DNA from: a virus | Strand: one strand, 5' to 3' | DNA length: 64,000 nucleotides | IMG/VR virus record: IMGVR_UViG_3300020167_000001 | Span: 1 to 64,000 of that record | In this document: positions 1 through 64,000 of the stretch, piece by piece | Numbering within the stretch: the first letter of the stretch is position 1 | How the letters are laid out: each line of letters opens with the position of its first letter | Program-made: the position numbers and the translations under genes | The notes under the pieces: generated by a model | Database searches by the model: none | Seen by the model: the letters and a program-made list of their open reading frames with translations, nothing else | What the model was told of the DNA's origin: nothing

Positions 1-13
1 ATTAATATCTATT

Positions 14-199
14 TTAAATAATGTGTTTATTGTTACTACTCCAAACAATTTTTTTTCTTTCAGTTTCATAAATCATTATATAATTTTTTATATTAAATGA
101 TTTAAAACTTGTATCAATATAAGAAAGACAGTTATTTACAGCCTTTGTAATACTATCAGTTTTATATACTGTTTTATTATTTAAATGTACTTCATACAT
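14..199 (-). CDS. Hypothetical protein, 61 aa
   Basis: Complete small ORF at the left edge of the window, read leftward. I do not recognise the family. It is lysine/asparagine/tyrosine rich with no membrane segment and looks like a small soluble early protein. It is the last leftward gene visible, and its 290-nt leader (200-489) contains an 8-bp closing helix, a pattern shared with other leftward genes here. Real-gene call rests on length, base composition and position in a leftward series. Confidence 0.5.
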   Translation of the reverse strand: MYEVHLNNKTVYKTDSITKAVNNCLSYIDTSFKSFNIKNYIMIYETERKKIVWSSNNKHII

Positions 200-241
200 T
201 ATATTTATGATTAAATGGTTAATATTTATCTATGGTTTTTA

Positions 242-307
242 CAAGTAATAGCTACCAGCCTGAAGCTGCCTCCGTATTTTACTAAGCATTACAATCTCCA
301 TTACTTG
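242..307 (-). ncRNA. Structured leader hairpin upstream of the 61-aa gene
   Basis: CAAGTAAT at 242-249 is perfectly complementary to ATTACTTG at 300-307, closing a 50-nt interior that holds a further GC-rich hairpin. Nothing coding is convincing between 200 and 489; the plus-strand frame across it looks spurious. Interpreted as a structured 5' leader of the gene ending at 14. The fold is inferred by eye. Confidence 0.35.
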
Positions 308-489
308 CTATCAAATCTACTTATAAGTGTGTTGTTACACCAAATAGTACTACTTATTTCTCAGGTGAAACTTGTTGGGGTTCTTTTACCAAACCTTATG
401 TAATTCACTCCTGTAAGGACTAACTCTTTAAAAGATGCATATTGCCAATGCTACTTCCTTATAAGTTGTAGTCTTTAGAACTACTAGAT

Positions 490-900
490 TTAAATATTAA
501 TTAAAAAGATATATCCTATAAAGAATAATAAACCTGTGGCAGCTATTGCTACTCTTTCAGGATAAGCTAATTCAAAAAATGCTGTTGAAGTAGAAGAATC
601 AGCCTTAAATCTTTTAGGATAATTTTTTACATCTATATCATTTCTTTGAGCATAATATGCTCCATCATGAATGTAAGGAAATATAAATGCCAGACTTAAA
701 GGAAATATGGCAGTTTCCATTGTTATTCCTATAACAAATAAGAAAATACCTCTCTGTAGGAAATATATCCAATGAATGTTGGGATATTGTTTATTAGCTC
801 TTACAGCTGCATCATAATAATACCCTTCTCTTATTCCTTCAAGAATGCTATATACAATCCATAAAAGGAGAATTACTATACTAGTTACGGTCTTTTCCAT
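490..900 (-). CDS. Small integral membrane protein, about 136 aa
   Basis: Translation shows three or four hydrophobic segments: near the N-terminus (VTSIVILLLWIVYS), a double segment around residues 47-75 and a C-terminal one ending FFIGYIFLINI. The family is not recognised. The frame extends slightly upstream through a GTG, but the ATG at 900 is the better start. It overlaps the end of the next leftward membrane-protein gene (881-1117), suggesting translational coupling and a shared role at the host inner membrane, for example superinfection exclusion. That role is only a guess from context. Confidence 0.6.
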   Translation of the reverse strand: MEKTVTSIVILLLWIVYSILEGIREGYYYDAAVRANKQYPNIHWIYFLQRGIFLFVIGITMETAIFPLSLAFIFPYIHDGAYYAQRNDIDVKNYPKRFKADSSTSTAFFELAYPERVAIAATGLLFFIGYIFLINI

Positions 901-1117
901 CTCTCCACTCAATAAAAGGTTGTAAAGTAACAGCTACAAATACTGATGTAATTAGTAAACATATTAAGAGAATAACCCAAAAGCCATTATCACCTAATAT
1001 TTCTGTTAAGTCACTAAAAAAATAATAAGAAAAAGCACCCATAATTGCATAGGCAGCAAAAATCCATAATAGTTTTAAAGGATTTTTCCACAAGTAAGTT
1101 AAATAAGTTTTTATCAT
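881..1117 (-). CDS. Small membrane protein with two predicted TM helices, 78 aa
   Basis: Two clear hydrophobic helices (about residues 16-35 and 45-65) separated by an acidic loop, then a charged C-terminus EWRDGKDRN. It overlaps the downstream 136-aa membrane protein by about 20 nt, so the two are probably co-translated. No recognised domain. The short two-TM architecture resembles many phage inner-membrane proteins (holin-like or exclusion-like), but the lysis genes of this phage lie elsewhere on the plus strand, so a lysis role is unlikely. Confidence 0.6.
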   Translation of the reverse strand: MIKTYLTYLWKNPLKLLWIFAAYAIMGAFSYYFFSDLTEILGDNGFWVILLICLLITSVFVAVTLQPFIEWRDGKDRN

Positions 1118-1138
1118 GATTTTAAATTTTTAATAAAA

Positions 1139-1339
1139 TTAAGTTAATAAAATTGAATCAACAATAGTTTCTACAATTGTTAAGTTTTCATTATCAGGAG
1201 AGTCTAATAAGTGTAGTAATCCTTCATGTTTTTCAGCATCAATAAGATTTTCTCTTAACATAAAATCTATCTTACTACATAATACACCACATCTTCTAAA
1301 ATTTCTTGAAGATTCAGAATATAAATCAGACTTCGTCAT
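1139..1339 (-). CDS. Small helical protein of a four-member paralogous family, 66 aa
   Basis: The C-terminal half (about residues 25-66) matches the pattern seen in three plus-strand proteins at 28834-29710: a charged helix, then LLHLLDSPDNENLTIVETIV. The shared core is hydrophobic-x-(N/D/E)-S-(P/T)-(D/S)-x-(E/D)-N followed by an amphipathic helix with a late Ile/Leu. It therefore belongs to a dispersed phage paralogue family. Function unknown. It overlaps the upstream gene by 14 nt, indicating an operon. Confidence 0.6.
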   Translation of the reverse strand: MTKSDLYSESSRNFRRCGVLCSKIDFMLRENLIDAEKHEGLLHLLDSPDNENLTIVETIVDSILLT

Positions 1340-1580
1340 CTCCTTCTTTGAGCATTAATAACATCTTATCTCTTTCTTGAATAGAGTCTAATCTTGGTTT
1401 ATCAAGCTCAATAATGCATTCACCTCCTAGTTCGAGGTCTGTCTCTACTTCATCAAGTAGTTTGATTGTTTTAGCCAGCTTATTAGCTAGTGGTCGAGTG
1501 CTTGCTTGTTCAAGTAATCTTTTTTGAACATATTTCAAAGCCTCTTTTTCTTGTGCAAATTTTTTAAGGTTTATATTCAT
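1326..1580 (-). CDS. Hypothetical charged helical protein, 84 aa
   Basis: Mostly charged and predicted helical (many Lys/Glu/Leu heptad-like runs), ending in an acidic tail KEGDDEV. No recognised domain. Its start codon follows the long structured leader 1598-1731, so it is probably the first gene of the small operon 490-1580 and a candidate for leader-mediated control. Confidence 0.6.
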   Translation of the reverse strand: MNINLKKFAQEKEALKYVQKRLLEQASTRPLANKLAKTIKLLDEVETDLELGGECIIELDKPRLDSIQERDKMLLMLKEGDDEV

Positions 1581-1597
1581 GATTGATAGTTTAAATA

Positions 1598-1731
1598 AAC
1601 TAGAATAGAGGTCAGTTGCAGTGATTCACCGTGATAGCCAGAACTGCACTAACTACCAATAAGTTCAGCTACGCTAACTTATCATGTTGGCCGGTCAGGA
1701 TTACCTGTCTCTTCATAGACATATTCTAGTT
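1598..1731 (-). ncRNA. Structured leader RNA with 10-bp closing helix and repeated hairpin
   Basis: AACTAGAATA (1598-1607) pairs perfectly with TATTCTAGTT (1722-1731). Inside, on the minus strand, are a TGTCT/AGACA hairpin, CAGG/CCTG, a CCAA/TTGG helix enclosing a 22-nt hairpin (1660-1681), and a GTTAGTGCAG/CTGCAACTGAC arm. The hairpin with core CAGCTACGCT recurs exactly at 6804-6826. The element lies 18 nt from the start codon at 1580 and directly after a terminator (1738-1816). It may be a cis-regulatory RNA or a processed ncRNA. Confidence 0.5.
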
Positions 1732-1737
1732 ATGATT

Positions 1738-1816
1738 AAAAAAAGAAGCCGAGTGTGTGTTAAAGAAAAACGTCCTAGGAATAGACTAAAACTTTAACAT
1801 TTTTCACAATCGGCTT
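1738..1816 (-). terminator. Long hairpin terminator, leftward
   Basis: On the minus strand AAGCCGA pairs with TCGGCTT, stacked on TGTTAAAG/CTTTAACA, and is followed by a run of seven T. It overlaps the last codons of the 49-aa gene 1794-1943 and separates that operon from the structured leader at 1598-1731. Confidence 0.65.
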
Positions 1817-1943
1817 TATTTTTATAGATGGAACCAAAATAAGATTTATCAAATATCTCTTTGTTTCTTGCTTGAATAGCTCGAGCTTTTATTTTAGATA
1901 AATGATAAAGACTATACTTGGATGGTAAAAATTTCTTTGACAT
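1794..1943 (-). CDS. Small basic protein, 49 aa
   Basis: Found by reading the gap: ATG at 1943, TAA at 1794. The product starts MSKKFLPSKY and ends KADCEKC; it is Lys/Arg-rich with two C-terminal cysteines. The start follows the stop of the upstream gene (1946) by two bases and the stop lies inside a strong terminator, which fits the last gene of an operon. Function unknown. Confidence 0.6.
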   Translation of the reverse strand: MSKKFLPSKYSLYHLSKIKARAIQARNKEIFDKSYFGSIYKNKADCEKC

Positions 1944-1945
1944 GT

Positions 1946-2437
1946 TTACAACAATAATAAGATTCTCCTATCACCCCAATGATACTCGATACTTTCCATT
2001 TCAGGTTCTTCATATTCAACTTCCATAACTCTGTCTACTTCACATGCTGTTTTAGGTTGTTCAACCGGAGCATGCATTCTAAATATAGAACCGCCTGTAC
2101 CAGCAACACCTGATAACATAGTTCTATTATGAGAAGTTTCATAAATAGCAACAGTACCAGCTTTAGTTTTATACCCTACATAAATAGGTTTACCTAATGT
2201 TATTGCTTCTGCTAATTCTCTGTTGCAACCACAGGGTAAATACTTAGTATCAATATGCCAAGAATTATCTGAAGTAAGTAATAAAAATATGTCTGATTTT
2301 CTTAAATCTGAATTATCATATCTTGACTCTCTATCCCATACTGTTACATGAAATGTATTATCAATATGGGCTACATAGTCAAGTACATTACCCCAGTTCA
2401 TTTGAACCGGGGCACTGATATATACTGACTTACTCAT
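1946..2437 (-). CDS. Nucleoside 2-deoxyribosyltransferase-like (possibly TIR-like) protein, 163 aa
   Basis: The N-terminus VYISAPVQMNW, the middle VTVWDRESRYD, SDIFLLL and the motif ELAEAITLGKPIYVGYK follow the Rossmann-like layout of nucleoside 2-deoxyribosyltransferases and related nucleotide-sugar hydrolases: a first beta strand with a glycine-poor loop, a 'D..L..SD..LL' strand, then 'E.g.A..lGKPv'. Such enzymes salvage deoxynucleosides. Related folds hydrolyse NAD or cyclic nucleotide signals in anti-phage defence, so an anti-defence role is possible but unproven. Stop and start overlap (TAATG) with the gene at 2437-2775. Confidence 0.45.
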   Translation of the reverse strand: MSKSVYISAPVQMNWGNVLDYVAHIDNTFHVTVWDRESRYDNSDLRKSDIFLLLTSDNSWHIDTKYLPCGCNRELAEAITLGKPIYVGYKTKAGTVAIYETSHNRTMLSGVAGTGGSIFRMHAPVEQPKTACEVDRVMEVEYEEPEMESIEYHWGDRRILLLL

Positions 2438-2775
2438 TATTCAGAAACAGTTGAAGTTTCACCAAAGTATTTATTAAATGATTCAGTTTTTGCTTTTAAC
2501 TCAACATTTAATAATACTAATTCAAATTCAATTTGAATAAGCTTTTTGAATCTTGCTTCACAATCTTCTTTGGTCATTTGAGAAACACCGCGATTGATGT
2601 TAGTATCCAAAGTGAAATTAGATAATTCAAAAATCTCATCTTCATACTTTTCTTTTTTAGCAACTAATGTATCAATCACATCTCTTTGGATGTTTCTTTT
2701 CATTGATGTTGCATAATTCTCAGCTCTTTCAGCTACAGTTTTGTTGGTTTTAAGTAATTCTAATGCTTTGTTCAT
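2437..2775 (-). CDS. Hypothetical helical protein, 112 aa
   Basis: Charged, strongly helical sequence with coiled-coil-like spacing (YEDEIFELSNF, FKKLIQIEFELVLL) and no cysteine or membrane segment. Not recognised. Its stop overlaps the start of the deoxyribosyltransferase-like gene by one base, so the two are translationally coupled and may form a complex. Upstream sequence is A-rich (AACCTTAAAAACCCTAAAA) without a Shine-Dalgarno. Confidence 0.6.
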   Translation of the reverse strand: MNKALELLKTNKTVAERAENYATSMKRNIQRDVIDTLVAKKEKYEDEIFELSNFTLDTNINRGVSQMTKEDCEARFKKLIQIEFELVLLNVELKAKTESFNKYFGETSTVSE

Positions 2776-2814
2776 TTTTTAGGGTTTTTAAGGTTAGTTT
2801 TTAAGGTTAATTTT

Positions 2815-3045
2815 TTAATCTTCATCTTTAAGAGTCATTACATTACATATATACTCGCCTATCTCAGCAATAGATGTAATGTTTTCTTCATCTCTCATTA
2901 AAAATATATTGGTTCTTTCTTGATAAATTTCATTACCATCAAAACCATATACTGTAACAGGATAAATTTCTTCTGTAGAAGAATAATCAATGACTACTAG
3001 TGATGCTGGAAAAAATTCATACGGTAATTCAATTTCTTGTATCAT
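2815..3045 (-). CDS. Hypothetical acidic protein, 76 aa
   Basis: Acidic small protein with alternating beta-like hydrophobic stretches (FFPASLVVIDY, IYPVTVYGF). Family not recognised. It appears to be the first gene of the leftward group 1794-3045, since it follows a 300-nt structured non-coding stretch (3046-3351). Confidence 0.55.
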   Translation of the reverse strand: MIQEIELPYEFFPASLVVIDYSSTEEIYPVTVYGFDGNEIYQERTNIFLMRDEENITSIAEIGEYICNVMTLKDED

Positions 3046-3069
3046 AATTTTTAATTAAATGAATAATAA

Positions 3070-3316
3070 ACCCTGAAGGGCCAGGCTGAGTTTCCACCTG
3101 TAGATTTTGGTTAGTGTGTTTGGTGACAGTGTTGTATCGTAGATCTTACTCTACCTCATATTCTGGGTAAGACTAGAAGCTTTCATACCAAAAAGTTATT
3201 CTTCCAGGGTTCTTGGTTCGATAAGCAGTTCAAGATTACTCTTTGATCCTCTGCTTGATATTTTTTTAATATACATGCTCACAAAGTAACTCAAAGAGTG
3301 CTGTCGTAATGTATAT
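3070..3316 (-). ncRNA. Structured non-coding leader, two closing helices
   Basis: The 306-nt gap 3046-3351 has no convincing ORF. ACCCTG at 3070-3075 pairs with CAGGGT at 3205-3210. Separately ATATACAT (3269-3276) pairs with ATGTATAT (3309-3316), and AAGCAG/CTGCTT forms a third arm in between. This is the same style of locally closed modules seen in other leftward leaders. Folding is by eye. Confidence 0.4.
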
Positions 3317-3351
3317 AGTAAAGAAAATAACAAAACTTATAGGAGCTCCAC

Positions 3352-3726
3352 CTAATATTGTATTAATTTATACCTATTCTTATTAAATTCTAATCGGGCA
3401 CTGTGATCATCTGAGAAATCAACATCTATATAAAATGTACCTGTAATAGTAACATGTACTACTAGAAATTTTATTTCATGAGTTGCTGTTTCAAACTCAA
3501 TAAGATATTTATGGTCTTTCTCACATTTAGCTGTAAAAGAGTTTTTCCCTACAGCTATTTTTTCTTTAACATATGTATTTTTTTCAGCATCTAATTTATA
3601 AATTACATATGTGATATTTGTTTCATTTAAGAAACTACCTTTTAATTGAAGAAATTTAGGCTCCTTCTCTTTTCCTACAAGACTTGTTACTAATAGTACA
3701 AGACTCATTAATAATATTTTTTTCAT
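3352..3726 (-). CDS. Secreted/periplasmic hypothetical protein, 124 aa
   Basis: Begins MKKILLMSLVLLVTSLVG, a typical signal peptide with no cysteine lipobox, followed by a soluble beta-rich domain (LQLKGSFLNETNITYVIYKL, FLVVHVTITGTFYIDVDF). The layout suggests export to the periplasm and an immunoglobulin-like or carboxypeptidase-regulatory-like fold. Exported early phage proteins often act in superinfection exclusion; that is inference. Its leader carries the covarying motif at 3770-3820. Confidence 0.6.
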   Translation of the reverse strand: MKKILLMSLVLLVTSLVGKEKEPKFLQLKGSFLNETNITYVIYKLDAEKNTYVKEKIAVGKNSFTAKCEKDHKYLIEFETATHEIKFLVVHVTITGTFYIDVDFSDDHSARLEFNKNRYKLIQY

Positions 3727-3769
3727 GGTTGTTGGTTTTTAGGTTAAATGTTTGAATTACTTTAATTAA

Positions 3770-3820
3770 ATAACTGGAGGGACCTCGTACTATATCACAC
3801 TCTTTTATAAGGACAGTTAT
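3770..3820 (-). promoter_or_regulatory. Leader motif copy 1 (closing helix plus conserved GTACTATAT)
   Basis: ATAACTG (3770-3776) pairs with CAGTTAT (3814-3820). The interior carries GTACTATAT and, on the helix side, an ACCT preceding it. A second copy at 6680-6728 keeps the interior but has ATAATTG/CAATTAT, a compensatory base-pair change. It lies 44 nt upstream of the start at 3726. Confidence 0.5.
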
Positions 3821-3831
3821 CTTCATTTTTA

Positions 3832-4191
3832 TTAGAAACGTGAATCTAACAAGTCTTTAGCAAAAGCTATAGATTTGTTAATGTTGTCAAATGCTTCTTG
3901 AGCATCCAACAATGCTTCTTGACAACCAATCACATTGTTATAGTAACCTTCCTGGTTAGCTATTAACACTGATGGATAAATTGCTTTTTCTAAGTTTTCT
4001 TTTGCAGTATCTAATGCAATTTCTGCATTGATCTTAGAGCTCTCTAGAGCACTGATTTGACCATTGATAGAAGCTTTAGCTAATTTCTCATTACGAGCTG
4101 CTAAAATAGCATCTTTATCACCTGTGATAAATGCTAATACTCTTGCTGCAAATTTACTGATGTTCATGTTTTCTGTGTTTTCTTGTGACAT
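3832..4191 (-). CDS. Hypothetical coiled-coil protein, 119 aa
   Basis: Alanine/lysine/glutamate-rich, long helices (SSKINAEIALDTAKENLEKA, LLDAQEAFDNINKSIAFAKD) and no cysteines; probably an oligomeric helical bundle. Family not recognised. Leader just before the ATG is AACCCAAAAAACAACAAACC, the A/C-rich non-SD type seen across this phage. Confidence 0.55.
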   Translation of the reverse strand: MSQENTENMNISKFAARVLAFITGDKDAILAARNEKLAKASINGQISALESSKINAEIALDTAKENLEKAIYPSVLIANQEGYYNNVIGCQEALLDAQEAFDNINKSIAFAKDLLDSRF

Positions 4192-4209
4192 GGTTTGTTG
4201 TTTTTTGGG

Positions 4210-6651
4210 TTATTTATTTATGATTACTAATTTACTTCTTTTAGTCTTTTCTCTGTTGACTATAACAGGTTCTTGATAATTTACTAATGCAGATACATCA
4301 GACATTTTAGCTTTCTTTGGTAAAGTTTTAAACATTGATTCTTCACCGTGTACAAATTTAACAATAGGAGCAAAGGTATGACTAGCTGTATCATAAACAA
4401 TACATAGTCCAGGATGAGATATAAAAGCTGAACCTTCCCATCTTAATTCTTCACTAACCATACAATCATGACCATATGTATCCTTTACTACAGTACCTTT
4501 AGGATACTTTAATTTACAATAAGCTAAGATTTCCTCCTTAGTGGCACTTCTGTCTGGTTCTTTTGTAGCTGACCATCTTATAGATGTATTAAAAGATGTA
4601 GCAGCTTTAGAAATTTCAGGCATACTGATTAATTCAGCTTTTATTGCCTTATCCAAAACAAAAGCTTCATAATCTTCTCTTGTTGCAGGAACAAATGAAC
4701 CATCCGCTAATCTTCCACATTCAATAAGAATTCTTGGCCAAGTTATACTGTTAAACTCTTTAGGTGGAGGATTATCTGTAGATAATATATTATCTTGATG
4801 TGTGTGTCCATAAGATACTATTTTTACATACTTAGGTATACCATTATTGATTTCATACTTAGATACATTTTCTAAAGATTTTACATCATACGGTTTACCT
4901 TCACGTTTATAACGAGTTTTCTCATTAGTTAAAGCTTTTCTTACTTCTACCAAACATAAAGGAATAGAATTATTATTTTCATAATATAGGTTAGGATTCT
5001 CACTTGTACCATAATTTACAACTTGGTAGCAATAATTAAGTTTACCATTATAACTAGTACTAGGTTTGGTAACAACAATACAACTTCCAATAGGATATTT
5101 AAGCTGTAATAATCTACTACGTTCTGCATTGGGAAACACATTAGATTTAAAATCAGAATAAGATATCTCTTTACCAAACTCTTTGTGGTTATCAGTAGAA
5201 TTTCTATTATGACATTTACCGTGTCTGGTATGCATTCCTACAACCGAGCCTATTTCTAATTTAAGTTCTGAAAGATTACCGTCCCATCTCCACATTTCAG
5301 CATCCCATAAATTATCTTTGGTTACAGTCATATACCAATGTAAAGGGAAAGTATCGGGTATATGTGTATTATTATCTGGTTCTCTCATGATGTCTCTTTT
5401 AAATTGTTCAGTTGTAATTTCAGTATGGTCTGGATGTTTAACACTATCAGCATAATAATGACCATCACCTGAATGACCGGATCCACCATAATTAATAGAA
5501 TGCATCCAACCATCTGATAATGAGTGACCATGAGAACCATCTTCTCGAGTATTAGCCCAGTTATTTAATATAACATAATTGTCTGCTGTACGTTTAACAA
5601 CCCACTTATGATTGTGTGCTGGCAATACAGGAGTCATACCAATTCTAGTTACATCAACAGGTTTATCTTGAATATTATATTCCATGATTTCTTGTGTAGT
5701 AGCATATCTCCATAAAGAAGTCTTATTAATAGTTGCAATAGTATTACCATTATTTACACCAGATGTATCTTTATAAACACGTAAGTAATCAGCATCTAAT
5801 CTTTGTTTAAACACATGATTTTTAGGCAAAGATGAGGATATATCCTCTAATGTAACAATGTAATCATCTTTAAGAAATTGAGATCGTTCAGGTTTGACTG
5901 TCTCTTTAGGAGAATATATCTGTGTTTCAGGTCCTTCACAGGCTTCAAACTTCCATACACCTCCATTAAGAGAATAATCACTTATAAGACCATCTGTGTC
6001 ACGTTTTATATAAACACTGCCTTCTATGTGCAATCCAGGATAAGTTTTGTAAACATTTCCTTTTTTAAATGTATGACCTGTTGTATCACAAAAGCAACAA
6101 CGTACATAAGATGGATACTTTGATACACTAACTGTTTTCATAATCTTATCGGAATGACCATCTGGTAAAAAAGCTTGTATTTCAGTTAAGTCACTCATAG
6201 GACCTAATTCTAAAGCTTTTGCTATACTTGGTCTACTGGTCCAATAAGATTTTGCATGATATCTACCATCAGCATCAATAGTTTCACCTTTAAGTTGTAC
6301 ATAACTATCTTGAATATGATTAAGAACTTTAATGTAATCCCATTTTTTAGTATAGTCATTATTAGCTCTATACCATTTTCCAAATATGAAACCTTCTGCT
6401 TGTACTTTAAAAGAAGCCATTGCTATCTCGCGAGGTACAAAAGTATCTTTATTAATACATTCATCTAACCAATGTTTTTCTTCTGGGGTAGCTAGTCTGA
6501 TATCAGGAAGACTATATGCATAATTTTGAGTTAAAAAATGTTTACCTTCTATTACAAGACACTTTGTATTTTCATTGATACCCTTAAAAATAAGTATTTG
6601 TCTTGTATCATAAACATAGTATTCTCCTAGTTTTAGATCTTCTCTTTTCAT
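4210..6651 (-). CDS. Large multi-repeat phage protein, about 813 aa
   Basis: A long soluble protein built of repeated units of roughly 100-140 aa. Each contains a strand-rich start such as KYPSYVRC, KYPIGSCIV or KYPKGTVV and a short helix with an 'AT.EEI/AT.QEI' type motif (ATPEEKHWLDECI, ATTQEIMEYNI, ATKEEILAYC). This architecture is common in hypothetical proteins of Bacteroidota phages, but I know no assigned function. The frame can be extended to a GTG at 6693, but the ATG at 6651, followed by KREDLKLGEYY, is the better start. The leader carries the second copy of the covarying motif. Confidence 0.6.
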   Translation of the reverse strand: MKREDLKLGEYYVYDTRQILIFKGINENTKCLVIEGKHFLTQNYAYSLPDIRLATPEEKHWLDECINKDTFVPREIAMASFKVQAEGFIFGKWYRANNDYTKKWDYIKVLNHIQDSYVQLKGETIDADGRYHAKSYWTSRPSIAKALELGPMSDLTEIQAFLPDGHSDKIMKTVSVSKYPSYVRCCFCDTTGHTFKKGNVYKTYPGLHIEGSVYIKRDTDGLISDYSLNGGVWKFEACEGPETQIYSPKETVKPERSQFLKDDYIVTLEDISSSLPKNHVFKQRLDADYLRVYKDTSGVNNGNTIATINKTSLWRYATTQEIMEYNIQDKPVDVTRIGMTPVLPAHNHKWVVKRTADNYVILNNWANTREDGSHGHSLSDGWMHSINYGGSGHSGDGHYYADSVKHPDHTEITTEQFKRDIMREPDNNTHIPDTFPLHWYMTVTKDNLWDAEMWRWDGNLSELKLEIGSVVGMHTRHGKCHNRNSTDNHKEFGKEISYSDFKSNVFPNAERSRLLQLKYPIGSCIVVTKPSTSYNGKLNYCYQVVNYGTSENPNLYYENNNSIPLCLVEVRKALTNEKTRYKREGKPYDVKSLENVSKYEINNGIPKYVKIVSYGHTHQDNILSTDNPPPKEFNSITWPRILIECGRLADGSFVPATREDYEAFVLDKAIKAELISMPEISKAATSFNTSIRWSATKEPDRSATKEEILAYCKLKYPKGTVVKDTYGHDCMVSEELRWEGSAFISHPGLCIVYDTASHTFAPIVKFVHGEESMFKTLPKKAKMSDVSALVNYQEPVIVNREKTKRSKLVIINK

Positions 6652-6679
6652 TGTTTTAATATTTAGGGTTAATAATTTG

Positions 6680-6728
6680 ATAATTGAATGCACCTGGTAC
6701 TATATGCATTATTTAACAAGACAATTAT
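6680..6728 (-). promoter_or_regulatory. Leader motif copy 2 (covarying closing helix)
   Basis: ATAATTG (6680-6686) pairs with CAATTAT (6722-6728) around GTACTATAT, with an inner AATGCA/TGCATT helix on the minus strand. Compared with copy 1 at 3770-3820 one closing base pair is changed on both sides. It lies 29 nt from the ATG at 6651. Confidence 0.5.
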
Positions 6729-6733
6729 CTATT

Positions 6734-6840
6734 TAATGACTAGCATCTCTCACTGTCCTACAGAGTGTAGGTGATTTAGAGGTTCTTTCAGCTTACAGAT
6801 TCCATAAGTTCAGCTACGCTAACTTACTCAGCAATCATTA
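6734..6840 (-). ncRNA. Structured leader with second copy of the 23-nt hairpin repeat
   Basis: TAATGA (6734-6739) pairs with TCATTA (6835-6840). The enclosed segment 6804-6826 is identical over 23 nt to 1659-1681 and forms an AAGTT/AACTT stem with core CAGCTACGCT. A CCTACA/TGTAGG-type arm lies beside it. It sits upstream of motif copy 2 in the leader of the 813-aa protein. Confidence 0.45.
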
Positions 6841-7248
6841 AAGGGAAGTGACAAAGTCCCTGATAAAAAGGTTGAATAGTCTAAAATAAAATCAATGATA
6901 AAGTCAAAGACCTTTCTCTGCGTTCAAAGGCAAAGGTAAAAACTAAGTCTTGTTGTGCATCCTCACAGAGCCATCCACCCTTATGGGCTTCAACACGGAT
7001 CTGTTTTTTATGAGGTGTGTCCAATTGTTCCCTATATGGTAACCTGTACACGGTTGGTATCTTTTGTGAAAAGACCCGGCAAAACTAGTTTAATTTTTTA
7101 CAGAGAAAGCGGTTTGGAGCTCTCTAAGAGAGCAGTTTAATTTATCATTAACAGTGATATATTTTATAATATTTTTAGTAACCTTTTTACCAGGAGTAAA
7201 GAGTAAGAGAATCAGCTTATGCCTATCTCTTACTCACCCTTGAATATG
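6841..7248 (-). ncRNA. Upstream part of the 600-nt leader, several hairpins
   Basis: No credible gene is seen. CCTCA (6961-6965) pairs with TGAGG (7011-7015) with CAGA/TCTG inside, GCTCTC/GAGAGC forms a hairpin near 7120, and GAGTAAGAG (7201-7209) pairs with CTCTTACTC (7227-7235). The last hairpin immediately follows the stop of the gene at 7249 and could act in 3'-end formation, though it lacks a clear T-run. A plus-strand frame at 6955-7140 is judged spurious. Confidence 0.35.
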
Positions 7249-8169
7249 TTAGGATTCAGCACCTAAGTCCTTTAAGAACTTATCAATGGTAGCCTGAAAA
7301 CGAGGATCTATTCCAATCCTTAGTGCAGCCGTCTCTTGAATAGAAGCTTGTCTTGCTCCTTCAAATTGCTCAAATTCAACCTTCACAGTATCATTGAACT
7401 TTGCTAAAGCATCTGAATACTCTTGTCTCAATTTTGCATTGATGACATTAGCTTCAGCTTGTTTAACAGCATTCTCTTTAGAGATACGAGCATTCTCTTC
7501 AGTCACTAAGTTCTTAACCTTAGCTTTGAAGTAGTTCACTCTCATCTCATATGAACGGTGTAAAGTAGCCAACTCTTCATGAGTCTTTAATAGTTCATCA
7601 GCTTTATGGTGTACGTCCACCTTTACAGGTGTCTTTTTTCCTAAATCTAATTCTATAAAGTCCAAGGCTTTTACATTATTTAATCCTTTTCGAAGATCAT
7701 CTAATAAACCACCTTTATGAATGAACTGGCCAACATGAGCCGCGTAAGCTTCTTGCTCAAGGTATTCAGCAAACTCTGCTTGAGATAACATATCCCATGC
7801 CCACTCCTCACTAACTAAGTCCGTAGGAGAAAACTCTACATAAGCAGGTTTCTCTGGATTGGGTATTGAATGGGAGAATTGTCTTCTCTTAATCTCAAGC
7901 AATAAAGCATCTTTGGCCTTAATGTTAGTCATTAAGAATGCTTGAGCTGCATGTAACTCACCTTTCTCAATCAACATTTCTTTAACATTACCTGGAAGAG
8001 CTTTTGCTGCTTCTAAAGTGTAAGTGTCTCCGTCTGATTTAAAAGTTTTGCTTGCATTATTAACACCTGCTAAGGCATTAGTAATTTCTTGTGCTCTTTG
8101 ATTACACAAGTTAGAGATACTTGCAGCTTGAGATAAGCTTAATCCTGATTTTTGTAAATTATGTCTCAT
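7249..8169 (-). CDS. Hypothetical helical protein, 306 aa
   Basis: Soluble, long-helix protein with charged coiled-coil-like C-terminal half (ENAVKQAEANVINAKLRQEY) and a globular centre rich in Trp/Glu (SEEWAWDMLSQAEFAEYLEQ). Codon choice is more regular than in neighbouring small genes, suggesting strong expression. I do not recognise the family. Flanked by non-coding structured RNA on both sides, so it is probably transcribed as its own unit. Confidence 0.6.
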   Translation of the reverse strand: MRHNLQKSGLSLSQAASISNLCNQRAQEITNALAGVNNASKTFKSDGDTYTLEAAKALPGNVKEMLIEKGELHAAQAFLMTNIKAKDALLLEIKRRQFSHSIPNPEKPAYVEFSPTDLVSEEWAWDMLSQAEFAEYLEQEAYAAHVGQFIHKGGLLDDLRKGLNNVKALDFIELDLGKKTPVKVDVHHKADELLKTHEELATLHRSYEMRVNYFKAKVKNLVTEENARISKENAVKQAEANVINAKLRQEYSDALAKFNDTVKVEFEQFEGARQASIQETAALRIGIDPRFQATIDKFLKDLGAES

Positions 8170-8228
8170 AATATGGCTAAAGGGATGACCTATACTCCCC
8201 AGGTTTTAGTTTGTTTTGATTAATTTGA

Positions 8229-8360
8229 TTATTTTATTCTCCAATATTGACTTGAAGAACGGGTTTCTGTTTTATTTAATGCCTCTAATAATACTAATGC
8301 ATTAGCATAGTTCATAGTAACACTAAAAGATTCTCCTAATGAATTACAAAATGTGTGCAT
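8229..8360 (-). CDS. Small protein, 43 aa
   Basis: Reading the gap gives ATG at 8360 and TAA at 8229: a product starting MHTFCNSLGESFSV and ending SQYWRIK. It has a plausible amphipathic middle (NYANALVLLEALNK). Placed between two structured non-coding stretches with an A/T-rich leader. Not recognised; moderate support because of length. Confidence 0.45.
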   Translation of the reverse strand: MHTFCNSLGESFSVTMNYANALVLLEALNKTETRSSSQYWRIK

Positions 8361-8380
8361 GATATTAATATTAAGGTTTA

Positions 8381-8451
8381 TGTCCTCTGCATTCTATTAA
8401 GGATAGTCGTGTTTACTTGCCGTAGCTTTATAACATAAACACAGTTGGACA
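8381..8451 (-). ncRNA. Structured leader hairpin before the 43-aa gene
   Basis: TGTCC (8381-8385) pairs with GGACA (8447-8451), and inside GTGTTTA (8409-8415) pairs with TAAACAC (8436-8442) around a GCTACGG-containing loop. It lies about 20 nt upstream of the start at 8360. Confidence 0.4.
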
Positions 8452-8545
8452 CTGTCCCTAATAGTCAACCCTTGGAAAGTTGAAATGATGCATTACATGT
8501 CTCTCCTCACAAGGAGGAGAGAAGGAAGGTTTTTCATACCTACAA

Positions 8546-8747
8546 CTGTTGCCAGCAGCTTACTGGCTTAGTTACTCTACTAACTAAAAACTGGAGTGAT
8601 CAGCTCCTACTTCCGAGTAACTTTGAAGTGAGAATAAGTACTGGTAGCTTATACTTTTGTTTGACCTAAAGGTCTAGCACGGATGGGCTCGATTCTAATC
8701 TTTATTCCAACCATATAGGTAGGAGACTTAATCCATTCTGGCAACAG
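8546..8747 (-). ncRNA. Structured RNA module closed by a 10-bp perfect helix
   Basis: CTGTTGCCAG at 8546-8555 is perfectly complementary to CTGGCAACAG at 8738-8747 across 182 nt. Enclosed local hairpins include TTAGTTA/TAACTAA, GGAG/CTCC and GACCT/AGGTC. No ORF spans it. A separate CTCTCCTC/GAGGAGAG hairpin lies at about 8501-8521. Could be an independent ncRNA or part of a larger ornate RNA covering 8381-8890. Confidence 0.45.
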
Positions 8748-8901
8748 CAGTGGTATCCACAAACGTGGACTCCCTGTATAATACTTCTGTGTAAATTTTA
8801 CTACCAATGTTAATGTGGGCCAGTATTCCTTACATATTATTGCATGAGTTTAAACCTCAGCATATGCCCTACGCTGGCGTTGCCCATAGGAGGAAATGCA
8901 T

Positions 8902-9036
8902 CTAATGGGTTATGTTATTAGCCCATATACATATTAAAATAGATAGAGGTAGTTGCCAACCATAGGCATACCATGCTAATCCATAGCCTATTAGTTCTAA
9001 TAATAGTGATACAATTACTTTTTGTTTATATGACAT
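8902..9036 (-). CDS. Small hydrophobic membrane protein, 44 aa
   Basis: ATG at 9036, TAG at 8902. After MSYKQKV the sequence is almost continuously hydrophobic with aromatic residues (IGYGLAWYAYGW, LSILICIWANN), consistent with one or two membrane helices. Surrounded on both sides by structured non-coding RNA. Function unknown; similar in size to other small membrane proteins of this arm. Confidence 0.55.
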   Translation of the reverse strand: MSYKQKVIVSLLLELIGYGLAWYAYGWQLPLSILICIWANNITH

Positions 9037-9143
9037 AAGTTATTAGTTTTAAATGAATTTTAGTTTAGGAAAAATTATGTGAGCCAGGGATCAACAGGGC
9101 ACCTGCTTAAAAAAGTTTACTGCCTGCATTTGCTCAATATGGG

Positions 9144-9343
9144 TAAATCATTAGTAATTACATATTTGATTAATTTATGTATCCTACCATCGGTAATTAC
9201 TTTCTGAAGGTAATTAAAGTATAGGTGTAAATACTGTTAGGTACTGAGTAGTTTATTAATCATATGTTCAGCATATAATCTTTTATTAATATGTTCTCTT
9301 TAATCCCATACTCCACGCATGGTGTCTATTTACTAATGATTTA
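9144..9343 (-). ncRNA. Structured RNA module closed by a 14-bp perfect helix
   Basis: TAAATCATTAGTAA (9144-9157) and TTACTAATGATTTA (9330-9343) are perfect inverted repeats 172 nt apart. The interior includes a TAATTAC/GTAATTA hairpin. No gene fits in the segment. Confidence 0.5.
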
Positions 9344-9349
9344 ATATTG

Positions 9350-9446
9350 TGACAGGTAAACTGTTTGTGCTCACCTTCTAGCACTAACTATTATTAGAGG
9401 TATGTGGGTTCATCCCACTATGTCCAGTTAATTTTGTACCCTGTCA
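9350..9446 (-). ncRNA. Structured RNA module, 7-bp closing helix
   Basis: TGACAGG (9350-9356) pairs with CCTGTCA (9440-9446); inside are GTGCT/AGCAC and a GTGGG/CCCAC hairpin. It starts only 6 nt from the end of the neighbouring 14-bp module, giving a tandem of closed domains upstream of the 44-aa membrane gene. The remaining gap 9447-9527 shows no gene. Confidence 0.45.
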
Positions 9447-9527
9447 ATGATGGCAAGCCCGTCTATTAGCTGCAAAACGTTAGTACCAATAGCCTTTGGT
9501 GTTTGCGCTTCGGTTGTTGATATAGGT

Positions 9528-9923
9528 TTATAAAGTAGTGATACCTTTTGATTTCAACAATTCTTTTGCTTTATTTATCTCGTGTTCTTCATAGTCAAAA
9601 ATACTAATAAGTTGATTTTCATTAATTCCAACACATTCTGTTAAATTAGAGGTACAAGGTCTATTAAACTCCTTACTTAAATTATATTCAATGTCGCCTT
9701 TTGGATGAGATGAACTAACCGCTTGATAACCTCTAATAAAATACTTTTTTCCTTGATAATATACTTCATCATTTATAATAAATTTATTTTGATAATGAGA
9801 TTTAGCCATTTCTTTTAATCTTAAAAATGCTGTATTATTTGCTAAATCTCCAGCTTCACATTGAAAATCACATTTTGTTAATTGTTCAACTATTTGTTCT
9901 ATTGTTGGCGTTTTATTTTCCAT
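9528..9923 (-). CDS. Hypothetical protein, 131 aa
   Basis: Soluble protein with a helical N-terminus (TIEQIVEQLTKCDFQ), a beta-like centre (FIINDEVYYQGKKYFIRGYQ) and a helical C-terminus (EHEINKAKELLKSKG). Not recognised. It follows the 114-aa gene by 26 nt in the same direction, with an A-rich non-SD leader. Confidence 0.55.
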   Translation of the reverse strand: MENKTPTIEQIVEQLTKCDFQCEAGDLANNTAFLRLKEMAKSHYQNKFIINDEVYYQGKKYFIRGYQAVSSSHPKGDIEYNLSKEFNRPCTSNLTECVGINENQLISIFDYEEHEINKAKELLKSKGITTL

Positions 9924-9949
9924 GTTTTTTATTTTTTAAGTTATTATTT

Positions 9950-10294
9950 TTAAATTTTAATTTGGCTACTGGTACTAACACAACCCTTACTCAATTTTAA
10001 ATTAGTTATTGTAATTTTAGGCAATAAACTATTCATTGCTAACTCAAATGCTTTTTCATCTCTAAAATTTTCAAACGATTTAGGATTGATCAATGTTTTA
10101 AATGCTGTTTCAAGTACATCACAAAACCATTGAGCTTCTTCTTTGGTATCTCTTTCAGCAACAGTAAAATCTTGATTTCCTATTGTAAAACCAGCTTGGT
10201 ACACATTGCCATGTTTTGATGAAAATATAACTACAGTATTATCTTGTGTAGGCATATGTTTACATCTAATTGCTTTTATTGGTTTTTTTGCCAT
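9950..10294 (-). CDS. Hypothetical protein, 114 aa
   Basis: Basic N-terminus (MAKKPIKAIRCKH), beta-rich middle (NTVVIFSSKHGNVYQAGFTI) and a helical stretch. It resembles a small alpha/beta protein of no known family. Leader 10295-10372 contains a strong hairpin (10316-10366), suggesting post-transcriptional control. Confidence 0.55.
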   Translation of the reverse strand: MAKKPIKAIRCKHMPTQDNTVVIFSSKHGNVYQAGFTIGNQDFTVAERDTKEEAQWFCDVLETAFKTLINPKSFENFRDEKAFELAMNSLLPKITITNLKLSKGCVSTSSQIKI

Positions 10295-10315
10295 TGTTAT
10301 TTGTATTTAAATAAG

Positions 10316-10366
10316 ACCCAGTCTAAGCTTTGTCAAGTTCTGCCAATTAAGGAATAGACACTGGGT
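10316..10366 (-). ncRNA. Leader hairpin upstream of the 114-aa gene
   Basis: ACCCA (10316-10320) pairs with TGGGT (10362-10366) and GTCTA (10321-10325) with TAGAC (10355-10359), ten base pairs with a two-base bulge, enclosing a 29-nt interior. It sits 22 nt upstream of the start codon at 10294. Confidence 0.5.
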
Positions 10367-10372
10367 GAGCTT

Positions 10373-10699
10373 TTAATATAAATCTTCTGAAAATAATCCT
10401 AATCTAGGATTACCTTCACCTGTAATAATTTGATTAGCAGCTTTTGCAATCATTAGAGCTTCTAATCTTGTTACAAACCTGTTAGTATTAGTAATAAAGC
10501 CTTGTTCTTCAGTTCTAACTATTTTTAAAGCTTCTTCTGAATAAGGGAATCCTAATATTTTAGAATTAATATGAATACAATTATGGTGTCTTCTACCACA
10601 AACTACATATCCTTCTGTAATATTAATAACATTAATGCTATCTGTACTACCATCATTATAATAATTAGCAGCACATAATATAAATTCTGATTTTGACAT
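10373..10699 (-). CDS. Hypothetical protein, 108 aa
   Basis: Soluble alpha/beta protein (KSEFILCAANYYNDG, VVCGRRHHNCIHI, RLEALMIAKAANQIITGEG). The middle segment with RRHHNCIH might bind a metal, but no known domain is evident. Lies directly downstream of the tRNA-like gene on the same strand; the short gap has no other gene. Confidence 0.55.
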   Translation of the reverse strand: MSKSEFILCAANYYNDGSTDSINVINITEGYVVCGRRHHNCIHINSKILGFPYSEEALKIVRTEEQGFITNTNRFVTRLEALMIAKAANQIITGEGNPRLGLFSEDLY

Positions 10700-10727
10700 A
10701 ATATGTGTTTTAATAATTAATAATTAG

Positions 10728-10855
10728 TACCAAGAAGAAGATTTGAACTCCTGACCTTTCCAGTTTTGGCCTATACAGCTACTCAAAAACTAAGTCTTAA
10801 ATTAGTTAAAACTGTACCCAAAGTAGAATGCTCTACCGGACTGAGCTATCTTGGT
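10728..10855 (-). tRNA. tRNA with a 54-nt insertion in the anticodon loop
   Basis: Minus strand: acceptor ACCAAGA/TCTTGGT (7 perfect bp, A73, no encoded CCA), T8-A9, D arm GCTC-AGTCCGGTA-GAGC, A26, anticodon stem TTCTA/TGGAA, 5-nt variable loop AGGTC, T arm AGGAG-TTCAAAT-CTTCT. Only the anticodon loop departs from canon: it is 61 nt instead of 7, starting CTTTGG and ending CCAAAAC. The extra sequence folds on itself (TTTGG/CCAAA, TACAG/CTGTA, AACTAA/TTAGTT), so an intron is inferred. Splice points are not determinable by eye. If the mature loop is CTTTG plus AC, the anticodon is UUG (Gln). The insertion is far too short for a group I intron. Confidence 0.75.
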
Positions 10856-10858
10856 GTA

Positions 10859-10945
10859 AAGGTAAATTGTACTGAGGCTCTTAACTAGTCAGCACAGTTG
10901 ATACAACAATTTAAGAGTAATATCCATATCAACTTTATTTACCTT
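10859..10945 (-). ncRNA. H-type pseudoknot element enclosed by a 9-bp helix
   Basis: AAGGTAAAT (10859-10867) pairs with ATTTACCTT (10937-10945). Inside, two perfect 7-bp helices interleave: CTCTTAA (10878-10884) with TTAAGAG (10911-10917), and GTTGATA (10897-10903) with TATCAAC (10927-10933). It lies 3 nt from the tRNA and 10 nt from the stop of the 57-aa gene, so it may be a processing signal or an independent structured RNA. Confidence 0.5.
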
Positions 10946-10955
10946 ATGATTTAAA

Positions 10956-11129
10956 TCACTTAATAGTATCTGAATTATGACCTAACTCAGCTTTTCTTAA
11001 GTCATATGCATTTTTCAAGAACTCTGGATGAGTTCTAGCATATTCTGCTTCTTCTATGGCCGGGATTGATATGACAAATATCATAAGTCCTGATATGACC
11101 AGTAATAATATAATGGCTGTTGCTCTCAT
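10956..11129 (-). CDS. Small membrane-anchored protein, 57 aa
   Basis: ATG at 11129, TGA at 10956. The N-terminal 25 residues are a signal anchor (AIILLLVISGLMIFVISIP), followed by a charged soluble tail (EEAEYARTHPEFLKNAYDLR). The start overlaps the stop of the upstream 120-aa membrane protein by four bases (ATGA), implying coupled translation and probably a membrane partnership. Confidence 0.6.
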   Translation of the reverse strand: MRATAIILLLVISGLMIFVISIPAIEEAEYARTHPEFLKNAYDLRKAELGHNSDTIK

Positions 11130-11488
11130 GTGAATAAATAATAGATGAATAATGAGTAAATTATTAAGGGTACAATGATAAACAATATTACTAATATTGC
11201 CACATGGTCAATCCCCCATCTATTAAAATATCTTGAAAAGTTTACTATCTTCTCGGAGACAGTATCAAAAAATGTATCATGGTTTACTACACTGAGCAAT
11301 AAGCCTAATACTCCTAGAAATGTTAACTCAATAAGTGGTGTTCCAAATATTACATCTAACAATGTGCACCAGGAGAATGGGATTATGACAAACCAAATGG
11401 TAAACTCTATAATTTCAAGAGGTAATCCGGTTTCCCTACCGAGAAAATTAATCATAGTAACAATCTTGCTAAATATAAATCTGAACAT
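11126..11488 (-). CDS. Membrane protein with three predicted TM helices, 120 aa
   Basis: Hydrophobic segments around residues 26-42 (IIEFTIWFVIIPFSWC), 50-65 and 95-118 (VAILVILFIIVPLIIYSLFI). No known family. ATGA overlap with the 57-aa membrane protein downstream. Preceded by about 700 nt of structured non-coding sequence (11489-12210). Confidence 0.6.
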   Translation of the reverse strand: MFRFIFSKIVTMINFLGRETGLPLEIIEFTIWFVIIPFSWCTLLDVIFGTPLIELTFLGVLGLLLSVVNHDTFFDTVSEKIVNFSRYFNRWGIDHVAILVILFIIVPLIIYSLFIYYLFT

Positions 11489-11518
11489 AATTATTAAAGT
11501 TTAAATGTTAATAAATAA

Positions 11519-12120
11519 GGATTAGAGCTATCAATCCTGCACTACATGTTTCCAGGCTCGCTTACCAAAAGATAAAGCAACATGTTTATGGTTACGACTA
11601 GACTCACTATCATACCGACCTGTAACCGTGGTGATCACTATTCTTAAAGTCAGGTGTCTCTGACATTCCCTCTGCATTCATTGTAATACTACAAGTGTCT
11701 ACTCCAATTAAGAACATTCTAGTCTGTTAAGATATATAATGTATGGTAAACGTCCTGGTTCTTACAATGCCACCCTTGGGAGCTGATTAAACAGTAGTGA
11801 TATTACTCACACTCATAGTTAATCAGGTAGTTTTACATTTTATTCCTGCTTTGGAGACTAAGCATCCTATGGTTGGGTCAACAAAATGTCTGTACACTAC
11901 GTGGTTGTGATGCATTAATATGAGTAGATATTTATATGCCAGTTAGCTAGCTCTGGACTTATTGTTCAACCTACTCAATATTGTATAAAATCACTTGTCC
12001 AATTCTAGTGGAATAATATTAAGCAGCTCACCTTTTGAGGAGCACTTTCACGGAATCACACCGTGCATCTTAATAGACCCCTACAATAAACACAACTGTC
12101 TAGTAACAGTTTAATAATTT
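11519..12120 (-). ncRNA. Large structured non-coding region, candidate ornate RNA
   Basis: About 600 nt without a credible ORF but dense in perfect helices: GGATT/AATCC (11519-11537), ACATGTT/AACATGT (11544-11550 with 11579-11585), GGTTAC/GTAACC (11590-11595 with 11622-11627), CTGATTAA/TTAATCAG (11783-11790 with 11819-11826), GAGTAG/CTACTC (11922-11927 with 11971-11976) and a CACGG/CCGTG hairpin near 12050. Large ornate phage RNAs such as GOLLD and ROOL occupy similar tRNA-adjacent positions in other phages. Identity with either is untested. Confidence 0.45.
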
Positions 12121-12210
12121 AGCAATGTTATTGTATTACATAAATGTAAGTTCTGTTAATTCAGTTCTCATTCAATTATTGTTTATCTTCAAGCAAGTGA
12201 TTTTAATGTG

Positions 12211-12366
12211 TTATTTTAAACCTAGTTTTTTCTTAATACTTGGTTTTTTTAATTCAGTAGTTGTGTAATGGATTTTATCTTTACATGGTTTACCACATGT
12301 ACAATATGCTGTTCCTCCATTAAATGTTTCACATATACTTCTAAGCATTGCAATATGTTTTTCCAT
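12211..12366 (-). CDS. Small zinc-ribbon-like basic protein, 51 aa
   Basis: ATG at 12366, TAA at 12211. The product contains YCTCGKPCKDK, a compact cysteine cluster, and a very basic C-terminus (LKKPSIKKKLGLK). Probably a small metal-binding or nucleic-acid-binding protein. It is preceded by the tRNA-like element 12395-12482 and followed by the large structured region. Confidence 0.55.
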   Translation of the reverse strand: MEKHIAMLRSICETFNGGTAYCTCGKPCKDKIHYTTTELKKPSIKKKLGLK

Positions 12367-12394
12367 ATTATTTAGTTTTAATTAGTTAAAAATG

Positions 12395-12482
12395 TCCTGC
12401 TGAGTTTATCCGACTACTCACCTATACACCTGTTTTCAGGCATAGCCAGATTTGAACTGACGCTAGCGTTTACTGCACAGGA
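12395..12482 (-). ncRNA. tRNA-like element with T arm before D arm (permuted order)
   Basis: Minus strand order: TCCTGT strand, T-arm-like GTCAG-TTCAAAT-CTGGC (canonical T loop), TATGCCT, a GAAAAC connector, AGGTGTA (pairs with TATGCCT, two G-U), D-arm-like GAGT-AGTCGGATAA-ACTC, and GCAGGA which pairs back to TCCTGT. These are the parts of a tRNA cut in the anticodon loop and joined at the acceptor end. Against a working tRNA: five rather than two bases link acceptor and D arm, and there is no U33. It may be a permuted tRNA relic, a tRNA mimic or chance. Confidence 0.35.
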
Positions 12483-12498
12483 TTCTATCTTTAATTTG

Positions 12499-13107
12499 TT
12501 ATTTCTTTGTTGGTGGATTATATCTTGCTTTAAACCAATTTAATAATTGGTTTGGTATAATATGATCATCCATTAAATTTGTATAATCTTTAGATACATC
12601 ATCCCAACTTTCTTCTTTCTTAATAGGAAATAGTTTGATGTTTGGAAACCAAGTTATACCATATATTCTTTCTTCATCAATACCTTCAGTATATCCTATT
12701 ACCTCACATTTAATAAATACAGAATCACCATCTTTTAATTTACTATCTATAATAGCTTGTAAATGTTTAGGTGAGAAATGTTCAGGAAGAGCTAGGATTT
12801 TATGTCTACCTAATAAAGAACAATCATCTAACCATTGAAAAATTCTATATTTATCTGTGATATAATCACCAACTCCAATATCTTCTGTTTCAGATATGAT
12901 TAGTGGTTTATAGTAATTCATAGCAATAGCAGGATCTTTCCAATCATTTGTATATAAACCATCAGGGAATTTACGCTGCTTGTTTATACATAGTGACGCT
13001 TTCATATCACTACTATCAGTTTTAATCAATACTAATTTACCTTTACATACAGTATGTTCACCTTGTGAATCTGTATATTGTTCTGTTTGTTTAACTTTAG
13101 TTGTCAT
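12499..13107 (-). CDS. Bacteroidota-phage hypothetical protein, 202 aa
   Basis: Belongs by appearance to a family common in Bacteroidota phages: a beta-rich N-terminus, a signature ILALPEHFSPKHLQAIIDSK followed by LKDGDSVFIKCE, and a C-terminal helix. No enzymatic motif known to me. Soluble, no cysteine cluster. The leader contains one of the strongest helices in the arm (13147-13244). Confidence 0.55.
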   Translation of the reverse strand: MTTKVKQTEQYTDSQGEHTVCKGKLVLIKTDSSDMKASLCINKQRKFPDGLYTNDWKDPAIAMNYYKPLIISETEDIGVGDYITDKYRIFQWLDDCSLLGRHKILALPEHFSPKHLQAIIDSKLKDGDSVFIKCEVIGYTEGIDEERIYGITWFPNIKLFPIKKEESWDDVSKDYTNLMDDHIIPNQLLNWFKARYNPPTKK

Positions 13108-13146
13108 AGACTTACTGTATTAATTGGTTAATAATTTAATTAGTTA

Positions 13147-13244
13147 ATCTATCCCAATACCCACAAACACAAATAACTAGAGGCTGGCAAATCGCGAAGC
13201 TTTACTTATAACTTTATGATTTATAGTGGAATACTGGGATAGAT
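13147..13244 (-). ncRNA. Leader RNA with very long closing helix
   Basis: ATCTATCCCA (13147-13156) pairs perfectly with TGGGATAGAT (13235-13244). The helix continues inward with TAC/GTA-type and G-U pairs to about 18 bp around a 60-nt interior. Located about 40 nt upstream of the start at 13107. Confidence 0.5.
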
Positions 13245-13295
13245 GGGACAATATTATTTGCTTCTACCATTCTTTGCCTTCTCATGACTTTAAAG

Positions 13296-13697
13296 TTAAA
13301 GATTAATTTTAATATTCATTTCTTTTTCCAACATATCCAACGCATTCTGAAAATCATGCACAGTTCTTGAATGGCATATGTAATAGATTGTAGCTGATCC
13401 TTCAGATTCTAATACAAATGGAAATTTATCTCCATGATTAGCCACATCATAATGTGATTCATCATGAATGTATCTGATTTCACCGTTATCTCGCACTGTC
13501 TTAACCCAATTATTACTCAAAAGGATTTCTTCAGTTAAAGGTATTGGTCGAACATGTATACCTTTTAGCCAAGTTGTAACACCCGAAAATTGGAAATATC
13601 CACAATCAGGTCTCAATCTATTACTAATACCTTCAATTTGTTTAGGTTCTCCTAGAAAGAGTACCCAGTTTCCAGGTTTATAATCTTCTGGTTTCAT
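13296..13697 (-). CDS. Bacteroidota mobile-element/phage protein of the 'PIPLTEE' type, 133 aa
   Basis: Starts MKPEDYKPGNWVLFLGEPK and carries RPIPLTEEILLSNNWVK, then a C-terminal VHDFQNALDMLEKEMNI. This matches the widespread family in Bacteroidota phages and conjugative elements that opens 'MK..DLRIGNWV', has 'PIPLTEE.L...GF' and ends '.VHQLQNLYFAL.GEEL'. Function is unknown, though its frequency in mobile elements is notable. It supports the host assignment. Confidence 0.7.
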   Translation of the reverse strand: MKPEDYKPGNWVLFLGEPKQIEGISNRLRPDCGYFQFSGVTTWLKGIHVRPIPLTEEILLSNNWVKTVRDNGEIRYIHDESHYDVANHGDKFPFVLESEGSATIYYICHSRTVHDFQNALDMLEKEMNIKINL

Positions 13698-13726
13698 TGG
13701 TTAATATTTTAAAGGTTAGTAAATTT

Positions 13727-13768
13727 ACTGCAAACTGCAAAGCCATATATGTGCCTTGCAGTTGCAGT
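13727..13768 (-). ncRNA. Long hairpin between two leftward genes
   Basis: ACTGCAAACTGCAA at the left pairs with TTGCAGTTGCAGT at the right with one bulged base, around a short CATATATG-containing loop, about 18 bp in all. It follows the ParB-like gene and precedes the start at 13697 by 30 nt. There is no T-run, so a leader or processing element is more likely than a terminator. Confidence 0.45.
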
Positions 13769-13777
13769 CATTTTTAA

Positions 13778-14479
13778 TTATTTGTACAATTCATGAAATG
13801 CATTGGTCATAAGCATAGTATCATGAGTAATAAGAAAGTTCTTTTTGGCCTTAGCTGCCAATTGCATAAACTTTTTATGATCATAATTCTTTGTATTTCT
13901 TGAGAAAGTGATATAACTCAGCATGAATTTAGAATTATTGGTATCATACAATGAAGTAATGTCCACTAAATTCTTAGTCATTTCATCAATATCGGTGCAG
14001 TTTATCTTAAACTTACCACATTTGATGAATCCAGATGTACCACTTAATATTTTTGCAGATACACTGAAGTTAAATCCTGTTGCTAAGTGATGGACTTTAA
14101 GTTGTCGATAATCTTCTTTACCAGGCATGGCACAATAAGCATTAACATAATCATCAATCTTCCATACTGAATTGGTATTATTAAGAATAGCCATGGTATT
14201 AATGATTCTACTAATATCATTATCTTCTATAACAATACAATCAGTTATCTTATGGTCAGCTTTATTTAAGGCAGCTATTAAATGCTGGCCATCAATAATA
14301 TAGTCACCTTTTTTACCAAAGATGCTAGTTCTGACTACAACAGGTACTCTTAATATACCGTATTGTATCATTGAATTTAACATTTGTGTCACATGTTTTA
14401 GATTGACACTTCTGTTAAAGTTAATTTGATTAAGAGTAGCTAATGCTAATCTTTCAATAGTTGGATTTAATAGTTTCAT
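13778..14479 (-). CDS. ParB/Srx-fold protein (ParB-like N-terminal domain), 233 aa
   Basis: Residues about 15-75 follow the ParB-like nuclease/partition domain: a helix, RVPVVVRTSI, then DYIIDGQHLIAALNKAD, corresponding to the 'P..v.......IidGeHR..Aa' box of ParB/sulfiredoxin-fold proteins. The remainder (75-233) is helical and may contain the HTH, but none is obvious. ParB proteins bind parS and CTP to form partition complexes; the fold also occurs in nucleases and transcription factors. Here the box has QHL instead of the usual ERR/HHR, so CTPase activity is uncertain. A parS-like site lies 1.25 kb away at 15733-15748. No ParA is visible in the window. Confidence 0.65.
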   Translation of the reverse strand: MKLLNPTIERLALATLNQINFNRSVNLKHVTQMLNSMIQYGILRVPVVVRTSIFGKKGDYIIDGQHLIAALNKADHKITDCIVIEDNDISRIINTMAILNNTNSVWKIDDYVNAYCAMPGKEDYRQLKVHHLATGFNFSVSAKILSGTSGFIKCGKFKINCTDIDEMTKNLVDITSLYDTNNSKFMLSYITFSRNTKNYDHKKFMQLAAKAKKNFLITHDTMLMTNAFHELYK

Positions 14480-15050
14480 TTGTTTTAGGGTTTAGAGAGT
14501 TGATTAACTTAAATATATATGTTTTGAAATTTAAAGGTCGCGGTCTCTCTCCTATTGCATCTCTAATACTAAGTCATACCCTTAATAGGAATAATCATAG
14601 TAATAGAGAACATCAATAAGAAGAAGTACTTATGTATATGAATAGGATAAGAGTGACGTATAAAGGTATTGCTTTAGCTATATTAACCCGTGCTCAGACC
14701 TAATAGGGCCTAAAGAGCTTTAAGTCAACCTAATAGAGTTGAGGGATGGTTGGCACCCTCAACCAGCCTCCCTCTTTCTTCTTCATAATCAACAAGTTAG
14801 CATTATATCTTTATACTTTAGTAATACATATATATATGTATGGTATCAACTTCACATTTTTCACTGTGTCAAAACAGCTCTTTCCCAGTAAACACTGGTA
14901 TTCACTCGGTGGACAAACCTCATTTTAAGGTTAAATATTAAGAAAATTAATTAAGATAATATGGCCACTGTATTATAACAGGATATGACTGATGGCCAAG
15001 TAGTTAAACAATTGTGCATACACAGAAAGACATTTTAAAAAACAAAGCAT
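14480..15050. other. 570-nt non-coding stretch with hairpins
   Basis: No convincing gene on either strand; the plus-strand frame at 14746-14928 is probably spurious. It contains GTTGAGGG/CCCTCAAC (around 14739-14764), CCAGT/ACTGG near 14890, AACCT/AGGTT near 14920 and a GGCCA/TGGCC pair near 14965-14998. The CCTAATAG word is repeated. Likely the leader of the ParB-like gene. Confidence 0.4.
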
Positions 15051-15053
15051 TAT

Positions 15054-15090
15054 AAAAAAACAACAGTAGCTATTACACTACTGTTGTTTT
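15054..15090 (-). terminator. Rho-independent terminator, leftward
   Basis: On the minus strand CAACAGTAG and CTACTGTTG form a 9-bp stem (extended by A-T pairs) with an 8-nt loop followed by seven T. It ends the 149-aa gene 15097-15546. Confidence 0.85.
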
Positions 15091-15096
15091 ATTATA

Positions 15097-15546
15097 CTAA
15101 CCTAATTCATCAATAGGTTTAGCTGTTGCTTTAGCTTGCAACTCAGCAATGTTCTTGCTACGGTTGTTTGCTAATACACGAGCATAAGCTTTCATCTCCT
15201 CAATCTTTTGAGAAGCATAGATAGCTTTAGTAGTTGAGTCACTACCTGCAATTAACTCGTCTAATAACTTAGACTCTGCATTGTCTGTGAACCAATACAC
15301 TTCTCCTTGTGGAGATGTTGCACGTTCAAGAGTTGCAGTTGCACCATACTTAGCTGAAGCCGAGCTAGTTACATGAAATAAAGGATTACCTTTATCATCT
15401 TCACTAACTATACCTTGTGCTAATTGGTCTGCACGGTATTCTGCTACAGCTTCAGGAGAACCTGTTACTACATAAGATACCATTGGTGTTCCTGTGTTCT
15501 TACTTTTGTAAGGATTAGGATTGCTGATTGTTACTGTGTTTTTCAT
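15097..15546 (-). CDS. Hypothetical early phage protein, 149 aa
   Basis: Soluble protein with a beta-rich N-terminus (NTVTISNPNPYKSKNTGTPM, VSYVVTGSPEAVAEYR) and a helical C-terminus rich in Ala/Lys. The compact, regular codon use, its own terminator and an early-type element upstream suggest high expression soon after infection. A single-strand or nucleic-acid-binding role is conceivable, but no motif proves it. Leader AAACCCAAAACAG lacks a Shine-Dalgarno. Confidence 0.6.
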   Translation of the reverse strand: MKNTVTISNPNPYKSKNTGTPMVSYVVTGSPEAVAEYRADQLAQGIVSEDDKGNPLFHVTSSASAKYGATATLERATSPQGEVYWFTDNAESKLLDELIAGSDSTTKAIYASQKIEEMKAYARVLANNRSKNIAELQAKATAKPIDELG

Positions 15547-15598
15547 CTGTTTTGGGTTTTAAATTGTTTTTATAAATTATTAACTACAGGAGACATTA

Positions 15599-15606
15599 TG
15601 AGATAC
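15599..15606 (-). promoter_or_regulatory. Early-element copy 1 (TGAGATAC)
   Basis: TGAGATAC followed on the plus strand by AAAAATTAGAAAGGCT; read on the minus strand it is TTTTTGTATCTCA. Located about 50 nt upstream of the start at 15546. One of four copies upstream of consecutive leftward genes. Confidence 0.5.
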
Positions 15607-15700
15607 AAAAATTAGAAAGGCTGATACTAAAGATTGAAAGAGTGCACTAGGAAGACAAATCTTAAAGTCACCGTTTCTCTACAGCCCTACAGTGCTAGAA

Positions 15701-15722
15701 AAGAAAAGCCTTAATAGGCTCT
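15701..15722 (-). terminator. Hairpin terminator, leftward
   Basis: AGCCT/AGGCT with a short ATTA loop followed on the minus strand by TTTCTTTTC. It follows the 47-aa gene (stop at 15750) and flanks the parS-like site. Confidence 0.55.
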
Positions 15723-15732
15723 TTCTTTAAGA

Positions 15733-15748
15733 TGTTTCACGTGGAACA
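15733..15748. promoter_or_regulatory. parS-like centromere site TGTTTCACGTGGAACA
   Basis: A 16-bp near-perfect palindrome matching the bacterial chromosomal parS consensus TGTTNCACGTGNAACA at every defined position. It is flanked by A and T to give an 18-bp palindrome with one mismatch. It lies in the gap between a terminator and the stop codon of the 47-aa gene. Host ParB (or the ParB-like protein at 13778) is the expected ligand. A chance match to 14 fixed positions in 64 kb is improbable (order of 1 in 4000). Confidence 0.8.
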
Positions 15749-15749
15749 T

Positions 15750-15893
15750 TTAGTTAGGCAACTCGCCCTTTAAATCTTCCATTGTGATTATTCTACAATC
15801 ATTGGTAATAACCAAGTCTCTTGTAGATAAAGTTGCAACCATTGGTTTAGGTGCAGGAGCTTGCATGAAGCTGAAGGCATTTGCTGTTTTCAT
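15750..15893 (-). CDS. Small protein, 47 aa
   Basis: ATG at 15893, TAA at 15750. The product starts MKTANAFSFMQAPAPKPMVA, continues with ATLSTRDLVITNDC and ends EDLKGELPN. Soluble, no known domain. An early element lies about 25 nt upstream, and the parS-like site starts two bases beyond its stop. Confidence 0.6.
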   Translation of the reverse strand: MKTANAFSFMQAPAPKPMVATLSTRDLVITNDCRIITMEDLKGELPN

Positions 15894-15916
15894 ATTTCCT
15901 AATTTAAAGAACATAC

Positions 15917-15924
15917 TGAGATAC
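15917..15924 (-). promoter_or_regulatory. Early-element copy 2 (TGAGATAC)
   Basis: TGAGATAC followed by AAAATAAGAAAGGCT, nearly identical over about 28 nt to the copy at 15599. Sits 24 nt upstream of the start at 15893. Confidence 0.5.
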
Positions 15925-15958
15925 AAAATAAGAAAGGCTTCAATTAGAAAAGCATAAC

Positions 15959-16159
15959 CTAATCTGGGATTAGGCTATACATTTCACTCTCAATCTCTTG
16001 AGTTGTCATCATCACACCATCAATATGTTTGTCACCAACAGTCCTTGACTTATCATTGGTTAGTTCCCATACATGATGTAATGCTTGAAGCTTTGTGGGA
16101 AATTCCTTTACTATCTCCTTCTCCCAATTGGTAGATAGTCTGTATCTTGCTGTTATCAT
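15959..16159 (-). CDS. Hypothetical protein, 66 aa
   Basis: Starts MITARYRLSTNWEKEIVKEF and includes LQALHHVWELTNDKSR; a small alpha/beta protein without known motifs. Third in a series of very short leftward genes each preceded by an early element, placing it among the first genes transcribed. A second leftward frame overlapping it (16053-16262) is judged a shadow. Confidence 0.6.
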   Translation of the reverse strand: MITARYRLSTNWEKEIVKEFPTKLQALHHVWELTNDKSRTVGDKHIDGVMMTTQEIESEMYSLIPD

Positions 16160-16178
16160 GATGATTTAAGGAAGATAG

Positions 16179-16186
16179 TGAGATAT
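16179..16186 (-). promoter_or_regulatory. Early-element copy 3 (TGAGATAT variant)
   Basis: TGAGATAT followed by an A-run, 20 nt upstream of the start at 16159 and directly after a terminator T-run (minus strand). Confidence 0.45.
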
Positions 16187-16218
16187 AAAAAAAGAGAGAG
16201 CCAAATAGGCTCGATCTC
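16187..16218 (-). terminator. Rho-independent terminator, leftward
   Basis: Minus strand: AGAGA and GAGCC on one side pair with GGCTC and TCTCT on the other around TATTT, followed by seven T. It ends the 43-aa gene 16219-16350. Confidence 0.8.
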
Positions 16219-16350
16219 TTACATACCACAAAGGGCAAATATGCATATATCCATGATAGCAATTTGGATGATAGCTAATGCTTTCTTTGTTGTAGTCCAG
16301 TCACTTGCATCTGATGCAGCAACATTGAATGATAATAATAATGATAACAT
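16219..16350 (-). CDS. Small hydrophobic protein with signal-like N-terminus, 43 aa
   Basis: ATG at 16350, TAA at 16219. MLSLLLSFNVAASDASDW resembles a short signal peptide with an A-x-A-like cleavage region; the C-terminal part (LAIIQIAIMDICIFAL) is a membrane helix. It is the first gene of the leftward arm and has its own early element (16373-16380) and terminator, consistent with a strongly expressed membrane-acting early protein. Confidence 0.55.
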   Translation of the reverse strand: MLSLLLSFNVAASDASDWTTTKKALAIIQIAIMDICIFALCGM

Positions 16351-16372
16351 AAGTATAAGTTAATGAACATGA

Positions 16373-16380
16373 TGAGATAC
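16373..16380 (-). promoter_or_regulatory. Early-element copy 4 (TGAGATAC)
   Basis: TGAGATAC followed by a pyrimidine-rich stretch, 22 nt upstream of the first leftward start (16350). Marks the beginning of the leftward arm. Confidence 0.5.
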
Positions 16381-16693
16381 TTTCTTCTTGTAAAACTTTT
16401 TCTTTTTCTCCAGGAATTCAAGACTCAGAATTTGAAGACCCCCGGGGTAGGGGGTAACTTGATGAAGCCGGGGGGTGTTTTATAGAGGACCCCTCACACT
16501 CTCTAATCCATATAAAAAAAATTTACCCAAAAATTTTGTGGATATGATTATATAGTTTATCTTTGTCTTGTTGTTCTGCTACAATATTTTTTTTCTAACT
16601 TTTTTTAAGTTTAACTACAAGCAATTAACCCCTGAGTCCATCGGGGGTTTTTTGTTATAGTATATATATGTATATTTGTTTAAAAATTTAAGT
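16381..16693. other. Divergent control region; G/C-rich patch beside AT-rich tract, candidate origin
   Basis: No gene. The 55-bp patch 16438-16493 is strongly G/C-rich in an AT-rich genome (ACCCCC/GGGGGT hairpin at 16438-16455, G6 at 16470). It is followed by an AT-rich stretch (16505-16625) holding TGTGGATAT at 16538, one base from a DnaA-box consensus. Together with its position between opposed arms this suggests a replication origin or promoter hub; unproven. Confidence 0.4.
16628..16653 (+). terminator. Rho-independent terminator in the divergent region
   Basis: CCCCTGA pairs with TCGGGGG around GTCCA, then six T. It would stop rightward transcripts started in the G/C-rich patch before the first structural gene, implying a short untranslated RNA between about 16.44 and 16.65 kb. 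Confidence 0.65.
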
Positions 16694-16984
16694 ATGATTA
16701 CTGAAAAACAAGGTATCTTAGATATTGGTGGTACCATTCTTAGCACAGGTTTACCAGATGTCAACATACAATTATCAAGTTATAGTTTTTATAATGTTCT
16801 GGCGTATACGATAACTGTTGAAAAATATGAAGCTGAAACTGCTTCTACTATTACATTAGGAGTCTACTCTAAATTGGCCGGTGAAACTTTTGAGTTAGGT
16901 CGGTCAAATGTTTTGAAAGAAGGCGATTATATTAAAGTCACACCTTCTATTGCTGGAACTAGTTATATATTTTTAGAGATTTAA
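16694..16984 (+). CDS. Small virion-associated beta protein, 96 aa
   Basis: Begins MITEKQGILDIGGTILSTGL and is beta-rich throughout (YNVLAYTITVEKYEAE), ending GTSYIFLEI. A TTG 18 nt upstream is in frame, but ATG at 16694 is the natural start. A TATATTTG box lies just upstream (16671-16678). Leads the fibre cluster, so probably a fibre accessory or decoration protein; family not recognised. Confidence 0.55.
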   Translation: MITEKQGILDIGGTILSTGLPDVNIQLSSYSFYNVLAYTITVEKYEAETASTITLGVYSKLAGETFELGRSNVLKEGDYIKVTPSIAGTSYIFLEI

Positions 16985-16999
16985 TTTGTATAATTATAC

Positions 17000-17632
17000 A
17001 TGAAGGTAAGTGTGCATACGGTGATAAAGAATGAAGAAGAAATTCTTCCTTTTTATATTCATCATTACAAGACTAATTTTCCAGATTGTATCATACATAT
17101 ATATGATAATAATTCTACAGATAGAAGCCTTGAAATTTGTGAAGCTGCCGGCTGTATAATTGAACATTTTCCTACCTACTCTGAAGAGCTACTAAGAGAA
17201 CATAAAAATAATTGCTGGAAGAATTCAAACTCAGATTGGGTAATTGTTTGTGATGTTGATGAACTTATCAAAATAACTCTTGAAGATTTAAAGAATCTTG
17301 TAGGAGTAGATGTTGTTAAGTTCAAGGGATACAGCATGGTCCTTGTTGGTGATGAAAAATCTTATGAAGATATGAAGCATGGATGTGCTTCTCATCCATA
17401 TGATAAATGTTGTTTATTTAGAGGAAATATCGCGGATATAAATTATGGTATTGGTGCTCATCATTGTGAGCCTGACCCTAACTTGGTTATTTCGAAATAT
17501 GAATATGACTTATTTCACTATAAAAAAGCTTGGTTTAATGAAGAAAATTACAAGAGGTATCATCATATGAAAGAATTACCTTTTCCTACCATGTATAAAG
17601 ACTTCATGGGGGAAATAAAAAAACTAAAATAA
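17000..17632 (+). CDS. Family-2-type (GT-A) glycosyltransferase, 210 aa
   Basis: VSVHTVIKNEEEILPFYIHH at the start is the classic first strand and 'KNE...l..wi.H' motif of GT-A glycosyltransferases (GT2/GT92-like). It is followed by HIYDNNSTDRSLEIC (nucleotide binding) and VIVCDVDELI around residue 80, the DxD metal-binding motif. It should transfer a sugar from a nucleotide donor, possibly onto virion fibres or host surface glycans. Its place among tail-fibre genes favours virion or receptor modification. Shorter than full-length family members (about 250-300 aa). Confidence 0.75.
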   Translation: MKVSVHTVIKNEEEILPFYIHHYKTNFPDCIIHIYDNNSTDRSLEICEAAGCIIEHFPTYSEELLREHKNNCWKNSNSDWVIVCDVDELIKITLEDLKNLVGVDVVKFKGYSMVLVGDEKSYEDMKHGCASHPYDKCCLFRGNIADINYGIGAHHCEPDPNLVISKYEYDLFHYKKAWFNEENYKRYHHMKELPFPTMYKDFMGEIKKLK

Positions 17633-17634
17633 TA

Positions 17635-17665
17635 GTTGTATATTTACCTAATAATTAGTATATTG
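17635..17665 (+). promoter_or_regulatory. Rightward promoter, TTG-N20-TATATTG
   Basis: TTG at 17636-17638 and TATATTG at 17659-17665, the Bacteroidota-like -33/-7 arrangement with the same spacing as six other sites in this arm. Precedes the fibre gene at 17670. Confidence 0.5.
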
Positions 17666-17669
17666 AGTC

Positions 17670-18308
17670 ATGGATGTAGTAAACTTTGATTACTTAGTAA
17701 ATGCTGGACGCATTCTTTTATACAAAGATGTTGACCTTCAAGAGGATTATATCATCTTAGGTAAGCATGATCCTAGACGTAGAGAATTTAAAGCAACTGA
17801 TTATCCACTATGGGCCATCCCTGCCAGTGAGGTTTTTGGATACAATGAGATTCAAGATGAATCAATTCCCCTACCTCACAGACAAATCATGGATTTTCAA
17901 GGAGCAGGAGTTACTGCTACAGATGATCCTATAAATAAAAAGACTATAATTACAATCCCTGGTGGGAACAGTGTTGGTCCAGCTATTATAACTCTAGATC
18001 CTTTAGTACTTAATCATACAATTACAACTAACGCGAGATACACTATTGTAAATTTCAGTGGGCCTTTAAGTGGAAGTTATTCTTTTGGTGCCGTAACTAC
18101 AACAACTCAAATTGGAGATATACTAGTAATCATGACAACTTCTGATTTACTAGCAGTATTAGTAGACATGGCATTCAGTGTACCTAAATATTATTTATGG
18201 GGATGCTCGGCCGCAGTCAACTCTATAGATATAACAAGCCAAGAAAGAAGAGCCCTTCACTTTATCTTTGATGGTACTAAATGGGTAAGTACATACAATA
18301 ATTGCTAA
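17670..18308 (+). CDS. Virion fibre protein with shared N-terminal anchor domain, 212 aa
   Basis: The first 60 residues (MDVVNFDYLVNAGRILLYKD, then YPLWAIPASEVFG) match in pattern the start of the next protein (MDIMNIQALIAQGLI, YPSYAMPISEFLA), so both carry the same anchor module. The rest is beta-rich and glycine-poor (IITIPGGNSVGPAIITLDPL), like small receptor-binding or cap domains. Likely a short tail or head fibre. Confidence 0.6.
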   Translation: MDVVNFDYLVNAGRILLYKDVDLQEDYIILGKHDPRRREFKATDYPLWAIPASEVFGYNEIQDESIPLPHRQIMDFQGAGVTATDDPINKKTIITIPGGNSVGPAIITLDPLVLNHTITTNARYTIVNFSGPLSGSYSFGAVTTTTQIGDILVIMTTSDLLAVLVDMAFSVPKYYLWGCSAAVNSIDITSQERRALHFIFDGTKWVSTYNNC

Positions 18309-18318
18309 TACATAAAAC

Positions 18319-19506
18319 ATGGACATAATGAATATTCAAGCTTTAATAGCTCAAGGTTTAATAACAGACGTAGCTTCTGTAGATCCTAACAAAGCTTACG
18401 TTGCAGTAGGAGTTTTTCAACCAGGTAACAGACCAGCCGGTTCTGCTAATGCAAACTCATATCCTTCATATGCAATGCCTATTTCAGAATTCTTAGCTGC
18501 CGGTGGTATATACACTGCTTCAAATGGTATTGCTTTAGTAGGAAATGACTTTCAGTTGGCTTCTCTAAATATCAGCCAGTTTACTAATGATTCAGCTTAT
18601 ATTACATCATCAGCTCTTACGGGATATGTACAAGGTACAGGAACTATTGGTTATGTACCAAGATGGAATCTTACAGATACATTAGGTAACAGTATCATTT
18701 TTGATGATGGTTTAGGTAATGTAGGTATTGGAATATCTTCTCCAACTTCAAAATTACACGTAAACGGAATTACAACAAGTACAGGAGCTTCGATTTTTAA
18801 GGTTTCATTTCCATTAGCAGATATATTCAATATTGATGATTCTTATAATGTAAATTTTGTTACCAATAATGGTGTAACTATTACGGGGAGTAACGGCTCT
18901 TTAAATTTAGTGTCAAACGGAGGAACTTCACCTTCAATTGGGTTTAAATTTAATAATGGCGTAAGTACATCAGGTATTATTTATGGAAATGGATTAAGTA
19001 TGGGGCTTCAAACTCCTTTATTTGCTTTAGGTAGTACGATTTTTACAAGTTCAGCAACTTTACACGTAAAAGGTGTAGATGCTACTTTAGCTAATTACGC
19101 TTTAAAAGTAGATAACTCAGCTTCAACTCCTTTATTATATGTTAGAAATGATGGGTTAGTATCTATTAATCAAACAACAATAGGTGCAGCGAGATTAGAA
19201 ATAACGGGAGGTGCTTATCAAGGTATTTATGCTCAAACAACAGCAAGTATATGTATTAATGCAAATGATACAAGTGGTATTGCAGTAAAAGGAGAGGCTA
19301 CAACGGGTGTAGGTTTACAAGGAAATATTGGTGGTGCAGTTGGTTCAGCATTAAAATTAGATGATAATGTCAATGGAGTACTTCTTATGAAAGTTGGCTC
19401 TAATGGTACAAAATCAATAGTTAATATAGTAAACATACCAACATCAGCAGCAGGATTAAGTGCTGGTGATTTATGGAATAATGCCGGAGTAATAAATATA
19501 GTATAA
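18319..19506 (+). CDS. Tail fibre / receptor-binding protein, 395 aa
   Basis: Shares the N-terminal anchor module with the preceding protein, then has typical fibre-shaft sequence: ISQFTNDSAYITSSALTGYV, YVPRWNLTDTLGNSII and GNVGIGISSPTSKLHVNG, repetitive beta elements common in Bacteroidota phage fibres. No chaperone/peptidase domain is evident at the C-terminus. Expected to trimerise and contact host surface glycans. Confidence 0.7.
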   Translation: MDIMNIQALIAQGLITDVASVDPNKAYVAVGVFQPGNRPAGSANANSYPSYAMPISEFLAAGGIYTASNGIALVGNDFQLASLNISQFTNDSAYITSSALTGYVQGTGTIGYVPRWNLTDTLGNSIIFDDGLGNVGIGISSPTSKLHVNGITTSTGASIFKVSFPLADIFNIDDSYNVNFVTNNGVTITGSNGSLNLVSNGGTSPSIGFKFNNGVSTSGIIYGNGLSMGLQTPLFALGSTIFTSSATLHVKGVDATLANYALKVDNSASTPLLYVRNDGLVSINQTTIGAARLEITGGAYQGIYAQTTASICINANDTSGIAVKGEATTGVGLQGNIGGAVGSALKLDDNVNGVLLMKVGSNGTKSIVNIVNIPTSAAGLSAGDLWNNAGVINIV

Positions 19507-19526
19507 ATAATTAAAAAACAAATAAC

Positions 19527-19760
19527 ATGAACTTTGAATTAAAAAAAGTAGTATCAGCAGGAGATGTACAATCAGTAGATGATGATAACTCTTTACAATG
19601 GGTAAACATTACAGCAGGTGTAGTTGGCTGTCCTTACAAAATGGAGATCACAACTACTGAAAAGTATGAATTTGCAAATACTTTATCTGTTCAGGAAGCC
19701 AAAGATGGTGTACAAACTTTTGCAGAAAATTGGGTAGCAACTAACTATCCTACAGTATAA
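19527..19760 (+). CDS. Small hypothetical protein in fibre cluster, 77 aa
   Basis: Alpha/beta small protein (NFELKKVVSAGDVQSVDDDN, YEFANTLSVQEAKDGVQTFA). Not recognised. Located 20 nt after the fibre gene in an operon-like array and preceded by A-rich leader AAAAAACAAATAAC. Could be a fibre assembly factor; only context supports this. Confidence 0.55.
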   Translation: MNFELKKVVSAGDVQSVDDDNSLQWVNITAGVVGCPYKMEITTTEKYEFANTLSVQEAKDGVQTFAENWVATNYPTV

Positions 19761-19796
19761 TCATTATATTTGTATAAATTTTAAAACCAACATAAC

Positions 19797-20063
19797 ATGC
19801 AAGTAGATTTAAACTTTGACCTAGTAGGTCTTGATGGAGCAAAAGTAGCAGTAGCCGGTGAGCTTATTGCTGGATTATTAATGAGTGAAGCTAAAGGTGA
19901 TGCTGTAAAATTTTATGACTGGGCCATGGCTTTTCATAAAAAAGAAGTAGTATCTATGGATGCTTCCGATATCAGTAAGTTAAAAACATTAGTTGAGACT
20001 TCTGAGAAAGTAACAATCCTAGTAAAAGCACCAGTTATTAAGTACTTAGATTCTGTAAAATAA
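19797..20063 (+). CDS. Small hypothetical protein in fibre cluster, 88 aa
   Basis: Starts MQVDLNFDLVGLDGAKVAVA and contains LIAGLLMSEAKGDAVKFYDW and a lysine-rich end. Families of this look accompany structural genes in Bacteroidota phages, but I know no function. A TATATTTG box lies just upstream (19765-19772), and the gene is followed by a strong terminator. Confidence 0.55.
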   Translation: MQVDLNFDLVGLDGAKVAVAGELIAGLLMSEAKGDAVKFYDWAMAFHKKEVVSMDASDISKLKTLVETSEKVTILVKAPVIKYLDSVK

Positions 20064-20082
20064 TAAGGCTTACAAAACAAAG

Positions 20083-20113
20083 ATACCTCAGTAAATGCTG
20101 GGGTATTTTTTTT
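20083..20113 (+). terminator. Rho-independent terminator
   Basis: ATACC-T-CAG pairs with CTG-G-GGTAT around TAAATG, followed by eight T. Ends the fibre operon 16694-20063. Confidence 0.85.
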
Positions 20114-20114
20114 A

Positions 20115-20157
20115 TGTCACAAATATTTGTATTATTGTGACAGAATGAGTATATTAG
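20115..20157 (+). promoter_or_regulatory. Rightward promoter with inverted-repeat operator
   Basis: Promoter: TTTG (20126-20129) and TATATTAG (20150-20157), spacing identical to the late class. A perfect 8-bp inverted repeat, TGTCACAA (20115-20122) with TTGTGACA (20135-20142), brackets the -33 box, the geometry expected for a dimeric regulator. Immediately follows a terminator and drives the 20180-24806 operon. Confidence 0.6.
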
Positions 20158-20179
20158 TGTATAACTTAATTAACAAATC

Positions 20180-20863
20180 ATGAGTGTAGGTAATCTTAAA
20201 GATCAGGGTAATAAAGGTAATAACTTTCCATACCAGTTAAATACATTAAAGACATTAGGCTTAATTGCCAGGTCAACTGCAGCTGGAGCTACTGAAGCTA
20301 CATTGCTTCAAGTATTAGCTTCTATTCAAGCTGGACAAGAATATGAACAAAATCTTGTTACTGATTTAGGTGGTGTAGGATGTCCGGCTAATTGCCCTAC
20401 ATATTTACAGATCCGTATTTGGGATACTGTAAACCATGTCTTCCTACCGCCAGTGTATTATGATGCTGCAGGAGCTGTAGTAGTACCCGTTGGTCCTATT
20501 GCTTTGGTAAATCCTCAGTATGTTTTAGAAAACATATTAACTCAGGTTACTGCTATTAATGCTGATCTTGATGTAGCCTTATCAACTCGTGCTAGTGAAG
20601 CAACCTTATCTTCTTTAAATAATAAATTTACACCTGTTGTTAGAACTCCAGGAATGATAAGATCATCTGGTGTAGGGGCTGTAGCTGCTGGAACACGTTC
20701 TGTATCTGTATATAATGCAGGATTAATTGATGCTGCATGGTTAGGTGCTGCACTTAAACCAGGAGAACAATTATCTTTTGAGGCCGGAGCTCAAGGTGAT
20801 ACTTTAGGTGCTTTTGCATATGATGGTACAGGTACTGATTTATTAATCACAACAACTTTATAA
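20180..20863 (+). CDS. Virion protein (baseplate/fibre-associated), 227 aa
   Basis: Begins MSVGNLKDQGNKGNNFPYQL and has a conserved-looking helical segment TEATLLQVLASIQAGQEYEQ. A beta-rich C-terminus (RSVSVYNAGLIDAAWLGAAL) resembles a small decoration domain. Similar proteins precede large fibre genes in Bacteroidota phages. Two nearby cysteines (GCPANC) could bind metal or form a disulfide. First gene of the operon driven from 20115-20157. Confidence 0.6.
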   Translation: MSVGNLKDQGNKGNNFPYQLNTLKTLGLIARSTAAGATEATLLQVLASIQAGQEYEQNLVTDLGGVGCPANCPTYLQIRIWDTVNHVFLPPVYYDAAGAVVVPVGPIALVNPQYVLENILTQVTAINADLDVALSTRASEATLSSLNNKFTPVVRTPGMIRSSGVGAVAAGTRSVSVYNAGLIDAAWLGAALKPGEQLSFEAGAQGDTLGAFAYDGTGTDLLITTTL

Positions 20864-20865
20864 TT

Positions 20866-23800
20866 ATGGGAACCGATATAAAACAACTATTACCTAGTGA
20901 TATTTTTAGAGCATTGATGAATGCTAACTCACCTTCAGGTACAAATCCGTTTGTTACTACGAGTGATATCCTTAATATGTTTACAAACGTATTATATGTT
21001 GAGAAGGTTCCTATATTAGGCCAGTTTGCTACAGTTGAAGCTGCTTTAGCTTCTATTACAACTAACTCGTCACTAAATAGGTTTTTGATTAAAGTTGGTG
21101 TAGGAGATTTTCCGGAGAATCAGTTGAACATGAAGTCTTATGTTTCTGTTATAGGTTCTTCTATTCAAGAAACTATTATCAGACCCGCAGGTAATCATGA
21201 TTTATTCGTATTTACAGATGTATTTTCTGAATTATCTTTTATGTCTTTACAAGGAACTCCTTTAGGATTTTCCGCTGTATTTTGTAATGATTCTGGTGAT
21301 TATACTCAGTTACATAAAGTCAACTTTGTTGATAATGATACCAATGTAAAAGTAGTAGCATTGACACAAAACACAGTAATCTATATTGAGTATTGTGATG
21401 TAAATGGTGTAATGACTTATGGTACTTATCAAGATGGTTCAAGTGGATTTAGAGCTGTTGTGAATACTGAAAACTGGTATACTTTCCCAAGTACAACTGG
21501 ATTCACATCTTCTTTCTTAACTGGACCAGATGCTTTATTAACAATCAATGCTTCTGGAGTTTATGGATCTGTTATTATTGGAGACCCTCCTGTAGTAGGT
21601 AACTTTGGTATAGTATTTCAAGATGGTGCTCGCGTTGTTTTAAATGGTGTAGAAATAGGTTCCTTTGACACAGCTATACAAAATAATAATACAGGCGTTA
21701 GTTGTATTGTTCATGGCACTGGTATAAATTTAGATAATAATAATATTGATATAAACATACAACATCCTAATACATCAGGTGGTATGTTAGGTGCAGCCAC
21801 TTTAACTAAAGTATTTATTGATCCAATATCAACATTCACACCTTTATTTACTGAGCAATCAGTTACCGGTGGTTTAGTTGTAGTTGGTAATATTTATACG
21901 GGAGCTAAGTTGGCCGAAGTAGTAGAGATATCTACATTTATCGGATCTCAATCTGTAGGTCTTATCTATGGAGCAGATCTTACTGATGGAGGTGGTTTTC
22001 AAGTAGATGTATCAGCTGGTATAGGTTATATCAATGATGGTACTTTAAGACAATTAACTTGGAACAATACAAACATTACATTAGCTGCAGATCAAACAAA
22101 GTTTTTATACTTTGATAACTTAGGTGTATTATTAACAGCTAACTCTAAACCTGATACCATATTTAATCTTTACTTAGGTAAGATAAGAACAAATGCTACA
22201 GGTATTGAATTCATAAGTGAAACTCCTTTTAAAATACTATGGTCAGATAACAACTCAGAAGATTATCAAAGAAATATCTTTGGTGCTTTGTATCAATTTG
22301 GATCTATCGTATCCGAAAGTGCTACACCTTTTGAATTAGATGTACAACCTGGTTCATATTATTATGGTAATAATAAGTATACTCCTTCCGGTGGGACGGC
22401 TATAACCTTCAATAGATATTATCAAGATAGTGTATCTACGTATGCAATAGAGTATACACAAACACTTGTGCCTAATGCTCTTATAAATACAGGATTTGCT
22501 TTAGTTGCAATGACTGCTACTTTTTATGCTAAACATTTACTATTAATAGTAGGTGATGGTACAAATGAGAAGTACTTTTTAGTATATGCTCAATCAGAGT
22601 ATGCAACATTGTTAGCTGCTGAGACAGCTCCTTTACCAAGTATTCCTACTTATTTTGATGAAAATGTTACTACAATAGCTTCTATTATAGTACAACAAGG
22701 TGCAGCAAATATCATTCAAGTATTATCAGAAAGAAGATTACCTACAACCCAAACATCTGCTACAGCACCGGTTTCTAGTCACTTGGCATTAACAGATTTA
22801 ACTACTGGAAATGCAGGTCATACTCAATTCTTATTGTTAGATGGTTCTATATCTATGATTGGAAGTTTGGATATGGCAACAAATAATATTATAAACATAG
22901 GTACACTTAACGGGGTTACTATTGAAGCGCATGCTTCAAGACATTTACCTAATGGATTAGATCCTTTAACAACAGCGGCTCCTACTACAAATTTAGGAGG
23001 AGCTTCTACAAACGCAGTAGGTATTCAAAATTCATTTTCAAGAAGCGATCATAGTCATGCGATCGATGTATCAGGAATTGCTACAACAGGTTTGCTTACA
23101 TCTGCGGATTGGAACATATTTAATAATAAACAAAATACACTTGTGAGTGGTACAAATATTAAGACTCTTAATGGAGCTTCTTTACTTGGTGCCGGAAATA
23201 TTACTACAACACTTGCTCAAGTATTAGCAGTAGGTGCTTTAACAAATAGTGTTCCTATTACATCCAATAATGGTAAAGCTAGTTTAATAATAAACAATAC
23301 TCTTGCTACTTTACAATTTGTAAATGGTACGGATACATCATTCTTTACAACTGGTCCTACTTATTTAAACTTTGGGTTTGCTGCCGCAGTAAATTATCTG
23401 GATGTTTATCATGATAAAACTGGTAATAATACAAATATTCAAGGTAATGGTACTATACAGTTTAGTAATTTTACTGATTTCAGATTACCTGTAAGTGCTG
23501 GAATTGGTCCAAATAGTCTTATCTATGCAAATGGAACAAGCAGTATTAAAAACGTTACATTAAGTGGTGGATTAACATTAACTGCAGGAACTTTATCTTT
23601 AGGAGCAATAACCGGAGCAACAAGTTTTAATGGATTAGTTGTTACAGCTAATACAGGTGTTATTACAACAGGTACTTGGAATGCTGCAGTAATAGATGTA
23701 ACTTTTGGTGGAACAGGTACTACAACAGCATTTACTATAGGTAGTATTGTTTTTGCAGGAGCAAGTGGTGTATATACTCAAAATAATGCAAATTTCTTTT

Positions 23801-24261
23801 GGGATAATACTAATACACGATTAGGTATTAAAACAGCAGCACCAACAGCTTTTGTAGATATTGGTGCTTCAACTACTGCTGCAGCTGCATTAAGATTAAG
23901 ATCAGGTGTTGCTCCAACTACTCCTAATTTAGGAGATGTATGGTATGATGGTACAGATGTATTAGTAAGAACTGCTGCAAGAACTGATAAAGTAGCTAGA
24001 ACATTAACAGGTTCTGCAACTTTAGATTTTCCTAATACTGCTGCATTTAGTTTTTCTGATTTAACAATAACTGTTACAGGAGCTGCTGCTGGTGATGTTG
24101 CTGTCGTAGGTCCTGCTGCAGCCTCTATACCGAATAATACTTTGTATTTTGCTTGGGTTAGTGCTGCTAATACAGTATCAATAAGATTTATTAATAATAA
24201 TTTAATAGCTAGTAATCCTGCTTCTGGTACATTTAAAGTAATGGTATTTAAAAATATATAA
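20866..24261 (+). CDS. Large tail fibre protein, 1131 aa
   Basis: An N-terminal beta-helix-like region (residues 50-330) is followed by f a series of beta repeats. A characteristic fibre segment near 685-740 (IEAHASRHLPNGLDPL and SRSDHSHA) equals the 'H...gG.DPL'/'DHsH' motif of phage fibres. The C-terminal part is Gly/Thr/Ala-rich shaft (GVITTGTWNAAVIDV, LGIKTAAPTAFVDIGAST) with a short cap. Expected to form a trimeric receptor-binding fibre. Overlaps no neighbours; 2 nt from the upstream stop. Confidence 0.75.
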   Translation: MGTDIKQLLPSDIFRALMNANSPSGTNPFVTTSDILNMFTNVLYVEKVPILGQFATVEAALASITTNSSLNRFLIKVGVGDFPENQLNMKSYVSVIGSSIQETIIRPAGNHDLFVFTDVFSELSFMSLQGTPLGFSAVFCNDSGDYTQLHKVNFVDNDTNVKVVALTQNTVIYIEYCDVNGVMTYGTYQDGSSGFRAVVNTENWYTFPSTTGFTSSFLTGPDALLTINASGVYGSVIIGDPPVVGNFGIVFQDGARVVLNGVEIGSFDTAIQNNNTGVSCIVHGTGINLDNNNIDINIQHPNTSGGMLGAATLTKVFIDPISTFTPLFTEQSVTGGLVVVGNIYTGAKLAEVVEISTFIGSQSVGLIYGADLTDGGGFQVDVSAGIGYINDGTLRQLTWNNTNITLAADQTKFLYFDNLGVLLTANSKPDTIFNLYLGKIRTNATGIEFISETPFKILWSDNNSEDYQRNIFGALYQFGSIVSESATPFELDVQPGSYYYGNNKYTPSGGTAITFNRYYQDSVSTYAIEYTQTLVPNALINTGFALVAMTATFYAKHLLLIVGDGTNEKYFLVYAQSEYATLLAAETAPLPSIPTYFDENVTTIASIIVQQGAANIIQVLSERRLPTTQTSATAPVSSHLALTDLTTGNAGHTQFLLLDGSISMIGSLDMATNNIINIGTLNGVTIEAHASRHLPNGLDPLTTAAPTTNLGGASTNAVGIQNSFSRSDHSHAIDVSGIATTGLLTSADWNIFNNKQNTLVSGTNIKTLNGASLLGAGNITTTLAQVLAVGALTNSVPITSNNGKASLIINNTLATLQFVNGTDTSFFTTGPTYLNFGFAAAVNYLDVYHDKTGNNTNIQGNGTIQFSNFTDFRLPVSAGIGPNSLIYANGTSSIKNVTLSGGLTLTAGTLSLGAITGATSFNGLVVTANTGVITTGTWNAAVIDVTFGGTGTTTAFTIGSIVFAGASGVYTQNNANFFWDNTNTRLGIKTAAPTAFVDIGASTTAAAALRLRSGVAPTTPNLGDVWYDGTDVLVRTAARTDKVARTLTGSATLDFPNTAAFSFSDLTITVTGAAAGDVAVVGPAAASIPNNTLYFAWVSAANTVSIRFINNNLIASNPASGTFKVMVFKNI

Positions 24262-24263
24262 TC

Positions 24264-24806
24264 ATGGAAAAACCTAGGTTTAAAATAAACAACAGTTACA
24301 ACTCACCAGAGAATATTGACTTTACAATCTTTGGTTTTCATAAGGAACTTATTATAGCTTCTAGTGGATTCTTGACAGATATTAAGTATTGGAAAACTTA
24401 TGATGGTATAACTTATTCAGATCTTTATGTACATGAGAAAAGATCTTTTACAGTTGATAGTGTAACAGGACTTGCTATAACAAGAACCATGATTATTGAT
24501 TGGTATCTTACAGACGATACTGTAGGATATTCTCGTACATATCCTCTTAAATATTATGATCAATACCAATCTATAAAAGAAGGTATCACAAGAAGAAATA
24601 ATGTAATAGATAAAGCTAAAGTCTACTGTATTAATAATCTTGGTTTAAACTATTCATTTGATCTTCTTAATTCTCTTAAAGTATACATTGATCTTTTTTC
24701 AAATGGGTATACACAACCTTTAAGAGATGCTGTTCAAGCAAGTACTAAACCTTATTTAACAGCTCAAATGAAAACGGATATAGTTACAATCCTAACTTAC
24801 AACTAA
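24264..24806 (+). CDS. Fibre-associated hypothetical protein, 180 aa
   Basis: Starts MEKPRFKINNSYNSPENIDF, with beta-rich first half and a helical second half (GITRRNNVIDKAKVYCINNL). Two nucleotides separate it from the fibre gene. It may be a fibre-tip, fibre-assembly or attachment protein; not recognised. Confidence 0.55.
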   Translation: MEKPRFKINNSYNSPENIDFTIFGFHKELIIASSGFLTDIKYWKTYDGITYSDLYVHEKRSFTVDSVTGLAITRTMIIDWYLTDDTVGYSRTYPLKYYDQYQSIKEGITRRNNVIDKAKVYCINNLGLNYSFDLLNSLKVYIDLFSNGYTQPLRDAVQASTKPYLTAQMKTDIVTILTYN

Positions 24807-24807
24807 C

Positions 24808-25356
24808 ATGGAGGATATAAATCAGAAATATAGAAGATTGAGGTCTCTTATTAATGATGGAGATCTTATATTATTTCATGGAACAGGTATTGTTGCCAGA
24901 ACTATTCAGGCTGCGGATTCTTCCTACTACAACCACATAGGAGTAGTATTCAAGAAATGTGGAGCACTCTATATTGTTGATGCCAATGAAGACGGTGTAC
25001 AAGCCGACAGATTATCTAGAAGAATCCATAAGTACAGAAAAGGTGGAGACTTCACTATAGTAAAACCATTAAGAACTTCTCAAGAGATTGAGACAGCTTT
25101 GACCCGGTTACTTACGCGTAGTGATGAAAAGACCATAAAGTATGACTTTGCTAATGGTTTTAAGGAGCTTTTAAACAGAAGATTTGGTTGGAGCTTAGTA
25201 TTATCAGCTGATGATAACCGTGATATCTGCTCAGATTTTGTAAGTCAATACCAGATAGACCTTGATATCGTAGTAGAAGAATTCAAACACTTAAGAATAG
25301 CTTTTCCAGAAGACACAATCAGATATAAAAATGATTATGTGTTGGTGGTAAACTAG
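24808..25356 (+). CDS. YiiX-like permuted NlpC/P60 cysteine hydrolase, 182 aa
   Basis: GDLILFHGTGIVARTIQAAD, then SYYNHIGVVFKK and, near residue 144, NRDICSDFVSQYQ. This is the circularly permuted papain-like arrangement of YiiX/YebB-type hydrolases: His in 'NHIGVV' before the Cys in 'ICSDFV'. Such enzymes cleave amide or ester bonds in cell-wall peptides or lipids. Placed just before the holin and amidase, it probably assists lysis or entry through peptidoglycan. No signal peptide. Confidence 0.7.
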   Translation: MEDINQKYRRLRSLINDGDLILFHGTGIVARTIQAADSSYYNHIGVVFKKCGALYIVDANEDGVQADRLSRRIHKYRKGGDFTIVKPLRTSQEIETALTRLLTRSDEKTIKYDFANGFKELLNRRFGWSLVLSADDNRDICSDFVSQYQIDLDIVVEEFKHLRIAFPEDTIRYKNDYVLVVN

Positions 25357-25372
25357 TAAATTATTATATTTG
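25341..25372 (+). promoter_or_regulatory. Rightward promoter upstream of the lysis genes
   Basis: TTG (25342-25344) and TATATTTG (25365-25372), the full Bacteroidota TAnnTTTG box at the standard spacing. It lies at the end of the YiiX-like gene and drives the holin/amidase genes. Confidence 0.65.
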
Positions 25373-25384
25373 TAAAAACATACC

Positions 25385-25894
25385 ATGAAACATTTAAACC
25401 CTGCACTCGATACATTAGGCTTCAAGGATACTGCATCATTTGTAGAAAGTACATTTCACCCTAATAACATCAACTTCTCTCTCATTATGTCCTCTATCTT
25501 TGGTTGTATTGCTTATTTTATTGAAAGCTTTTTAGGCTTTGAATCCATGGTTGCTGTAGCAATCCTTATACTGTTTACCTTAGAAATAACAACAGGAATA
25601 AAAGCCTCGTTAAAAGAAGGTGAATGTTTTAGTAGTAAAAAACTCGGCAGAGGTTTTCTCAAAATGATGATTTATATGTCCATGATTGGAGCAGCAAACT
25701 TATTATCTCAGCACATTCATATTAAGCCTATTTTAGGTTGGACTTTTAATTATTATGAATGGATACATTATACATCTATGAACTTTGTAATACTACAATT
25801 ATTCATATCAAATATAGAAAACTTTAATAGACTAGGCTGGACAGAATTTGTACCAGTATTAAAAAAGCTGTCTAAATTTTTAAAACTTAAATAA
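25385..25894 (+). CDS. Phage holin (holin-4-like), 169 aa
   Basis: Three or four hydrophobic helices. The core ILFTLEITTGIKASLKEGEC with FSSKKLGRGFLKM matches the phage holin family with '(D/E)..TGi.kA...g...SSk.g..G..kK' (toxin-secretion/lysis holin). Forms membrane lesions that release the amidase. Followed after 7 nt by the endolysin gene; standard holin-endolysin order. The N-terminal 30 residues are soluble and acidic. Confidence 0.75.
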   Translation: MKHLNPALDTLGFKDTASFVESTFHPNNINFSLIMSSIFGCIAYFIESFLGFESMVAVAILILFTLEITTGIKASLKEGECFSSKKLGRGFLKMMIYMSMIGAANLLSQHIHIKPILGWTFNYYEWIHYTSMNFVILQLFISNIENFNRLGWTEFVPVLKKLSKFLKLK

Positions 25895-25901
25895 ACCAAC
25901 A

Positions 25902-26591
25902 ATGATAGTAAAGAATTTTTTATTAGCATCTGATGAGTATTATAATGAAATCTTTGAAAAAGATACAATTTATATTCATCATACAGCAGGTTCTCATAGA
26001 CCTGATTATGTAGTTAATGGGTGGGAACATGATAAAACTAAAGCCGGCCTAACTTTAAAGGTGGCCACTTCCTACATCATCGGTGGAGTTTCTACAAGAG
26101 ATCTTACAGATGTTACTTGGGATGGTGTAATAGTTAAAACCTTTGATGACAAATATTGGGCTCATCACTTAGGTACAACTGGAGCTAATAATTCTATCTT
26201 AAATAAAAAATCAATTGCTATTGAAATATGCAATTATGGTCCATTAGTTCTTGGTAAAGATGGGCAGTATTACAATTATGTAAACAACCAGGTGCCAGCT
26301 AATATGGTTGTTAAATTAAACAAACCATTTAGAGGATACACTTATTACCATGCTTATACAGAAAAACAAATAGCTGCTCTTAAAGAGTTGCTTTTAGATA
26401 TCATCAAACGTCACCCTAAGATCGATCTTAAAAAAGGGCTTAGAGAAGACATCAGCAATCCAGATTGTCTGGAGTTAAATCAAGCTGCTTTAAAAGGTTA
26501 TCCAGGTGTGTGGTCTCATAGTAATGTGAGAAAGGATAAATTTGATGTGTACCCTCATCCTCAATTAATTGCTTTATTAAATTCATTATAG
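25902..26591 (+). CDS. N-acetylmuramoyl-L-alanine amidase (endolysin), 229 aa
   Basis: Amidase_2/PGRP fold: IYIHHTAGSHRPD near residue 24 gives the first zinc His and the neighbouring aromatic/His site. SIAIEICNYGPL supplies the middle strands, and WSHSNVRKDKFDVYPHPQL near 200 supplies the second zinc His and the Lys/Asp of the active site. It cleaves the amide between muramic acid and L-Ala in peptidoglycan during lysis. No signal peptide, so it depends on the holin. Length is usual for single-domain phage amidases. Confidence 0.85.
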   Translation: MIVKNFLLASDEYYNEIFEKDTIYIHHTAGSHRPDYVVNGWEHDKTKAGLTLKVATSYIIGGVSTRDLTDVTWDGVIVKTFDDKYWAHHLGTTGANNSILNKKSIAIEICNYGPLVLGKDGQYYNYVNNQVPANMVVKLNKPFRGYTYYHAYTEKQIAALKELLLDIIKRHPKIDLKKGLREDISNPDCLELNQAALKGYPGVWSHSNVRKDKFDVYPHPQLIALLNSL

Positions 26592-26593
26592 TT

Positions 26594-26896
26594 ATGAGAA
26601 ATATATTACTTAAATACTTCCCAGGCACTTTTAAATTTTTAGATAACTTCTTTGAAGCAATGTCTAATAATAAAGCTGGCCATAGTTTACGTAAATGGTT
26701 AGCTGTAGGTTTTTGGTGGATCATGTTTACATTAAGTGTAAAGTATACTACTAGTGAAAATTTAACACCTGTACTAACTATTCATGCCGGTATGATTACA
26801 GCTTTAGTTATTACCTATACTGCAGGTAACATCCAAGAAAAAAAACTTAATAATGTATCAAATAAACCAACCCAAGATGAAGATCCTAAAATTTAA
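26594..26896 (+). CDS. Small membrane protein of the lysis cassette, 100 aa
   Basis: Two hydrophobic helices: KWLAVGFWWIMFTLSVKY (about residues 35-52) and an alanine/isoleucine-rich one (MITALVITYTAG). Hydrophilic tail ends NKPTQDEDPKI. Probably a second holin, antiholin or pinholin. It overlaps the start of the spanin-like gene by about 20 nt. Confidence 0.65.
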   Translation: MRNILLKYFPGTFKFLDNFFEAMSNNKAGHSLRKWLAVGFWWIMFTLSVKYTTSENLTPVLTIHAGMITALVITYTAGNIQEKKLNNVSNKPTQDEDPKI

Positions 26897-27440
26897 TCTA
26901 GTACTAATCAGTACCGTACTGGTACTATTAAGTAGCTGTGTAGCAACTAAGAAACAAAAAGCCAATTTCCTTGCCAAATACTGTGAGAGAAAAGATAGCA
27001 TTAGTTATGTGGTTAAAGACTCTATTGTATACAAGGATACTACCATATTTCTACCTACAATTGTTAACACTCCTATATATCTAGAGAATCCTTGTAAATT
27101 GCTTTGTGACTCACTAGGAAATTTAAAACCCTTCAGCAAGACTTCCGGTAAAGGTTCAGGACTTATATCTCATGTGCACACTGTAGGAAATAGTATTGTT
27201 TTTGACTGCAGAACAGATTCTTTAAAGGCCCGTATCCAGTGGCTTGAAAAACATCAAACTGTTGAAACCTTTTCTCATACTGAAAACACTGTCCAAAAAC
27301 CTTGTGAACTAGACCATAGAACCAAGTTTGATGGATTTACCTGGTGGTGGTTCTGGATCACCGCAGGCTTGTTATGCTTATGGATTCTAATTAAAGTGGG
27401 TAAAACTTACTTAAAAGCATACCTCCCCTTCCTAAAATAA
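26877..27440 (+). CDS. Unimolecular spanin-like lipoprotein, about 187 aa
   Basis: From the ATG at 26877: MKILKFNLVLISTVLVLLSS followed by C, a lipoprotein signal with lipobox LSSC. A periplasmic segment with helical stretches follows, then a C-terminal transmembrane helix (WWWFWITAGLLCLWILIKV). Outer-membrane lipid anchor plus inner-membrane C-terminal anchor is the topology of u-spanins, which fuse inner and outer membranes at the end of lysis. An upstream in-frame ATG (26853) would destroy the signal peptide, so 26877 is chosen. Confidence 0.7.
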   Translation: MKILKFNLVLISTVLVLLSSCVATKKQKANFLAKYCERKDSISYVVKDSIVYKDTTIFLPTIVNTPIYLENPCKLLCDSLGNLKPFSKTSGKGSGLISHVHTVGNSIVFDCRTDSLKARIQWLEKHQTVETFSHTENTVQKPCELDHRTKFDGFTWWWFWITAGLLCLWILIKVGKTYLKAYLPFLK

Positions 27441-27452
27441 TTTAAAGTAAAC

Positions 27453-27484
27453 ATTGTAAGTTTAAAAGTTTATATGTACATTTG
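27453..27484 (+). promoter_or_regulatory. Rightward promoter within a long inverted repeat
   Basis: TTG at 27454-27456 and TACATTTG at 27477-27484, spacing as in the other sites. The box lies in the loop of a 13-bp inverted repeat (AAAAGTTTATATG / CATATAAACTTTT), so the upstream stem may also terminate the lysis operon. Confidence 0.6.
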
Positions 27485-27510
27485 CATATAAACTTTTTAA
27501 ATTTAAAACA

Positions 27511-27789
27511 ATGTCTACAGAAACAAACCAACCAGAACAAGAGCCACTTACCCCTGAGCAGATTGCAGAACGTAGGGCTCAACTTAAAGAATTTTATGAA
27601 AATCAAATGGAATTACTCAAACCTCAACTTGAGTATGAAACTGCTTTGGCCTCAATTGAAGAACAAAGATTTAAAAGAATGACCATGATTATTCGTCAAG
27701 CTGAAATGTCTATGGGTCCTAAAGAAGAGAAAGAAAAAATACAAGCTGAGGGTGGAGAAAAAAAAGAGAGAACTCTTAAGAAAGATTAA
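27511..27789 (+). CDS. Acidic/charged helical protein, 92 aa
   Basis: Glu/Lys/Gln-rich throughout (EPLTPEQIAERRAQLKEFYE, KEKIQAEGGEKKERTLKKD) with long helices and no cysteine. Probably a coiled coil or assembly/scaffold-like helper. Not recognised. ATG at 27511 follows AAAACA, an A-rich leader; the longer frame starting at 27482 is judged a shadow. Confidence 0.55.
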   Translation: MSTETNQPEQEPLTPEQIAERRAQLKEFYENQMELLKPQLEYETALASIEEQRFKRMTMIIRQAEMSMGPKEEKEKIQAEGGEKKERTLKKD

Positions 27790-27809
27790 TAATTAGTCAA
27801 CAAACCAAC

Positions 27810-28223
27810 ATGGCTAGATTTAATAAAGTAGATAAAAAAGTCAAACTGACTTTGGAAGAAATAATTAAGTTTCAGATAATCACTCATTGTTATATAAATC
27901 ATATAACAATCAGTGATTCTGAGATTAATTGTTTGACCCTATTGGGTCTTAACGGTAAAGCAGAATTATCAGATTTTTGTAATGCATGCTGTGTACCCGA
28001 GAACAGGGACAAAGATTCTAAGCTGGCTATTACCAAAGTTATATTCAAGACCCCACAAACAGTTAGAAATTGTTTAGCTAAACTGGCTAATTACAATATC
28101 ATTAGTAAAGTTGGCTTAGGTCATAATAAAACTGTGGAGTTAAATCCGGATTTGATGATTCAGATTACAGGTAACATATTGTTGGACTATAAAATTTTTC
28201 ACATTGATACCCAAGAAAGCTAG
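27810..28223 (+). CDS. crAss-like conserved protein, possible winged helix, 137 aa
   Basis: Helical protein with the pattern LLGLNGKAELSDFCNACCVP, then TPQTVRNCLAKLANYNIISK. The latter resembles a winged-helix recognition segment, followed by a beta turn (VGLGHNKTVELNPDLM). Immediately precedes and overlaps the IHF-like gene, an arrangement seen in crAss-like phages. Suggests DNA binding or transcription control; moderate confidence. Confidence 0.55.
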   Translation: MARFNKVDKKVKLTLEEIIKFQIITHCYINHITISDSEINCLTLLGLNGKAELSDFCNACCVPENRDKDSKLAITKVIFKTPQTVRNCLAKLANYNIISKVGLGHNKTVELNPDLMIQITGNILLDYKIFHIDTQES

Positions 28224-28590
28224 AGATTTTAAGAAAGCCACAGCTGAAGAGACTGGGTTTTCTGAAGAATTAACAAGTTCTTTGATTGATTTTTATTGGA
28301 CAACTATTAGAAAGGACCTTTCTGCTCTAGTGCACCCAAATATATCGATAGTAAACTTAGGTATATTCAAGATAAAACACTGGAAGCTTGATGAGACAAC
28401 AGCCCATTATGAAGAGATCATTGGTAAGATTGAAGGTAATTTTTATAAGCATGCCATGAGGATTGATATCAATGATAAACTTGATAAGATTCAAAGAATT
28501 AAAAAATTATTAAAAGAAGATGAAGAAAGATTAAACAAGAAAAAAGCATTAAGAGAAAATGAAAACATTGATAAAAATATGGAACAATAA
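28204..28590 (+). CDS. IHF/HU-like DNA-binding protein, 128 aa
   Basis: Two N-terminal helices (FKKATAEETGFSEELTSSLI), FYWTTIRKDLSALVHPNIS, then the beta start SIVNLGIFKIKHWKLDE. This follows the HU/IHF fold 'helix-helix-LGtFk...' with the DNA-intercalating arm region, and is typical of the crAss-like IHF-related protein. It bends DNA, probably for packaging or nucleoid-like condensation. The start appears to be TTG (28204), since no ATG occurs in frame before two stops at 28153-28158. It overlaps the previous gene by 20 nt and the next by about 30 nt. Confidence 0.7.
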   Translation: MIPKKARDFKKATAEETGFSEELTSSLIDFYWTTIRKDLSALVHPNISIVNLGIFKIKHWKLDETTAHYEEIIGKIEGNFYKHAMRIDINDKLDKIQRIKKLLKEDEERLNKKKALRENENIDKNMEQ

Positions 28591-28837
28591 ACACTTGATT
28601 TGGCAAGGTGTTATAAACAAGTTATTTAAAAAAGACCCGATTGAGATTCTCTACAGAGACCGTAAAGCTATTTGTATGAAATGTGAATTAGTTGACAGGG
28701 TAGGTCACAGTTGTGTAATGCCAGGAACCCAACCTTGTTGTAGTGATTGTGGATGTAGTCTTGCTTTAAAATTAAGATCTCCAGATTCATCCTGCCCACA
28801 TCCTGATGGACCTAAATGGAAGGAGGCTCAAGTATGA
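28559..28837 (+). CDS. Cysteine-rich zinc-ribbon protein, 92 aa
   Basis: Residues 35-75 carry AICMKCELVDRVGHSCVMPG then CCSDCGCSLALKLRS and SSCPHPDGP, two Cys-x2-Cys knuckles that would bind at least one zinc. This pattern recurs next to IHF-like genes in crAss-like phages. Role probably nucleic-acid or protein binding in the packaging/early-late switch; not proven. Confidence 0.6.
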   Translation: MKTLIKIWNNKHLIWQGVINKLFKKDPIEILYRDRKAICMKCELVDRVGHSCVMPGTQPCCSDCGCSLALKLRSPDSSCPHPDGPKWKEAQV

Positions 28838-29067
28838 GTGGATTAATGGAGCAATTAAAAGTAGAAAATAAAAGAGTTTTTGATACATCTAAACTTCAAG
28901 ATAATTATGAAGAATTTGGTATGCTGTCTTTATTAAACTATTATTGTTCAAATGGTACTATAGATTTATCCGAATATATTAGATTAAAGGAAATGACAGA
29001 ATCCCCAGATAAAGAAAACATAGAAGTAGTTAAACAAATTTTACAATTTAAATATAACTTATTATGA
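28834..29067 (+). CDS. Paralogue of the 'S-P-D/E-N' small protein family, 77 aa
   Basis: The ATG at 28834 overlaps the previous stop (ATGA) and has an upstream GGAGG, a rare Shine-Dalgarno for this genome. The C-terminal part LKEMTESPDKENIEVVKQIL aligns with the proteins at 1139, 29064 and 29420. Function unknown; family shared with the left arm. Confidence 0.6.
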   Translation: MSGLMEQLKVENKRVFDTSKLQDNYEEFGMLSLLNYYCSNGTIDLSEYIRLKEMTESPDKENIEVVKQILQFKYNLL

Positions 29068-29420
29068 GTGTAAGTCATGTATTATTAAAATCTAGAAGAA
29101 CTGGAGCTATGCAATTTACGGAAGATTTATTTAAACAAACCTTATCAGATTTTCATAAACCGTATACTGAAAAAAGAGAGTTAGTTATTATGACTGGCCG
29201 CGGAGGTAGGGATATGCTTGATGAAGCAATTCAAAAACAAAATGATTTAGACTTTGCTGATTTTTTAGCTTCTAAAACTTATATCTCCGAAGATGAAAAA
29301 ACTCGCATTCATCAAATGATTAATTCTACTCCTGATGATTATGAAGTAGCAAAAAGTATATTAACAAGCTTATCAGAAAAACATTTTTCTTATTATCACA
29401 CAACTAAAAGATTAAAGTAA
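29064..29420 (+). CDS. Paralogue of the 'S-P-D/E-N' small protein family, 118 aa
   Basis: Basic N-terminal half (MSVSHVLLKSRRTGAMQFTE), then RIHQMINSTPDDYEVAKSIL, the family signature with an S-T-P-D variant. Longer than its relatives by about 40 aa at the N-terminus. Overlaps the flanking genes by 1-4 nt (ATGA-type), so translation is coupled. Confidence 0.6.
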   Translation: MSVSHVLLKSRRTGAMQFTEDLFKQTLSDFHKPYTEKRELVIMTGRGGRDMLDEAIQKQNDLDFADFLASKTYISEDEKTRIHQMINSTPDDYEVAKSILTSLSEKHFSYYHTTKRLK

Positions 29421-29710
29421 TGAGTACCACACGTAATGCAATATTTATGACTATGGCCGAACAAGCTCATTTAGCAAATGTTGCTTTAGACATGGAGAAG
29501 TTTATAATGTATGGTACTCCCGATACCCAGAAAAAAGAAGCTAAAAATGCTCTTAGAAAATTATTAACAGAAAAGAAAATAACATTTACAAAAGCTAAAA
29601 ATATTTTAAACATGATTAATTCTCCCTCTAAGGATAATTTAGATTTTGCACAAATACTTTTAGATACTTTATTAACTCAAAATGTAGCAGAATATGTCAG
29701 TAACATTTAA
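29420..29710 (+). CDS. Paralogue of the 'S-P-D/E-N' small protein family, 96 aa
   Basis: Signature ILNMINSPSKDNLDFAQILL near residues 68-87 with a basic middle (KKEAKNALRKLLTEKKITF). Three family members in a row suggest tandem duplication and possible hetero-oligomers. Overlaps the nuclease gene by 17 nt. Confidence 0.6.
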   Translation: MSTTRNAIFMTMAEQAHLANVALDMEKFIMYGTPDTQKKEAKNALRKLLTEKKITFTKAKNILNMINSPSKDNLDFAQILLDTLLTQNVAEYVSNI

Positions 29711-30512
29711 ATCAGCCAACCATAAATATGAAAGTCTTGATCCTGAAGAAAGGATTGACTGGATTAGTGTAACTAGTTTTGTAGCAATGTTCAAACAGAA
29801 GTTTGACCCTGTTAAGCAATCAGTTAAATCTTCTACAAATCCAAGGTCTAAATGGTTTGGTATGGATCCTTTAGAAATTCAAGCTCATTGGGCTAATGAA
29901 ACAGACAGAGCTATTACTGCAGGTTCTTGGTATCATGACCAAAGAGAAAGTGATTTAACTAGCATTGATACAATTCAAAGAGCTGGTAGAGAAATTCCTA
30001 TTATCAAACCTATAATTAATGATGGTGTAAAGCATGCTCCAGTACAAAGATTAACTGAAGGAATTTATCCTGAACATATGGTTTATCTTAAGTCTGCAGG
30101 TATCTGTGGCCAGTCAGATAGGGTTGAAGTTATTAAAGACACTGTTGATATTGTGGATTATAAAACTAACAAAGAAATTAAGATTGCAAGCTTTGTTAAT
30201 TGGGAAGGTAAATCTCAAAAGATGGAAGGACCTTTATCACATGTTGATGATTGTAATTTTAATCACTATGCCTTACAGCTAAGTATTTATATGTATATTA
30301 TATTAAAGCATAATCCAAGATACAAAGCTGGTAAAATGTTTTTACATCATGTAGTTTTTGAAAAAGAGAGTGAAGACAAGTTCGGTAATCCTATTCTTAA
30401 AAGAGATACTAACGGTGAAGTAATTGTGAAAACTGTTATCCCTTATGAAGTACCTTATTTAAAAACTGAAGTTATTGCAATGATTAATTATTTACAAGAT
30501 AAGAAAAAATGA
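29694..30512 (+). CDS. PD-(D/E)XK nuclease (crAss-like), 272 aa
   Basis: The central segment GICGQSDRVEVIKDT followed by VDIVDYKTNKEIK gives the PD-(D/E)XK core (D...x-D-x-K with K after two residues), near residues 140-160. N-terminal helices and a C-terminal helical wrap fit Cas4/RecB-like phage nucleases. In crAss-like phages a PD-(D/E)XK gene sits between the IHF-like gene and the terminase, as here. Likely role in DNA processing before packaging or in recombination. Confidence 0.75.
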   Translation: MSVTFKSANHKYESLDPEERIDWISVTSFVAMFKQKFDPVKQSVKSSTNPRSKWFGMDPLEIQAHWANETDRAITAGSWYHDQRESDLTSIDTIQRAGREIPIIKPIINDGVKHAPVQRLTEGIYPEHMVYLKSAGICGQSDRVEVIKDTVDIVDYKTNKEIKIASFVNWEGKSQKMEGPLSHVDDCNFNHYALQLSIYMYIILKHNPRYKAGKMFLHHVVFEKESEDKFGNPILKRDTNGEVIVKTVIPYEVPYLKTEVIAMINYLQDKKK

Positions 30513-30709
30513 GTGATGAATATGAACACCGGTCATACTGGACTAAGCTAAATGAAAGATTAAATGAAGAACAAGAAGCTATTATGTCAGAACCAATATG
30601 TTTTCATGAAGATGAAAAAGGTAACTGTTTACAGAGTTTTAGATTTGTAATGATAGATTTTAGTAAAGATGATAAACCTTTTTGTGAAACTGTAAAAAAT
30701 AAAAAATGA
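30509..30709 (+). CDS. Hypothetical protein, 66 aa
   Basis: Charged small protein (MSDEYEHRSYWTKLNERLNE, then SEPICFHEDEKGNCLQSFRF). It overlaps the preceding stop by four bases and the next start by four, so it is part of the tightly packed packaging operon. Not recognised. Confidence 0.55.
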   Translation: MSDEYEHRSYWTKLNERLNEEQEAIMSEPICFHEDEKGNCLQSFRFVMIDFSKDDKPFCETVKNKK

Positions 30710-31221
30710 TAAGAATATTTGATTTACAAAATGGGAAGATTATTCCTACTGAGCACTGTTATACTATAGGATATCTTAAAGATATTATGGATGAATATCC
30801 TGAAGATTATTTATCAGTATATGCATTTCTTTTCTACATGGTTTGTCCAAATGAAGACCTTAATCCTTATTTCAATATAGCAGAAGATGTAAAAGAAGAA
30901 ACTATTATGAGAGATGTTCGCGGTAACTTTACAACTGAAGATCCTTTAGTTATTGTAGCATTAACTAACTTAACAGTTATGTTTACCACTCCAACATCAA
31001 GGGCTTACAAGGGTATAAAAATTGCCTTAGATAACATGGGTCAAGTGATGGCTGAAACTAAACCTACATTTGGTAGAGATGGTTCAGCTACAGCTCTATT
31101 AAGAATTGCTGAGAAGTTTGACTCCGTACGACAATCTTACAAAGGAGTATACAAAGATTTACAAGATGAACAATCAACTAGAACAAGAGGTGGAGGCTCT
31201 TTAGCTTATGATCAACAATGA
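30706..31221 (+). CDS. crAss-like conserved protein upstream of the terminase, 171 aa
   Basis: Begins MIRIFDLQNGKIIPTEHCYT, is helical (YPEDYLSVYAFLFYMVCPNE, KIALDNMGQVMAETKPTFGR) and has a long charged C-terminal helix. Position right before TerL and length are typical for an uncharacterised gene conserved in crAss-like packaging clusters; a small-terminase-like role is possible. Confidence 0.55.
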   Translation: MIRIFDLQNGKIIPTEHCYTIGYLKDIMDEYPEDYLSVYAFLFYMVCPNEDLNPYFNIAEDVKEETIMRDVRGNFTTEDPLVIVALTNLTVMFTTPTSRAYKGIKIALDNMGQVMAETKPTFGRDGSATALLRIAEKFDSVRQSYKGVYKDLQDEQSTRTRGGGSLAYDQQ

Positions 31222-31432
31222 TGAGTTACATAGTTGGTTATTTCACTATAACCCTTATAAAAAAGAATGGTGTGCTTTTAAAAGAGACCAGCTTAATGAT
31301 TATTTTAATGGCACTTTAAAAGATGCTATTATTTCAAAAAATCACCGTATCTTAGTGACAGCTATTACAAAAGCTAATGGTGATACAGATAAGATAAAGC
31401 TTTTACTAAGAATTAAAAAATTAAATGGATAG
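31208..31432 (+). CDS. Hypothetical protein, 74 aa
   Basis: Small basic protein (NPYKKEWCAFKRDQLNDYFN, DKIKLLLRIKKLNG). Overlaps both neighbours (14 nt and 8 nt), showing strong translational coupling to TerL. Could form part of the packaging complex; not recognised. Confidence 0.55.
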   Translation: MINNDELHSWLFHYNPYKKEWCAFKRDQLNDYFNGTLKDAIISKNHRILVTAITKANGDTDKIKLLLRIKKLNG

Positions 31433-33626
31433 TTTCTTTTTCACAGACATACCTACATGGGAAAATGGTGTTTGGACTACTACTAGTTTTAGTACTCAGG
31501 AAGACTTTGCTCTTTTTATTAAAACACTATTTCTAGAACCAGGTAAGTATGAGTTTGATGAGACTTCTTTTATTTTTGCTAAAGAAGCCAAGAAGTATCA
31601 GAAAGATAAGTTCTATTGTGAAGCTGCAGTAAAAAGTAGAGACTACATTGAATATTGGGATTCCCAAAAAATGAGATGTAGAAAAGGAGCTTTTTACAAG
31701 AACAAAGGGAAGACCTGGTTTCTCACTAGGGAATACTACATGTGGTTGAACTTCCTACCGATCAATGATAAGGAGAAAAAGAAATTTGATTTCCCTTCTG
31801 TAAGGGATGCTCAATATCACATGGCCCTATATGAATTTCTGGCTGAGTTAAATTACATGCATTGTGCTATCTTAAAGAAACGTCAGATAGCTTCCTCATA
31901 TTATCATGCCGCCAAGATGATTAATTTAATCTGGTTCGAAGAAACTCCTATTCTTAAAATTGGAGCTTCTTTGAAAGGGTATGTTCTTGATACTTGGAAA
32001 TTCTTAGCTGAATATAAAAACTTCTTAGATTTAAACACTGCTTGGTACCGTGATATGAATCCTGGAAAACCTTTGGATTGGATGCAGCAAATTGAAACAA
32101 CCATTCAAGGAAGTAACCGAAAGACAATGGCTGGTTTGAAGGGGGTTCTAAAAGGAACATCTTTTGAGAAAGATCCAACTGCCGGTGTTGGTGGACCTTG
32201 TACTTTCTTCTTTCATGAAGAGGGTGGAATTGCTCCACATGCCGACAAAACTTTAGGTTATATGAAGCCTGCATTAAAGTCAGGTTTGATTACTACCGGA
32301 GTATTTGCTATTGCAGGTTCTGTGGGTGACTTGAGTCAGTGTGACCCTTTAAGGAAGATGATTCTTCATCCAGAGGCTAATGATATTTATCCTGTTGAGT
32401 CTAACTTACTGGATGCTAAAGGTACTTTTGGTAAATCAGGATTATTTATTCCTGAGCAATGGTCTATGCCGCCATGTGTAGATGAGTTCGGTAACTCCAA
32501 GGTTGAAGAAGCTTTGAAAATGCTAGATGTTTATTTTATACAAAAGAAAAAAGATTTAAGTCCTGAAGATTACCAGTTAGAATTGTCTCAGCATCCGCGT
32601 AATATTGAAGAGGCTTTTGCTACAAGAACTGTATCTTTATTTCCAAGTCATTTAGTGGCTGCTCAAAAAAGAAGAATTGAAGAAAAAGAATATGTTACTG
32701 AATTTATTGAATTGAGTAAAAATGCTGATGGTAGTTTCAATGTTGATAAGAGTAATAAGATTCCGGTGATGGAATTCCCTGTAACAAAAGCAACTGAAGA
32801 TAAAACAGGAGTTATTGTTATGCATGAAAAACCAATACCTGGTGCCGCCTGGGGAACTTATTATGCTTCTATTGACCCGGTTTCTCAAGGTAAAACTACA
32901 ACTTCAGAATCCTTATGTTCTATTTACATTTACAAGATTCCCGTAGAAGTAACCAAGGATAACGGAATAGAAGTTACAACTCATATTGAACAAGACAAGA
33001 TTGTAGCTCACTGGTGTGGTCGTTTTGATGATATCAACAAAACACATGAAAGATTAGAGCACATGATTGAGTGGTATAATGCATGGACATTAGTAGAAAG
33101 TAACGTGCCCGGCTTTATCACTCACATGATCAAGAAGAGAAAACAAAAGTATCTGGTTCCTAAAGAACAGATTACTTTTAGAAAAGATATCGAGTATGTA
33201 CAATCCAACTTCCAAGAATATGGATGGAGAAACACAGGTACTTTATTCAGAGCTCATATTCTTCCTTACTTAATCGATTATTGTAAAGAAGAGTTGGATA
33301 CTCAAACTGATGATACAGGTAAGATTTACAAAACCATTTATGGGATTGAACGTATACCTGATATCATGGCTATGAAAGAGATGCAGGAGTACAGAGATGG
33401 ACTCAATGTGGATAGGTTAATTGCTTTAGGAGCACTGATTGCCTTTGCTAAAGTTCAAGAAGCCAACCGTGGTATTAAGAAGAGATTTGAGAAAACAGAT
33501 AAAAAAAGCTTGGAAAAGTCAGAAAATTTGTATAAATTGAATAACAGTCCGTTTAGACATATGGGGAATACAGGAGGAAATTTTGGCCAAAAACCACCAA
33601 GAAATCCATTTAAAAATTTAAGATAA
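31425..33626 (+). CDS. terL: Terminase large subunit, 733 aa
   Basis: N-terminal ATPase: the motor motif KKRQIASSYYHAAKMI near residue 150 stands where Walker A is expected but lacks the canonical GxxxxGK(S/T). TFFFHEEGGIAP near 258 is the Walker B with catalytic Glu pair. C-terminal RNase H-like nuclease: YYASIDPVSQGKTTTSES near 480 (first Asp), WTLVESNVPGF near 555 (Glu) and LNVDRLIALGAL near 660 (Asp). It packages DNA into the prohead with the portal. Length and motifs fit crAss-like TerL. Confidence 0.85.
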   Translation: MDSFFFTDIPTWENGVWTTTSFSTQEDFALFIKTLFLEPGKYEFDETSFIFAKEAKKYQKDKFYCEAAVKSRDYIEYWDSQKMRCRKGAFYKNKGKTWFLTREYYMWLNFLPINDKEKKKFDFPSVRDAQYHMALYEFLAELNYMHCAILKKRQIASSYYHAAKMINLIWFEETPILKIGASLKGYVLDTWKFLAEYKNFLDLNTAWYRDMNPGKPLDWMQQIETTIQGSNRKTMAGLKGVLKGTSFEKDPTAGVGGPCTFFFHEEGGIAPHADKTLGYMKPALKSGLITTGVFAIAGSVGDLSQCDPLRKMILHPEANDIYPVESNLLDAKGTFGKSGLFIPEQWSMPPCVDEFGNSKVEEALKMLDVYFIQKKKDLSPEDYQLELSQHPRNIEEAFATRTVSLFPSHLVAAQKRRIEEKEYVTEFIELSKNADGSFNVDKSNKIPVMEFPVTKATEDKTGVIVMHEKPIPGAAWGTYYASIDPVSQGKTTTSESLCSIYIYKIPVEVTKDNGIEVTTHIEQDKIVAHWCGRFDDINKTHERLEHMIEWYNAWTLVESNVPGFITHMIKKRKQKYLVPKEQITFRKDIEYVQSNFQEYGWRNTGTLFRAHILPYLIDYCKEELDTQTDDTGKIYKTIYGIERIPDIMAMKEMQEYRDGLNVDRLIALGALIAFAKVQEANRGIKKRFEKTDKKSLEKSENLYKLNNSPFRHMGNTGGNFGQKPPRNPFKNLR

Positions 33627-33631
33627 AAGAT

Positions 33632-36412
33632 ATGCAAGTATTAAATGCAATGCAGTTAAAGAGTGGTAAGAAAGCCGATTATAATAGAATGGGTTCTATT
33701 ACTCAGCCACTTCAATTTTTACCTAAAAGTGAGAAAGATCCTGAATGGACTGCCTGGAATATGGACTGGTTAGAATGGAATGGTCTTAAGCAATTAAGAA
33801 AAAATGCTAAAAGGTTAATGAAGAATTACAAATTAGCTAAAGGCACCATTGACAGAACTGACTATGTGAATGAGCCAGATAATGAAATGAGAGAAATTGT
33901 AGATACATTAGCTCAAGAAGACTTCAGTGCTTTAGAGTTAAAGTTCTACCCGATAGTTCCCAATGTTATTAATGTGATGGTATCTGAGTTTGCTAAACGT
34001 AATACTAAAATTACATTTAATGCTGTTGATGATTATTCTTATAATGATCAATTAGAGCAAAAAAGAATGCAAGTTCAGGATGTTTTATTCCAACAAGCTT
34101 CTCAAGATATTCTTGCTAAGATGTTAGATGCCGGTCTAGATCCTGAAGACCCTGAAGTACAACAACAATTACAACAACAAACTGCACCCGAGAACTTAAA
34201 AACTTTACCCGAAATCCAAGGATTCTTTGATAAAAGTTATAGAGGAATGTGTGAGCAATGGGCTGTTCATCAACATAAAATTGATGAGGAAAGATTCAAG
34301 ATGGATGAACTTGAGGAAAGAGCCTTCAGAGATATGCTTATTACAGACCGTGAGTTCTGGCACATGAAGATGAATGAGGATGACTATGATGTTGAATTAT
34401 GGAATCCGGTAACTACTTTTTATCACAAGTCTCCTGAAGTACGTTATGTATCTCAAGGTAACTGGGTAGGTAAAGTTGAGATGTTAACAATCTCTGATGT
34501 TATTGATAAATACGGTTACTTGATGACTCAAGAACAGTTAGAATCTATTGAGGCTATTTATCCGGTAAGATCTGCAGGTTACCCTTTACAAGGTTACCAA
34601 AATGATGGTTCTTACTATGATGCTACTAAATCTCATGATTGGAATGTCAACATGCCTTCTTTAGCTTATAGACAATACATGTCTATGTATGCTAATGGTG
34701 GTGGTATGATCGGAGATGGTGGTGGAGATATCATGCAGTGGATTATGGGAGAAAATGAAGATTATGCTCCTATGGGTGCCGCTTTTTTATTGAGAGCTAC
34801 TACAGCTTACTGGAAGTCTCAACGTAAGGTTGGACATTTAGTTAAGATTACTGAAGAGGGTCAAACTATTACAGATATTGTAACTGAAGATTACAAGATT
34901 ACGGACAAACCTTTGTACGATACAACCTTACTTAAAAATAAAGGTAAAGATAACTTATTATTTGGAGAGCACATTGATTGGATTTGGATTAACCAGGTAT
35001 ATGGTGGTGTTAAAATTGGACCTAATCAACCTTCTTTCTGGGGAATGAATAATCCTGGTGGTATTAACCCGATGTATTTAGGTATTGACCAAAATAGAAT
35101 TGGGCCATTGAAATACCAATTAAAAGGTGACAAGACTCTCTACGGCTGTAAACTTCCTGTAGAAGGAGCTATTTTCAATGACCGAAATACCAGATCAACT
35201 TCTATGGTTGATTTAATGAAGCCTTTTCAAATTGGCTACAACCTTGTTAACAACCAAATTGCTGATATCCTAGTAGACGAGTTAGGCACCGTGATCATGT
35301 TAGATCAAAATGCTTTACCTCAACACTCATTAGGAGAAGACTGGGGTAAGAATAACTTAGCTAAGGCTTATGTAGCAATGAAGAATTTCCAAATGCTCCC
35401 TTTAGATACAGCAATATCTAATACAGAGAATCCTTTGAACTTCCAACATTTCCAAGTAATGAACCTGGAGCAAACTCAAAGAATGCTTTCTAGGATTCAA
35501 ATGGCTAACTATTTCAAACAACAATGCTTTGAAGTAATCGGTATTACTCCTCAGAGATTAGGTCAACAAATTGGTCAAACAGATACAGCTACAGGAGTAG
35601 AGCAAGCAATTGCAGGCTCATATGCTCAAACTGAAACTTACTTTATTCAACACTGTGATTATTTGATGCCGCGTGTGCACCAGATGAGAACTGATGTGGC
35701 CCAATATTACCAATCAAGAAAACCATCTGTTAGACTACAGTATATGACTTCAGCTGATGAAAAGGTTAACTTTGAAATGAACGGTACAGATTTGCTATTA
35801 AGAGATATCAATGTGTTTGCTACAACTAAAGCAAATCAAAGAAATATCCTTGAGCAAATGAAAAAATTAGCTGCTACTAATAATACAGCCGGTGCTTCTA
35901 TTTATGATTTAGGTAACTTGATGCAGGCTGAATCTTTAGGTGAGCTTACTACTACTATGAAAGCCATAGAGAAAAAAGTTGATGCTAAAGAACAAGCTGA
36001 ACGTGAGTCTGCTGAAAATATGAAACAGCAAGAAATTGAAGCTGCTATTAAAGAAAAACAAATGCAGCTTGATCATGATATGTCTGAGGCTGAGAAGAAC
36101 CGTAGAAAAGATATCCTCATTGCTGAAATAAAATCTGCAGGTTATGGAGCTATGCAAGATATTAATGCTAATAAACAATCTGATTATCTTGATGCATTAG
36201 GAGAAATCCAAAAGTCAGAACAGTTTCAAGAAAGTATGAATCTTCAAACTAATAAAGAAGCTTCTCAAACAGCCAATAACCGTGAGAGAGCCCAAATAGA
36301 AAGAGAGAAAATGAACACTTCTATGCAAATGAAACAGATGGATTTACAGATTGCCAGAGAAAATAAAAACAAATTTGATAGTAAAGCTAAAGCTGATAAA
36401 AAGAAGAAATAA
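33632..36412 (+). CDS. Portal protein, 926 aa
   Basis: Five nucleotides after TerL, as in crAss-like phages. Opens with a Trp-rich segment (EWTAWNMDWLEWNGLKQLRK). The clip/wing domain includes ADILVDELGTVIMLDQNALP, and the stem/crown region contains TPQRLGQQIGQTDTATGVEQ. The last 150 residues are a very polar Gln/Lys/Glu coiled coil (AEKNRRKDILIAEIKSAGYG), a trait of crAss portals. Forms the dodecameric vertex for DNA entry and tail attachment. Longer than many portals owing to this C-terminal helix. Confidence 0.85.
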   Translation: MQVLNAMQLKSGKKADYNRMGSITQPLQFLPKSEKDPEWTAWNMDWLEWNGLKQLRKNAKRLMKNYKLAKGTIDRTDYVNEPDNEMREIVDTLAQEDFSALELKFYPIVPNVINVMVSEFAKRNTKITFNAVDDYSYNDQLEQKRMQVQDVLFQQASQDILAKMLDAGLDPEDPEVQQQLQQQTAPENLKTLPEIQGFFDKSYRGMCEQWAVHQHKIDEERFKMDELEERAFRDMLITDREFWHMKMNEDDYDVELWNPVTTFYHKSPEVRYVSQGNWVGKVEMLTISDVIDKYGYLMTQEQLESIEAIYPVRSAGYPLQGYQNDGSYYDATKSHDWNVNMPSLAYRQYMSMYANGGGMIGDGGGDIMQWIMGENEDYAPMGAAFLLRATTAYWKSQRKVGHLVKITEEGQTITDIVTEDYKITDKPLYDTTLLKNKGKDNLLFGEHIDWIWINQVYGGVKIGPNQPSFWGMNNPGGINPMYLGIDQNRIGPLKYQLKGDKTLYGCKLPVEGAIFNDRNTRSTSMVDLMKPFQIGYNLVNNQIADILVDELGTVIMLDQNALPQHSLGEDWGKNNLAKAYVAMKNFQMLPLDTAISNTENPLNFQHFQVMNLEQTQRMLSRIQMANYFKQQCFEVIGITPQRLGQQIGQTDTATGVEQAIAGSYAQTETYFIQHCDYLMPRVHQMRTDVAQYYQSRKPSVRLQYMTSADEKVNFEMNGTDLLLRDINVFATTKANQRNILEQMKKLAATNNTAGASIYDLGNLMQAESLGELTTTMKAIEKKVDAKEQAERESAENMKQQEIEAAIKEKQMQLDHDMSEAEKNRRKDILIAEIKSAGYGAMQDINANKQSDYLDALGEIQKSEQFQESMNLQTNKEASQTANNRERAQIEREKMNTSMQMKQMDLQIARENKNKFDSKAKADKKKK

Positions 36413-36525
36413 CCTTTAGCCATATACTGCAAAATATTTTTATGGAGACCTTAAAAAAATATCAAGTTTTAAAGTTTATATCTGTAAATTTGTGTATATT
36501 AATATAGTCAATTAAACCAACAAAT

Positions 36526-37803
36526 ATGATAAACGAAACAAAAACAACTGTAGAGGAAACTGATATTGATATTGATGCTTTATTAGGTACTCCAGGAGCT
36601 GACAATGTTATGACTCCTGCAAATACAGACACAGAAAAAAAACCTAGTCTTTTCAGTAGAGAAGGCAAGATGGATTTAACGTTCATTGACAAACCTGATG
36701 ACAAAAAAGATGCTTCCTCACAGCAAGCAGCTTCAACTGAAGGAGCTGACAACCCGGCTGGAACAGATAAAAAACCAGAAACTGTTACAAAAGATGAATT
36801 CGAAAACATCATCAATTCAACTGAAGCCTCTACAGAAACTGAAGAAGCTACTAAAAAATCTGGTAGAGCTGGTGGCTTGGTGGAATTAACTACCAAGTTA
36901 ATTGAAAAAGGCTTATTAGTTCCTTTCGAAGGTGAAGAAGATGTTTCCAAATATACTCTTAAAGACTTTGAAGATCTTTTTGAGATGAACAATAAACAAA
37001 AGGATGATAAAGCTAAAGAAGAAGTTTCTACTTCTTTCTTTAAAGGTTTACCTGAAGAATTACAAGTAGCTGCACATTATGTAGCTAATGGTGGAACAGA
37101 CCTTAAAAATCTTTTCCGTTCTTTAGCAGCTTCTGAAGAAATCAAAGCTTTAGATGTTACTGATGAAGATTCTCAAGAGCAAATTGTAAGAAGTTACATG
37201 CATGCTAAAAAAGTAGGTACAGCTGAAGAAATTGAAGCTGAGATTGAAGACCTTCGCGATAGAGGAAAGTTAGAAGCAAAAGCTTTACAATACAAACCTA
37301 AATTGGACTTAATGCAAGAAGAAATTATTGCAAGACAAGTTCAAGATCAAGAAAAAATCCGAAAACAACATATGGAACAAGCTCGTGCTTACTCAGATAA
37401 TATCTACAAAGCTCTTGAACCTGGTGAATTAAACGGATTAAAACTTGATAAAAAAACCCAAAGTGAATTATACGGAGGATTGACTCAAGCCAATTACCCA
37501 TCTATGTCTGGCCGTCCTACAAATCTTTTAGGACATTTGTTAGAAAAATACCAATACCAAGAACCAAATCATGCCTTAATCAGTGAAGCCTTATGGTTAT
37601 TAAAAGACCCTGAAGGTTACCGATTAAAAGTTAGAGAAGGTGGTAAAAAAGATTCAGATACTGAAACTGCTAGAAAGTTAAAAACAGAACAAGCTAATAA
37701 AACGGCTTCTTCTACCGCGACTGATGAATCTGATAATAAAAACAAGAAGACAGTAGGAGTACAAAGACCATCAGGAAATAATTTTTTCAAAAGATCATTT
37801 TAA
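36526..37803 (+). CDS. Scaffold-like protein preceding the major capsid protein, 425 aa
   Basis: Very acidic N-terminal third (DIDIDALLGTPGADNVMTPA, STEGADNPAGTDKKPETVTK) followed by long Glu/Lys helices, and a C-terminal basic tail NKKTVGVQRPSGNNFFKRSF. Composition and place between portal and MCP fit a capsid scaffold, with the basic tail perhaps binding the MCP. No protease motif seen. A TAAATTTG box at 36485-36492 precedes it. Confidence 0.65.
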   Translation: MINETKTTVEETDIDIDALLGTPGADNVMTPANTDTEKKPSLFSREGKMDLTFIDKPDDKKDASSQQAASTEGADNPAGTDKKPETVTKDEFENIINSTEASTETEEATKKSGRAGGLVELTTKLIEKGLLVPFEGEEDVSKYTLKDFEDLFEMNNKQKDDKAKEEVSTSFFKGLPEELQVAAHYVANGGTDLKNLFRSLAASEEIKALDVTDEDSQEQIVRSYMHAKKVGTAEEIEAEIEDLRDRGKLEAKALQYKPKLDLMQEEIIARQVQDQEKIRKQHMEQARAYSDNIYKALEPGELNGLKLDKKTQSELYGGLTQANYPSMSGRPTNLLGHLLEKYQYQEPNHALISEALWLLKDPEGYRLKVREGGKKDSDTETARKLKTEQANKTASSTATDESDNKNKKTVGVQRPSGNNFFKRSF

Positions 37804-37847
37804 AAAACAAATAAATAAATATAAACTAAAAACCCAAAACAAACACA

Positions 37848-39473
37848 ATGTCAACTCCAGTTTTAAACAACGGTATATTCTTGCGTGACACAAACTACAA
37901 TGCTAGTTCTCATGTAGATTCTTACCACTTAGTAAACATGCTTAAGGATGCCGAACCAATGGATATGGGACCAGTAGATATCTGGGCTATGTCTCAAAAA
38001 GTTGAAATGCCTTTATACCAATTATCATCTTTTGGTGGTAAGAACATTATCATGGTTGATAATGCTCGCGGTGAATACAAATGGCAAACTCCTGTATCTC
38101 AGGATTTACCTTACATCATTGAAGATATTGAACCGGCTAACCTTAACAAAGGTGTTGATGGTACAACTTTCAAGATTAAAATCAACAAACGTGAATTTGG
38201 TCATGGTGATATCATCACTTATGATAAATATAATGGTGTTGAGATGTACATTACAGCTGATGATATCTTACCTATGGGAGATGGATTCATCTACACAGTA
38301 CAATTAGTAAACAATGACAACTACAAATTCCTAGAGAATAAGTATTTAACTCCTCAAACTAAATTATTCCGTAAAGGTTCTGCTCGTGGAGAATATGGTG
38401 AAAGATTCTCTGATATCCAAACTAAAGCTGGATTCCGTGAGTTCTACAACTTCGTAGGTGGAGCTGAAGCACATGTTCATTATTCAGTATCTTCTCGTGC
38501 TGACTTAATGTTAAAAGGTGGTATGAATGCAGATGGTACAGTTCCTGTAACTGAAATCTGGAGAAACTTTGACAAGAATGTAGATCCATCAATTTCTAAA
38601 ATTGAGGACATTGCTTCTAAGATGGGTAAAGACTACTTAAAACGTGCTGTAGGAAATGGTACATTAACCCGTACTTTCTTAACATCGATGGAGTCTGCTC
38701 ACTTAACTAAAATTGCTACTGACATTGAGACTTACTTAATGTGGGGTCATGGTGGTGGATTGAAGCAAGATGGTCCAGATGATATGCGTTTATCAGTGGG
38801 TCTTTGGAAACAATTAGACAACTCTTACAAACGCGTATACAACAAGTCTAGTTTCTCATTAGAATTGTTCCGTTCTGAGTTGTATAACTTCTATGCTGGT
38901 CGTGTAGAGTTCCAAGGTCCAGATCCTAAGAGACAATTAATTGTTCAAACAGGTATGGGTGGTATGAGATTAGTAAATGAGGCTATCAAGCGTGAAGCTG
39001 TTAACTCTGGTTTAGTAATCCAAGCTGCAAGCAACAATGGTATTGGAGCTATCTCTGGTCAAGGAATGGACTTAAACTTTGGATTTGCTTTCACATCTTA
39101 TGTGATTCCTTTCTTAGCAAATGTGAAATTTGTATTAAACCCTGCATTTGATAACTTACATACAAATGATATTGAGAACCCAATCATTGATGGTAACCCA
39201 TTAAGTTCTTACTCATTTGTTATCTTTGATATCACTGATACAGGAAACGATAACATCTTCATGTTAAAATTATCTTGGGATAATCAATTGAAATGGTGGT
39301 ACCAAAACGGTACTATGGATTACATGGGAAGAACTCAAGGGTTCCAATCATCTGGTCAATTCAATGGTTACCGTGTGATGATGTCACAAACAATGCCAGC
39401 TATTTGGGTTAAAGATCCAACTAAGGTATTAAAAATTGTAATGAGAAACCCTATCACAGGAGGATCATTCTAA
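37848..39473 (+). CDS. Major capsid protein, 541 aa (HK97-fold, crAss-like)
   Basis: Starts MSTPVLNNGIFLRDTNYNAS; contains SRADLMLKGGMNADGTVPVT, RQLIVQTGMGGMRLVNEAIK and ends GYRVMMSQTMPAIWVKDPTK plus GGSF. Length, gene order and codon regularity match crAss-like major capsid proteins, which form the HK97-fold shell (E-loop and P-domain in the centre). Highly expressed: optimal-looking codons, A/C-rich leader and a strong terminator right after. Confidence 0.85.
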   Translation: MSTPVLNNGIFLRDTNYNASSHVDSYHLVNMLKDAEPMDMGPVDIWAMSQKVEMPLYQLSSFGGKNIIMVDNARGEYKWQTPVSQDLPYIIEDIEPANLNKGVDGTTFKIKINKREFGHGDIITYDKYNGVEMYITADDILPMGDGFIYTVQLVNNDNYKFLENKYLTPQTKLFRKGSARGEYGERFSDIQTKAGFREFYNFVGGAEAHVHYSVSSRADLMLKGGMNADGTVPVTEIWRNFDKNVDPSISKIEDIASKMGKDYLKRAVGNGTLTRTFLTSMESAHLTKIATDIETYLMWGHGGGLKQDGPDDMRLSVGLWKQLDNSYKRVYNKSSFSLELFRSELYNFYAGRVEFQGPDPKRQLIVQTGMGGMRLVNEAIKREAVNSGLVIQAASNNGIGAISGQGMDLNFGFAFTSYVIPFLANVKFVLNPAFDNLHTNDIENPIIDGNPLSSYSFVIFDITDTGNDNIFMLKLSWDNQLKWWYQNGTMDYMGRTQGFQSSGQFNGYRVMMSQTMPAIWVKDPTKVLKIVMRNPITGGSF

Positions 39474-39478
39474 TAACT

Positions 39479-39507
39479 AGGAAGGGTGTAACAGCCCTTC
39501 CTTTTTT
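39479..39507 (+). terminator. Rho-independent terminator after the capsid gene
   Basis: GGAAGGG pairs with CCCTTCC around TGTAACAG, followed by six T. Limits the abundant capsid transcript. Confidence 0.85.
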
Positions 39508-39581
39508 CTTCACAAGTTGCAACAGACGAGGGAATCAACATCCCGGTGAAGATCAAATATTAACTATAAAAACTAAAAACA

Positions 39582-40106
39582 ATGTCTATATTATCAACAC
39601 TTGTTGCAACAAGAAAAAGAACTTTTAATTTTTTATCAGGTACCAATCAATTAGCTACCATAGCTGATGTAAATAAAGTTATTAATGCTCTTAATAACTT
39701 AGTACCTTACAGAATGTATGATGTAGCTATTACTCAATCAAGTACTGATGCTCCTGTATTATCTAAATTAGCAGCTGGTGCTAAAGAATGCGGAGTTACA
39801 TGTGATTGTAAAACTGTAAATTGTGATTGTTCTTCTCCATGTGGCGATGATTCATCATTTAGTGTATCTACTAGTTATTCTGCTGTTGGTGTTTATGATT
39901 TTACTTTTACTTTAGATCCTAAAGCTTATCCTAAACCTATTAAAAATATAGGGTTCTTCTTTGGTACTTTACCAAGTGTAGAATCAAAAGTAGGTGTTGC
40001 TAAAATCAGCACTAATGTTTACAGATTAACAACAGCTGATAAATCTAATGTAGCAACAAACGGATTGTTAACAGATACAGTTCTTGCTATGAAGATTTAT
40101 TTCTAA
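39582..40106 (+). CDS. Cysteine-containing virion protein, 174 aa
   Basis: Mostly helical N-terminus (MSILSTLVATRKRTFNFLSG), then a cysteine knot-like segment ECGVTCDCKTVNCDCSSPCG around residues 67-86 and a beta-rich C-terminal domain (SFSVSTSYSAVGVYDFTFTL). Position after MCP suggests capsid decoration or head fibre; the Cys cluster could bind metal or be disulfide-linked. Function inferred from location. Confidence 0.6.
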   Translation: MSILSTLVATRKRTFNFLSGTNQLATIADVNKVINALNNLVPYRMYDVAITQSSTDAPVLSKLAAGAKECGVTCDCKTVNCDCSSPCGDDSSFSVSTSYSAVGVYDFTFTLDPKAYPKPIKNIGFFFGTLPSVESKVGVAKISTNVYRLTTADKSNVATNGLLTDTVLAMKIYF

Positions 40107-40149
40107 ATAATTATTACCTTTACAATATAAACCAACAAAAACCAACAAC

Positions 40150-41166
40150 ATGAGTATTTCAATTGTATCACTAGCTGAAACAGCTAAATCTGGTAGTATA
40201 TCTATCAAACCGTTCTTTGACCCAACTAAAACTAATCTAGGACTTGAAAAGTACGGCATGTCTTTATTTGATGGCATCTTTCATGAAGAGCAATTAGCTT
40301 GTATTGAAAGAAATGGTATTCAAAGATATCTTACCGGATTAAATGAATATGCTCCTGAAATCAAAGCTATTACTGATGAAGCTGCAAAAGAAGCTAAGAT
40401 TAAGGAAATTAGAAAAGTAGTAGCTGAACTTGAAAGAGATTTAGCAGCAAATTATATTAAAGTTGATGATCCTGATTTCTGGTCTAAAGTAGTTTTACTT
40501 AAACCTGACAATCATGAGTTTTGGAGTAAGATAACAATCCGTTGTGGAAACGAGCCTGTTTATCTTGACCCCGTAAAAGACCCGCATGATTTAATTAAAC
40601 TTTATGCAATTGAGGCTGGTGGATTTTCTATCATCGGTAAGAGCTTTGAAGAAGCTAGAAGCCGTTCAGTAGCTCCTAAGTTTTTCTTAGATAAGTTTGT
40701 TGAAACTGTTTCTACAAAAACTGAAGTAAGTAAATTGAGAAATAAAGCTATTTCTGAACTTACTAAGTTGTTTGATAAGAACCAAAACAAGTTATTATAT
40801 GTAGCTAAAGTGGTTGATGGAAACAGTGTTCAGTATAAAAAATCTACTCCTAATGATGTTGTTTATGATAACATGGATAAATTCATTAGAGGAGAAGGTG
40901 TTGAACCAAATATCAAACGAGCTGCTCAAACTTTCATAGATGCTGCAGCTTTAGATATGGAGACTTTAAAAATAAGAGCAATTGTAAAAGATTCTACTTA
41001 TTATAAATTCATCATTCCTAAATCTGATGGTTTTATTTACCATACTGAATCTAATGCTATGATGGGTCGTAATGCTGCTGATTGTATTGAATACTTAAAG
41101 AATCCTTTACAAGATCAAATCTTGTTGGATTTAACTAAGAAATTAGAAAAACACTGGAATTTATAA
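40150..41166 (+). CDS. crAss-like structural protein, 338 aa
   Basis: N-terminal beta segment (MSISIVSLAETAKSGSISIK), then a helical/charged middle (LERDLAANYIKVDDPDFWSK) and a C-terminal domain ending DLTKKLEKHWNL. In crAss-like genomes a protein of this size follows the capsid gene, but its role (capsid vertex or inner protein) is not established to my knowledge. Non-SD leader ACCAACAAC. Confidence 0.6.
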   Translation: MSISIVSLAETAKSGSISIKPFFDPTKTNLGLEKYGMSLFDGIFHEEQLACIERNGIQRYLTGLNEYAPEIKAITDEAAKEAKIKEIRKVVAELERDLAANYIKVDDPDFWSKVVLLKPDNHEFWSKITIRCGNEPVYLDPVKDPHDLIKLYAIEAGGFSIIGKSFEEARSRSVAPKFFLDKFVETVSTKTEVSKLRNKAISELTKLFDKNQNKLLYVAKVVDGNSVQYKKSTPNDVVYDNMDKFIRGEGVEPNIKRAAQTFIDAAALDMETLKIRAIVKDSTYYKFIIPKSDGFIYHTESNAMMGRNAADCIEYLKNPLQDQILLDLTKKLEKHWNL

Positions 41167-41184
41167 ACATTAAAAATTAATATC

Positions 41185-41355
41185 ATGGCTGGACAAATGA
41201 AAACCGCAAACAAGTTTCCTCAAGTTGTAACATCTCCTACTAGATACACTGGTGGAAAAAATGCAGATGTTACTGTAGTTACTAACCCTACCCGTTACAC
41301 TGGTGGTTTGAATAAAGCTGCATGTGATGTACCAAATGGTAGATTAAAAAAATAA
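41185..41355 (+). CDS. Small basic protein 1 of array, 56 aa (internal repeat)
   Basis: ATG at 41185, TAA at 41353. Contains a duplicated motif (SPTRYTGGKN and NPTRYTGGLN) and Lys-rich ends. First member of a packed array of small, mostly basic ORFs. Confidence 0.55.
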   Translation: MAGQMKTANKFPQVVTSPTRYTGGKNADVTVVTNPTRYTGGLNKAACDVPNGRLKK

Positions 41356-41357
41356 TC

Positions 41358-41498
41358 ATGGCAAAAGTAAAAACAAATACTCCAGCAAAAGTTTCTAAAA
41401 AAGCATCTGTTAAATTTACAGGTCCTCAAAGCAAAGCTCCAAAAGGGGCTGTACCAGCAATGAAAATGGGAGGTGCTAAATCTAAAAAATCTTGTTAA
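41358..41498 (+). CDS. Small basic protein 2 of array, 46 aa
   Basis: ATG at 41358, TAA at 41496. Lys/Ala/Pro-rich (KVSKKASVKFTGPQSKAPKG), ending KSKKSC. Histone/protamine-like composition; starts two nt after the previous stop. Confidence 0.55.
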   Translation: MAKVKTNTPAKVSKKASVKFTGPQSKAPKGAVPAMKMGGAKSKKSC

Positions 41499-41499
41499 T

Positions 41500-41703
41500 A
41501 TGGCAAAGACAAAAATATCAAGTGATCCTTACCAGGCTAAATGGGATTTGGATACTTTAAGACAGGCTAAAGAAATTGAAGCTAATAGAGCTAGAATGAA
41601 TGCTGCAAAAACATATGCTAAAGAACAAGTTAAAATGTTAGGTGGTATAGTTTCAGGTTCAGGAAAGGCTCCAGCTAAAAAAACTACTACAAAAAAGAAG
41701 TAG
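41500..41703 (+). CDS. Small basic protein 3 of array, 67 aa
   Basis: ATG at 41500 (MAKTKISSDPYQAKWDLDTL), one base after the previous stop; ends APAKKTTTKKK. Helical central part and poly-Lys tail, suited to bind DNA. A longer frame starting 27 nt upstream overlaps the preceding gene and is less likely. Confidence 0.55.
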   Translation: MAKTKISSDPYQAKWDLDTLRQAKEIEANRARMNAAKTYAKEQVKMLGGIVSGSGKAPAKKTTTKKK

Positions 41704-41705
41704 TC

Positions 41706-41855
41706 ATGGCTGATAAAAAGTGGATACAGAAAGCTACCGCTTCCATTAAAAAAAGAGGTACAGCAGGTAAATGTACACCTATTAGTAAACCAGGTTGCAC
41801 AGGTAAAGCAAAAGCATTAGCTTTGACTTTTAAAAAAATGGCTAAAAACAGATAG
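41706..41855 (+). CDS. Small basic protein 4 of array, 49 aa
   Basis: ATG 41706, TAG 41853. MADKKWIQKATASIKKRGTA, two cysteines and C-terminus KALALTFKKMAKNR, which recurs in member 8 (42295) as KALALTFKKIAKKK. Confidence 0.55.
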   Translation: MADKKWIQKATASIKKRGTAGKCTPISKPGCTGKAKALALTFKKMAKNR

Positions 41856-41856
41856 T

Positions 41857-42006
41857 ATGGCTAAAGAAATGATTAAAAGAAAAGACGGTAGTGTTTCCCA
41901 AAGAGGTCTCTGGGATAACGTCCGTGCTAACAAAGGCTCTGGTAAAAAACCTACCAAAGAAATGCTTAAACAAGAAAAAAAGATTAAATCTAAAACTAAG
42001 AAATAA
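41857..42006 (+). CDS. Small basic protein 5 of array, 49 aa
   Basis: ATG 41857, TAA 42004. Very Lys-rich (MAKEMIKRKDGSVSQRGLWD, KQEKKIKSKTKK). One base from the previous stop. Confidence 0.55.
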   Translation: MAKEMIKRKDGSVSQRGLWDNVRANKGSGKKPTKEMLKQEKKIKSKTKK

Positions 42007-42185
42007 TGGCTGATACAGATCAAAAAATTAATAAGTGGGGATTAGGTTTAGAATATGCTGACTCTACTAAATATAAAATGGAAAAAGGAGATCATATTTC
42101 TAAGTATGAAATATGGGAAGAAATAAAAAAAGCTTTTGAAGAAGGTTTTGATAAAGCTAAAGAACTTTATAATATAAAAGACTAA
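42006..42185 (+). CDS. Small protein 6 of array, 59 aa
   Basis: ATG 42006 overlaps the previous stop (TAATG); TAA 42183. Mixed charge, helical (YEIWEEIKKAFEEGFDKAKE), less basic than its neighbours. Confidence 0.55.
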   Translation: MADTDQKINKWGLGLEYADSTKYKMEKGDHISKYEIWEEIKKAFEEGFDKAKELYNIKD

Positions 42186-42295
42186 TGGTAAAAGATTTAA
42201 AAATATGGAATATGCTTTGTAAAAAGCTAAAACATCTAAATGATAATAACTATACTGCTAGAAAAATTTATGATAATTTAAAAAGAATTAAATAA
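42185..42295 (+). CDS. Small protein 7 of array, 36 aa
   Basis: ATG 42185 overlaps the previous stop; TAA 42293. Lys/Asn-rich helix (LKIWNMLCKKLKHLNDNNYT). Translationally coupled to both sides. Confidence 0.5.
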   Translation: MVKDLKIWNMLCKKLKHLNDNNYTARKIYDNLKRIK

Positions 42296-42549
42296 TGGCA
42301 AAAACTCCAGCATGGACCAGATCTGAAGGTAAAAGTAAAACTGGTGGGTTAAACCAAAAAGGTAGAGACTCTTATAATAAAGCTAATCCCGGATCAAATC
42401 TTAAGGCTCCACAGCCTGAAGGAGGTCCTAGAAAAAAATCATTCTGTGCAAGAATGTCTGGTGTAAAAGGGCCAATGAAAAAACCTAATGGTGAACCTAC
42501 AAGAAAAGCATTAGCTTTGACTTTTAAAAAAATAGCTAAAAAGAAGTAA
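42295..42549 (+). CDS. Small basic protein 8 of array (NPGS/KSFCARM type), 84 aa
   Basis: Sequence order KSKTGGLNQKGRDSYNKANP, GGPRKKSFCARMSGVKGPMK, GEPTRKALALTFKKIAKKK matches a known small phage protein family with motifs 'GGL..KGR..YN..NPGS.LK.P' and 'RKKSFCARM.G.KGPM', seen in marine T4-like and other large phages and of unproven function. Very basic; suggested to be packaged or DNA-associated. Confidence 0.65.
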   Translation: MAKTPAWTRSEGKSKTGGLNQKGRDSYNKANPGSNLKAPQPEGGPRKKSFCARMSGVKGPMKKPNGEPTRKALALTFKKIAKKK

Positions 42550-42550
42550 T

Positions 42551-42754
42551 ATGAAAAAAGCAAATGCAGCCAAAGTAATGAAACACTTCAATGATCAGCA
42601 AGATAAGTTGAACAAAGGTGGTTCTATTCTTTCTACAGACTCAAAGATTTTGGGTGTGTATGGTAAGACAGTAGAAGGTAATTCTCCTAACAAGAAACAA
42701 CCGCGTGTTGAGGTTCAGCAGGTGTTTAAAACAAAACCATTTAACTTTGGATAA
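42551..42754 (+). CDS. Hypothetical basic protein, 67 aa
   Basis: MKKANAAKVMKHFNDQQDKL followed by a beta-like end (RVEVQQVFKTKPFNFG). Last of the small-protein array; its stop overlaps the start of the HNH gene (TAATG), the junction used by that insertion. Confidence 0.55.
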   Translation: MKKANAAKVMKHFNDQQDKLNKGGSILSTDSKILGVYGKTVEGNSPNKKQPRVEVQQVFKTKPFNFG

Positions 42755-43260
42755 TGCTTAATTCAGCTATTCTCATAACTAATACAGTAGAGCCTACCCC
42801 TAAAAAAAGTAGAGCTCTTACTTATTATTATAAAAATAAAGAAAAAATAGCTGCATATAAAAAAGCTCATTATCATGCTAATATTGATACATATAAAGCA
42901 AGAGCTGCCAAGTTTGGTAAAAGTGAAATTAGAAAAAAGTATTTAATTAACAATAAAGAAAAAACAAAGACCTATAATAAAGAAAGATGGTTAAAAGTAA
43001 AAGATGCTAAACCTCATTTAAAAGCTATTTATGGTATAACTTTGGAAGAATATTCTTTAATGTTTGAAAAACAAGAAGGTTGCTGTTCAGGTTGTAAAAA
43101 ACATAGATCAACTTTAAAAAGTGATTTATGTGTAGATCATTGTCACACAACTGGAAAAGTAAGAGGTTTATTATGTGCAAAATGTAATACAGCTTTAGGA
43201 ATGATTGAAGATAATACTAATACATTGTTAAATCTTATAACTTATTTAAACAATGCTTAA
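42754..43260 (+). CDS. HNH homing endonuclease (EndoVII-like), 168 aa
   Basis: C-terminal half: GCCSGCKKHRSTLKSDLCVD, HCHTTGKVRGLLCAKCNTAL, the zinc-bound HNH of the recombination endonuclease VII family with four Cys ligands and catalytic His pair. Lys/Tyr-rich helical N-terminal half probably contacts DNA. The N-terminus MLNSAILI imitates the next gene's MLNQAILI, and the word AATGCTTAAT flanks the gene on both sides (42753-42762 and 43252-43261). A selfish endonuclease inserted at a gene junction. Confidence 0.8.
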   Translation: MLNSAILITNTVEPTPKKSRALTYYYKNKEKIAAYKKAHYHANIDTYKARAAKFGKSEIRKKYLINNKEKTKTYNKERWLKVKDAKPHLKAIYGITLEEYSLMFEKQEGCCSGCKKHRSTLKSDLCVDHCHTTGKVRGLLCAKCNTALGMIEDNTNTLLNLITYLNNA

Positions 43261-43957
43261 TCAGGCTATATTAATCAAAGTGAAAAATCGCTTAAACAAA
43301 TTATCATCTAATGACTACGATAATATTGAGTCATGGCAAATTGTTGAGGCTTTTAACAAAGGACAGGTTGACTGGTGCCGTAGAAATTTACATGGATTAA
43401 ATATTGTAAAAGAAGGTGATGAACAGTCTACTAGGAGAATAGATGATTTACAGGTTTTATTAACTACTTTATCATTAACCCTTGTTAATAAACAAACTTA
43501 TTTTGAGAGTACTAATTTCCCGGCTAATTATTTACAGTGGAAAAGAGTATCAGCAAATGCTAAAAGTGATTGTTGCCCAGAACCAAAACCTATGATTGTT
43601 TATCTAGGTGAAGTGGCCAATGTAGATGATATCTTAAGAGATAAAAACAAAAATCCTAATTATGATTGGGGTGAAACTTTTGCTACTATTTCCAATAACC
43701 AAATCCAGATTTATACAAACGGAGATTTTACAATAGCTAATGCTTCATTTGTACATTATAGACAACCAAGACATATTCAAATTGCTGGAGTTACGGATCC
43801 TTATACAGGAATTGTTCCTGCAATAGATATAATCTCAGAATTTAAAGATGACTTAGTTGAAGTATTTATTGATGAAGCTGTGAAAATCATAGCTGGTGAT
43901 ATTGAGTCTATGACTCAGGTATCTATCGCGGCACAAAGAACTGAACAAAATAATTAA
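43253..43957 (+). CDS. crAss-like head-tail ring/adaptor protein, 234 aa
   Basis: Helical N-terminus (NYDNIESWQIVEAFNKGQVD-type, WCRRNLHGLN), a beta segment (TFATISNNQIQIYTNGDFTI) and a C-terminal helix bundle (DDLVEVFIDEAVKIIAGDIE). This layout fits the ring/adaptor proteins between portal and tail in crAss-like phages. Its start overlaps the HNH stop by 8 nt because the endonuclease inserted at this exact junction. Confidence 0.6.
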   Translation: MLNQAILIKVKNRLNKLSSNDYDNIESWQIVEAFNKGQVDWCRRNLHGLNIVKEGDEQSTRRIDDLQVLLTTLSLTLVNKQTYFESTNFPANYLQWKRVSANAKSDCCPEPKPMIVYLGEVANVDDILRDKNKNPNYDWGETFATISNNQIQIYTNGDFTIANASFVHYRQPRHIQIAGVTDPYTGIVPAIDIISEFKDDLVEVFIDEAVKIIAGDIESMTQVSIAAQRTEQNN

Positions 43958-43962
43958 TTATC

Positions 43963-44391
43963 ATGAATCAACCTTTTGTAAAAAGACCAGGCACAGAAAA
44001 AAAATCAGATACCCTAGAGACCAGTGTTGCTAGTTGTGTATCTGAGTTAATGAATGCTGCAGTGTCTATGCACAAGATGCATTTAAAGATTACAGGTGTT
44101 GGATCATATGCCGGCCATAAAGCTCTTAATGAATTGTATGATGCTTTACCGGGACATGCCGATGACTTAGCTGAACAGTTCCAAGGAGCTTCTGAAAAGT
44201 TATTATCTTATGAGGATCTTGCTCCAAAATCTATTAACTCTGTAGGAGAAGCTCTAACTTATATGAGAGAGATGGCCCAAACAATTACAGCTTTACAAGC
44301 TAAAATGCCTTACAGTGAAATCATAAATGACCTTGATACTATCAAGTCTACATTGAACTCAATAAAATATAAATTACTTTTCTTAAAATAA
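43963..44391 (+). CDS. Dps/ferritin-like helical protein (DUF5856-type), 142 aa
   Basis: Four-helix sequence with VSMHKMHLKITGVGSYAGHK and ALNELYDALPGHADDLAEQF, the 'H.MHLk..G.GsyaaHkal.elYd' pattern of DUF5856/Dps-like phage proteins, in which the His/Asp/Glu residues could form a di-iron site. Encoded inside the head-gene cluster, so it may be carried in the virion or protect DNA during assembly. Helical C-terminus. Confidence 0.65.
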   Translation: MNQPFVKRPGTEKKSDTLETSVASCVSELMNAAVSMHKMHLKITGVGSYAGHKALNELYDALPGHADDLAEQFQGASEKLLSYEDLAPKSINSVGEALTYMREMAQTITALQAKMPYSEIINDLDTIKSTLNSIKYKLLFLK

Positions 44392-44392
44392 A

Positions 44393-44423
44393 TTTGGAAA
44401 TTCATAAAGAATAACATATATTA
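44393..44423 (+). promoter_or_regulatory. Rightward promoter, TTTGGAAAT / TATATTA
   Basis: TTTGGAAAT (44393-44401) and TATATTA (44417-44423), 24 nt start to start. The same two words and spacing occur at 50005-50035. Drives the abundant structural gene 44465-45820. Confidence 0.65.
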
Positions 44424-44464
44424 GTATTAACTTTTATTTATAAACAACAAAAAACAAAAACAAA

Positions 44465-45820
44465 ATGGCTTATTTTAATCACGCGTTCAGCAAAAGATTC
44501 TTAGGAACTGGTGCTACAAGAACAGCTCTTTCAACAGGAGCTCCAATCACAGCTTTAAACCCTGCTTCAACAGGTGGTATGATTACTACTGCAGGAACTA
44601 CTACAGCTACATTATCAACTTTAACTCCAGGTTACTTTGGATTCTTTGATCCAAAAACTTATCTATGTGTAGGTACCGTAGTTGCAGATGCATGTTGCCC
44701 TTTATTGTTAGCTAGTTCTGCTTTGCAAACTAATGACAAAATTGGACCTTTTCACGGAGGATATAAAGAAACTAACAAATCAAAAGTTATTAACCCTAAA
44801 TATGTACAAGCTGCATATCGTGTTGATGACTGTGTTCCTAAACAAGCAGTAACTTCTGTAGGTGTAACTCCTGAAACAGTAGTACCAGGTTTACCTGTTA
44901 CAGGTTTCCAAGGTGGTACAGTTCAAGCTAACTGTCCATATGAGTTCTTATGTGGTGAAACTTACTACTTAAGAATTGATGTTAAAGGTTCACCAGCTTT
45001 ACGTGCTTTAAATCACAATGCTTACCAAACATTATCTGCTTACACAGGTTGTTGTTCTGGTCCTGTTCCTGATGCAGTTGACCCTACATTAGTGTACATT
45101 GAGTGGGCAAAAGCTTTAATTATCAATAACTATTTAAATCCATTCGTATTACCAGTTGTATTTGATACAACAGGAGCTCCTTGGTATGCACCAGGAACAA
45201 CTGTAGATCCTATTTCAGGAGCTGCTGTAATTCCAGCTCAATGGTGGGATGCTTACGTATCTCCAGCAGGACCATATGCAGGTTTAACTGCAGGTATGCG
45301 TTTATTTGGAGCTTATGTAGGAACTGTATTTGGAGATTGTACTTTCCAAATCACTGATTTCTTCGAAAGAGAGCCAGTTAAAATTTATGCATCTTTAGTA
45401 GATTACAATGGTGATCCATGTGTATTTGAAGGATTATGTGTATACAATGATTGTTTAGGTTTACAAGGTATGGGCTTTGGAGATACAGTTTTAAAAGACT
45501 TTATCTTATCTGAGTCTTACTTACAAAACTTCTTCCACTCTGATTTACGTATCCGTGAAATTACTCAAGGTTATGATATCAGTAATGCTATCCCAAGAAA
45601 TGCTTTATACACTCGTTACTATATCTTACATAGTGTACCTCGTTTCAACAACCCATCTGGAGTTTTTGATAATGACCGTTACATGTTAGAAGTAGTTACA
45701 GGAACTGCAGGTAATGCTGCTTTAGATACTTTCTTAGCTACATGGTTAGATACATGTGCAAACTGTGTTCCTTTTGACACACATGCTTGTGTAGCTTGTG
45801 TACCAGAACCTAATGCTTAA
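44465..45820 (+). CDS. Abundant cysteine-containing structural protein, 451 aa
   Basis: Starts MAYFNHAFSKRFLGTGATRT; contains YLCVGTVVADACCPLLLASS, KVINPKYVQAAYRVDDCVPK and ITDFFEREPVKIYASLVDYN, ending with four Cys in the last 25 residues. Regular codons, its own promoter and strong terminator indicate very high expression, at the level of a capsid or tail component. I could not place it in a known family; the Cys content hints at disulfides. Confidence 0.6.
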   Translation: MAYFNHAFSKRFLGTGATRTALSTGAPITALNPASTGGMITTAGTTTATLSTLTPGYFGFFDPKTYLCVGTVVADACCPLLLASSALQTNDKIGPFHGGYKETNKSKVINPKYVQAAYRVDDCVPKQAVTSVGVTPETVVPGLPVTGFQGGTVQANCPYEFLCGETYYLRIDVKGSPALRALNHNAYQTLSAYTGCCSGPVPDAVDPTLVYIEWAKALIINNYLNPFVLPVVFDTTGAPWYAPGTTVDPISGAAVIPAQWWDAYVSPAGPYAGLTAGMRLFGAYVGTVFGDCTFQITDFFEREPVKIYASLVDYNGDPCVFEGLCVYNDCLGLQGMGFGDTVLKDFILSESYLQNFFHSDLRIREITQGYDISNAIPRNALYTRYYILHSVPRFNNPSGVFDNDRYMLEVVTGTAGNAALDTFLATWLDTCANCVPFDTHACVACVPEPNA

Positions 45821-45840
45821 TTATTAACCTAATAAAAAAT

Positions 45841-45873
45841 AAAAAGGAGGAGACAAAAACTCCTCCTTTTTTT
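45841..45873 (+). terminator. Strong rho-independent terminator
   Basis: AAAAAGGAGGAG pairs with CTCCTCCTTTTT around ACAAAAA, with seven T. Ends the abundant structural gene. Confidence 0.9.
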
Positions 45874-45886
45874 ATATCTTTGTATT

Positions 45887-46450
45887 ATGTCAAAACATGT
45901 ATTAAGTCTGGAAATTCCAGATACAATGAATAAATGTATCTTCAGAGTAGTAGATACTAGTGTGTATGCAACAGGTATACCTATTACATGTCCACTTTTA
46001 CAAATAACGGTTCCGGGATTTAATACTCCTGTAAACTTTGCTTCCCCTCAAATTGAACCAGGTTTTAATGCAAATATGACAGCTTGTGATTTAGAGATTC
46101 AATCTAATGAATGTGGTACTCAATTTTATGATGTTCCTGATGGAATTTATGTTATTAAGTATAGTGTGCAGCCAAAAGATTATGTATATGTAGAATATAA
46201 TCATCTTCGCGTAACATGTGCACTTAATAAAATCAAAGCTATTTATTGTGATTTACAATTAGGAGCTTGTGATCCACCAGCAAGTAAGAAAGATAAGCTT
46301 AATCAGATTAGATTAATAGAACAATATCTTAAAGCGGCCAAAGCATATGTAGAAGATTGCCACGATCCTAAAAGAGGTATGGAACTTTACAAATATGCTA
46401 ATTCTCTATTAGATAAAATGACCTGCAGTACAGGTTGCAAAACATGTTAA
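45887..46450 (+). CDS. Hypothetical virion protein, 187 aa, Cys-containing tail
   Basis: Beta-rich N-terminal domain (LEIPDTMNKCIFRVVDTSVY, PQIEPGFNANMTACDLEIQS), a helical segment (NQIRLIEQYLKAAKAYVEDC) and a C-terminus MTCSTGCKTC. This style is common in large Bacteroidota phages, where such proteins may attach fibres. A TATCTTTG box lies just upstream (45875-45882). Confidence 0.6.
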   Translation: MSKHVLSLEIPDTMNKCIFRVVDTSVYATGIPITCPLLQITVPGFNTPVNFASPQIEPGFNANMTACDLEIQSNECGTQFYDVPDGIYVIKYSVQPKDYVYVEYNHLRVTCALNKIKAIYCDLQLGACDPPASKKDKLNQIRLIEQYLKAAKAYVEDCHDPKRGMELYKYANSLLDKMTCSTGCKTC

Positions 46451-46471
46451 ACCAATAAAAACCAACATAAA

Positions 46472-46651
46472 ATGACTTGTTCAAATTGTAAAACAACACT
46501 AGGTTGTTCTTGTCAAAGAAAGACAGCCTCAAATGGAGTTAGTGTGTGTAACACATGTTTAGCTACTTACGAAGCTTCATTGAAAGGATTAACTGTTCCC
46601 AAACCGGGAACTCCTCAAGTAAGAACTTTTAGAGCACCTAATTCAAAATAA
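46472..46651 (+). CDS. Small zinc-ribbon protein, 59 aa
   Basis: ATG 46472, TAA 46649. MTCSNCKTTLGCSCQRKTAS and VCNTCLATYEASLKG give two Cys pairs for a zinc ribbon. Very short; probably a structural or DNA-binding accessory. Confidence 0.6.
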   Translation: MTCSNCKTTLGCSCQRKTASNGVSVCNTCLATYEASLKGLTVPKPGTPQVRTFRAPNSK

Positions 46652-46660
46652 AAATAAGCT

Positions 46661-49600
46661 ATGGCATGCATAACATTAACATCTTGTACTTTAAATGATA
46701 CTACAGTATTAATTACTGATTCAGTTGTATCAGCTCCTTTGATGGCCTATATAGGACAAAATGTTAATGTTATAGGCTATCCTGGTATTTGTTTTTATGT
46801 AGAATTAAATGAAACAGGATGTTTAGATTGTGAAAAAGCTGCTAGTATATTATTAGCACCTGGTAATCCAATTTGTATTAATACCATTCCCTACAGAGCC
46901 TATATATTAACACCGTGTGATCCTCAGTTGCCAAGCTTATTTACAACACAAGTTTTATATCCATATGATGGATTAACTATTACTTTTTTTGGACAAGGTG
47001 GGGCATGCTATACAGTTAACGGAAGCCTTACAGTACCTACAGATATAAACTCAGTAATTGTACAATGTCCTGAACCTTGTGCTTGCACACCTGTGGTATG
47101 TGGATGTCCTGATGGTTATGTATTAAATCAAGCCGGCTTATGTGAAGGTACAGTGAGTGTTCCTCCTATTAATAATGGCACACAGTATACAGTAGCTCAA
47201 GCTCTTTGGTTTGAAGGTACTTTTGGTACATTAGCTGCAGAATTTTATGAAGATATCACTAACAAACCTTGGCCTATTTTATCAACAGCTCCAGGTAATG
47301 TAAGTGCTTATACGGATAATACCTTAGTTCCTTTATTAATTACCAATACTTTATCTAATCAAATTTGGGGAGGACTGATGTCTTCTTTAAATTTTAGAAT
47401 GAGAATTGCTGGTGTATGGACTAACTCATTTACATGGGATCCTATTGATGAATGGATTGGTTTTAGTTATTGTGTTACCCTTACAGAAACTAAAACTTAT
47501 TACATAGCATATGCTGTAGATGACTTTGCCCGAATATTTATTGATGGTGTATTGATGCTTAATCAAGATACTTCAGGTTGGGCTTTCAAGAAATTACAGA
47601 TATTTCCAATAACTTTAAATGCCGGCTTACATATCATTACAGGTGAAGTAAAAAATGCAGGAGTAAGTGCTATATTTGCTTTTGAAATTTATGATGCTAC
47701 TTTAGCTCAATTATTAGCCGTTGCTCTTCCTGGTGATATTGATCCTTATATTGTATTTAGTTCTGGAGATCAGATTGGCCTTAATTGGCAAACTGGTGAA
47801 ACTTCAGGTTATTCATGTCCCGATGGATATGCTTTAAATACTTGTGATGGTTTAAGTTGTACTCAAATTGTAACAATTCCTCAAGTTCCTTGTGAAGCTT
47901 GGCAAATAACTTTTTGTGAAGGAACAGGTTTAGATCCTATTATTACAAGTACTGATTTATCAGGTTATATTGGAAGTGTCTATGAAATTACATATACCCC
48001 TTTAATAAATCCAATAGCTATTACAGCTTGTGGTAGTGTAGCTCAAGCCCCCTCTCAACTAGCTCCTGCTTTTACCGGTACCTTTTCTGAGATAAGTTAT
48101 GACTGTTGTGAATCTTGTATGGCTATTTGTTATCTTTTAGAAGATTGTCAAAATGCTGTGCCAGATATGATTTTATGTACAGATTTAAGTGAATATGTAG
48201 GAAAAATCATTAAGATTAAAGGTTGTGGTGATATCTGTTGGACCGTATCTGAAGCTAATTCTTGTGTGAATAGTATTAAGTTTGAAGGTGAAGTTACAGA
48301 ATTTGATACTTGCTTGGAGTGCTTACCTCCTACTCCGGTACCAGTTCCTTTAGAACTTAACCTTAGAAAAGTAAAACCTGGTTATAACAGTCCCAATTCA
48401 TGTGTAACACTTGAGTATTTACAACGCGTTAACTGTAATTTTGCATTACAAGTATATAATGAGATGTTGATTAAAAGATATGGTATTACTGTATGTTGTG
48501 ATCAGGATGTTGATACTTGGGATATTCAAAAATCAGAATTAGATTATATGCTTATGGGTGACCCGAGCATGTGTAAATCTACATTATGTGATTGCAAAGC
48601 TCCTTGTTTAATAGATGCTATCTTTACTTTGGTACCTACTTGTGTAGAACCTATATTAATCAGTGCTACTTTAGATGATTTGTGCTTTCCTCCTGTTTTT
48701 ACAGATGGTGTAGTTACTGTAGAAACTCAATCACTTCCTTGTAATTGTTATATATTAACAGGAACTGATTATACTTTAGGTTGGATTGATTGTTGTTGTG
48801 AATACCAAACAGCAACTTTTACTTCTAATGCTACAGTATGTGCACATTATCCACCTGTTATTTTAAGTGGTGTAGTTGCTATACTTGCAGCTGAAGAATG
48901 TGGTAGTGATTTATGTGTAGCTCCTTTACCTGTATGTTATTGTTGGAATATAATTCCAGGACCTGGTGGAGATCAAATAAGATATACAAGTTGTAATGAT
49001 ATAGATGTTATAATTAGGGTTTCATCAAGTGATAATATTAGCGTTTGTTCTGAAACAACCCCTACAGTTATCAATGGCTCCACAGTAACTAATACTGGAT
49101 TCTGTACTACAAATTGTGGTTTAACACCTTCTTGTGTGTGTTATCAAGTTATAATAACATCCAATGATCTTAATCCTGCTACAGTAGATATGGTAACTAC
49201 TTCTTGTAATAATCCTTTAGTTCCTATTACTACAACTATTGTATCAGGAACTCCGACTTTATTGTGTTCTGGAAAAGTACCTACATTTACATCAGCTAGT
49301 GCTAATGCTGTTATAAATATATTAGTTAAAAATACTATAGCTTGTGTAGATTGTCATATTCCTATTCCTTGTGTATGTTACCAAGTATTAATGCCAGCTT
49401 TAGGGGGAACAATTTCTTATATACCTTGTGGTTCTACATCGGGTTATTTAAATGTTACATTAGGAGCTGGATGGTCTTATCATTGTTCAGAATCTGGTGC
49501 TCCATTTTCAATATCTGGAGGAGCTCCTTTAAATGTAACCGCTATCAGTAATGATTGTGGTTTAGGCGAATGTGTACTAACACCTGTTTGTAATACACAA

Positions 49601-50002
49601 ACTAGTTGTTATACAATAACAAATTTAGGAGCACCTACTACTTTATTATATGATAATTGTTTTGCTTCATATATTATATTGAATATGACTGGTGTAATTA
49701 ATATTTGTGATGCAGGTTCTGCACCTCAAATTGGTTCTGGTACAGTAGTACTTAATGGTCCTTGTACAACAGCTTGTACATCTACACCAACAGAAACTTG
49801 TCAATGTTATAGAATTTCAATTAATACAGCAACTCCGTGTACTTTTGAATATATTGATTGTAACGGTGTTCCAGCTACAAAAGTTATCACAAGTACTGGT
49901 ACAATATGTGCTAAAAATTATCCTAACTTAACAACTTTTGCAGGAGGTGTTGTAACTATAACTTATTCAACTGATAATTGTGGTTTAGGTCAATGTATAT
50001 AA
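46661..50002 (+). CDS. Very cysteine-rich virion protein with PA14-like domain, 1113 aa
   Basis: About 80 cysteines in 1113 residues. Residues about 180-360 look like a PA14/carbohydrate-binding-like domain (AEFYEDITNKPWPILSTAPG, AYAVDDFARIFIDGVLMLNQ). The second half is a series of Cys-rich units, each with a CxCY start (VCYCWNIIPG, PCVCYQVLMP, TCQCYRISIN), a YxxC middle and an end C-G-L-G-x-C. Similar units occur in the 224-aa protein at 52797. Suggests a disulfide- or metal-stabilised tail/fibre protein. Confidence 0.65.
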   Translation: MACITLTSCTLNDTTVLITDSVVSAPLMAYIGQNVNVIGYPGICFYVELNETGCLDCEKAASILLAPGNPICINTIPYRAYILTPCDPQLPSLFTTQVLYPYDGLTITFFGQGGACYTVNGSLTVPTDINSVIVQCPEPCACTPVVCGCPDGYVLNQAGLCEGTVSVPPINNGTQYTVAQALWFEGTFGTLAAEFYEDITNKPWPILSTAPGNVSAYTDNTLVPLLITNTLSNQIWGGLMSSLNFRMRIAGVWTNSFTWDPIDEWIGFSYCVTLTETKTYYIAYAVDDFARIFIDGVLMLNQDTSGWAFKKLQIFPITLNAGLHIITGEVKNAGVSAIFAFEIYDATLAQLLAVALPGDIDPYIVFSSGDQIGLNWQTGETSGYSCPDGYALNTCDGLSCTQIVTIPQVPCEAWQITFCEGTGLDPIITSTDLSGYIGSVYEITYTPLINPIAITACGSVAQAPSQLAPAFTGTFSEISYDCCESCMAICYLLEDCQNAVPDMILCTDLSEYVGKIIKIKGCGDICWTVSEANSCVNSIKFEGEVTEFDTCLECLPPTPVPVPLELNLRKVKPGYNSPNSCVTLEYLQRVNCNFALQVYNEMLIKRYGITVCCDQDVDTWDIQKSELDYMLMGDPSMCKSTLCDCKAPCLIDAIFTLVPTCVEPILISATLDDLCFPPVFTDGVVTVETQSLPCNCYILTGTDYTLGWIDCCCEYQTATFTSNATVCAHYPPVILSGVVAILAAEECGSDLCVAPLPVCYCWNIIPGPGGDQIRYTSCNDIDVIIRVSSSDNISVCSETTPTVINGSTVTNTGFCTTNCGLTPSCVCYQVIITSNDLNPATVDMVTTSCNNPLVPITTTIVSGTPTLLCSGKVPTFTSASANAVINILVKNTIACVDCHIPIPCVCYQVLMPALGGTISYIPCGSTSGYLNVTLGAGWSYHCSESGAPFSISGGAPLNVTAISNDCGLGECVLTPVCNTQTSCYTITNLGAPTTLLYDNCFASYIILNMTGVINICDAGSAPQIGSGTVVLNGPCTTACTSTPTETCQCYRISINTATPCTFEYIDCNGVPATKVITSTGTICAKNYPNLTTFAGGVVTITYSTDNCGLGQCI

Positions 50003-50004
50003 AC

Positions 50005-50035
50005 TTTGGAAATATAATAGAAAATCCGTATATTA
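50005..50035 (+). promoter_or_regulatory. Rightward promoter, TTTGGAAAT / TATATTA copy 2
   Basis: TTTGGAAAT (50005-50013) and TATATTA (50029-50035), 24 nt start to start, as at 44393. Precedes 50055-53471. Confidence 0.65.
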
Positions 50036-50054
50036 ATAATAAATTTACAACATA

Positions 50055-51548
50055 ATGAAACCATTAAATATAGATAAATCAGGATGTTCTAATACATCAT
50101 CAAATTGTGTAGTTTGGCAAGGACCTGATATTCCTTGTATTGCTCTATGTAAAGGAGATTCTATTACAGAAGTGGTGTATAAATTAGCAACTGAATTATG
50201 CACAATCATGGATACTTTTGACATGAATGAGTATGATTTAAAATGCTTTGCCGGTGGTGCTTGTAAGCCAGAGACATTTAAAGAATTTATTCAACTTGTT
50301 ATTAACAAGATTTGCTATGTTCAAGAATGTTCAGGTTGTTTAAATAGTTGTGACCCATGTAATACTACGGTGACTCCAACTGTTCCTGTAGTACCGCCTC
50401 CATCTGGAGGAGATCCTATTGTTCCAATAGCACCAGCATTTAGATATGTTAACCAATTTGGTGATATAGTAACTACTATGACTACTAGTGAATATGCTGT
50501 AACTATTGGTAACCGTGTTTCAAATATTGTAACTACTATTAGTACTATAAATGCCACATTAGTAAATCATAATACTAGAATTACTAATTTAGAAAATGCT
50601 CCAGCACCTGTCTATCCTACTCCTGTAATGACTCCGGTTTGTGTAACAGCCTCTATACCTACAGATTCATTTACAGTATTAACAGCATTAGAACAACAAT
50701 TTTGTGAGTTAAGAATTGCAACAGGTACTCCTAATAATATTTTTACAAATATTGGCAATCAACCTGCAAATTTAGGAGCTACTCCAACTTTAAATAATCC
50801 ATTAGCTCTTATTAGTTCATTACCTGGTTTTAACAATACAGTAGCTAATGAAGCTGATTCTATTGGTAATCTTTGGGTTGTAGTTTCAGATATGAGATTA
50901 GCCATTAAAAATATTATTGATAATTATTTACCAAGTGATTGTGCAGCTATAGGAATGACCATATTTGCAAGTTATGCTCCTACAACATTAACAATTTTTA
51001 TTAATGGTACCATACCTGGTACATTCTCAAATACATTTCCTGCAGGAACTATATTTACTATAACTGATGATTTTGGTGCTAGTATGAGAGTTACTATTGA
51101 TATACCAAGTATGATTAATACAATGGGAGGGTTTCCTGTTAATATATCAGGTAGTGGTTTAAATACAACTTCTAATTTAACAATTAATGCTAGTCCTAGC
51201 TTTACAAGTACTACTACTGGATCACAGTGTCAATCAACATTACAATTTGTAGTTGTTAATCAAGCTAATTGTGCAGTAGTTACTTATGGTACAACTACAA
51301 CAGCTCAGATTGATTACACGTATACTACAGCAGCTATTACAGCAACATATAGTATTGAGCTTTGGGATGCTTTAACAAATACATTCTTAGGAGGATATAG
51401 TGTTGCTAATACTATAGTTCAAGTAGTATCAGGTTCATTCTTAGCAGCTTTCCCTGTATTACCATTAACTCAATACAAATTAAGATTAGTAGTAACAGTA
51501 AATTCAGTAGATACTTATTGTGACTTTACTTTAGTAACAACCACATAA
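50055..51548 (+). CDS. Cysteine-containing virion protein with shared N-terminal module, 497 aa
   Basis: N-terminus NCVVWQGPDIPCIALCKGDS, ITEVVYKLATELCTIMDTFD is a module typical of Bacteroidota phage virion proteins and is seen again in the next protein (CVYYTGTGNDCLSIETGQTV). The body is beta/Thr-rich with fibre-like repeats (NRVSNIVTTISTINATLVNH). Probably part of the tail or head appendages. Confidence 0.6.
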   Translation: MKPLNIDKSGCSNTSSNCVVWQGPDIPCIALCKGDSITEVVYKLATELCTIMDTFDMNEYDLKCFAGGACKPETFKEFIQLVINKICYVQECSGCLNSCDPCNTTVTPTVPVVPPPSGGDPIVPIAPAFRYVNQFGDIVTTMTTSEYAVTIGNRVSNIVTTISTINATLVNHNTRITNLENAPAPVYPTPVMTPVCVTASIPTDSFTVLTALEQQFCELRIATGTPNNIFTNIGNQPANLGATPTLNNPLALISSLPGFNNTVANEADSIGNLWVVVSDMRLAIKNIIDNYLPSDCAAIGMTIFASYAPTTLTIFINGTIPGTFSNTFPAGTIFTITDDFGASMRVTIDIPSMINTMGGFPVNISGSGLNTTSNLTINASPSFTSTTTGSQCQSTLQFVVVNQANCAVVTYGTTTTAQIDYTYTTAAITATYSIELWDALTNTFLGGYSVANTIVQVVSGSFLAAFPVLPLTQYKLRLVVTVNSVDTYCDFTLVTTT

Positions 51549-51559
51549 AATAATACAAC

Positions 51560-52777
51560 ATGAATAATTGTCCAAATTGTAAAAAAGAATGTAATAATGG
51601 TGAATGTGGTTGCATTCCTAAAGGGTTGACTACACCACCATCTTGTCCTGGAGATTTACCAAGCTGTCCAGAGCCGAGTCCTTGTAATGAAACATTTGAT
51701 GCTAAATGTGTATATTATACAGGTACAGGAAATGACTGTTTAAGTATAGAAACTGGTCAGACTGTTGAAGCGGTTATTAATAACTTAGCTTCTCAGTTGG
51801 CTCCTTTTATTTGCTTGGAGTGTGCAAGTTTGATTATTCCTGCAAACAATGCTACAGCTGTATCTAATACACAAGCTCTTAATTGGAACATGATACCTGG
51901 AGCTTCTTCTTATGATGTATATTTAGGTACAGATTCTTTAAATTTAACTTTGGTATCAGTAGGTCAAATATTAACTTCTTATACTCCAGCCTATCCTTTA
52001 TTACCGGATACAACTTATTTTTGGAAAATCATACCTTATAATTTAGCTGGAGTACCAGTGGCAACTTGTCCTGTCTTTACTTTTAATACAGTAGCTGCTC
52101 CATGCTTAAATCCTTTATCTGATTTATTTACAAAAATATTAGGATATATACCATCACAAGGTATTAGAACTATTGATGTTGTAATAAATGGTATTGAAAA
52201 TTATTTAGATGCTGGAGAATTATTAACTAACTGTAATCTATGTTGCCCTGATTGTGAAGCTACTCATAGATATGTTTTAGCATCAGCTCCTTTATATTCT
52301 GTATATTATGAGGCTGTTTACTCAACTACATGTTTACCTCCTTGTTGTATTGAAGTTGATGCTTCATTAACAGCTATGAACACAATTAAAGAAGGTCAGG
52401 GTAATGTAGCTTTAAGTACAGCTTTTGCAACGGTTCCTCCTAATACTAATTGTTGTGGTACTAATTTTAGTGAATGTGCTGCTAGAATAAAAACTTTATT
52501 ACCTAATAAATGGGGAGGAATATTTGTTGGATTAGGTGTAGTTGAAGAATCTAGTTTTAATGGTACTACTGAATTATGTATTATAGCTGATTTTATTGAA
52601 ACTTTATTACCCTTATTTACAGAAACAGATGTGGCAGACGTTATCAAAGCTCTTTTAAATAAAGGTTTTGTTGTAGATTGCCGTCCTGAAGGAACTATCA
52701 TTGCTAGTGTAGCAACTTATCTTACTTATTTAAACAATGTAAGTGTTGGTGGATGCTTATGTTACAAACCTTGTTAA
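51560..52777 (+). CDS. Cysteine-rich virion protein with Fn3-like domain, 405 aa
   Basis: Zinc-ribbon-like start MNNCPNCKKECNNGECGCIP, then the shared module (KCVYYTGTGNDCLSIETGQT), and a fibronectin-type-III-like segment near 95-180 (WNMIPGASSYDVYLGTDSLN, PDTTYFWKIIPYNLAG). C-terminal Cys-rich part (CCGTNFSECAARIKT). Binding of surface carbohydrates or of other virion proteins is likely. Confidence 0.6.
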   Translation: MNNCPNCKKECNNGECGCIPKGLTTPPSCPGDLPSCPEPSPCNETFDAKCVYYTGTGNDCLSIETGQTVEAVINNLASQLAPFICLECASLIIPANNATAVSNTQALNWNMIPGASSYDVYLGTDSLNLTLVSVGQILTSYTPAYPLLPDTTYFWKIIPYNLAGVPVATCPVFTFNTVAAPCLNPLSDLFTKILGYIPSQGIRTIDVVINGIENYLDAGELLTNCNLCCPDCEATHRYVLASAPLYSVYYEAVYSTTCLPPCCIEVDASLTAMNTIKEGQGNVALSTAFATVPPNTNCCGTNFSECAARIKTLLPNKWGGIFVGLGVVEESSFNGTTELCIIADFIETLLPLFTETDVADVIKALLNKGFVVDCRPEGTIIASVATYLTYLNNVSVGGCLCYKPC

Positions 52778-52796
52778 TTAATTAAAAAATAAAAAT

Positions 52797-53471
52797 ATGA
52801 CACCAGCTATTATAACTGTAAATTTTATATCAAATTATGCCGGCCCACATAGAATCTGTTGGAGAATTCAAGGTTCTGGCAATCCTTATGTATGCACTAA
52901 TATTGTTGATTGTTTAGGAGGTGGTAATACTTGCCAGGCTTTAATTAACACAATGGTTGATCCTGAGTTATGTGATCCTATAATTTTTGAAGGATATATC
53001 CAAGCTACTTGTAATGCCGAAGGTTCTCCTACAGGCCAAGTACCATTTACAGTAACTTATACACCAGATCCGAGTTGTAAAGCTTATCAATTATCAAATA
53101 ACACAGGTGATGCGTATGATTTTAATATATCTGAATTAGGTTTAAATTGTGATGGTACAACTAGACCTGATATCTTATTAGCTGATGGAGGTATTATTTA
53201 CTTATGTGGTATTGCTGGTATGCCTCAACGTATTATTGATTTATTCAATGTAATTCCATATCCTAATATATGTTGTGGAGTATGTAAGAATTATACCGTA
53301 AATTCAGCAACCGGTACTGATGCTACAATTTATTATATTGATTGTACTACAAGACAGTTTATGACAGCAGAAGGACCTAAAACAGGAGACCCTGGTTTAG
53401 TAATTTGTGCAGTAGAAGGAAGTATAACTGGAGATCAACCATTAACTATTATAGTCAATGGTGATTGTTAA
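52797..53471 (+). CDS. Cysteine-rich virion protein, 224 aa
   Basis: Contains two units resembling those of the 1113-aa protein: SCKAYQLSNNTGDAYDFNIS and CCGVCKNYTVNSATGTDATI with YYIDCTTRQFM and a terminal VNGDC. No signal or membrane segment. A terminator follows at 53517. Confidence 0.6.
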   Translation: MTPAIITVNFISNYAGPHRICWRIQGSGNPYVCTNIVDCLGGGNTCQALINTMVDPELCDPIIFEGYIQATCNAEGSPTGQVPFTVTYTPDPSCKAYQLSNNTGDAYDFNISELGLNCDGTTRPDILLADGGIIYLCGIAGMPQRIIDLFNVIPYPNICCGVCKNYTVNSATGTDATIYYIDCTTRQFMTAEGPKTGDPGLVICAVEGSITGDQPLTIIVNGDC

Positions 53472-53516
53472 ATATTGAAAGTCAGGGTTTGTTGGTTTAA
53501 ACCTGGTCTAACAGGC

Positions 53517-53547
53517 ACTCCTCGGTTAAATTATACCGGGGAGTTTT
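53517..53547 (+). terminator. Rho-independent terminator
   Basis: ACTCC-T-CGGT pairs with ACCG-G-GGAGT around TAAATTAT, then T-rich sequence. Closes the cysteine-rich operon. Confidence 0.8.
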
Positions 53548-53620
53548 GCTTTATAAACACTTGTAATTTACACAATAAAAGTTTATTTTTAAAACTTGAA
53601 AATATTATGTATATTTAGTT

Positions 53621-54211
53621 ATGAAAGACTTTAAAAAACCAGACTTAAATGCCCCTAGATGTCGCGAAAGTATACATCAAATCTTAAGTAATGATTTTGT
53701 TAAAAAGTTCATTGAAAAATATCCTCAGTATGCTCATCTTAGTTTAAAAGATGTAAGATTAATATTGAATACTTTTCATGGTAAATTATGGGATCATGTG
53801 GTTCATAATAGAGAAGGTATAGAATTGCCTGAAGGACTGGGTTATATATTTTTAGGAACTTGCTTTAGTGCTAAAAAATATAATACTGATTTTGGAAACT
53901 CTATTAAATCAGAGAATTTACTGAGACATAGAAATTTTGAATCTGATAATTTTTTAGCTAAGATTTTTTATACCAATTATGCTAACAAATACAAGTTTCG
54001 AAACAGAGAACTTTGGATATTTAAAGCTCATAGGGATTTTAAAAGAGCTGTGCCTCCATCATATAGAGAAAATTGGAAGATATTTTTACAAGTAGAGAAT
54101 GGTAAACACATTACAAAATATTTAAAAACTATATTTAAAAGTGACTGGATTAGAAAAGTTCAGAGTAACTTTGTAATTGATCCTTTATATAATGAATTTG
54201 ATTTAACATAA
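53621..54211 (+). CDS. crAss-like conserved tail/assembly protein, 196 aa
   Basis: Basic protein with a helical start (CRESIHQILSNDFVKKFIEK) and an HU/IHF-reminiscent middle (SLKDVRLILNTFHGKLWDHV then LPEGLGYIFLGTCFSAKKYN), ending with basic helices. In crAss-like genomes a protein of this type opens the tail-barrel gene group. DNA-binding or virion-assembly role is inferred only. Confidence 0.6.
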   Translation: MKDFKKPDLNAPRCRESIHQILSNDFVKKFIEKYPQYAHLSLKDVRLILNTFHGKLWDHVVHNREGIELPEGLGYIFLGTCFSAKKYNTDFGNSIKSENLLRHRNFESDNFLAKIFYTNYANKYKFRNRELWIFKAHRDFKRAVPPSYRENWKIFLQVENGKHITKYLKTIFKSDWIRKVQSNFVIDPLYNEFDLT

Positions 54212-54216
54212 ACAAA

Positions 54217-54888
54217 ATGACTACAATAGGTGATAGCGTATCAAGATTAAGAAACTTAGTTAAAGGTGTCAAAGAAGATGCTTTCTTAACTGATCGATTT
54301 TTGTATTCTCTTGTATTAAAATATGCAAAGACTCTAATCCGTAGACAGGATAATGAGAACAAGATTATGAGATTTCAAAGTTTATTTGAACCATTACCTT
54401 GTGTTGAATTAATTGAAGTTGATAAGATTGAGGCATGCTGTGCTGGAATAAAATCCAATTGCACAATCATGAGAACTAAAGATAAATTACCTACAGTATT
54501 AGAAGGAGCTTATGGTCCATTATTCAGAACAGTAAGTTCAATCGATGGTTCTATTCAATGTTTTAAAACTTATCCGAGTACTTATACTAGTATGGCTAAT
54601 ACTAAAACATTCAAGTATAATACTAATAAATATTACTGGTATTTAGATGGCTATTTATATTTTCCAAATATTGTATGGGAATCAGTAAGAGTAGAAGGCT
54701 TATGGAATGAAAGTGTAGCCATGTATAAATGTGACGGAGATGTATGTAAAAAAAGACAAGATGATGATACACATATTCCAGAATACTTATTTGCAGAAAT
54801 TGAACAAATGGTACTTAAAGATTTAACTGTGTTAATCCAAATACCAATACAAAGTGTAGACGATAATCAGTCACCCCTTAGAACTTAA
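54217..54888 (+). CDS. crAss-like tail ring protein, 223 aa
   Basis: Helical N-terminus (DSVSRLRNLVKGVKEDAFLT, YAKTLIRRQDNENKIM) then beta-rich domain with Cys (VELIEVDKIEACCAGIKSNC) and an aromatic segment (YYWYLDGYLYFPNIVWESVR). The pattern matches ring/tail-barrel proteins next to the muzzle gene in crAss-like phages. Five nucleotides after the upstream gene. Confidence 0.65.
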   Translation: MTTIGDSVSRLRNLVKGVKEDAFLTDRFLYSLVLKYAKTLIRRQDNENKIMRFQSLFEPLPCVELIEVDKIEACCAGIKSNCTIMRTKDKLPTVLEGAYGPLFRTVSSIDGSIQCFKTYPSTYTSMANTKTFKYNTNKYYWYLDGYLYFPNIVWESVRVEGLWNESVAMYKCDGDVCKKRQDDDTHIPEYLFAEIEQMVLKDLTVLIQIPIQSVDDNQSPLRT

Positions 54889-54916
54889 TTAACAGTTACT
54901 ATAAAAATATTTAACA

Positions 54917-55942
54917 ATGTATAATTACACCGTAAAATACAGAACTTTTGATGAGATGCTTAATGATGTACAAGTAGATTTTCAAAATCTATCATTACAA
55001 AATATGATAGAGCCTCAACAATTATTAAAAGTTGCCAAACGTGTAACTTATGATTTAGGCTTAAGAGTTATGATGACTAAAGAAGCTATTCTTGATGTAT
55101 GCAATGATCATGTAAAATTACCTGATGATTTTTATACTTTAAATTATGCATTAGTTTGTGATGATGTTACTATTCATGAAGCTGTAAGTCAAGGAACGCA
55201 TATCACAGAACAATCTGTTATACCTCAGTATCATCAAACACCGGCTGTTATTAGTTCTTGTACTGATGGTACAGTGAATTGCCAATCTTGTGGTGTACCT
55301 TGTAATACTTGTGCTTGCCAGGTTAATCCTGCAGTTTGTCCTGTATTACCTGAAGGACAAAGTTATTGTGTGAAACCAAAGATTCAAATGAATTGTAAAG
55401 GTGAATCTTATGAGTTAGTTCAGATTGTAAATACTCAATCTAGAACATATAAAAGATTATGGCCTTTACAAATGTTGACTAATGATCAAAGTATTGAGTG
55501 TGGTTGTCCGAATCTTTATGTAAAATCACCTACTCAAGGTTGGATTAAAGATAATTTTTTATTTACTAATCTTGGAGAAGGTAAAGTTTATATTAGTTAT
55601 CAAGGAGCTATGGAAGATGACCAAGGTAATTTATTAGTTGTTGATCATCCTGAAATTAATGAATATTATGAGTATGCTGTTAAACAGAGAATACTTGAAA
55701 ATTTATTAATGAATGATGAGAATGTAACAGCTAAACTAAACCTGGTAGAACAACGCTTAAGACAAGCTCGTAATATTTCAAAGTCTATTGTAAATACTCC
55801 TAATTTTTCTGAAATGAAAGCTTTATGGGAAGCTAATAGAAAAGCTCAATATGCTAAATATTATGACCAATTTAAAAGTTATAGTCAATATAGTGATTTC
55901 GGTAGAGTGAATGGTTTCCAACAATCTAGTAACAGATTTTAA
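54917..55942 (+). CDS. crAss-like tail ring/hub protein, 341 aa
   Basis: Starts MYNYTVKYRTFDEMLNDVQV, with IEPQQLLKVAKRVTYDLGLR and a Cys-rich segment (VNCQSCGVPCNTCACQVNPA) near 118-137. C-terminal helix VEQRLRQARNISKSIVNTPN, tail QQSSNRF. Size, order and N-terminal motif match the conserved crAss-like protein immediately upstream of the muzzle/stabilization gene. Confidence 0.7.
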   Translation: MYNYTVKYRTFDEMLNDVQVDFQNLSLQNMIEPQQLLKVAKRVTYDLGLRVMMTKEAILDVCNDHVKLPDDFYTLNYALVCDDVTIHEAVSQGTHITEQSVIPQYHQTPAVISSCTDGTVNCQSCGVPCNTCACQVNPAVCPVLPEGQSYCVKPKIQMNCKGESYELVQIVNTQSRTYKRLWPLQMLTNDQSIECGCPNLYVKSPTQGWIKDNFLFTNLGEGKVYISYQGAMEDDQGNLLVVDHPEINEYYEYAVKQRILENLLMNDENVTAKLNLVEQRLRQARNISKSIVNTPNFSEMKALWEANRKAQYAKYYDQFKSYSQYSDFGRVNGFQQSSNRF

Positions 55943-55944
55943 TT

Positions 55945-58900
55945 ATGGCTGATGAACAACAAAATAATAGTGGTGGTCAAGTAAGAACCTTTGACAAATC
56001 TTTAAATGAAGATGTCAATGATTTTCACTTGCCTTCAAATGAATGGACTCAAGCCCGTAATGCTATTAATAATTCAATAACAGGGGATTTAGGAAAGTTG
56101 GGTAATGAACCAGCCAATAAAGAATGCATTAGGTTAACATATCCTTTTGCAACCATGACTGGTTTTATTTATGTAATTGAAGATTACTGGTTAGTATATT
56201 CTACAGATGGTGCAGGTATTTCTGAAATTGGTTTATTCCAAGAAGGTAGTTGTTCTTACTTACCTTTAGTAAATGATTCTTGTTTAGGTTTTACTTTAGA
56301 AAATCTAATCAAAGGAGTATCTCGTTCAACAAGTGCTTGTACTTATAAAGCTTACTGGGATGATGGATTAAATCCTTCAAGAAATTTAGAATTTAATATT
56401 CCTGAAGATATGATTGCAGCGGCTGCTGCTCCTACAGACCCCATTCTAAACCCTAATTATTATACTAATCCTGAAAGTGCTATTCCTTGGATACAGACTT
56501 GTGTTGATTCAAATGGTGGATTACCCGGAGGTTGTATTATTTGTACAAATACACCAGCATTAGACTGTGACAAAATCAGATTAGCTTTATTAATCAAGCC
56601 TATTTGTATACGCGTTGAAAGAGGATATGCTGGAGGTAACTTATTGAATGGCTCCTATATGGTAGCCATGGCCTATGCTGTAAAAGGACAAAAAATTAGT
56701 GACTTATATGTTTCTAATATTCAACCATTATTTGATCAGAACAACAGTGCTTCAGCTTTAGATGTATTTATTGATGATATCGATCTTACATATGATGAAG
56801 TTATTGTATATACAATTTCCACAATCAATCAACAAACTGTTGTTAGACAAGCTGGCTTATACAGTACGCGTCAAACAAGATTAAGCTTTGATACAATTTT
56901 TGATACATGGCCGGCTTTTCCTATTGAGCAAGTCCCAATCATGTCACCAATAGTTAATAAATCTGATGCTATGTATAACGTAGGAGAGTATTTATTAAGA
57001 GTAGGTCCTACATCAAAAGAAGATTTCAATTACCAACCTTTAGCCAATCAAATTACTTGTAAATGGCAATCTGTAGAATACCCTGCTGATTACTATCATA
57101 AGGGCGGTAATAATGTGGGATATATGAGAGATGAAGTCTATCCTTATTTTATTCAATGGATATATGATACAGGAGATAAATCTGCTTCTTATCATATTCC
57201 AGGTAGACCAGCTTCAGCTGCAGATAAAGCTCCTTTGCCGCCAACTGTAGGTAATAATATTTATCCAGATGATGATGAGTATTGGAAAGTTTATAGTACT
57301 TCTTCAATGGGGCCACTAACACCTTTTCCAAATACTGTACAAGCTGATGGTGGAGTTCTTATTGCTGAAGGCTTAATGAGTTATTGGGAATCTTCTGAAT
57401 TTTATCCAGATAAAAAACCAGACATCTGGAATTCAAGTGCACATCCTTGGTCTACAGTGGGAACACTTCCTTATTCTTATAGTCAAATTTCTGATTATGA
57501 TTTGTGTGGTACACCGATAAGACATCATAAATTTCCTGAAGATGCTATTCCTGGTAGCTTTGATAAAGCTTCAATATTTGAAACTGGTGGTAATAAGATT
57601 AGAGTTATGGGTGTAGCTTTTGATAATATCAAAGCTCCTCGCGATAACAGTGGTAATGTTATACCTGGTATTGTAGGATATAGAATTTTAAGAGGTACTC
57701 GTAATGGTAACAAAACTGTTATTGCTAAAGGTATTATCAATAATATGAGATCTTATCTTATACCAAATGCAGGTTCTTCAAAATTAGGATTATTTCCTAA
57801 CTACCCGTATAATGATTTAGGAGGAGATGATTATTTATCTATTAACAGATCTCGTACATTAAATGATACAGTAGTAGGTTTTCCTTATCCTTCAGGTATA
57901 AGTGGAGCACCTAATCATTTTAGTGAAAGAGATTATACTTTTCATTCACCAGAAACTAACTTTAATAATCCTTTTCTAGCAACAAAAGAATTTAGAGTTT
58001 ATGGTAATATGTGGGGAGAAACTACAGGTAAATTTGATTTATCTGAAAAGCATCCTAAAGAAAAACTTATTAGTAACTTATCTTTTTTAATTGCCAGTAT
58101 TGGTGGTGTTGGTCTTGCTGTAGTAGCGGCCAACGGAACAAGACAAAGTACATATAAAAAACCACAAACTATGGGACTTACTACAAGTTCTACGGGTTAT
58201 ACTATTATATTTTCACCATCTATTAGTGATCAAGTTTTAATTCCTGTAGAAAATGCAGCAATAAATGCAGCTACAGGTATTGCTACACCTCTTATTGAAT
58301 CTACAGTATTACTTAATACTACAGTTACAGGTCTTAGTACGGGTGCTCAATATCAAATATTACAAGATACTATTAATGGTATTGCTACTTCTTCAAGTTT
58401 TACAAAGACTACAGAACATGTACAATCAAATGGTTATTTAGATGATTTAGGTACAGGTATAGCAACTCTTGTTGCTGCCCCAATGTTTGTAAATGCTTTC
58501 TCTACAGGTACTGATAGTATTATAGAGTTAATAAAAGCTTTATTAGAGTATCGCGACTTTGCTGTAAGATATCATTCTAAAGGTTACTATAGTAACTATG
58601 ATACAACTGGAGGTACTAAAAGAAATTTAATAGATAATCAAAGATATCTTAATCCTGAAATTGCATTATTGGATAATGGAAAAAGTATAAACAACTTATT
58701 CCGTTCAAGAACTGTACATTTTGAAACAGCTGCTGGTACTAATCAATTTGGTGCACCAGGTATTGTTGATAATTCTAGATTTACAGGTAATGATTTAGGT
58801 ATTACAGATATTGATAGTTTATTAAAAGAAGAAATTAATAGAACATGTTCTTCACATTATGGTGCTTTAAAAGTTAGAATAAGAAATCAATATGGTCAGT

Positions 58901-61080
58901 TAAATAATATTGTTCAGCTGCCTGTAGGAAACTGTTATACTGAAGTTAAATATAATGCTGCAGGTAACTTGATTGATGATTTAGGGAATGTTATAGGTAC
59001 TACTTCTAAAACCACAACTTTATTTAATGGAGATGTTTATATTAATCGATATACAGAAAAAAATACATTCTTCTTTTTTTATGATTGGTTAGAAGGTCAA
59101 CCTGAAGGAGCTCATTTAAATTATTTGGCACATACCATGGTGCCGTATCCTAGATATTGGGCTAATTTTGATGAATTTCAAACTAGTGATTTTACATCAA
59201 ATGTTATAAGTCAATTAGCTGGTGGTAGTATACCTTCTATTACAGCTGGTTCTCCTATTAATCCTGCTGTACCTAGTGATTATTATGCTTTAGATGGAGC
59301 TACTATATCCGGTGGTGGTGGTATTGGTGGTATTACTTTAACCAACTTATTTAGATTTGATAAACGAGGTTGGTTCTATTTATTCAATTCAGGAGTAAGA
59401 GAGTTTTTTGTTGAGAGTGAAATTAATACAGCATACAGAGAACAAGGTCCTTTAGAATCTCAAAAATTCTTTGATCCATATAGTGGTGGAGATACTAAAA
59501 CTATATTTAAAACTGAACATATTAAGTCAGGAAATTATTATAAATATGATATTTCATTAAGTGTAACCAAGTTATTTAGTAATTATGTTTCTTGGGCTGC
59601 AATGCAATCTCCACAGTATAACCCCAACTTAGCTGAAAGTTGTTTTATCTATCAGGATAGCCGAGTTATATATTCTTTACCTGCACAATTTGAAGGTCTT
59701 AAAGATGGTTGGAAAGTTTTCTTAACTAATAATTATTATGATTTTGATAATGTACCGACATGTATAAAACCAATCAATAAAAGCGGAGCTATTATATTCT
59801 TTGATGCCGCCAGCCCAGTTCAGTTTCAAGGAACTGACCAATTACAAACAGGTCTTGGCACCAAACTTACAATTGGTGATGGTGGATTATTTTCTCAACC
59901 ATTACAAGCTTTAGTAAATGTTGAAAACTCACATGAATATGGTTCTTGTCAAAATAGGATGAGTGTTATTAATACACCTGCAGGAGTATTTTGGATGAGT
60001 CAAAATCAAGGTAAGATATTTACTGTTGTAGGTAATGGAATTAAAGCTATCTCTGATGAAGGTTTAAAATGGTGGTTTGCTAGTTTTTTACCATATCAAA
60101 TAGTAAAAGATTTTCCAGGATTTGAATTATTAGATAATCCGGTTATCGGAGTTGCTTGTCAATCTGTATATGATAATGAGAATGGTTTATTATATTTCTG
60201 TAAAAAAGATTATTCTTTAAAAACAAATTTAAGTGAAACATTAACCTACGTGGGAGGAAATAACTTTCAGGTAGATCAAACTGGATTAGTACTCGAACTA
60301 GGGAATCCAAATTCTCCATGGGACTTGTATTTTGATGATGCGTCATGGACTATTAGTTATGATCCTAAAGGTCAAGGTGAATGGCTTAGTCTTCATGATT
60401 GGCACCCTAACTTTTGCTTGCCAGGTAAGAATACTTTCTTAACTGTAAATCCTTTAGATAGAAATAGTTTATGGATTCACAATGAACGCTGTGATTTATA
60501 CTGTAACTACTATGGTATTGATTATCCTTTTGAGGTTGAGTTTACTGTGAACACGGGTCAAGATGTTAATTCTTTAAGAAGTATTCAGTACCTTTTAGAA
60601 TGCTATAAATATGCACCTAACTGTTTTGATAGATTTCATGTTCTTGATTATAATTTTGATGAAGCTACTATTTACAATACTGAACAAACTTCAGGTTTAT
60701 TGAAACTAGTATTAAATCCTAAAAATGATCCTACAGCTATCTTACAATACCCTATAATTAATCCAACTAATATTAATGTGCTCTTCTCTAAAGAAGAAAA
60801 CAAATATAGGTTCAATCAATTTTGGGATATCACTGATGACCGCGGAGAGTTCTTTAATCCTTTAATACCAGGCTTTGCACAAAGAACAATTTGGGATACA
60901 CAACCTAATGGTTATGTTAGATTATTAAATGCCAATAACTTAAATTATAATAAAGCCGATTTCCAAAAGAAAAAATTCAGACATTATACTGTATCTGTTT
61001 TATTAAGAAAATTAGTATCTGGAGACAGAAAGATGTTGGTGATGCTCAGTGACGTAAAGAATTTACTATCTCCTAGATAA
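55945..61080 (+). CDS. Tail stabilization / muzzle protein, 1711 aa
   Basis: The N-terminus FDKSLNEDVNDFHLPSNEWT, QARNAINNSITGDLGKLGNE is the signature of the largest crAss-like tail protein (stabilization/muzzle protein), followed by a beta-propeller-like region with many W/Y motifs, a hydrophobic loop region near 700-860 and a C-terminus ending LSDVKNLLSPR. It forms the outer end of the tail barrel and probably holds or releases cargo proteins. The same C-terminal peptide is repeated at the end of the endonuclease gene that follows. Confidence 0.85.
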   Translation: MADEQQNNSGGQVRTFDKSLNEDVNDFHLPSNEWTQARNAINNSITGDLGKLGNEPANKECIRLTYPFATMTGFIYVIEDYWLVYSTDGAGISEIGLFQEGSCSYLPLVNDSCLGFTLENLIKGVSRSTSACTYKAYWDDGLNPSRNLEFNIPEDMIAAAAAPTDPILNPNYYTNPESAIPWIQTCVDSNGGLPGGCIICTNTPALDCDKIRLALLIKPICIRVERGYAGGNLLNGSYMVAMAYAVKGQKISDLYVSNIQPLFDQNNSASALDVFIDDIDLTYDEVIVYTISTINQQTVVRQAGLYSTRQTRLSFDTIFDTWPAFPIEQVPIMSPIVNKSDAMYNVGEYLLRVGPTSKEDFNYQPLANQITCKWQSVEYPADYYHKGGNNVGYMRDEVYPYFIQWIYDTGDKSASYHIPGRPASAADKAPLPPTVGNNIYPDDDEYWKVYSTSSMGPLTPFPNTVQADGGVLIAEGLMSYWESSEFYPDKKPDIWNSSAHPWSTVGTLPYSYSQISDYDLCGTPIRHHKFPEDAIPGSFDKASIFETGGNKIRVMGVAFDNIKAPRDNSGNVIPGIVGYRILRGTRNGNKTVIAKGIINNMRSYLIPNAGSSKLGLFPNYPYNDLGGDDYLSINRSRTLNDTVVGFPYPSGISGAPNHFSERDYTFHSPETNFNNPFLATKEFRVYGNMWGETTGKFDLSEKHPKEKLISNLSFLIASIGGVGLAVVAANGTRQSTYKKPQTMGLTTSSTGYTIIFSPSISDQVLIPVENAAINAATGIATPLIESTVLLNTTVTGLSTGAQYQILQDTINGIATSSSFTKTTEHVQSNGYLDDLGTGIATLVAAPMFVNAFSTGTDSIIELIKALLEYRDFAVRYHSKGYYSNYDTTGGTKRNLIDNQRYLNPEIALLDNGKSINNLFRSRTVHFETAAGTNQFGAPGIVDNSRFTGNDLGITDIDSLLKEEINRTCSSHYGALKVRIRNQYGQLNNIVQLPVGNCYTEVKYNAAGNLIDDLGNVIGTTSKTTTLFNGDVYINRYTEKNTFFFFYDWLEGQPEGAHLNYLAHTMVPYPRYWANFDEFQTSDFTSNVISQLAGGSIPSITAGSPINPAVPSDYYALDGATISGGGGIGGITLTNLFRFDKRGWFYLFNSGVREFFVESEINTAYREQGPLESQKFFDPYSGGDTKTIFKTEHIKSGNYYKYDISLSVTKLFSNYVSWAAMQSPQYNPNLAESCFIYQDSRVIYSLPAQFEGLKDGWKVFLTNNYYDFDNVPTCIKPINKSGAIIFFDAASPVQFQGTDQLQTGLGTKLTIGDGGLFSQPLQALVNVENSHEYGSCQNRMSVINTPAGVFWMSQNQGKIFTVVGNGIKAISDEGLKWWFASFLPYQIVKDFPGFELLDNPVIGVACQSVYDNENGLLYFCKKDYSLKTNLSETLTYVGGNNFQVDQTGLVLELGNPNSPWDLYFDDASWTISYDPKGQGEWLSLHDWHPNFCLPGKNTFLTVNPLDRNSLWIHNERCDLYCNYYGIDYPFEVEFTVNTGQDVNSLRSIQYLLECYKYAPNCFDRFHVLDYNFDEATIYNTEQTSGLLKLVLNPKNDPTAILQYPIINPTNINVLFSKEENKYRFNQFWDITDDRGEFFNPLIPGFAQRTIWDTQPNGYVRLLNANNLNYNKADFQKKKFRHYTVSVLLRKLVSGDRKMLVMLSDVKNLLSPR

Positions 61081-61081
61081 T

Positions 61082-61801
61082 ATGAAAAGATATTGTATAT
61101 ATAAAATAACTAGTCCTTCAGGAAAATTATATATTGGACAAACCTGTAATTTTTCTAAAAGGTATAATGCTTATAAAACTAGCAATGCAAAAAGTCAACC
61201 AAAACTTAATTACAGTTTTTTAAAGTATGGTATTGAAAATCATAAATTTGAAATAATAGTAGAAAATTTAGATAGTCATGAAGTAAATCCTATGGAAAAT
61301 TTTTATATAAAGTATTATAATTGTGTAACACTTGGTCTCAATTGTTCTTATGATGCTTTATCACCTATGAAAAATAGAAAACATTCTATTGAAACTAAAA
61401 ATAAAATGTCTTTACAAAGAAAAGGTAAGAGTTTTGGTATTAGAACTACACAACATATAGAAAATTTAAAAAAAGCTATACAAAAAACTTTTATAGATGG
61501 TAGAATAGGTGCTAGAAAAGGTGTTGTTTTATCTGTAGAGACTAAAGATAAACTTAAAAAAGTTCAATTAGGTAGAATACATTCTGATAATCATAAATTA
61601 AAAGTAAGTTTAAATCATGGAAGCAGAAAATTATCTATGGATCAAGTTCTTGATATAAAAAATAGATTATTAAATGGAGAAAAAAGAATGAAACTTGTAA
61701 AAGAATTTAAAGTATCTTATACAACAATTAGAGATATTTATACAGGCCAAAGATCTGATTTAATGTTAGCTGATATTAAAAACCTTTTATCACCTAGATA
61801 A
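61082..61801 (+). CDS. GIY-YIG homing endonuclease, 239 aa
   Basis: YCIYKITSPSGKLYIGQTCN near the start is the GIY-YIG catalytic module (both Tyr, with downstream Arg and Glu). A Lys-rich middle contains repeated DNA-binding modules (HSIETKNKMSLQRKGKSFG and LSVETKDKLKKVQLGR), then a helix-turn-helix (QVLDIKNRLLNGEKRMKLVK, SYTTIRDIYTGQ). Its last residues LADIKNLLSPR copy the muzzle protein's C-terminus LSDVKNLLSPR, and its start ATGAAAAG copies the start of the next gene, so it is inserted exactly at that junction. Confidence 0.85.
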   Translation: MKRYCIYKITSPSGKLYIGQTCNFSKRYNAYKTSNAKSQPKLNYSFLKYGIENHKFEIIVENLDSHEVNPMENFYIKYYNCVTLGLNCSYDALSPMKNRKHSIETKNKMSLQRKGKSFGIRTTQHIENLKKAIQKTFIDGRIGARKGVVLSVETKDKLKKVQLGRIHSDNHKLKVSLNHGSRKLSMDQVLDIKNRLLNGEKRMKLVKEFKVSYTTIRDIYTGQRSDLMLADIKNLLSPR

Positions 61802-62976
61802 TGAAAAGTAATGGAGTTCCTAAAATAGAATATTCAGGCAAAGAGCCTGCTTCTACTAGACCAAATTATAAAAAGAAGGATAGAATAGTTGATCCTGGTT
61901 TTCCTGTTGACCCCATGGGTTATTGGAATCCGGCTAATATAGGAAAAATTGTTCAGGTTCCTACAGAAGATGGTCATATTACAATGAAAGGTGTAGACCA
62001 ACCTCTATGGGGAATGGATGAACACGGTAATACTCAGTACCAAATGCCCGGTATGGAATATCATTATCCTGGTCAATTTATTACAGAGTATCCTATTGCT
62101 AAAGATGGAGGATGGTTAGATACAATGCAAGAAGGAGGTTCTAAAAATCCTGAATGGTATAATGGTAAATTAGCAACCAGTTCTAAATATCCATTACCGT
62201 CAGCAGATAAAAGAAAGATTCCTCAATCAGGCATGGTTGTAGATAAAAGAACCAATCAAGCTTATTACTTTGGAGACAAAGGGGAGACTGGAACTTTTCC
62301 GGTTCTTACCGGTAAGAATCCTGAAGGTAATGTTAATACTTACTCTTTATCTGATCTTAAAGAAAATTCTAAATTAAGAAATACTCCCGCTGGCTACTAC
62401 ACTATAAACAGAGAATCTACTTATAAATCTCCAGACATGTTGCAGCATTATGCCGGTATGATGAGAGATGTAGAACCTATTCCTGCATACGGAGTTCCTG
62501 CTCCAAATGCAAAAGATTTAGGCTTTCATCTTACTTATATGGACCCGTTTAACCCGGCTGTTTACAAAAACCGAGACAGTCTTTATAGAGGAAAAGAAAG
62601 TGACAGAAATGCTTCCTACGGCTGTGTGAATTGTGAAAGAGAATCTTATGAAGCATTCAATAAAGCTGTTCCTAAGACAGACACTATGATGGTTTTAGAT
62701 AGCAAAAATTATGCTGATAAGATTTTATTAGAGCAGGCCAAAAACAGAATGAAGACTAAACCTTTAATGGAAGAAGGTGGTTGGCTGGATGAAGTTGATG
62801 AATTTAGGAGAGGTGGTCAAAAAGGTTTAAACAAGTTTACTTCTAAAAATATTCAATCTAGTGTTAATGACATCATGATGAGAAATGTAACTTTGTTTGG
62901 ACCAACGGGTAAAAGAAGATACAAACCCGGCTTAAAGTTTGAAGAAGGTGGAGAATGGCTTGATAATATTGTTTAA
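61801..62976 (+). CDS. Virion protein with L,D-transpeptidase-like domain, 391 aa
   Basis: The centre-to-C-terminal region (about 200-300) shows the YkuD L,D-transpeptidase layout: GFHLTYM (candidate His), then ASYGCVNCERESYEAF, equivalent to the S-H-G-C-(V/I)-(R/N) box with Tyr in place of the usual His before GC. 'EGGWLD' words recur (DGGWLDTMQEGG, EEGGWLDEVDEF, EEGGEWLDNI), as in crAss-like virion or cargo proteins. May remodel host peptidoglycan at entry. It overlaps the endonuclease stop by one base (TAATG). Confidence 0.65.
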   Translation: MKSNGVPKIEYSGKEPASTRPNYKKKDRIVDPGFPVDPMGYWNPANIGKIVQVPTEDGHITMKGVDQPLWGMDEHGNTQYQMPGMEYHYPGQFITEYPIAKDGGWLDTMQEGGSKNPEWYNGKLATSSKYPLPSADKRKIPQSGMVVDKRTNQAYYFGDKGETGTFPVLTGKNPEGNVNTYSLSDLKENSKLRNTPAGYYTINRESTYKSPDMLQHYAGMMRDVEPIPAYGVPAPNAKDLGFHLTYMDPFNPAVYKNRDSLYRGKESDRNASYGCVNCERESYEAFNKAVPKTDTMMVLDSKNYADKILLEQAKNRMKTKPLMEEGGWLDEVDEFRRGGQKGLNKFTSKNIQSSVNDIMMRNVTLFGPTGKRRYKPGLKFEEGGEWLDNIV

Positions 62977-62990
62977 TTTTTGTATATTTG
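62959..62990 (+). promoter_or_regulatory. Rightward promoter before the last gene
   Basis: TTG (62960-62962) and TATATTTG (62983-62990) with the common spacing. The start codon of the following gene is 4 nt after the box, so the transcript would be nearly leaderless or the main promoter lies upstream. Confidence 0.55.
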
Positions 62991-62993
62991 TAT

Positions 62994-64000
62994 ATGACTA
63001 AAGAAGAGATTTTAGCCGCTGCAGGCTTTGATAACACACCAGCAGGTGTTGCTGCTTTTTATAAGAAGTTTAAATCTAAAGAAGATTTCGATAACCATAT
63101 GGCTAGTGGGGGCAGCTCTAAAGGAGCACCCACTGCTAAAGAGTTTTTTGACTTTGGAGCTACAACTAATCTTAACATTCCTTTTGGGAACTTTGCTTAT
63201 GGCGGAGCTCCCTGTATGGACTGTGGAGGTTATATGAGTCATGGGGGTTTTACAGATATGTTAAATAGTGTGACTAAACAATATAAAAAAGATATCAGTA
63301 AAAATACAGTTACTCAAGGCGGGAACGATCTTAATCCTGGTCAAAATATGACCATGCAGTTTAAAAACAAATTAACTCAGAATTTTCAAATGGCTTCCCT
63401 TGATGAAATTCATAATGAATTTAAACAGATGGGTGGAGCTAGTTTTAGTACAGGCATCGATTATCAAAACCAAGCTTATCAAAACATGTATCAATCCAAG
63501 ATAGGTCAATATGATCAAAACTTAAAGGATGATAGTAATAATTTATTTCAAGCTTTAAGTCAAGCTCAATATGGTATGCCTGTAGGTCCTAATCTTATAG
63601 GAGGATTATCGCCAGCTCAGATAGCTGCTTTACAATTCTCTTCTAAATATGTAGGTGATAATGAAAGAAATAACTCTAATAAACAATCTTATCAGAGTAA
63701 TCAAAATGCTGTAGGAAATCAACAAACACAAAATCCAGTTCCTGGAGCTTATGCTAATTATTATTTACAAGAATATCAAAATAAACATTTTGGTCCTTGG
63801 GGTAAAACTCGTATGACTTTTGGAACAGGTAACCCTAACCAGGGCAGTACAGGTTCCTATAATCAAAATGCCCCAGTTAAAGGAAATCCTTATGGAGATC
63901 ATAAGTATAATCCTTTTCAACCGGCTACTGAAGATGCTGGAGCTAATTCTAATGAATCATGGTTTAGCAGATGGAGAGCTGCTCAACAAGGTAAATCTGA
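62994..64000 (+). CDS. Large virion protein, partial (runs off the window)
   Basis: ATG at 62994 opens a frame that stays open to the window end (over 335 codons). It begins MTKEEILAAAGFDNTPAGVA, then a small cysteine motif (GAPCMDCGGYMSHGG) and a Gln/Asn/Gly-rich body (SYQSNQNAVGNQQTQNPVPG). Composition resembles crAss-like cargo or tail proteins injected with DNA. Incomplete, so domain content is unknown. Confidence 0.65.
   Translation, partial: MTKEEILAAAGFDNTPAGVAAFYKKFKSKEDFDNHMASGGSSKGAPTAKEFFDFGATTNLNIPFGNFAYGGAPCMDCGGYMSHGGFTDMLNSVTKQYKKDISKNTVTQGGNDLNPGQNMTMQFKNKLTQNFQMASLDEIHNEFKQMGGASFSTGIDYQNQAYQNMYQSKIGQYDQNLKDDSNNLFQALSQAQYGMPVGPNLIGGLSPAQIAALQFSSKYVGDNERNNSNKQSYQSNQNAVGNQQTQNPVPGAYANYYLQEYQNKHFGPWGKTRMTFGTGNPNQGSTGSYNQNAPVKGNPYGDHKYNPFQPATEDAGANSNESWFSRWRAAQQGKS

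What the first reader, a model, noticed from the sequence alone, without database searches (positions are those of the whole stretch)
10728..10855. Canonical tRNA body with a 54-nt insertion in the anticodon loop
All tRNA arms and invariant positions are present, but the anticodon loop is 61 nt long and the insertion folds on itself. It is too short for a group I or II intron, and bacterial or phage tRNAs are not known for archaeal-like introns of this size. The inner helices with bulges resemble a bulge-helix-bulge. Splicing would need an enzyme the phage or host supplies.
Basis: partly seen in the sequence, partly recalled or inferred. Interest (0 to 1): 0.8.

Follow-up and report, generated by a model that had tools for sequence, protein, structure and literature searches.

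The report
Phage tRNA with 54-base anticodon insert
A crAss-like phage carries a tRNA gene, intact except that 54 extra bases sit where it should read the genetic code; the insert looks like a tiny intron of a kind reported before in giant phages but never explained, and a database survey made here shows such inserts are common in phage tRNA genes.

Summary
Minus strand 10728-10855 is a strong tRNA match (RF00005, 50.9 bits, E 5.8e-08) with all four stems paired and a 61-nt anticodon loop, 54 nt longer than normal. The window lies in an 85-kb virus record with crAss-like capsid, portal and terminase genes. The insert forms a rod-like hairpin whose 3' end pairs with the anticodon. It is not a strict bulge-helix-bulge and matches no Rfam intron.

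I found no homologue of this tRNA in IMG/VR. A survey with gapped patterns gave 102 insert-bearing tRNA candidates; in 50, deleting one block restores a normal anticodon arm, against 0.9 expected by chance. One subfamily, an undescribed 40-50-nt hairpin followed by ACAGCRA, covaries at all 7 pairs and recurs in several tRNA isotypes; the window insert does not belong to it.

Best reading (about 0.5): an intron-like insert removed after transcription by a host- or phage-supplied nuclease and RNA ligase, giving a Gln(UUG)- or Pro(UGG)-type tRNA. Splicing is inferred, not shown. No ligase gene was found in this partial genome.

The parts
10728..10855 (-). tRNA gene with inserted anticodon loop (128 nt; acceptor 10849-10855/10729-10735, D arm 10830-10846, anticodon stem 10824-10828/10758-10762, variable loop 10753-10757, T arm 10736-10752, discriminator A 10728)
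   Evidence: cmscan RF00005 50.9 bits; ARAGORN intron mode
10765..10818 (-). 54-nt insert in the anticodon loop, drawn with the cut after position 36; cuts after 33-38 all give a 7-nt loop with U33, so the ends are uncertain by about 3 nt either way
   Evidence: cut-point solver and ARAGORN on spliced versions: Gln(TTG) for cuts after 36-38
10763..10823 (-). 61-nt anticodon loop folding as a rod: UUUGG/CCAAA helix (anticodon paired to the 3' end of the insert), AGG bulge, GUACAG/CUGUAU helix, inner hairpin AACUAA/UUAGUU
   Evidence: RNAfold; arm fold z -0.92, not significant alone
10859..10945 (-). structured intergenic RNA just upstream of the tRNA: three-way junction, 9-bp closing stem AAGGUAAAU/AUUUACCUU, two hairpins whose loops are complementary (CUCUUAA/UUAAGAG). 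Possibly co-transcribed leader; link to the tRNA unproven
   Evidence: RNAfold z -3.39, 1 of 200 shuffles as good; inverted repeats; no Rfam match
10373..10699 (-). 108-aa ORF downstream of the tRNA on the same strand, phrog_839 (unknown function); context only

Best explanation
A phage tRNA gene interrupted in its anticodon loop, at the canonical 36/37 to 37/38 place, by a 54-nt intron-like insert that is cut out after transcription and the halves rejoined, giving a working tRNA. Shown: the intact tRNA body, the position, the rod-like fold pairing anticodon with insert, and that similar inserts in other phage tRNAs can be deleted to give perfect tRNAs. Inferred: that excision happens, and that it is done in trans by an endonuclease plus an RNA ligase (RtcB type or T4 Rnl type) supplied by the host or by the part of the phage genome not in this record. 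The mature tRNA would read Gln CAA (anticodon UUG) on the simplest cut, or Pro CCA if its Pro(UGG)-like ancestry is kept.
For: tRNA match 50.9 bits despite the insert with every stem paired; a dead gene in a phage would be expected to drift. Deleting the insert leaves 5 bp plus a 7-nt loop with U33, and ARAGORN then calls tRNA-Gln. In IMG/VR 50 of 102 insert-bearing tRNA candidates can be repaired by one deletion versus 0.87 expected. Phage precedent in Lak. A relative by terminase (58% identity, L177 in G035) also has a tRNA with an insert of about 37 nt in the same loop. CAA is the main Gln codon in this phage, 30.8 per thousand against CAG 5.6.
Against: No transcript data. A singleton: no relative with the same tRNA in IMG/VR, so no test of conservation or covariation. 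No RtcB or RNA ligase in the 85-kb record or in the near relatives G005-G007 and G035 (a weak sub-threshold RNA-ligase match only in G016), and no canonical splicing motif. The acceptor stem A1-U72 and A73 fit neither Gln nor Pro identity rules well (general knowledge).
Confidence: 0.5

Rival explanations
1. A tRNA-like RNA that is never spliced: the long rod replaces the anticodon arm, and the RNA acts as a decoy or bait (for anticodon nucleases, tRNA-modifying or repair enzymes) or as a regulatory RNA.
For: Anticodon paired into the rod; no ligase in the record; in Flavobacterium a tRNA-Lys or tRNA-Arg with an arm insert lies near an RNA-repair gene set (RtcB with TatD, or Hen1 with an Rnl1-type ligase) beside an array of similar RNA elements, so arm-extended tRNAs in an RNA-repair setting exist.
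Against: U33 and a natural anticodon loop are kept; the large group of inserts with unique cuts that restore perfect arms with real anticodons is hard to explain unless they are removed.
Confidence: 0.25
2. A dying tRNA gene: a palindrome-rich fragment inserted by chance into a phage tRNA, non-functional.
For: Insert fold is not significant alone, singleton in the collections, tRNA region not syntenic in relatives.
Against: All stems intact; the insert sits at the one place where introns are tolerated; similar cases are widespread.
Confidence: 0.2
3. A true archaeal/eukaryal bulge-helix-bulge intron cut by an EndA-type endonuclease.
For: Canonical position near 37/38; size in range; the same pattern search in cellular genomes returns mainly archaea with such introns.
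Against: The bulge geometry is not met; a crAss-like phage is expected to infect bacteria, which generally lack EndA (general knowledge).
Confidence: 0.05

Closest known systems
tRNA introns of Lak megaphages (Devoto et al. 2019, PMC6784885)
   Same: Small, non-group-I/II inserts in phage tRNAs from a phage of Bacteroidota; mechanism unknown
   Different: Lak genomes carry 30-35 tRNAs and use code 15, and some Lak inserts may encode another tRNA; here the only tRNA found, standard code (all 15 genes checked stop in TAA), no nested tRNA seen
Archaeal/eukaryal bulge-helix-bulge tRNA introns
   Same: Position in the anticodon loop near 37/38, size of tens of nt, anticodon paired with the intron as in eukaryal pre-tRNAs
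   Different: No two opposed 3-nt bulges around a 4-bp helix
Group I introns in bacterial and phage tRNA anticodon loops
   Same: Same location
   Different: 54 nt against over 200 nt; no core, no Rfam match
Undescribed 'ACAGCRA' hairpin inserts found here
   Same: Small insert in the anticodon arm of phage tRNAs whose removal restores the tRNA
   Different: Different structure and often in the stem at 28/29 or 29/30; model R1 finds none in this genome

Membership tests
tRNA | Acceptor, D, anticodon and T stems with conserved nucleotides | tested here: met
   cmscan 50.9 bits, full-length match
tRNA | 7-nt anticodon loop in the primary transcript | tested here: not met
   61-nt loop (sequence)
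Bulge-helix-bulge intron | Insertion at or near 37/38 | tested here: inconclusive
   Cuts after 33-38 all work
Bulge-helix-bulge intron | Two 3-nt bulges on opposite strands separated by 4 bp | tested here: not met
   Fold of arm
Bulge-helix-bulge intron | EndA-type splicing endonuclease in the genome or host | not tested
   Host unknown; endonuclease family not searched
Group I / group II intron | Catalytic core recognised by covariance models | tested here: not met
   No Rfam match but tRNA at E<=1 in 10600-11130
Lak-type phage tRNA introns | Phage tRNA with a small extra sequence in the anticodon region of no known intron class | tested here: met
   description in PMC6784885
Lak-type phage tRNA introns | Insert identical across related genomes, intron-less alleles known | tested here: inconclusive
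   No homologue in IMG/VR
   Model R1 gives no match in G000 or G035 nor in L001/L177 at E<=5

The most novel reading that the evidence does not exclude
Phages, and some bacteria, share an unrecognised way of splicing miniature (25-55 nt) introns from tRNA anticodon arms, served by RNA-repair ligases; it includes at least one conserved structured intron family (hairpin plus ACAGCRA), and the window tRNA is one of its divergent substrates.
Probability: 0.35. Interest if true: 0.85.

Novelty: new member of a known kind. Interest (0 to 1): 0.55.

Why it matters
Bacteria and their phages are taught to splice tRNAs only with self-splicing ribozymes. Small inserts with no ribozyme core, which restore perfect tRNAs when deleted, would mean a protein-based or unknown RNA-based tRNA splicing route in the phage world, and could explain part of why phages carry RNA ligases. 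The window case alone is one example; the survey makes the question testable because it gives dozens of loci, some in cultured Flavobacterium species.

Tried and rejected
Exact and gapped patterns from this tRNA in IMG/VR: no match. blastn of 4 kb around the locus in the phage collection: no match; of the tRNA alone: mainly tRNA-Pro(UGG) genes of T4-like phages over the 5' half. Synteny: the neighbouring ORF has relatives, but none beside an insert-bearing tRNA. Near relatives by MCP and TerL mostly lack tRNAs. ARAGORN's Pro(TGG) call needs a mispaired arm and a huge variable loop and was not adopted. A tRNA-Ser call at 51054-51148 appears only in relaxed mode, inside a gene, with no cmscan support: rejected. 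Local blastn of the insert and of the upstream RNA against all fetched loci: nothing convincing. Lak long tRNAs (L230, L231) have arms I could not resolve with confidence. BHB and group I/II: rejected as above. Several survey candidates are overlapping or tandem tRNAs (e.g. L233, L252, L304, L533) or may be archaeal, and I did not trace every contig's host.

Full report
What is there. The window is 64 kb of an 85,020-base virus record. Its major head protein, portal and large terminase match PHROG head-and-packaging families, and the capsid protein is distantly related to the crAss-like csAssE-Sib, to Cellulophaga phages phi4:1 and phi17:2 and, best, to a Leptolyngbya phage (27% identity). The host is therefore likely but not certainly Bacteroidota. 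On the minus strand at 10728-10855 cmscan reports a tRNA with 50.9 bits and E 5.8e-08; no other RNA family reaches its threshold in the window, and no second tRNA was found in the whole record. ARAGORN misses it unless introns are allowed. Acceptor, D, T and anticodon stems all pair; the anticodon loop has 61 nt instead of 7.

The insert. The arm folds as a rod: anticodon stem, then UUUGG pairing with CCAAA near the 3' end of the insert, a 3-nt AGG bulge, GUACAG with CUGUAU, and an inner hairpin. The anticodon itself is paired with the insert. The fold energy is not better than that of shuffled sequence (z -0.92), so the fold alone proves nothing. A bulge-helix-bulge needs two 3-nt bulges on opposite strands around 4 bp; that is not what is seen. 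Nothing but tRNA matches Rfam in 10600-11130 even at E 1.

What the mature tRNA would be. Removing 54 nt with the cut anywhere after positions 33 to 38 leaves a 5-bp stem and a 7-nt loop with U33. The cuts after 36, 37 or 38 give anticodon UUG (Gln) and ARAGORN then calls tRNA-Gln. The 5' half, however, is most like tRNA-Pro(UGG) of T4-like phages (about 91% over 33 nt with one indel), so ancestry from a Pro tRNA with a shifted loop is possible. CAA is common in this phage and CAG rare. The isotype stays open.

Is it alone? No homologue of this exact tRNA was found in IMG/VR. A relative by terminase (58% identity, G035) has another tRNA with about 37 nt extra in the same loop (L177). Devoto et al. 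2019 already reported introns in Lak-phage tRNAs and called them enigmatic, and a 2026 survey reports intronic sequences in tRNAs of jumbo phages. So the kind is known and the mechanism is not.

Survey. 102 distinct candidates with paired acceptor and T stems came out. In 50, deleting one block gives 5 bp, U33 and a purine at 37; shuffled arms would give 0.87. Sixteen have the insert in the stem with only one or two possible cuts, mostly after 28 or 29, and real anticodons: Ile GAT, Pro TGG, Lys TTT, Thr GGT, Asn GTT and others. Twenty-six, the window included, have it in the loop. The same scan of cellular genomes gives mostly archaea, as expected for their known introns, but also Flavobacterium, Fluviicola, Nostoc and a Lachnospiraceae bacterium. 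Some IMG/VR hits may be archaeal or tandem-tRNA artefacts; I did not trace each contig.

A conserved subfamily. Among the arm inserts, one type has a 6-7-bp hairpin followed by ACAGCRA (or ACUGCAA). In a 14-sequence alignment all 7 pairs of the hairpin show changes on both sides, 93.9% of cells pair, and no shuffle reaches the covariation score. A covariance model built from inserts alone finds further copies in the same contigs, and most of these lie in other tRNA genes that ARAGORN recognises only after the element is removed, for instance tRNA-Thr(TGT) and tRNA-Phe(GAA). Rfam has no such family. The window insert is not a member, so this supports the general idea of phage tRNA introns, not the identity of this one.

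Enzymes. RtcB was found in all 8 bacterial genomes checked that carry such tRNAs (5 of 10 bacterial controls have it; the 8 are not independent) and in one jumbo phage. RNA ligase domains were found above the family cut-off in 12 of 35 records for PF09414 and 4 of 35 for PF09511, without a matched control set of phages. In two Flavobacterium genomes the insert-bearing tRNA lies about 3 kb from RtcB; in a third, RNA-repair genes of the Hen1 and Rnl1 type lie beside it. The window record and its nearest relatives have none, but the record is a fragment. A host-supplied ligase is therefore assumed, not shown.

Conclusion. Observation confirmed; the intron idea is plausible and now better supported by analogy; the bulge-helix-bulge label is not met; the claim of no phage precedent is wrong. 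The most likely mechanism is post-transcriptional excision in trans; the main rivals are an unspliced tRNA-like decoy and a dying gene.

Noticed in passing
L236:10281, L267, L284, L311, L324, L325, L332:2504-2547, L340, L350, L535, L570, L449 and others: Undescribed 40-50-nt element (hairpin plus ACAGCRA) inside anticodon arms of phage tRNAs of many isotypes; all 7 hairpin pairs covary, no Rfam family, deletion restores tRNAs.
   Followed up: partly
L480:8700-9300, L481:7870-8440, L482:5030-5620, L446 near 2139: Flavobacterium/Fluviicola locus: tRNA-Lys or tRNA-Arg with a 41-45-nt stem insert, followed by an array of elements GGUCAA-helix-UACUUC-...-AUUAC, some enclosing T-arm-like or permuted tRNA pieces, upstream of an uncharacterised protein of about 745 aa; RtcB and TatD, or Hen1 and Rnl1-type ligase, alongside in the three Flavobacterium loci. 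Might be Y-RNA-like.
   Followed up: partly
window 10859-10945 (-): Strongly structured three-way-junction RNA with complementary hairpin loops, directly upstream of the tRNA; z -3.39, no Rfam match.
   Followed up: partly
L294, L491, L248, L485, L339, L554 (anticodon-loop inserts): Inserts that hold a T-arm-like hairpin and an acceptor-like stem, like a small tRNA nested in the anticodon loop, recalling the nested tRNA reported for Lak phages.
   Followed up: no
L441, L375 (Nostoc, Iningainema), L261 (427-kb phage contig that encodes RtcB): tRNA anticodon-arm inserts of 52-54 nt sharing GGGUUAUC or a near match at the 3' end.
   Followed up: no
window 61082-61801 (+): ORF that begins like a GIY-YIG homing endonuclease and ends in LADIKNLLSPR, nearly the same as the end of the preceding 1711-aa gene (LSDVKNLLSPR): looks like an insertion duplicating the end of its target gene.
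   Followed up: no
L173-L176, L180, L182: Related phages carry a tmRNA close to a tRNA-Met or tRNA-like gene, with tag peptides such as ANMNKVFSLIREEVAVAA.
   Followed up: no
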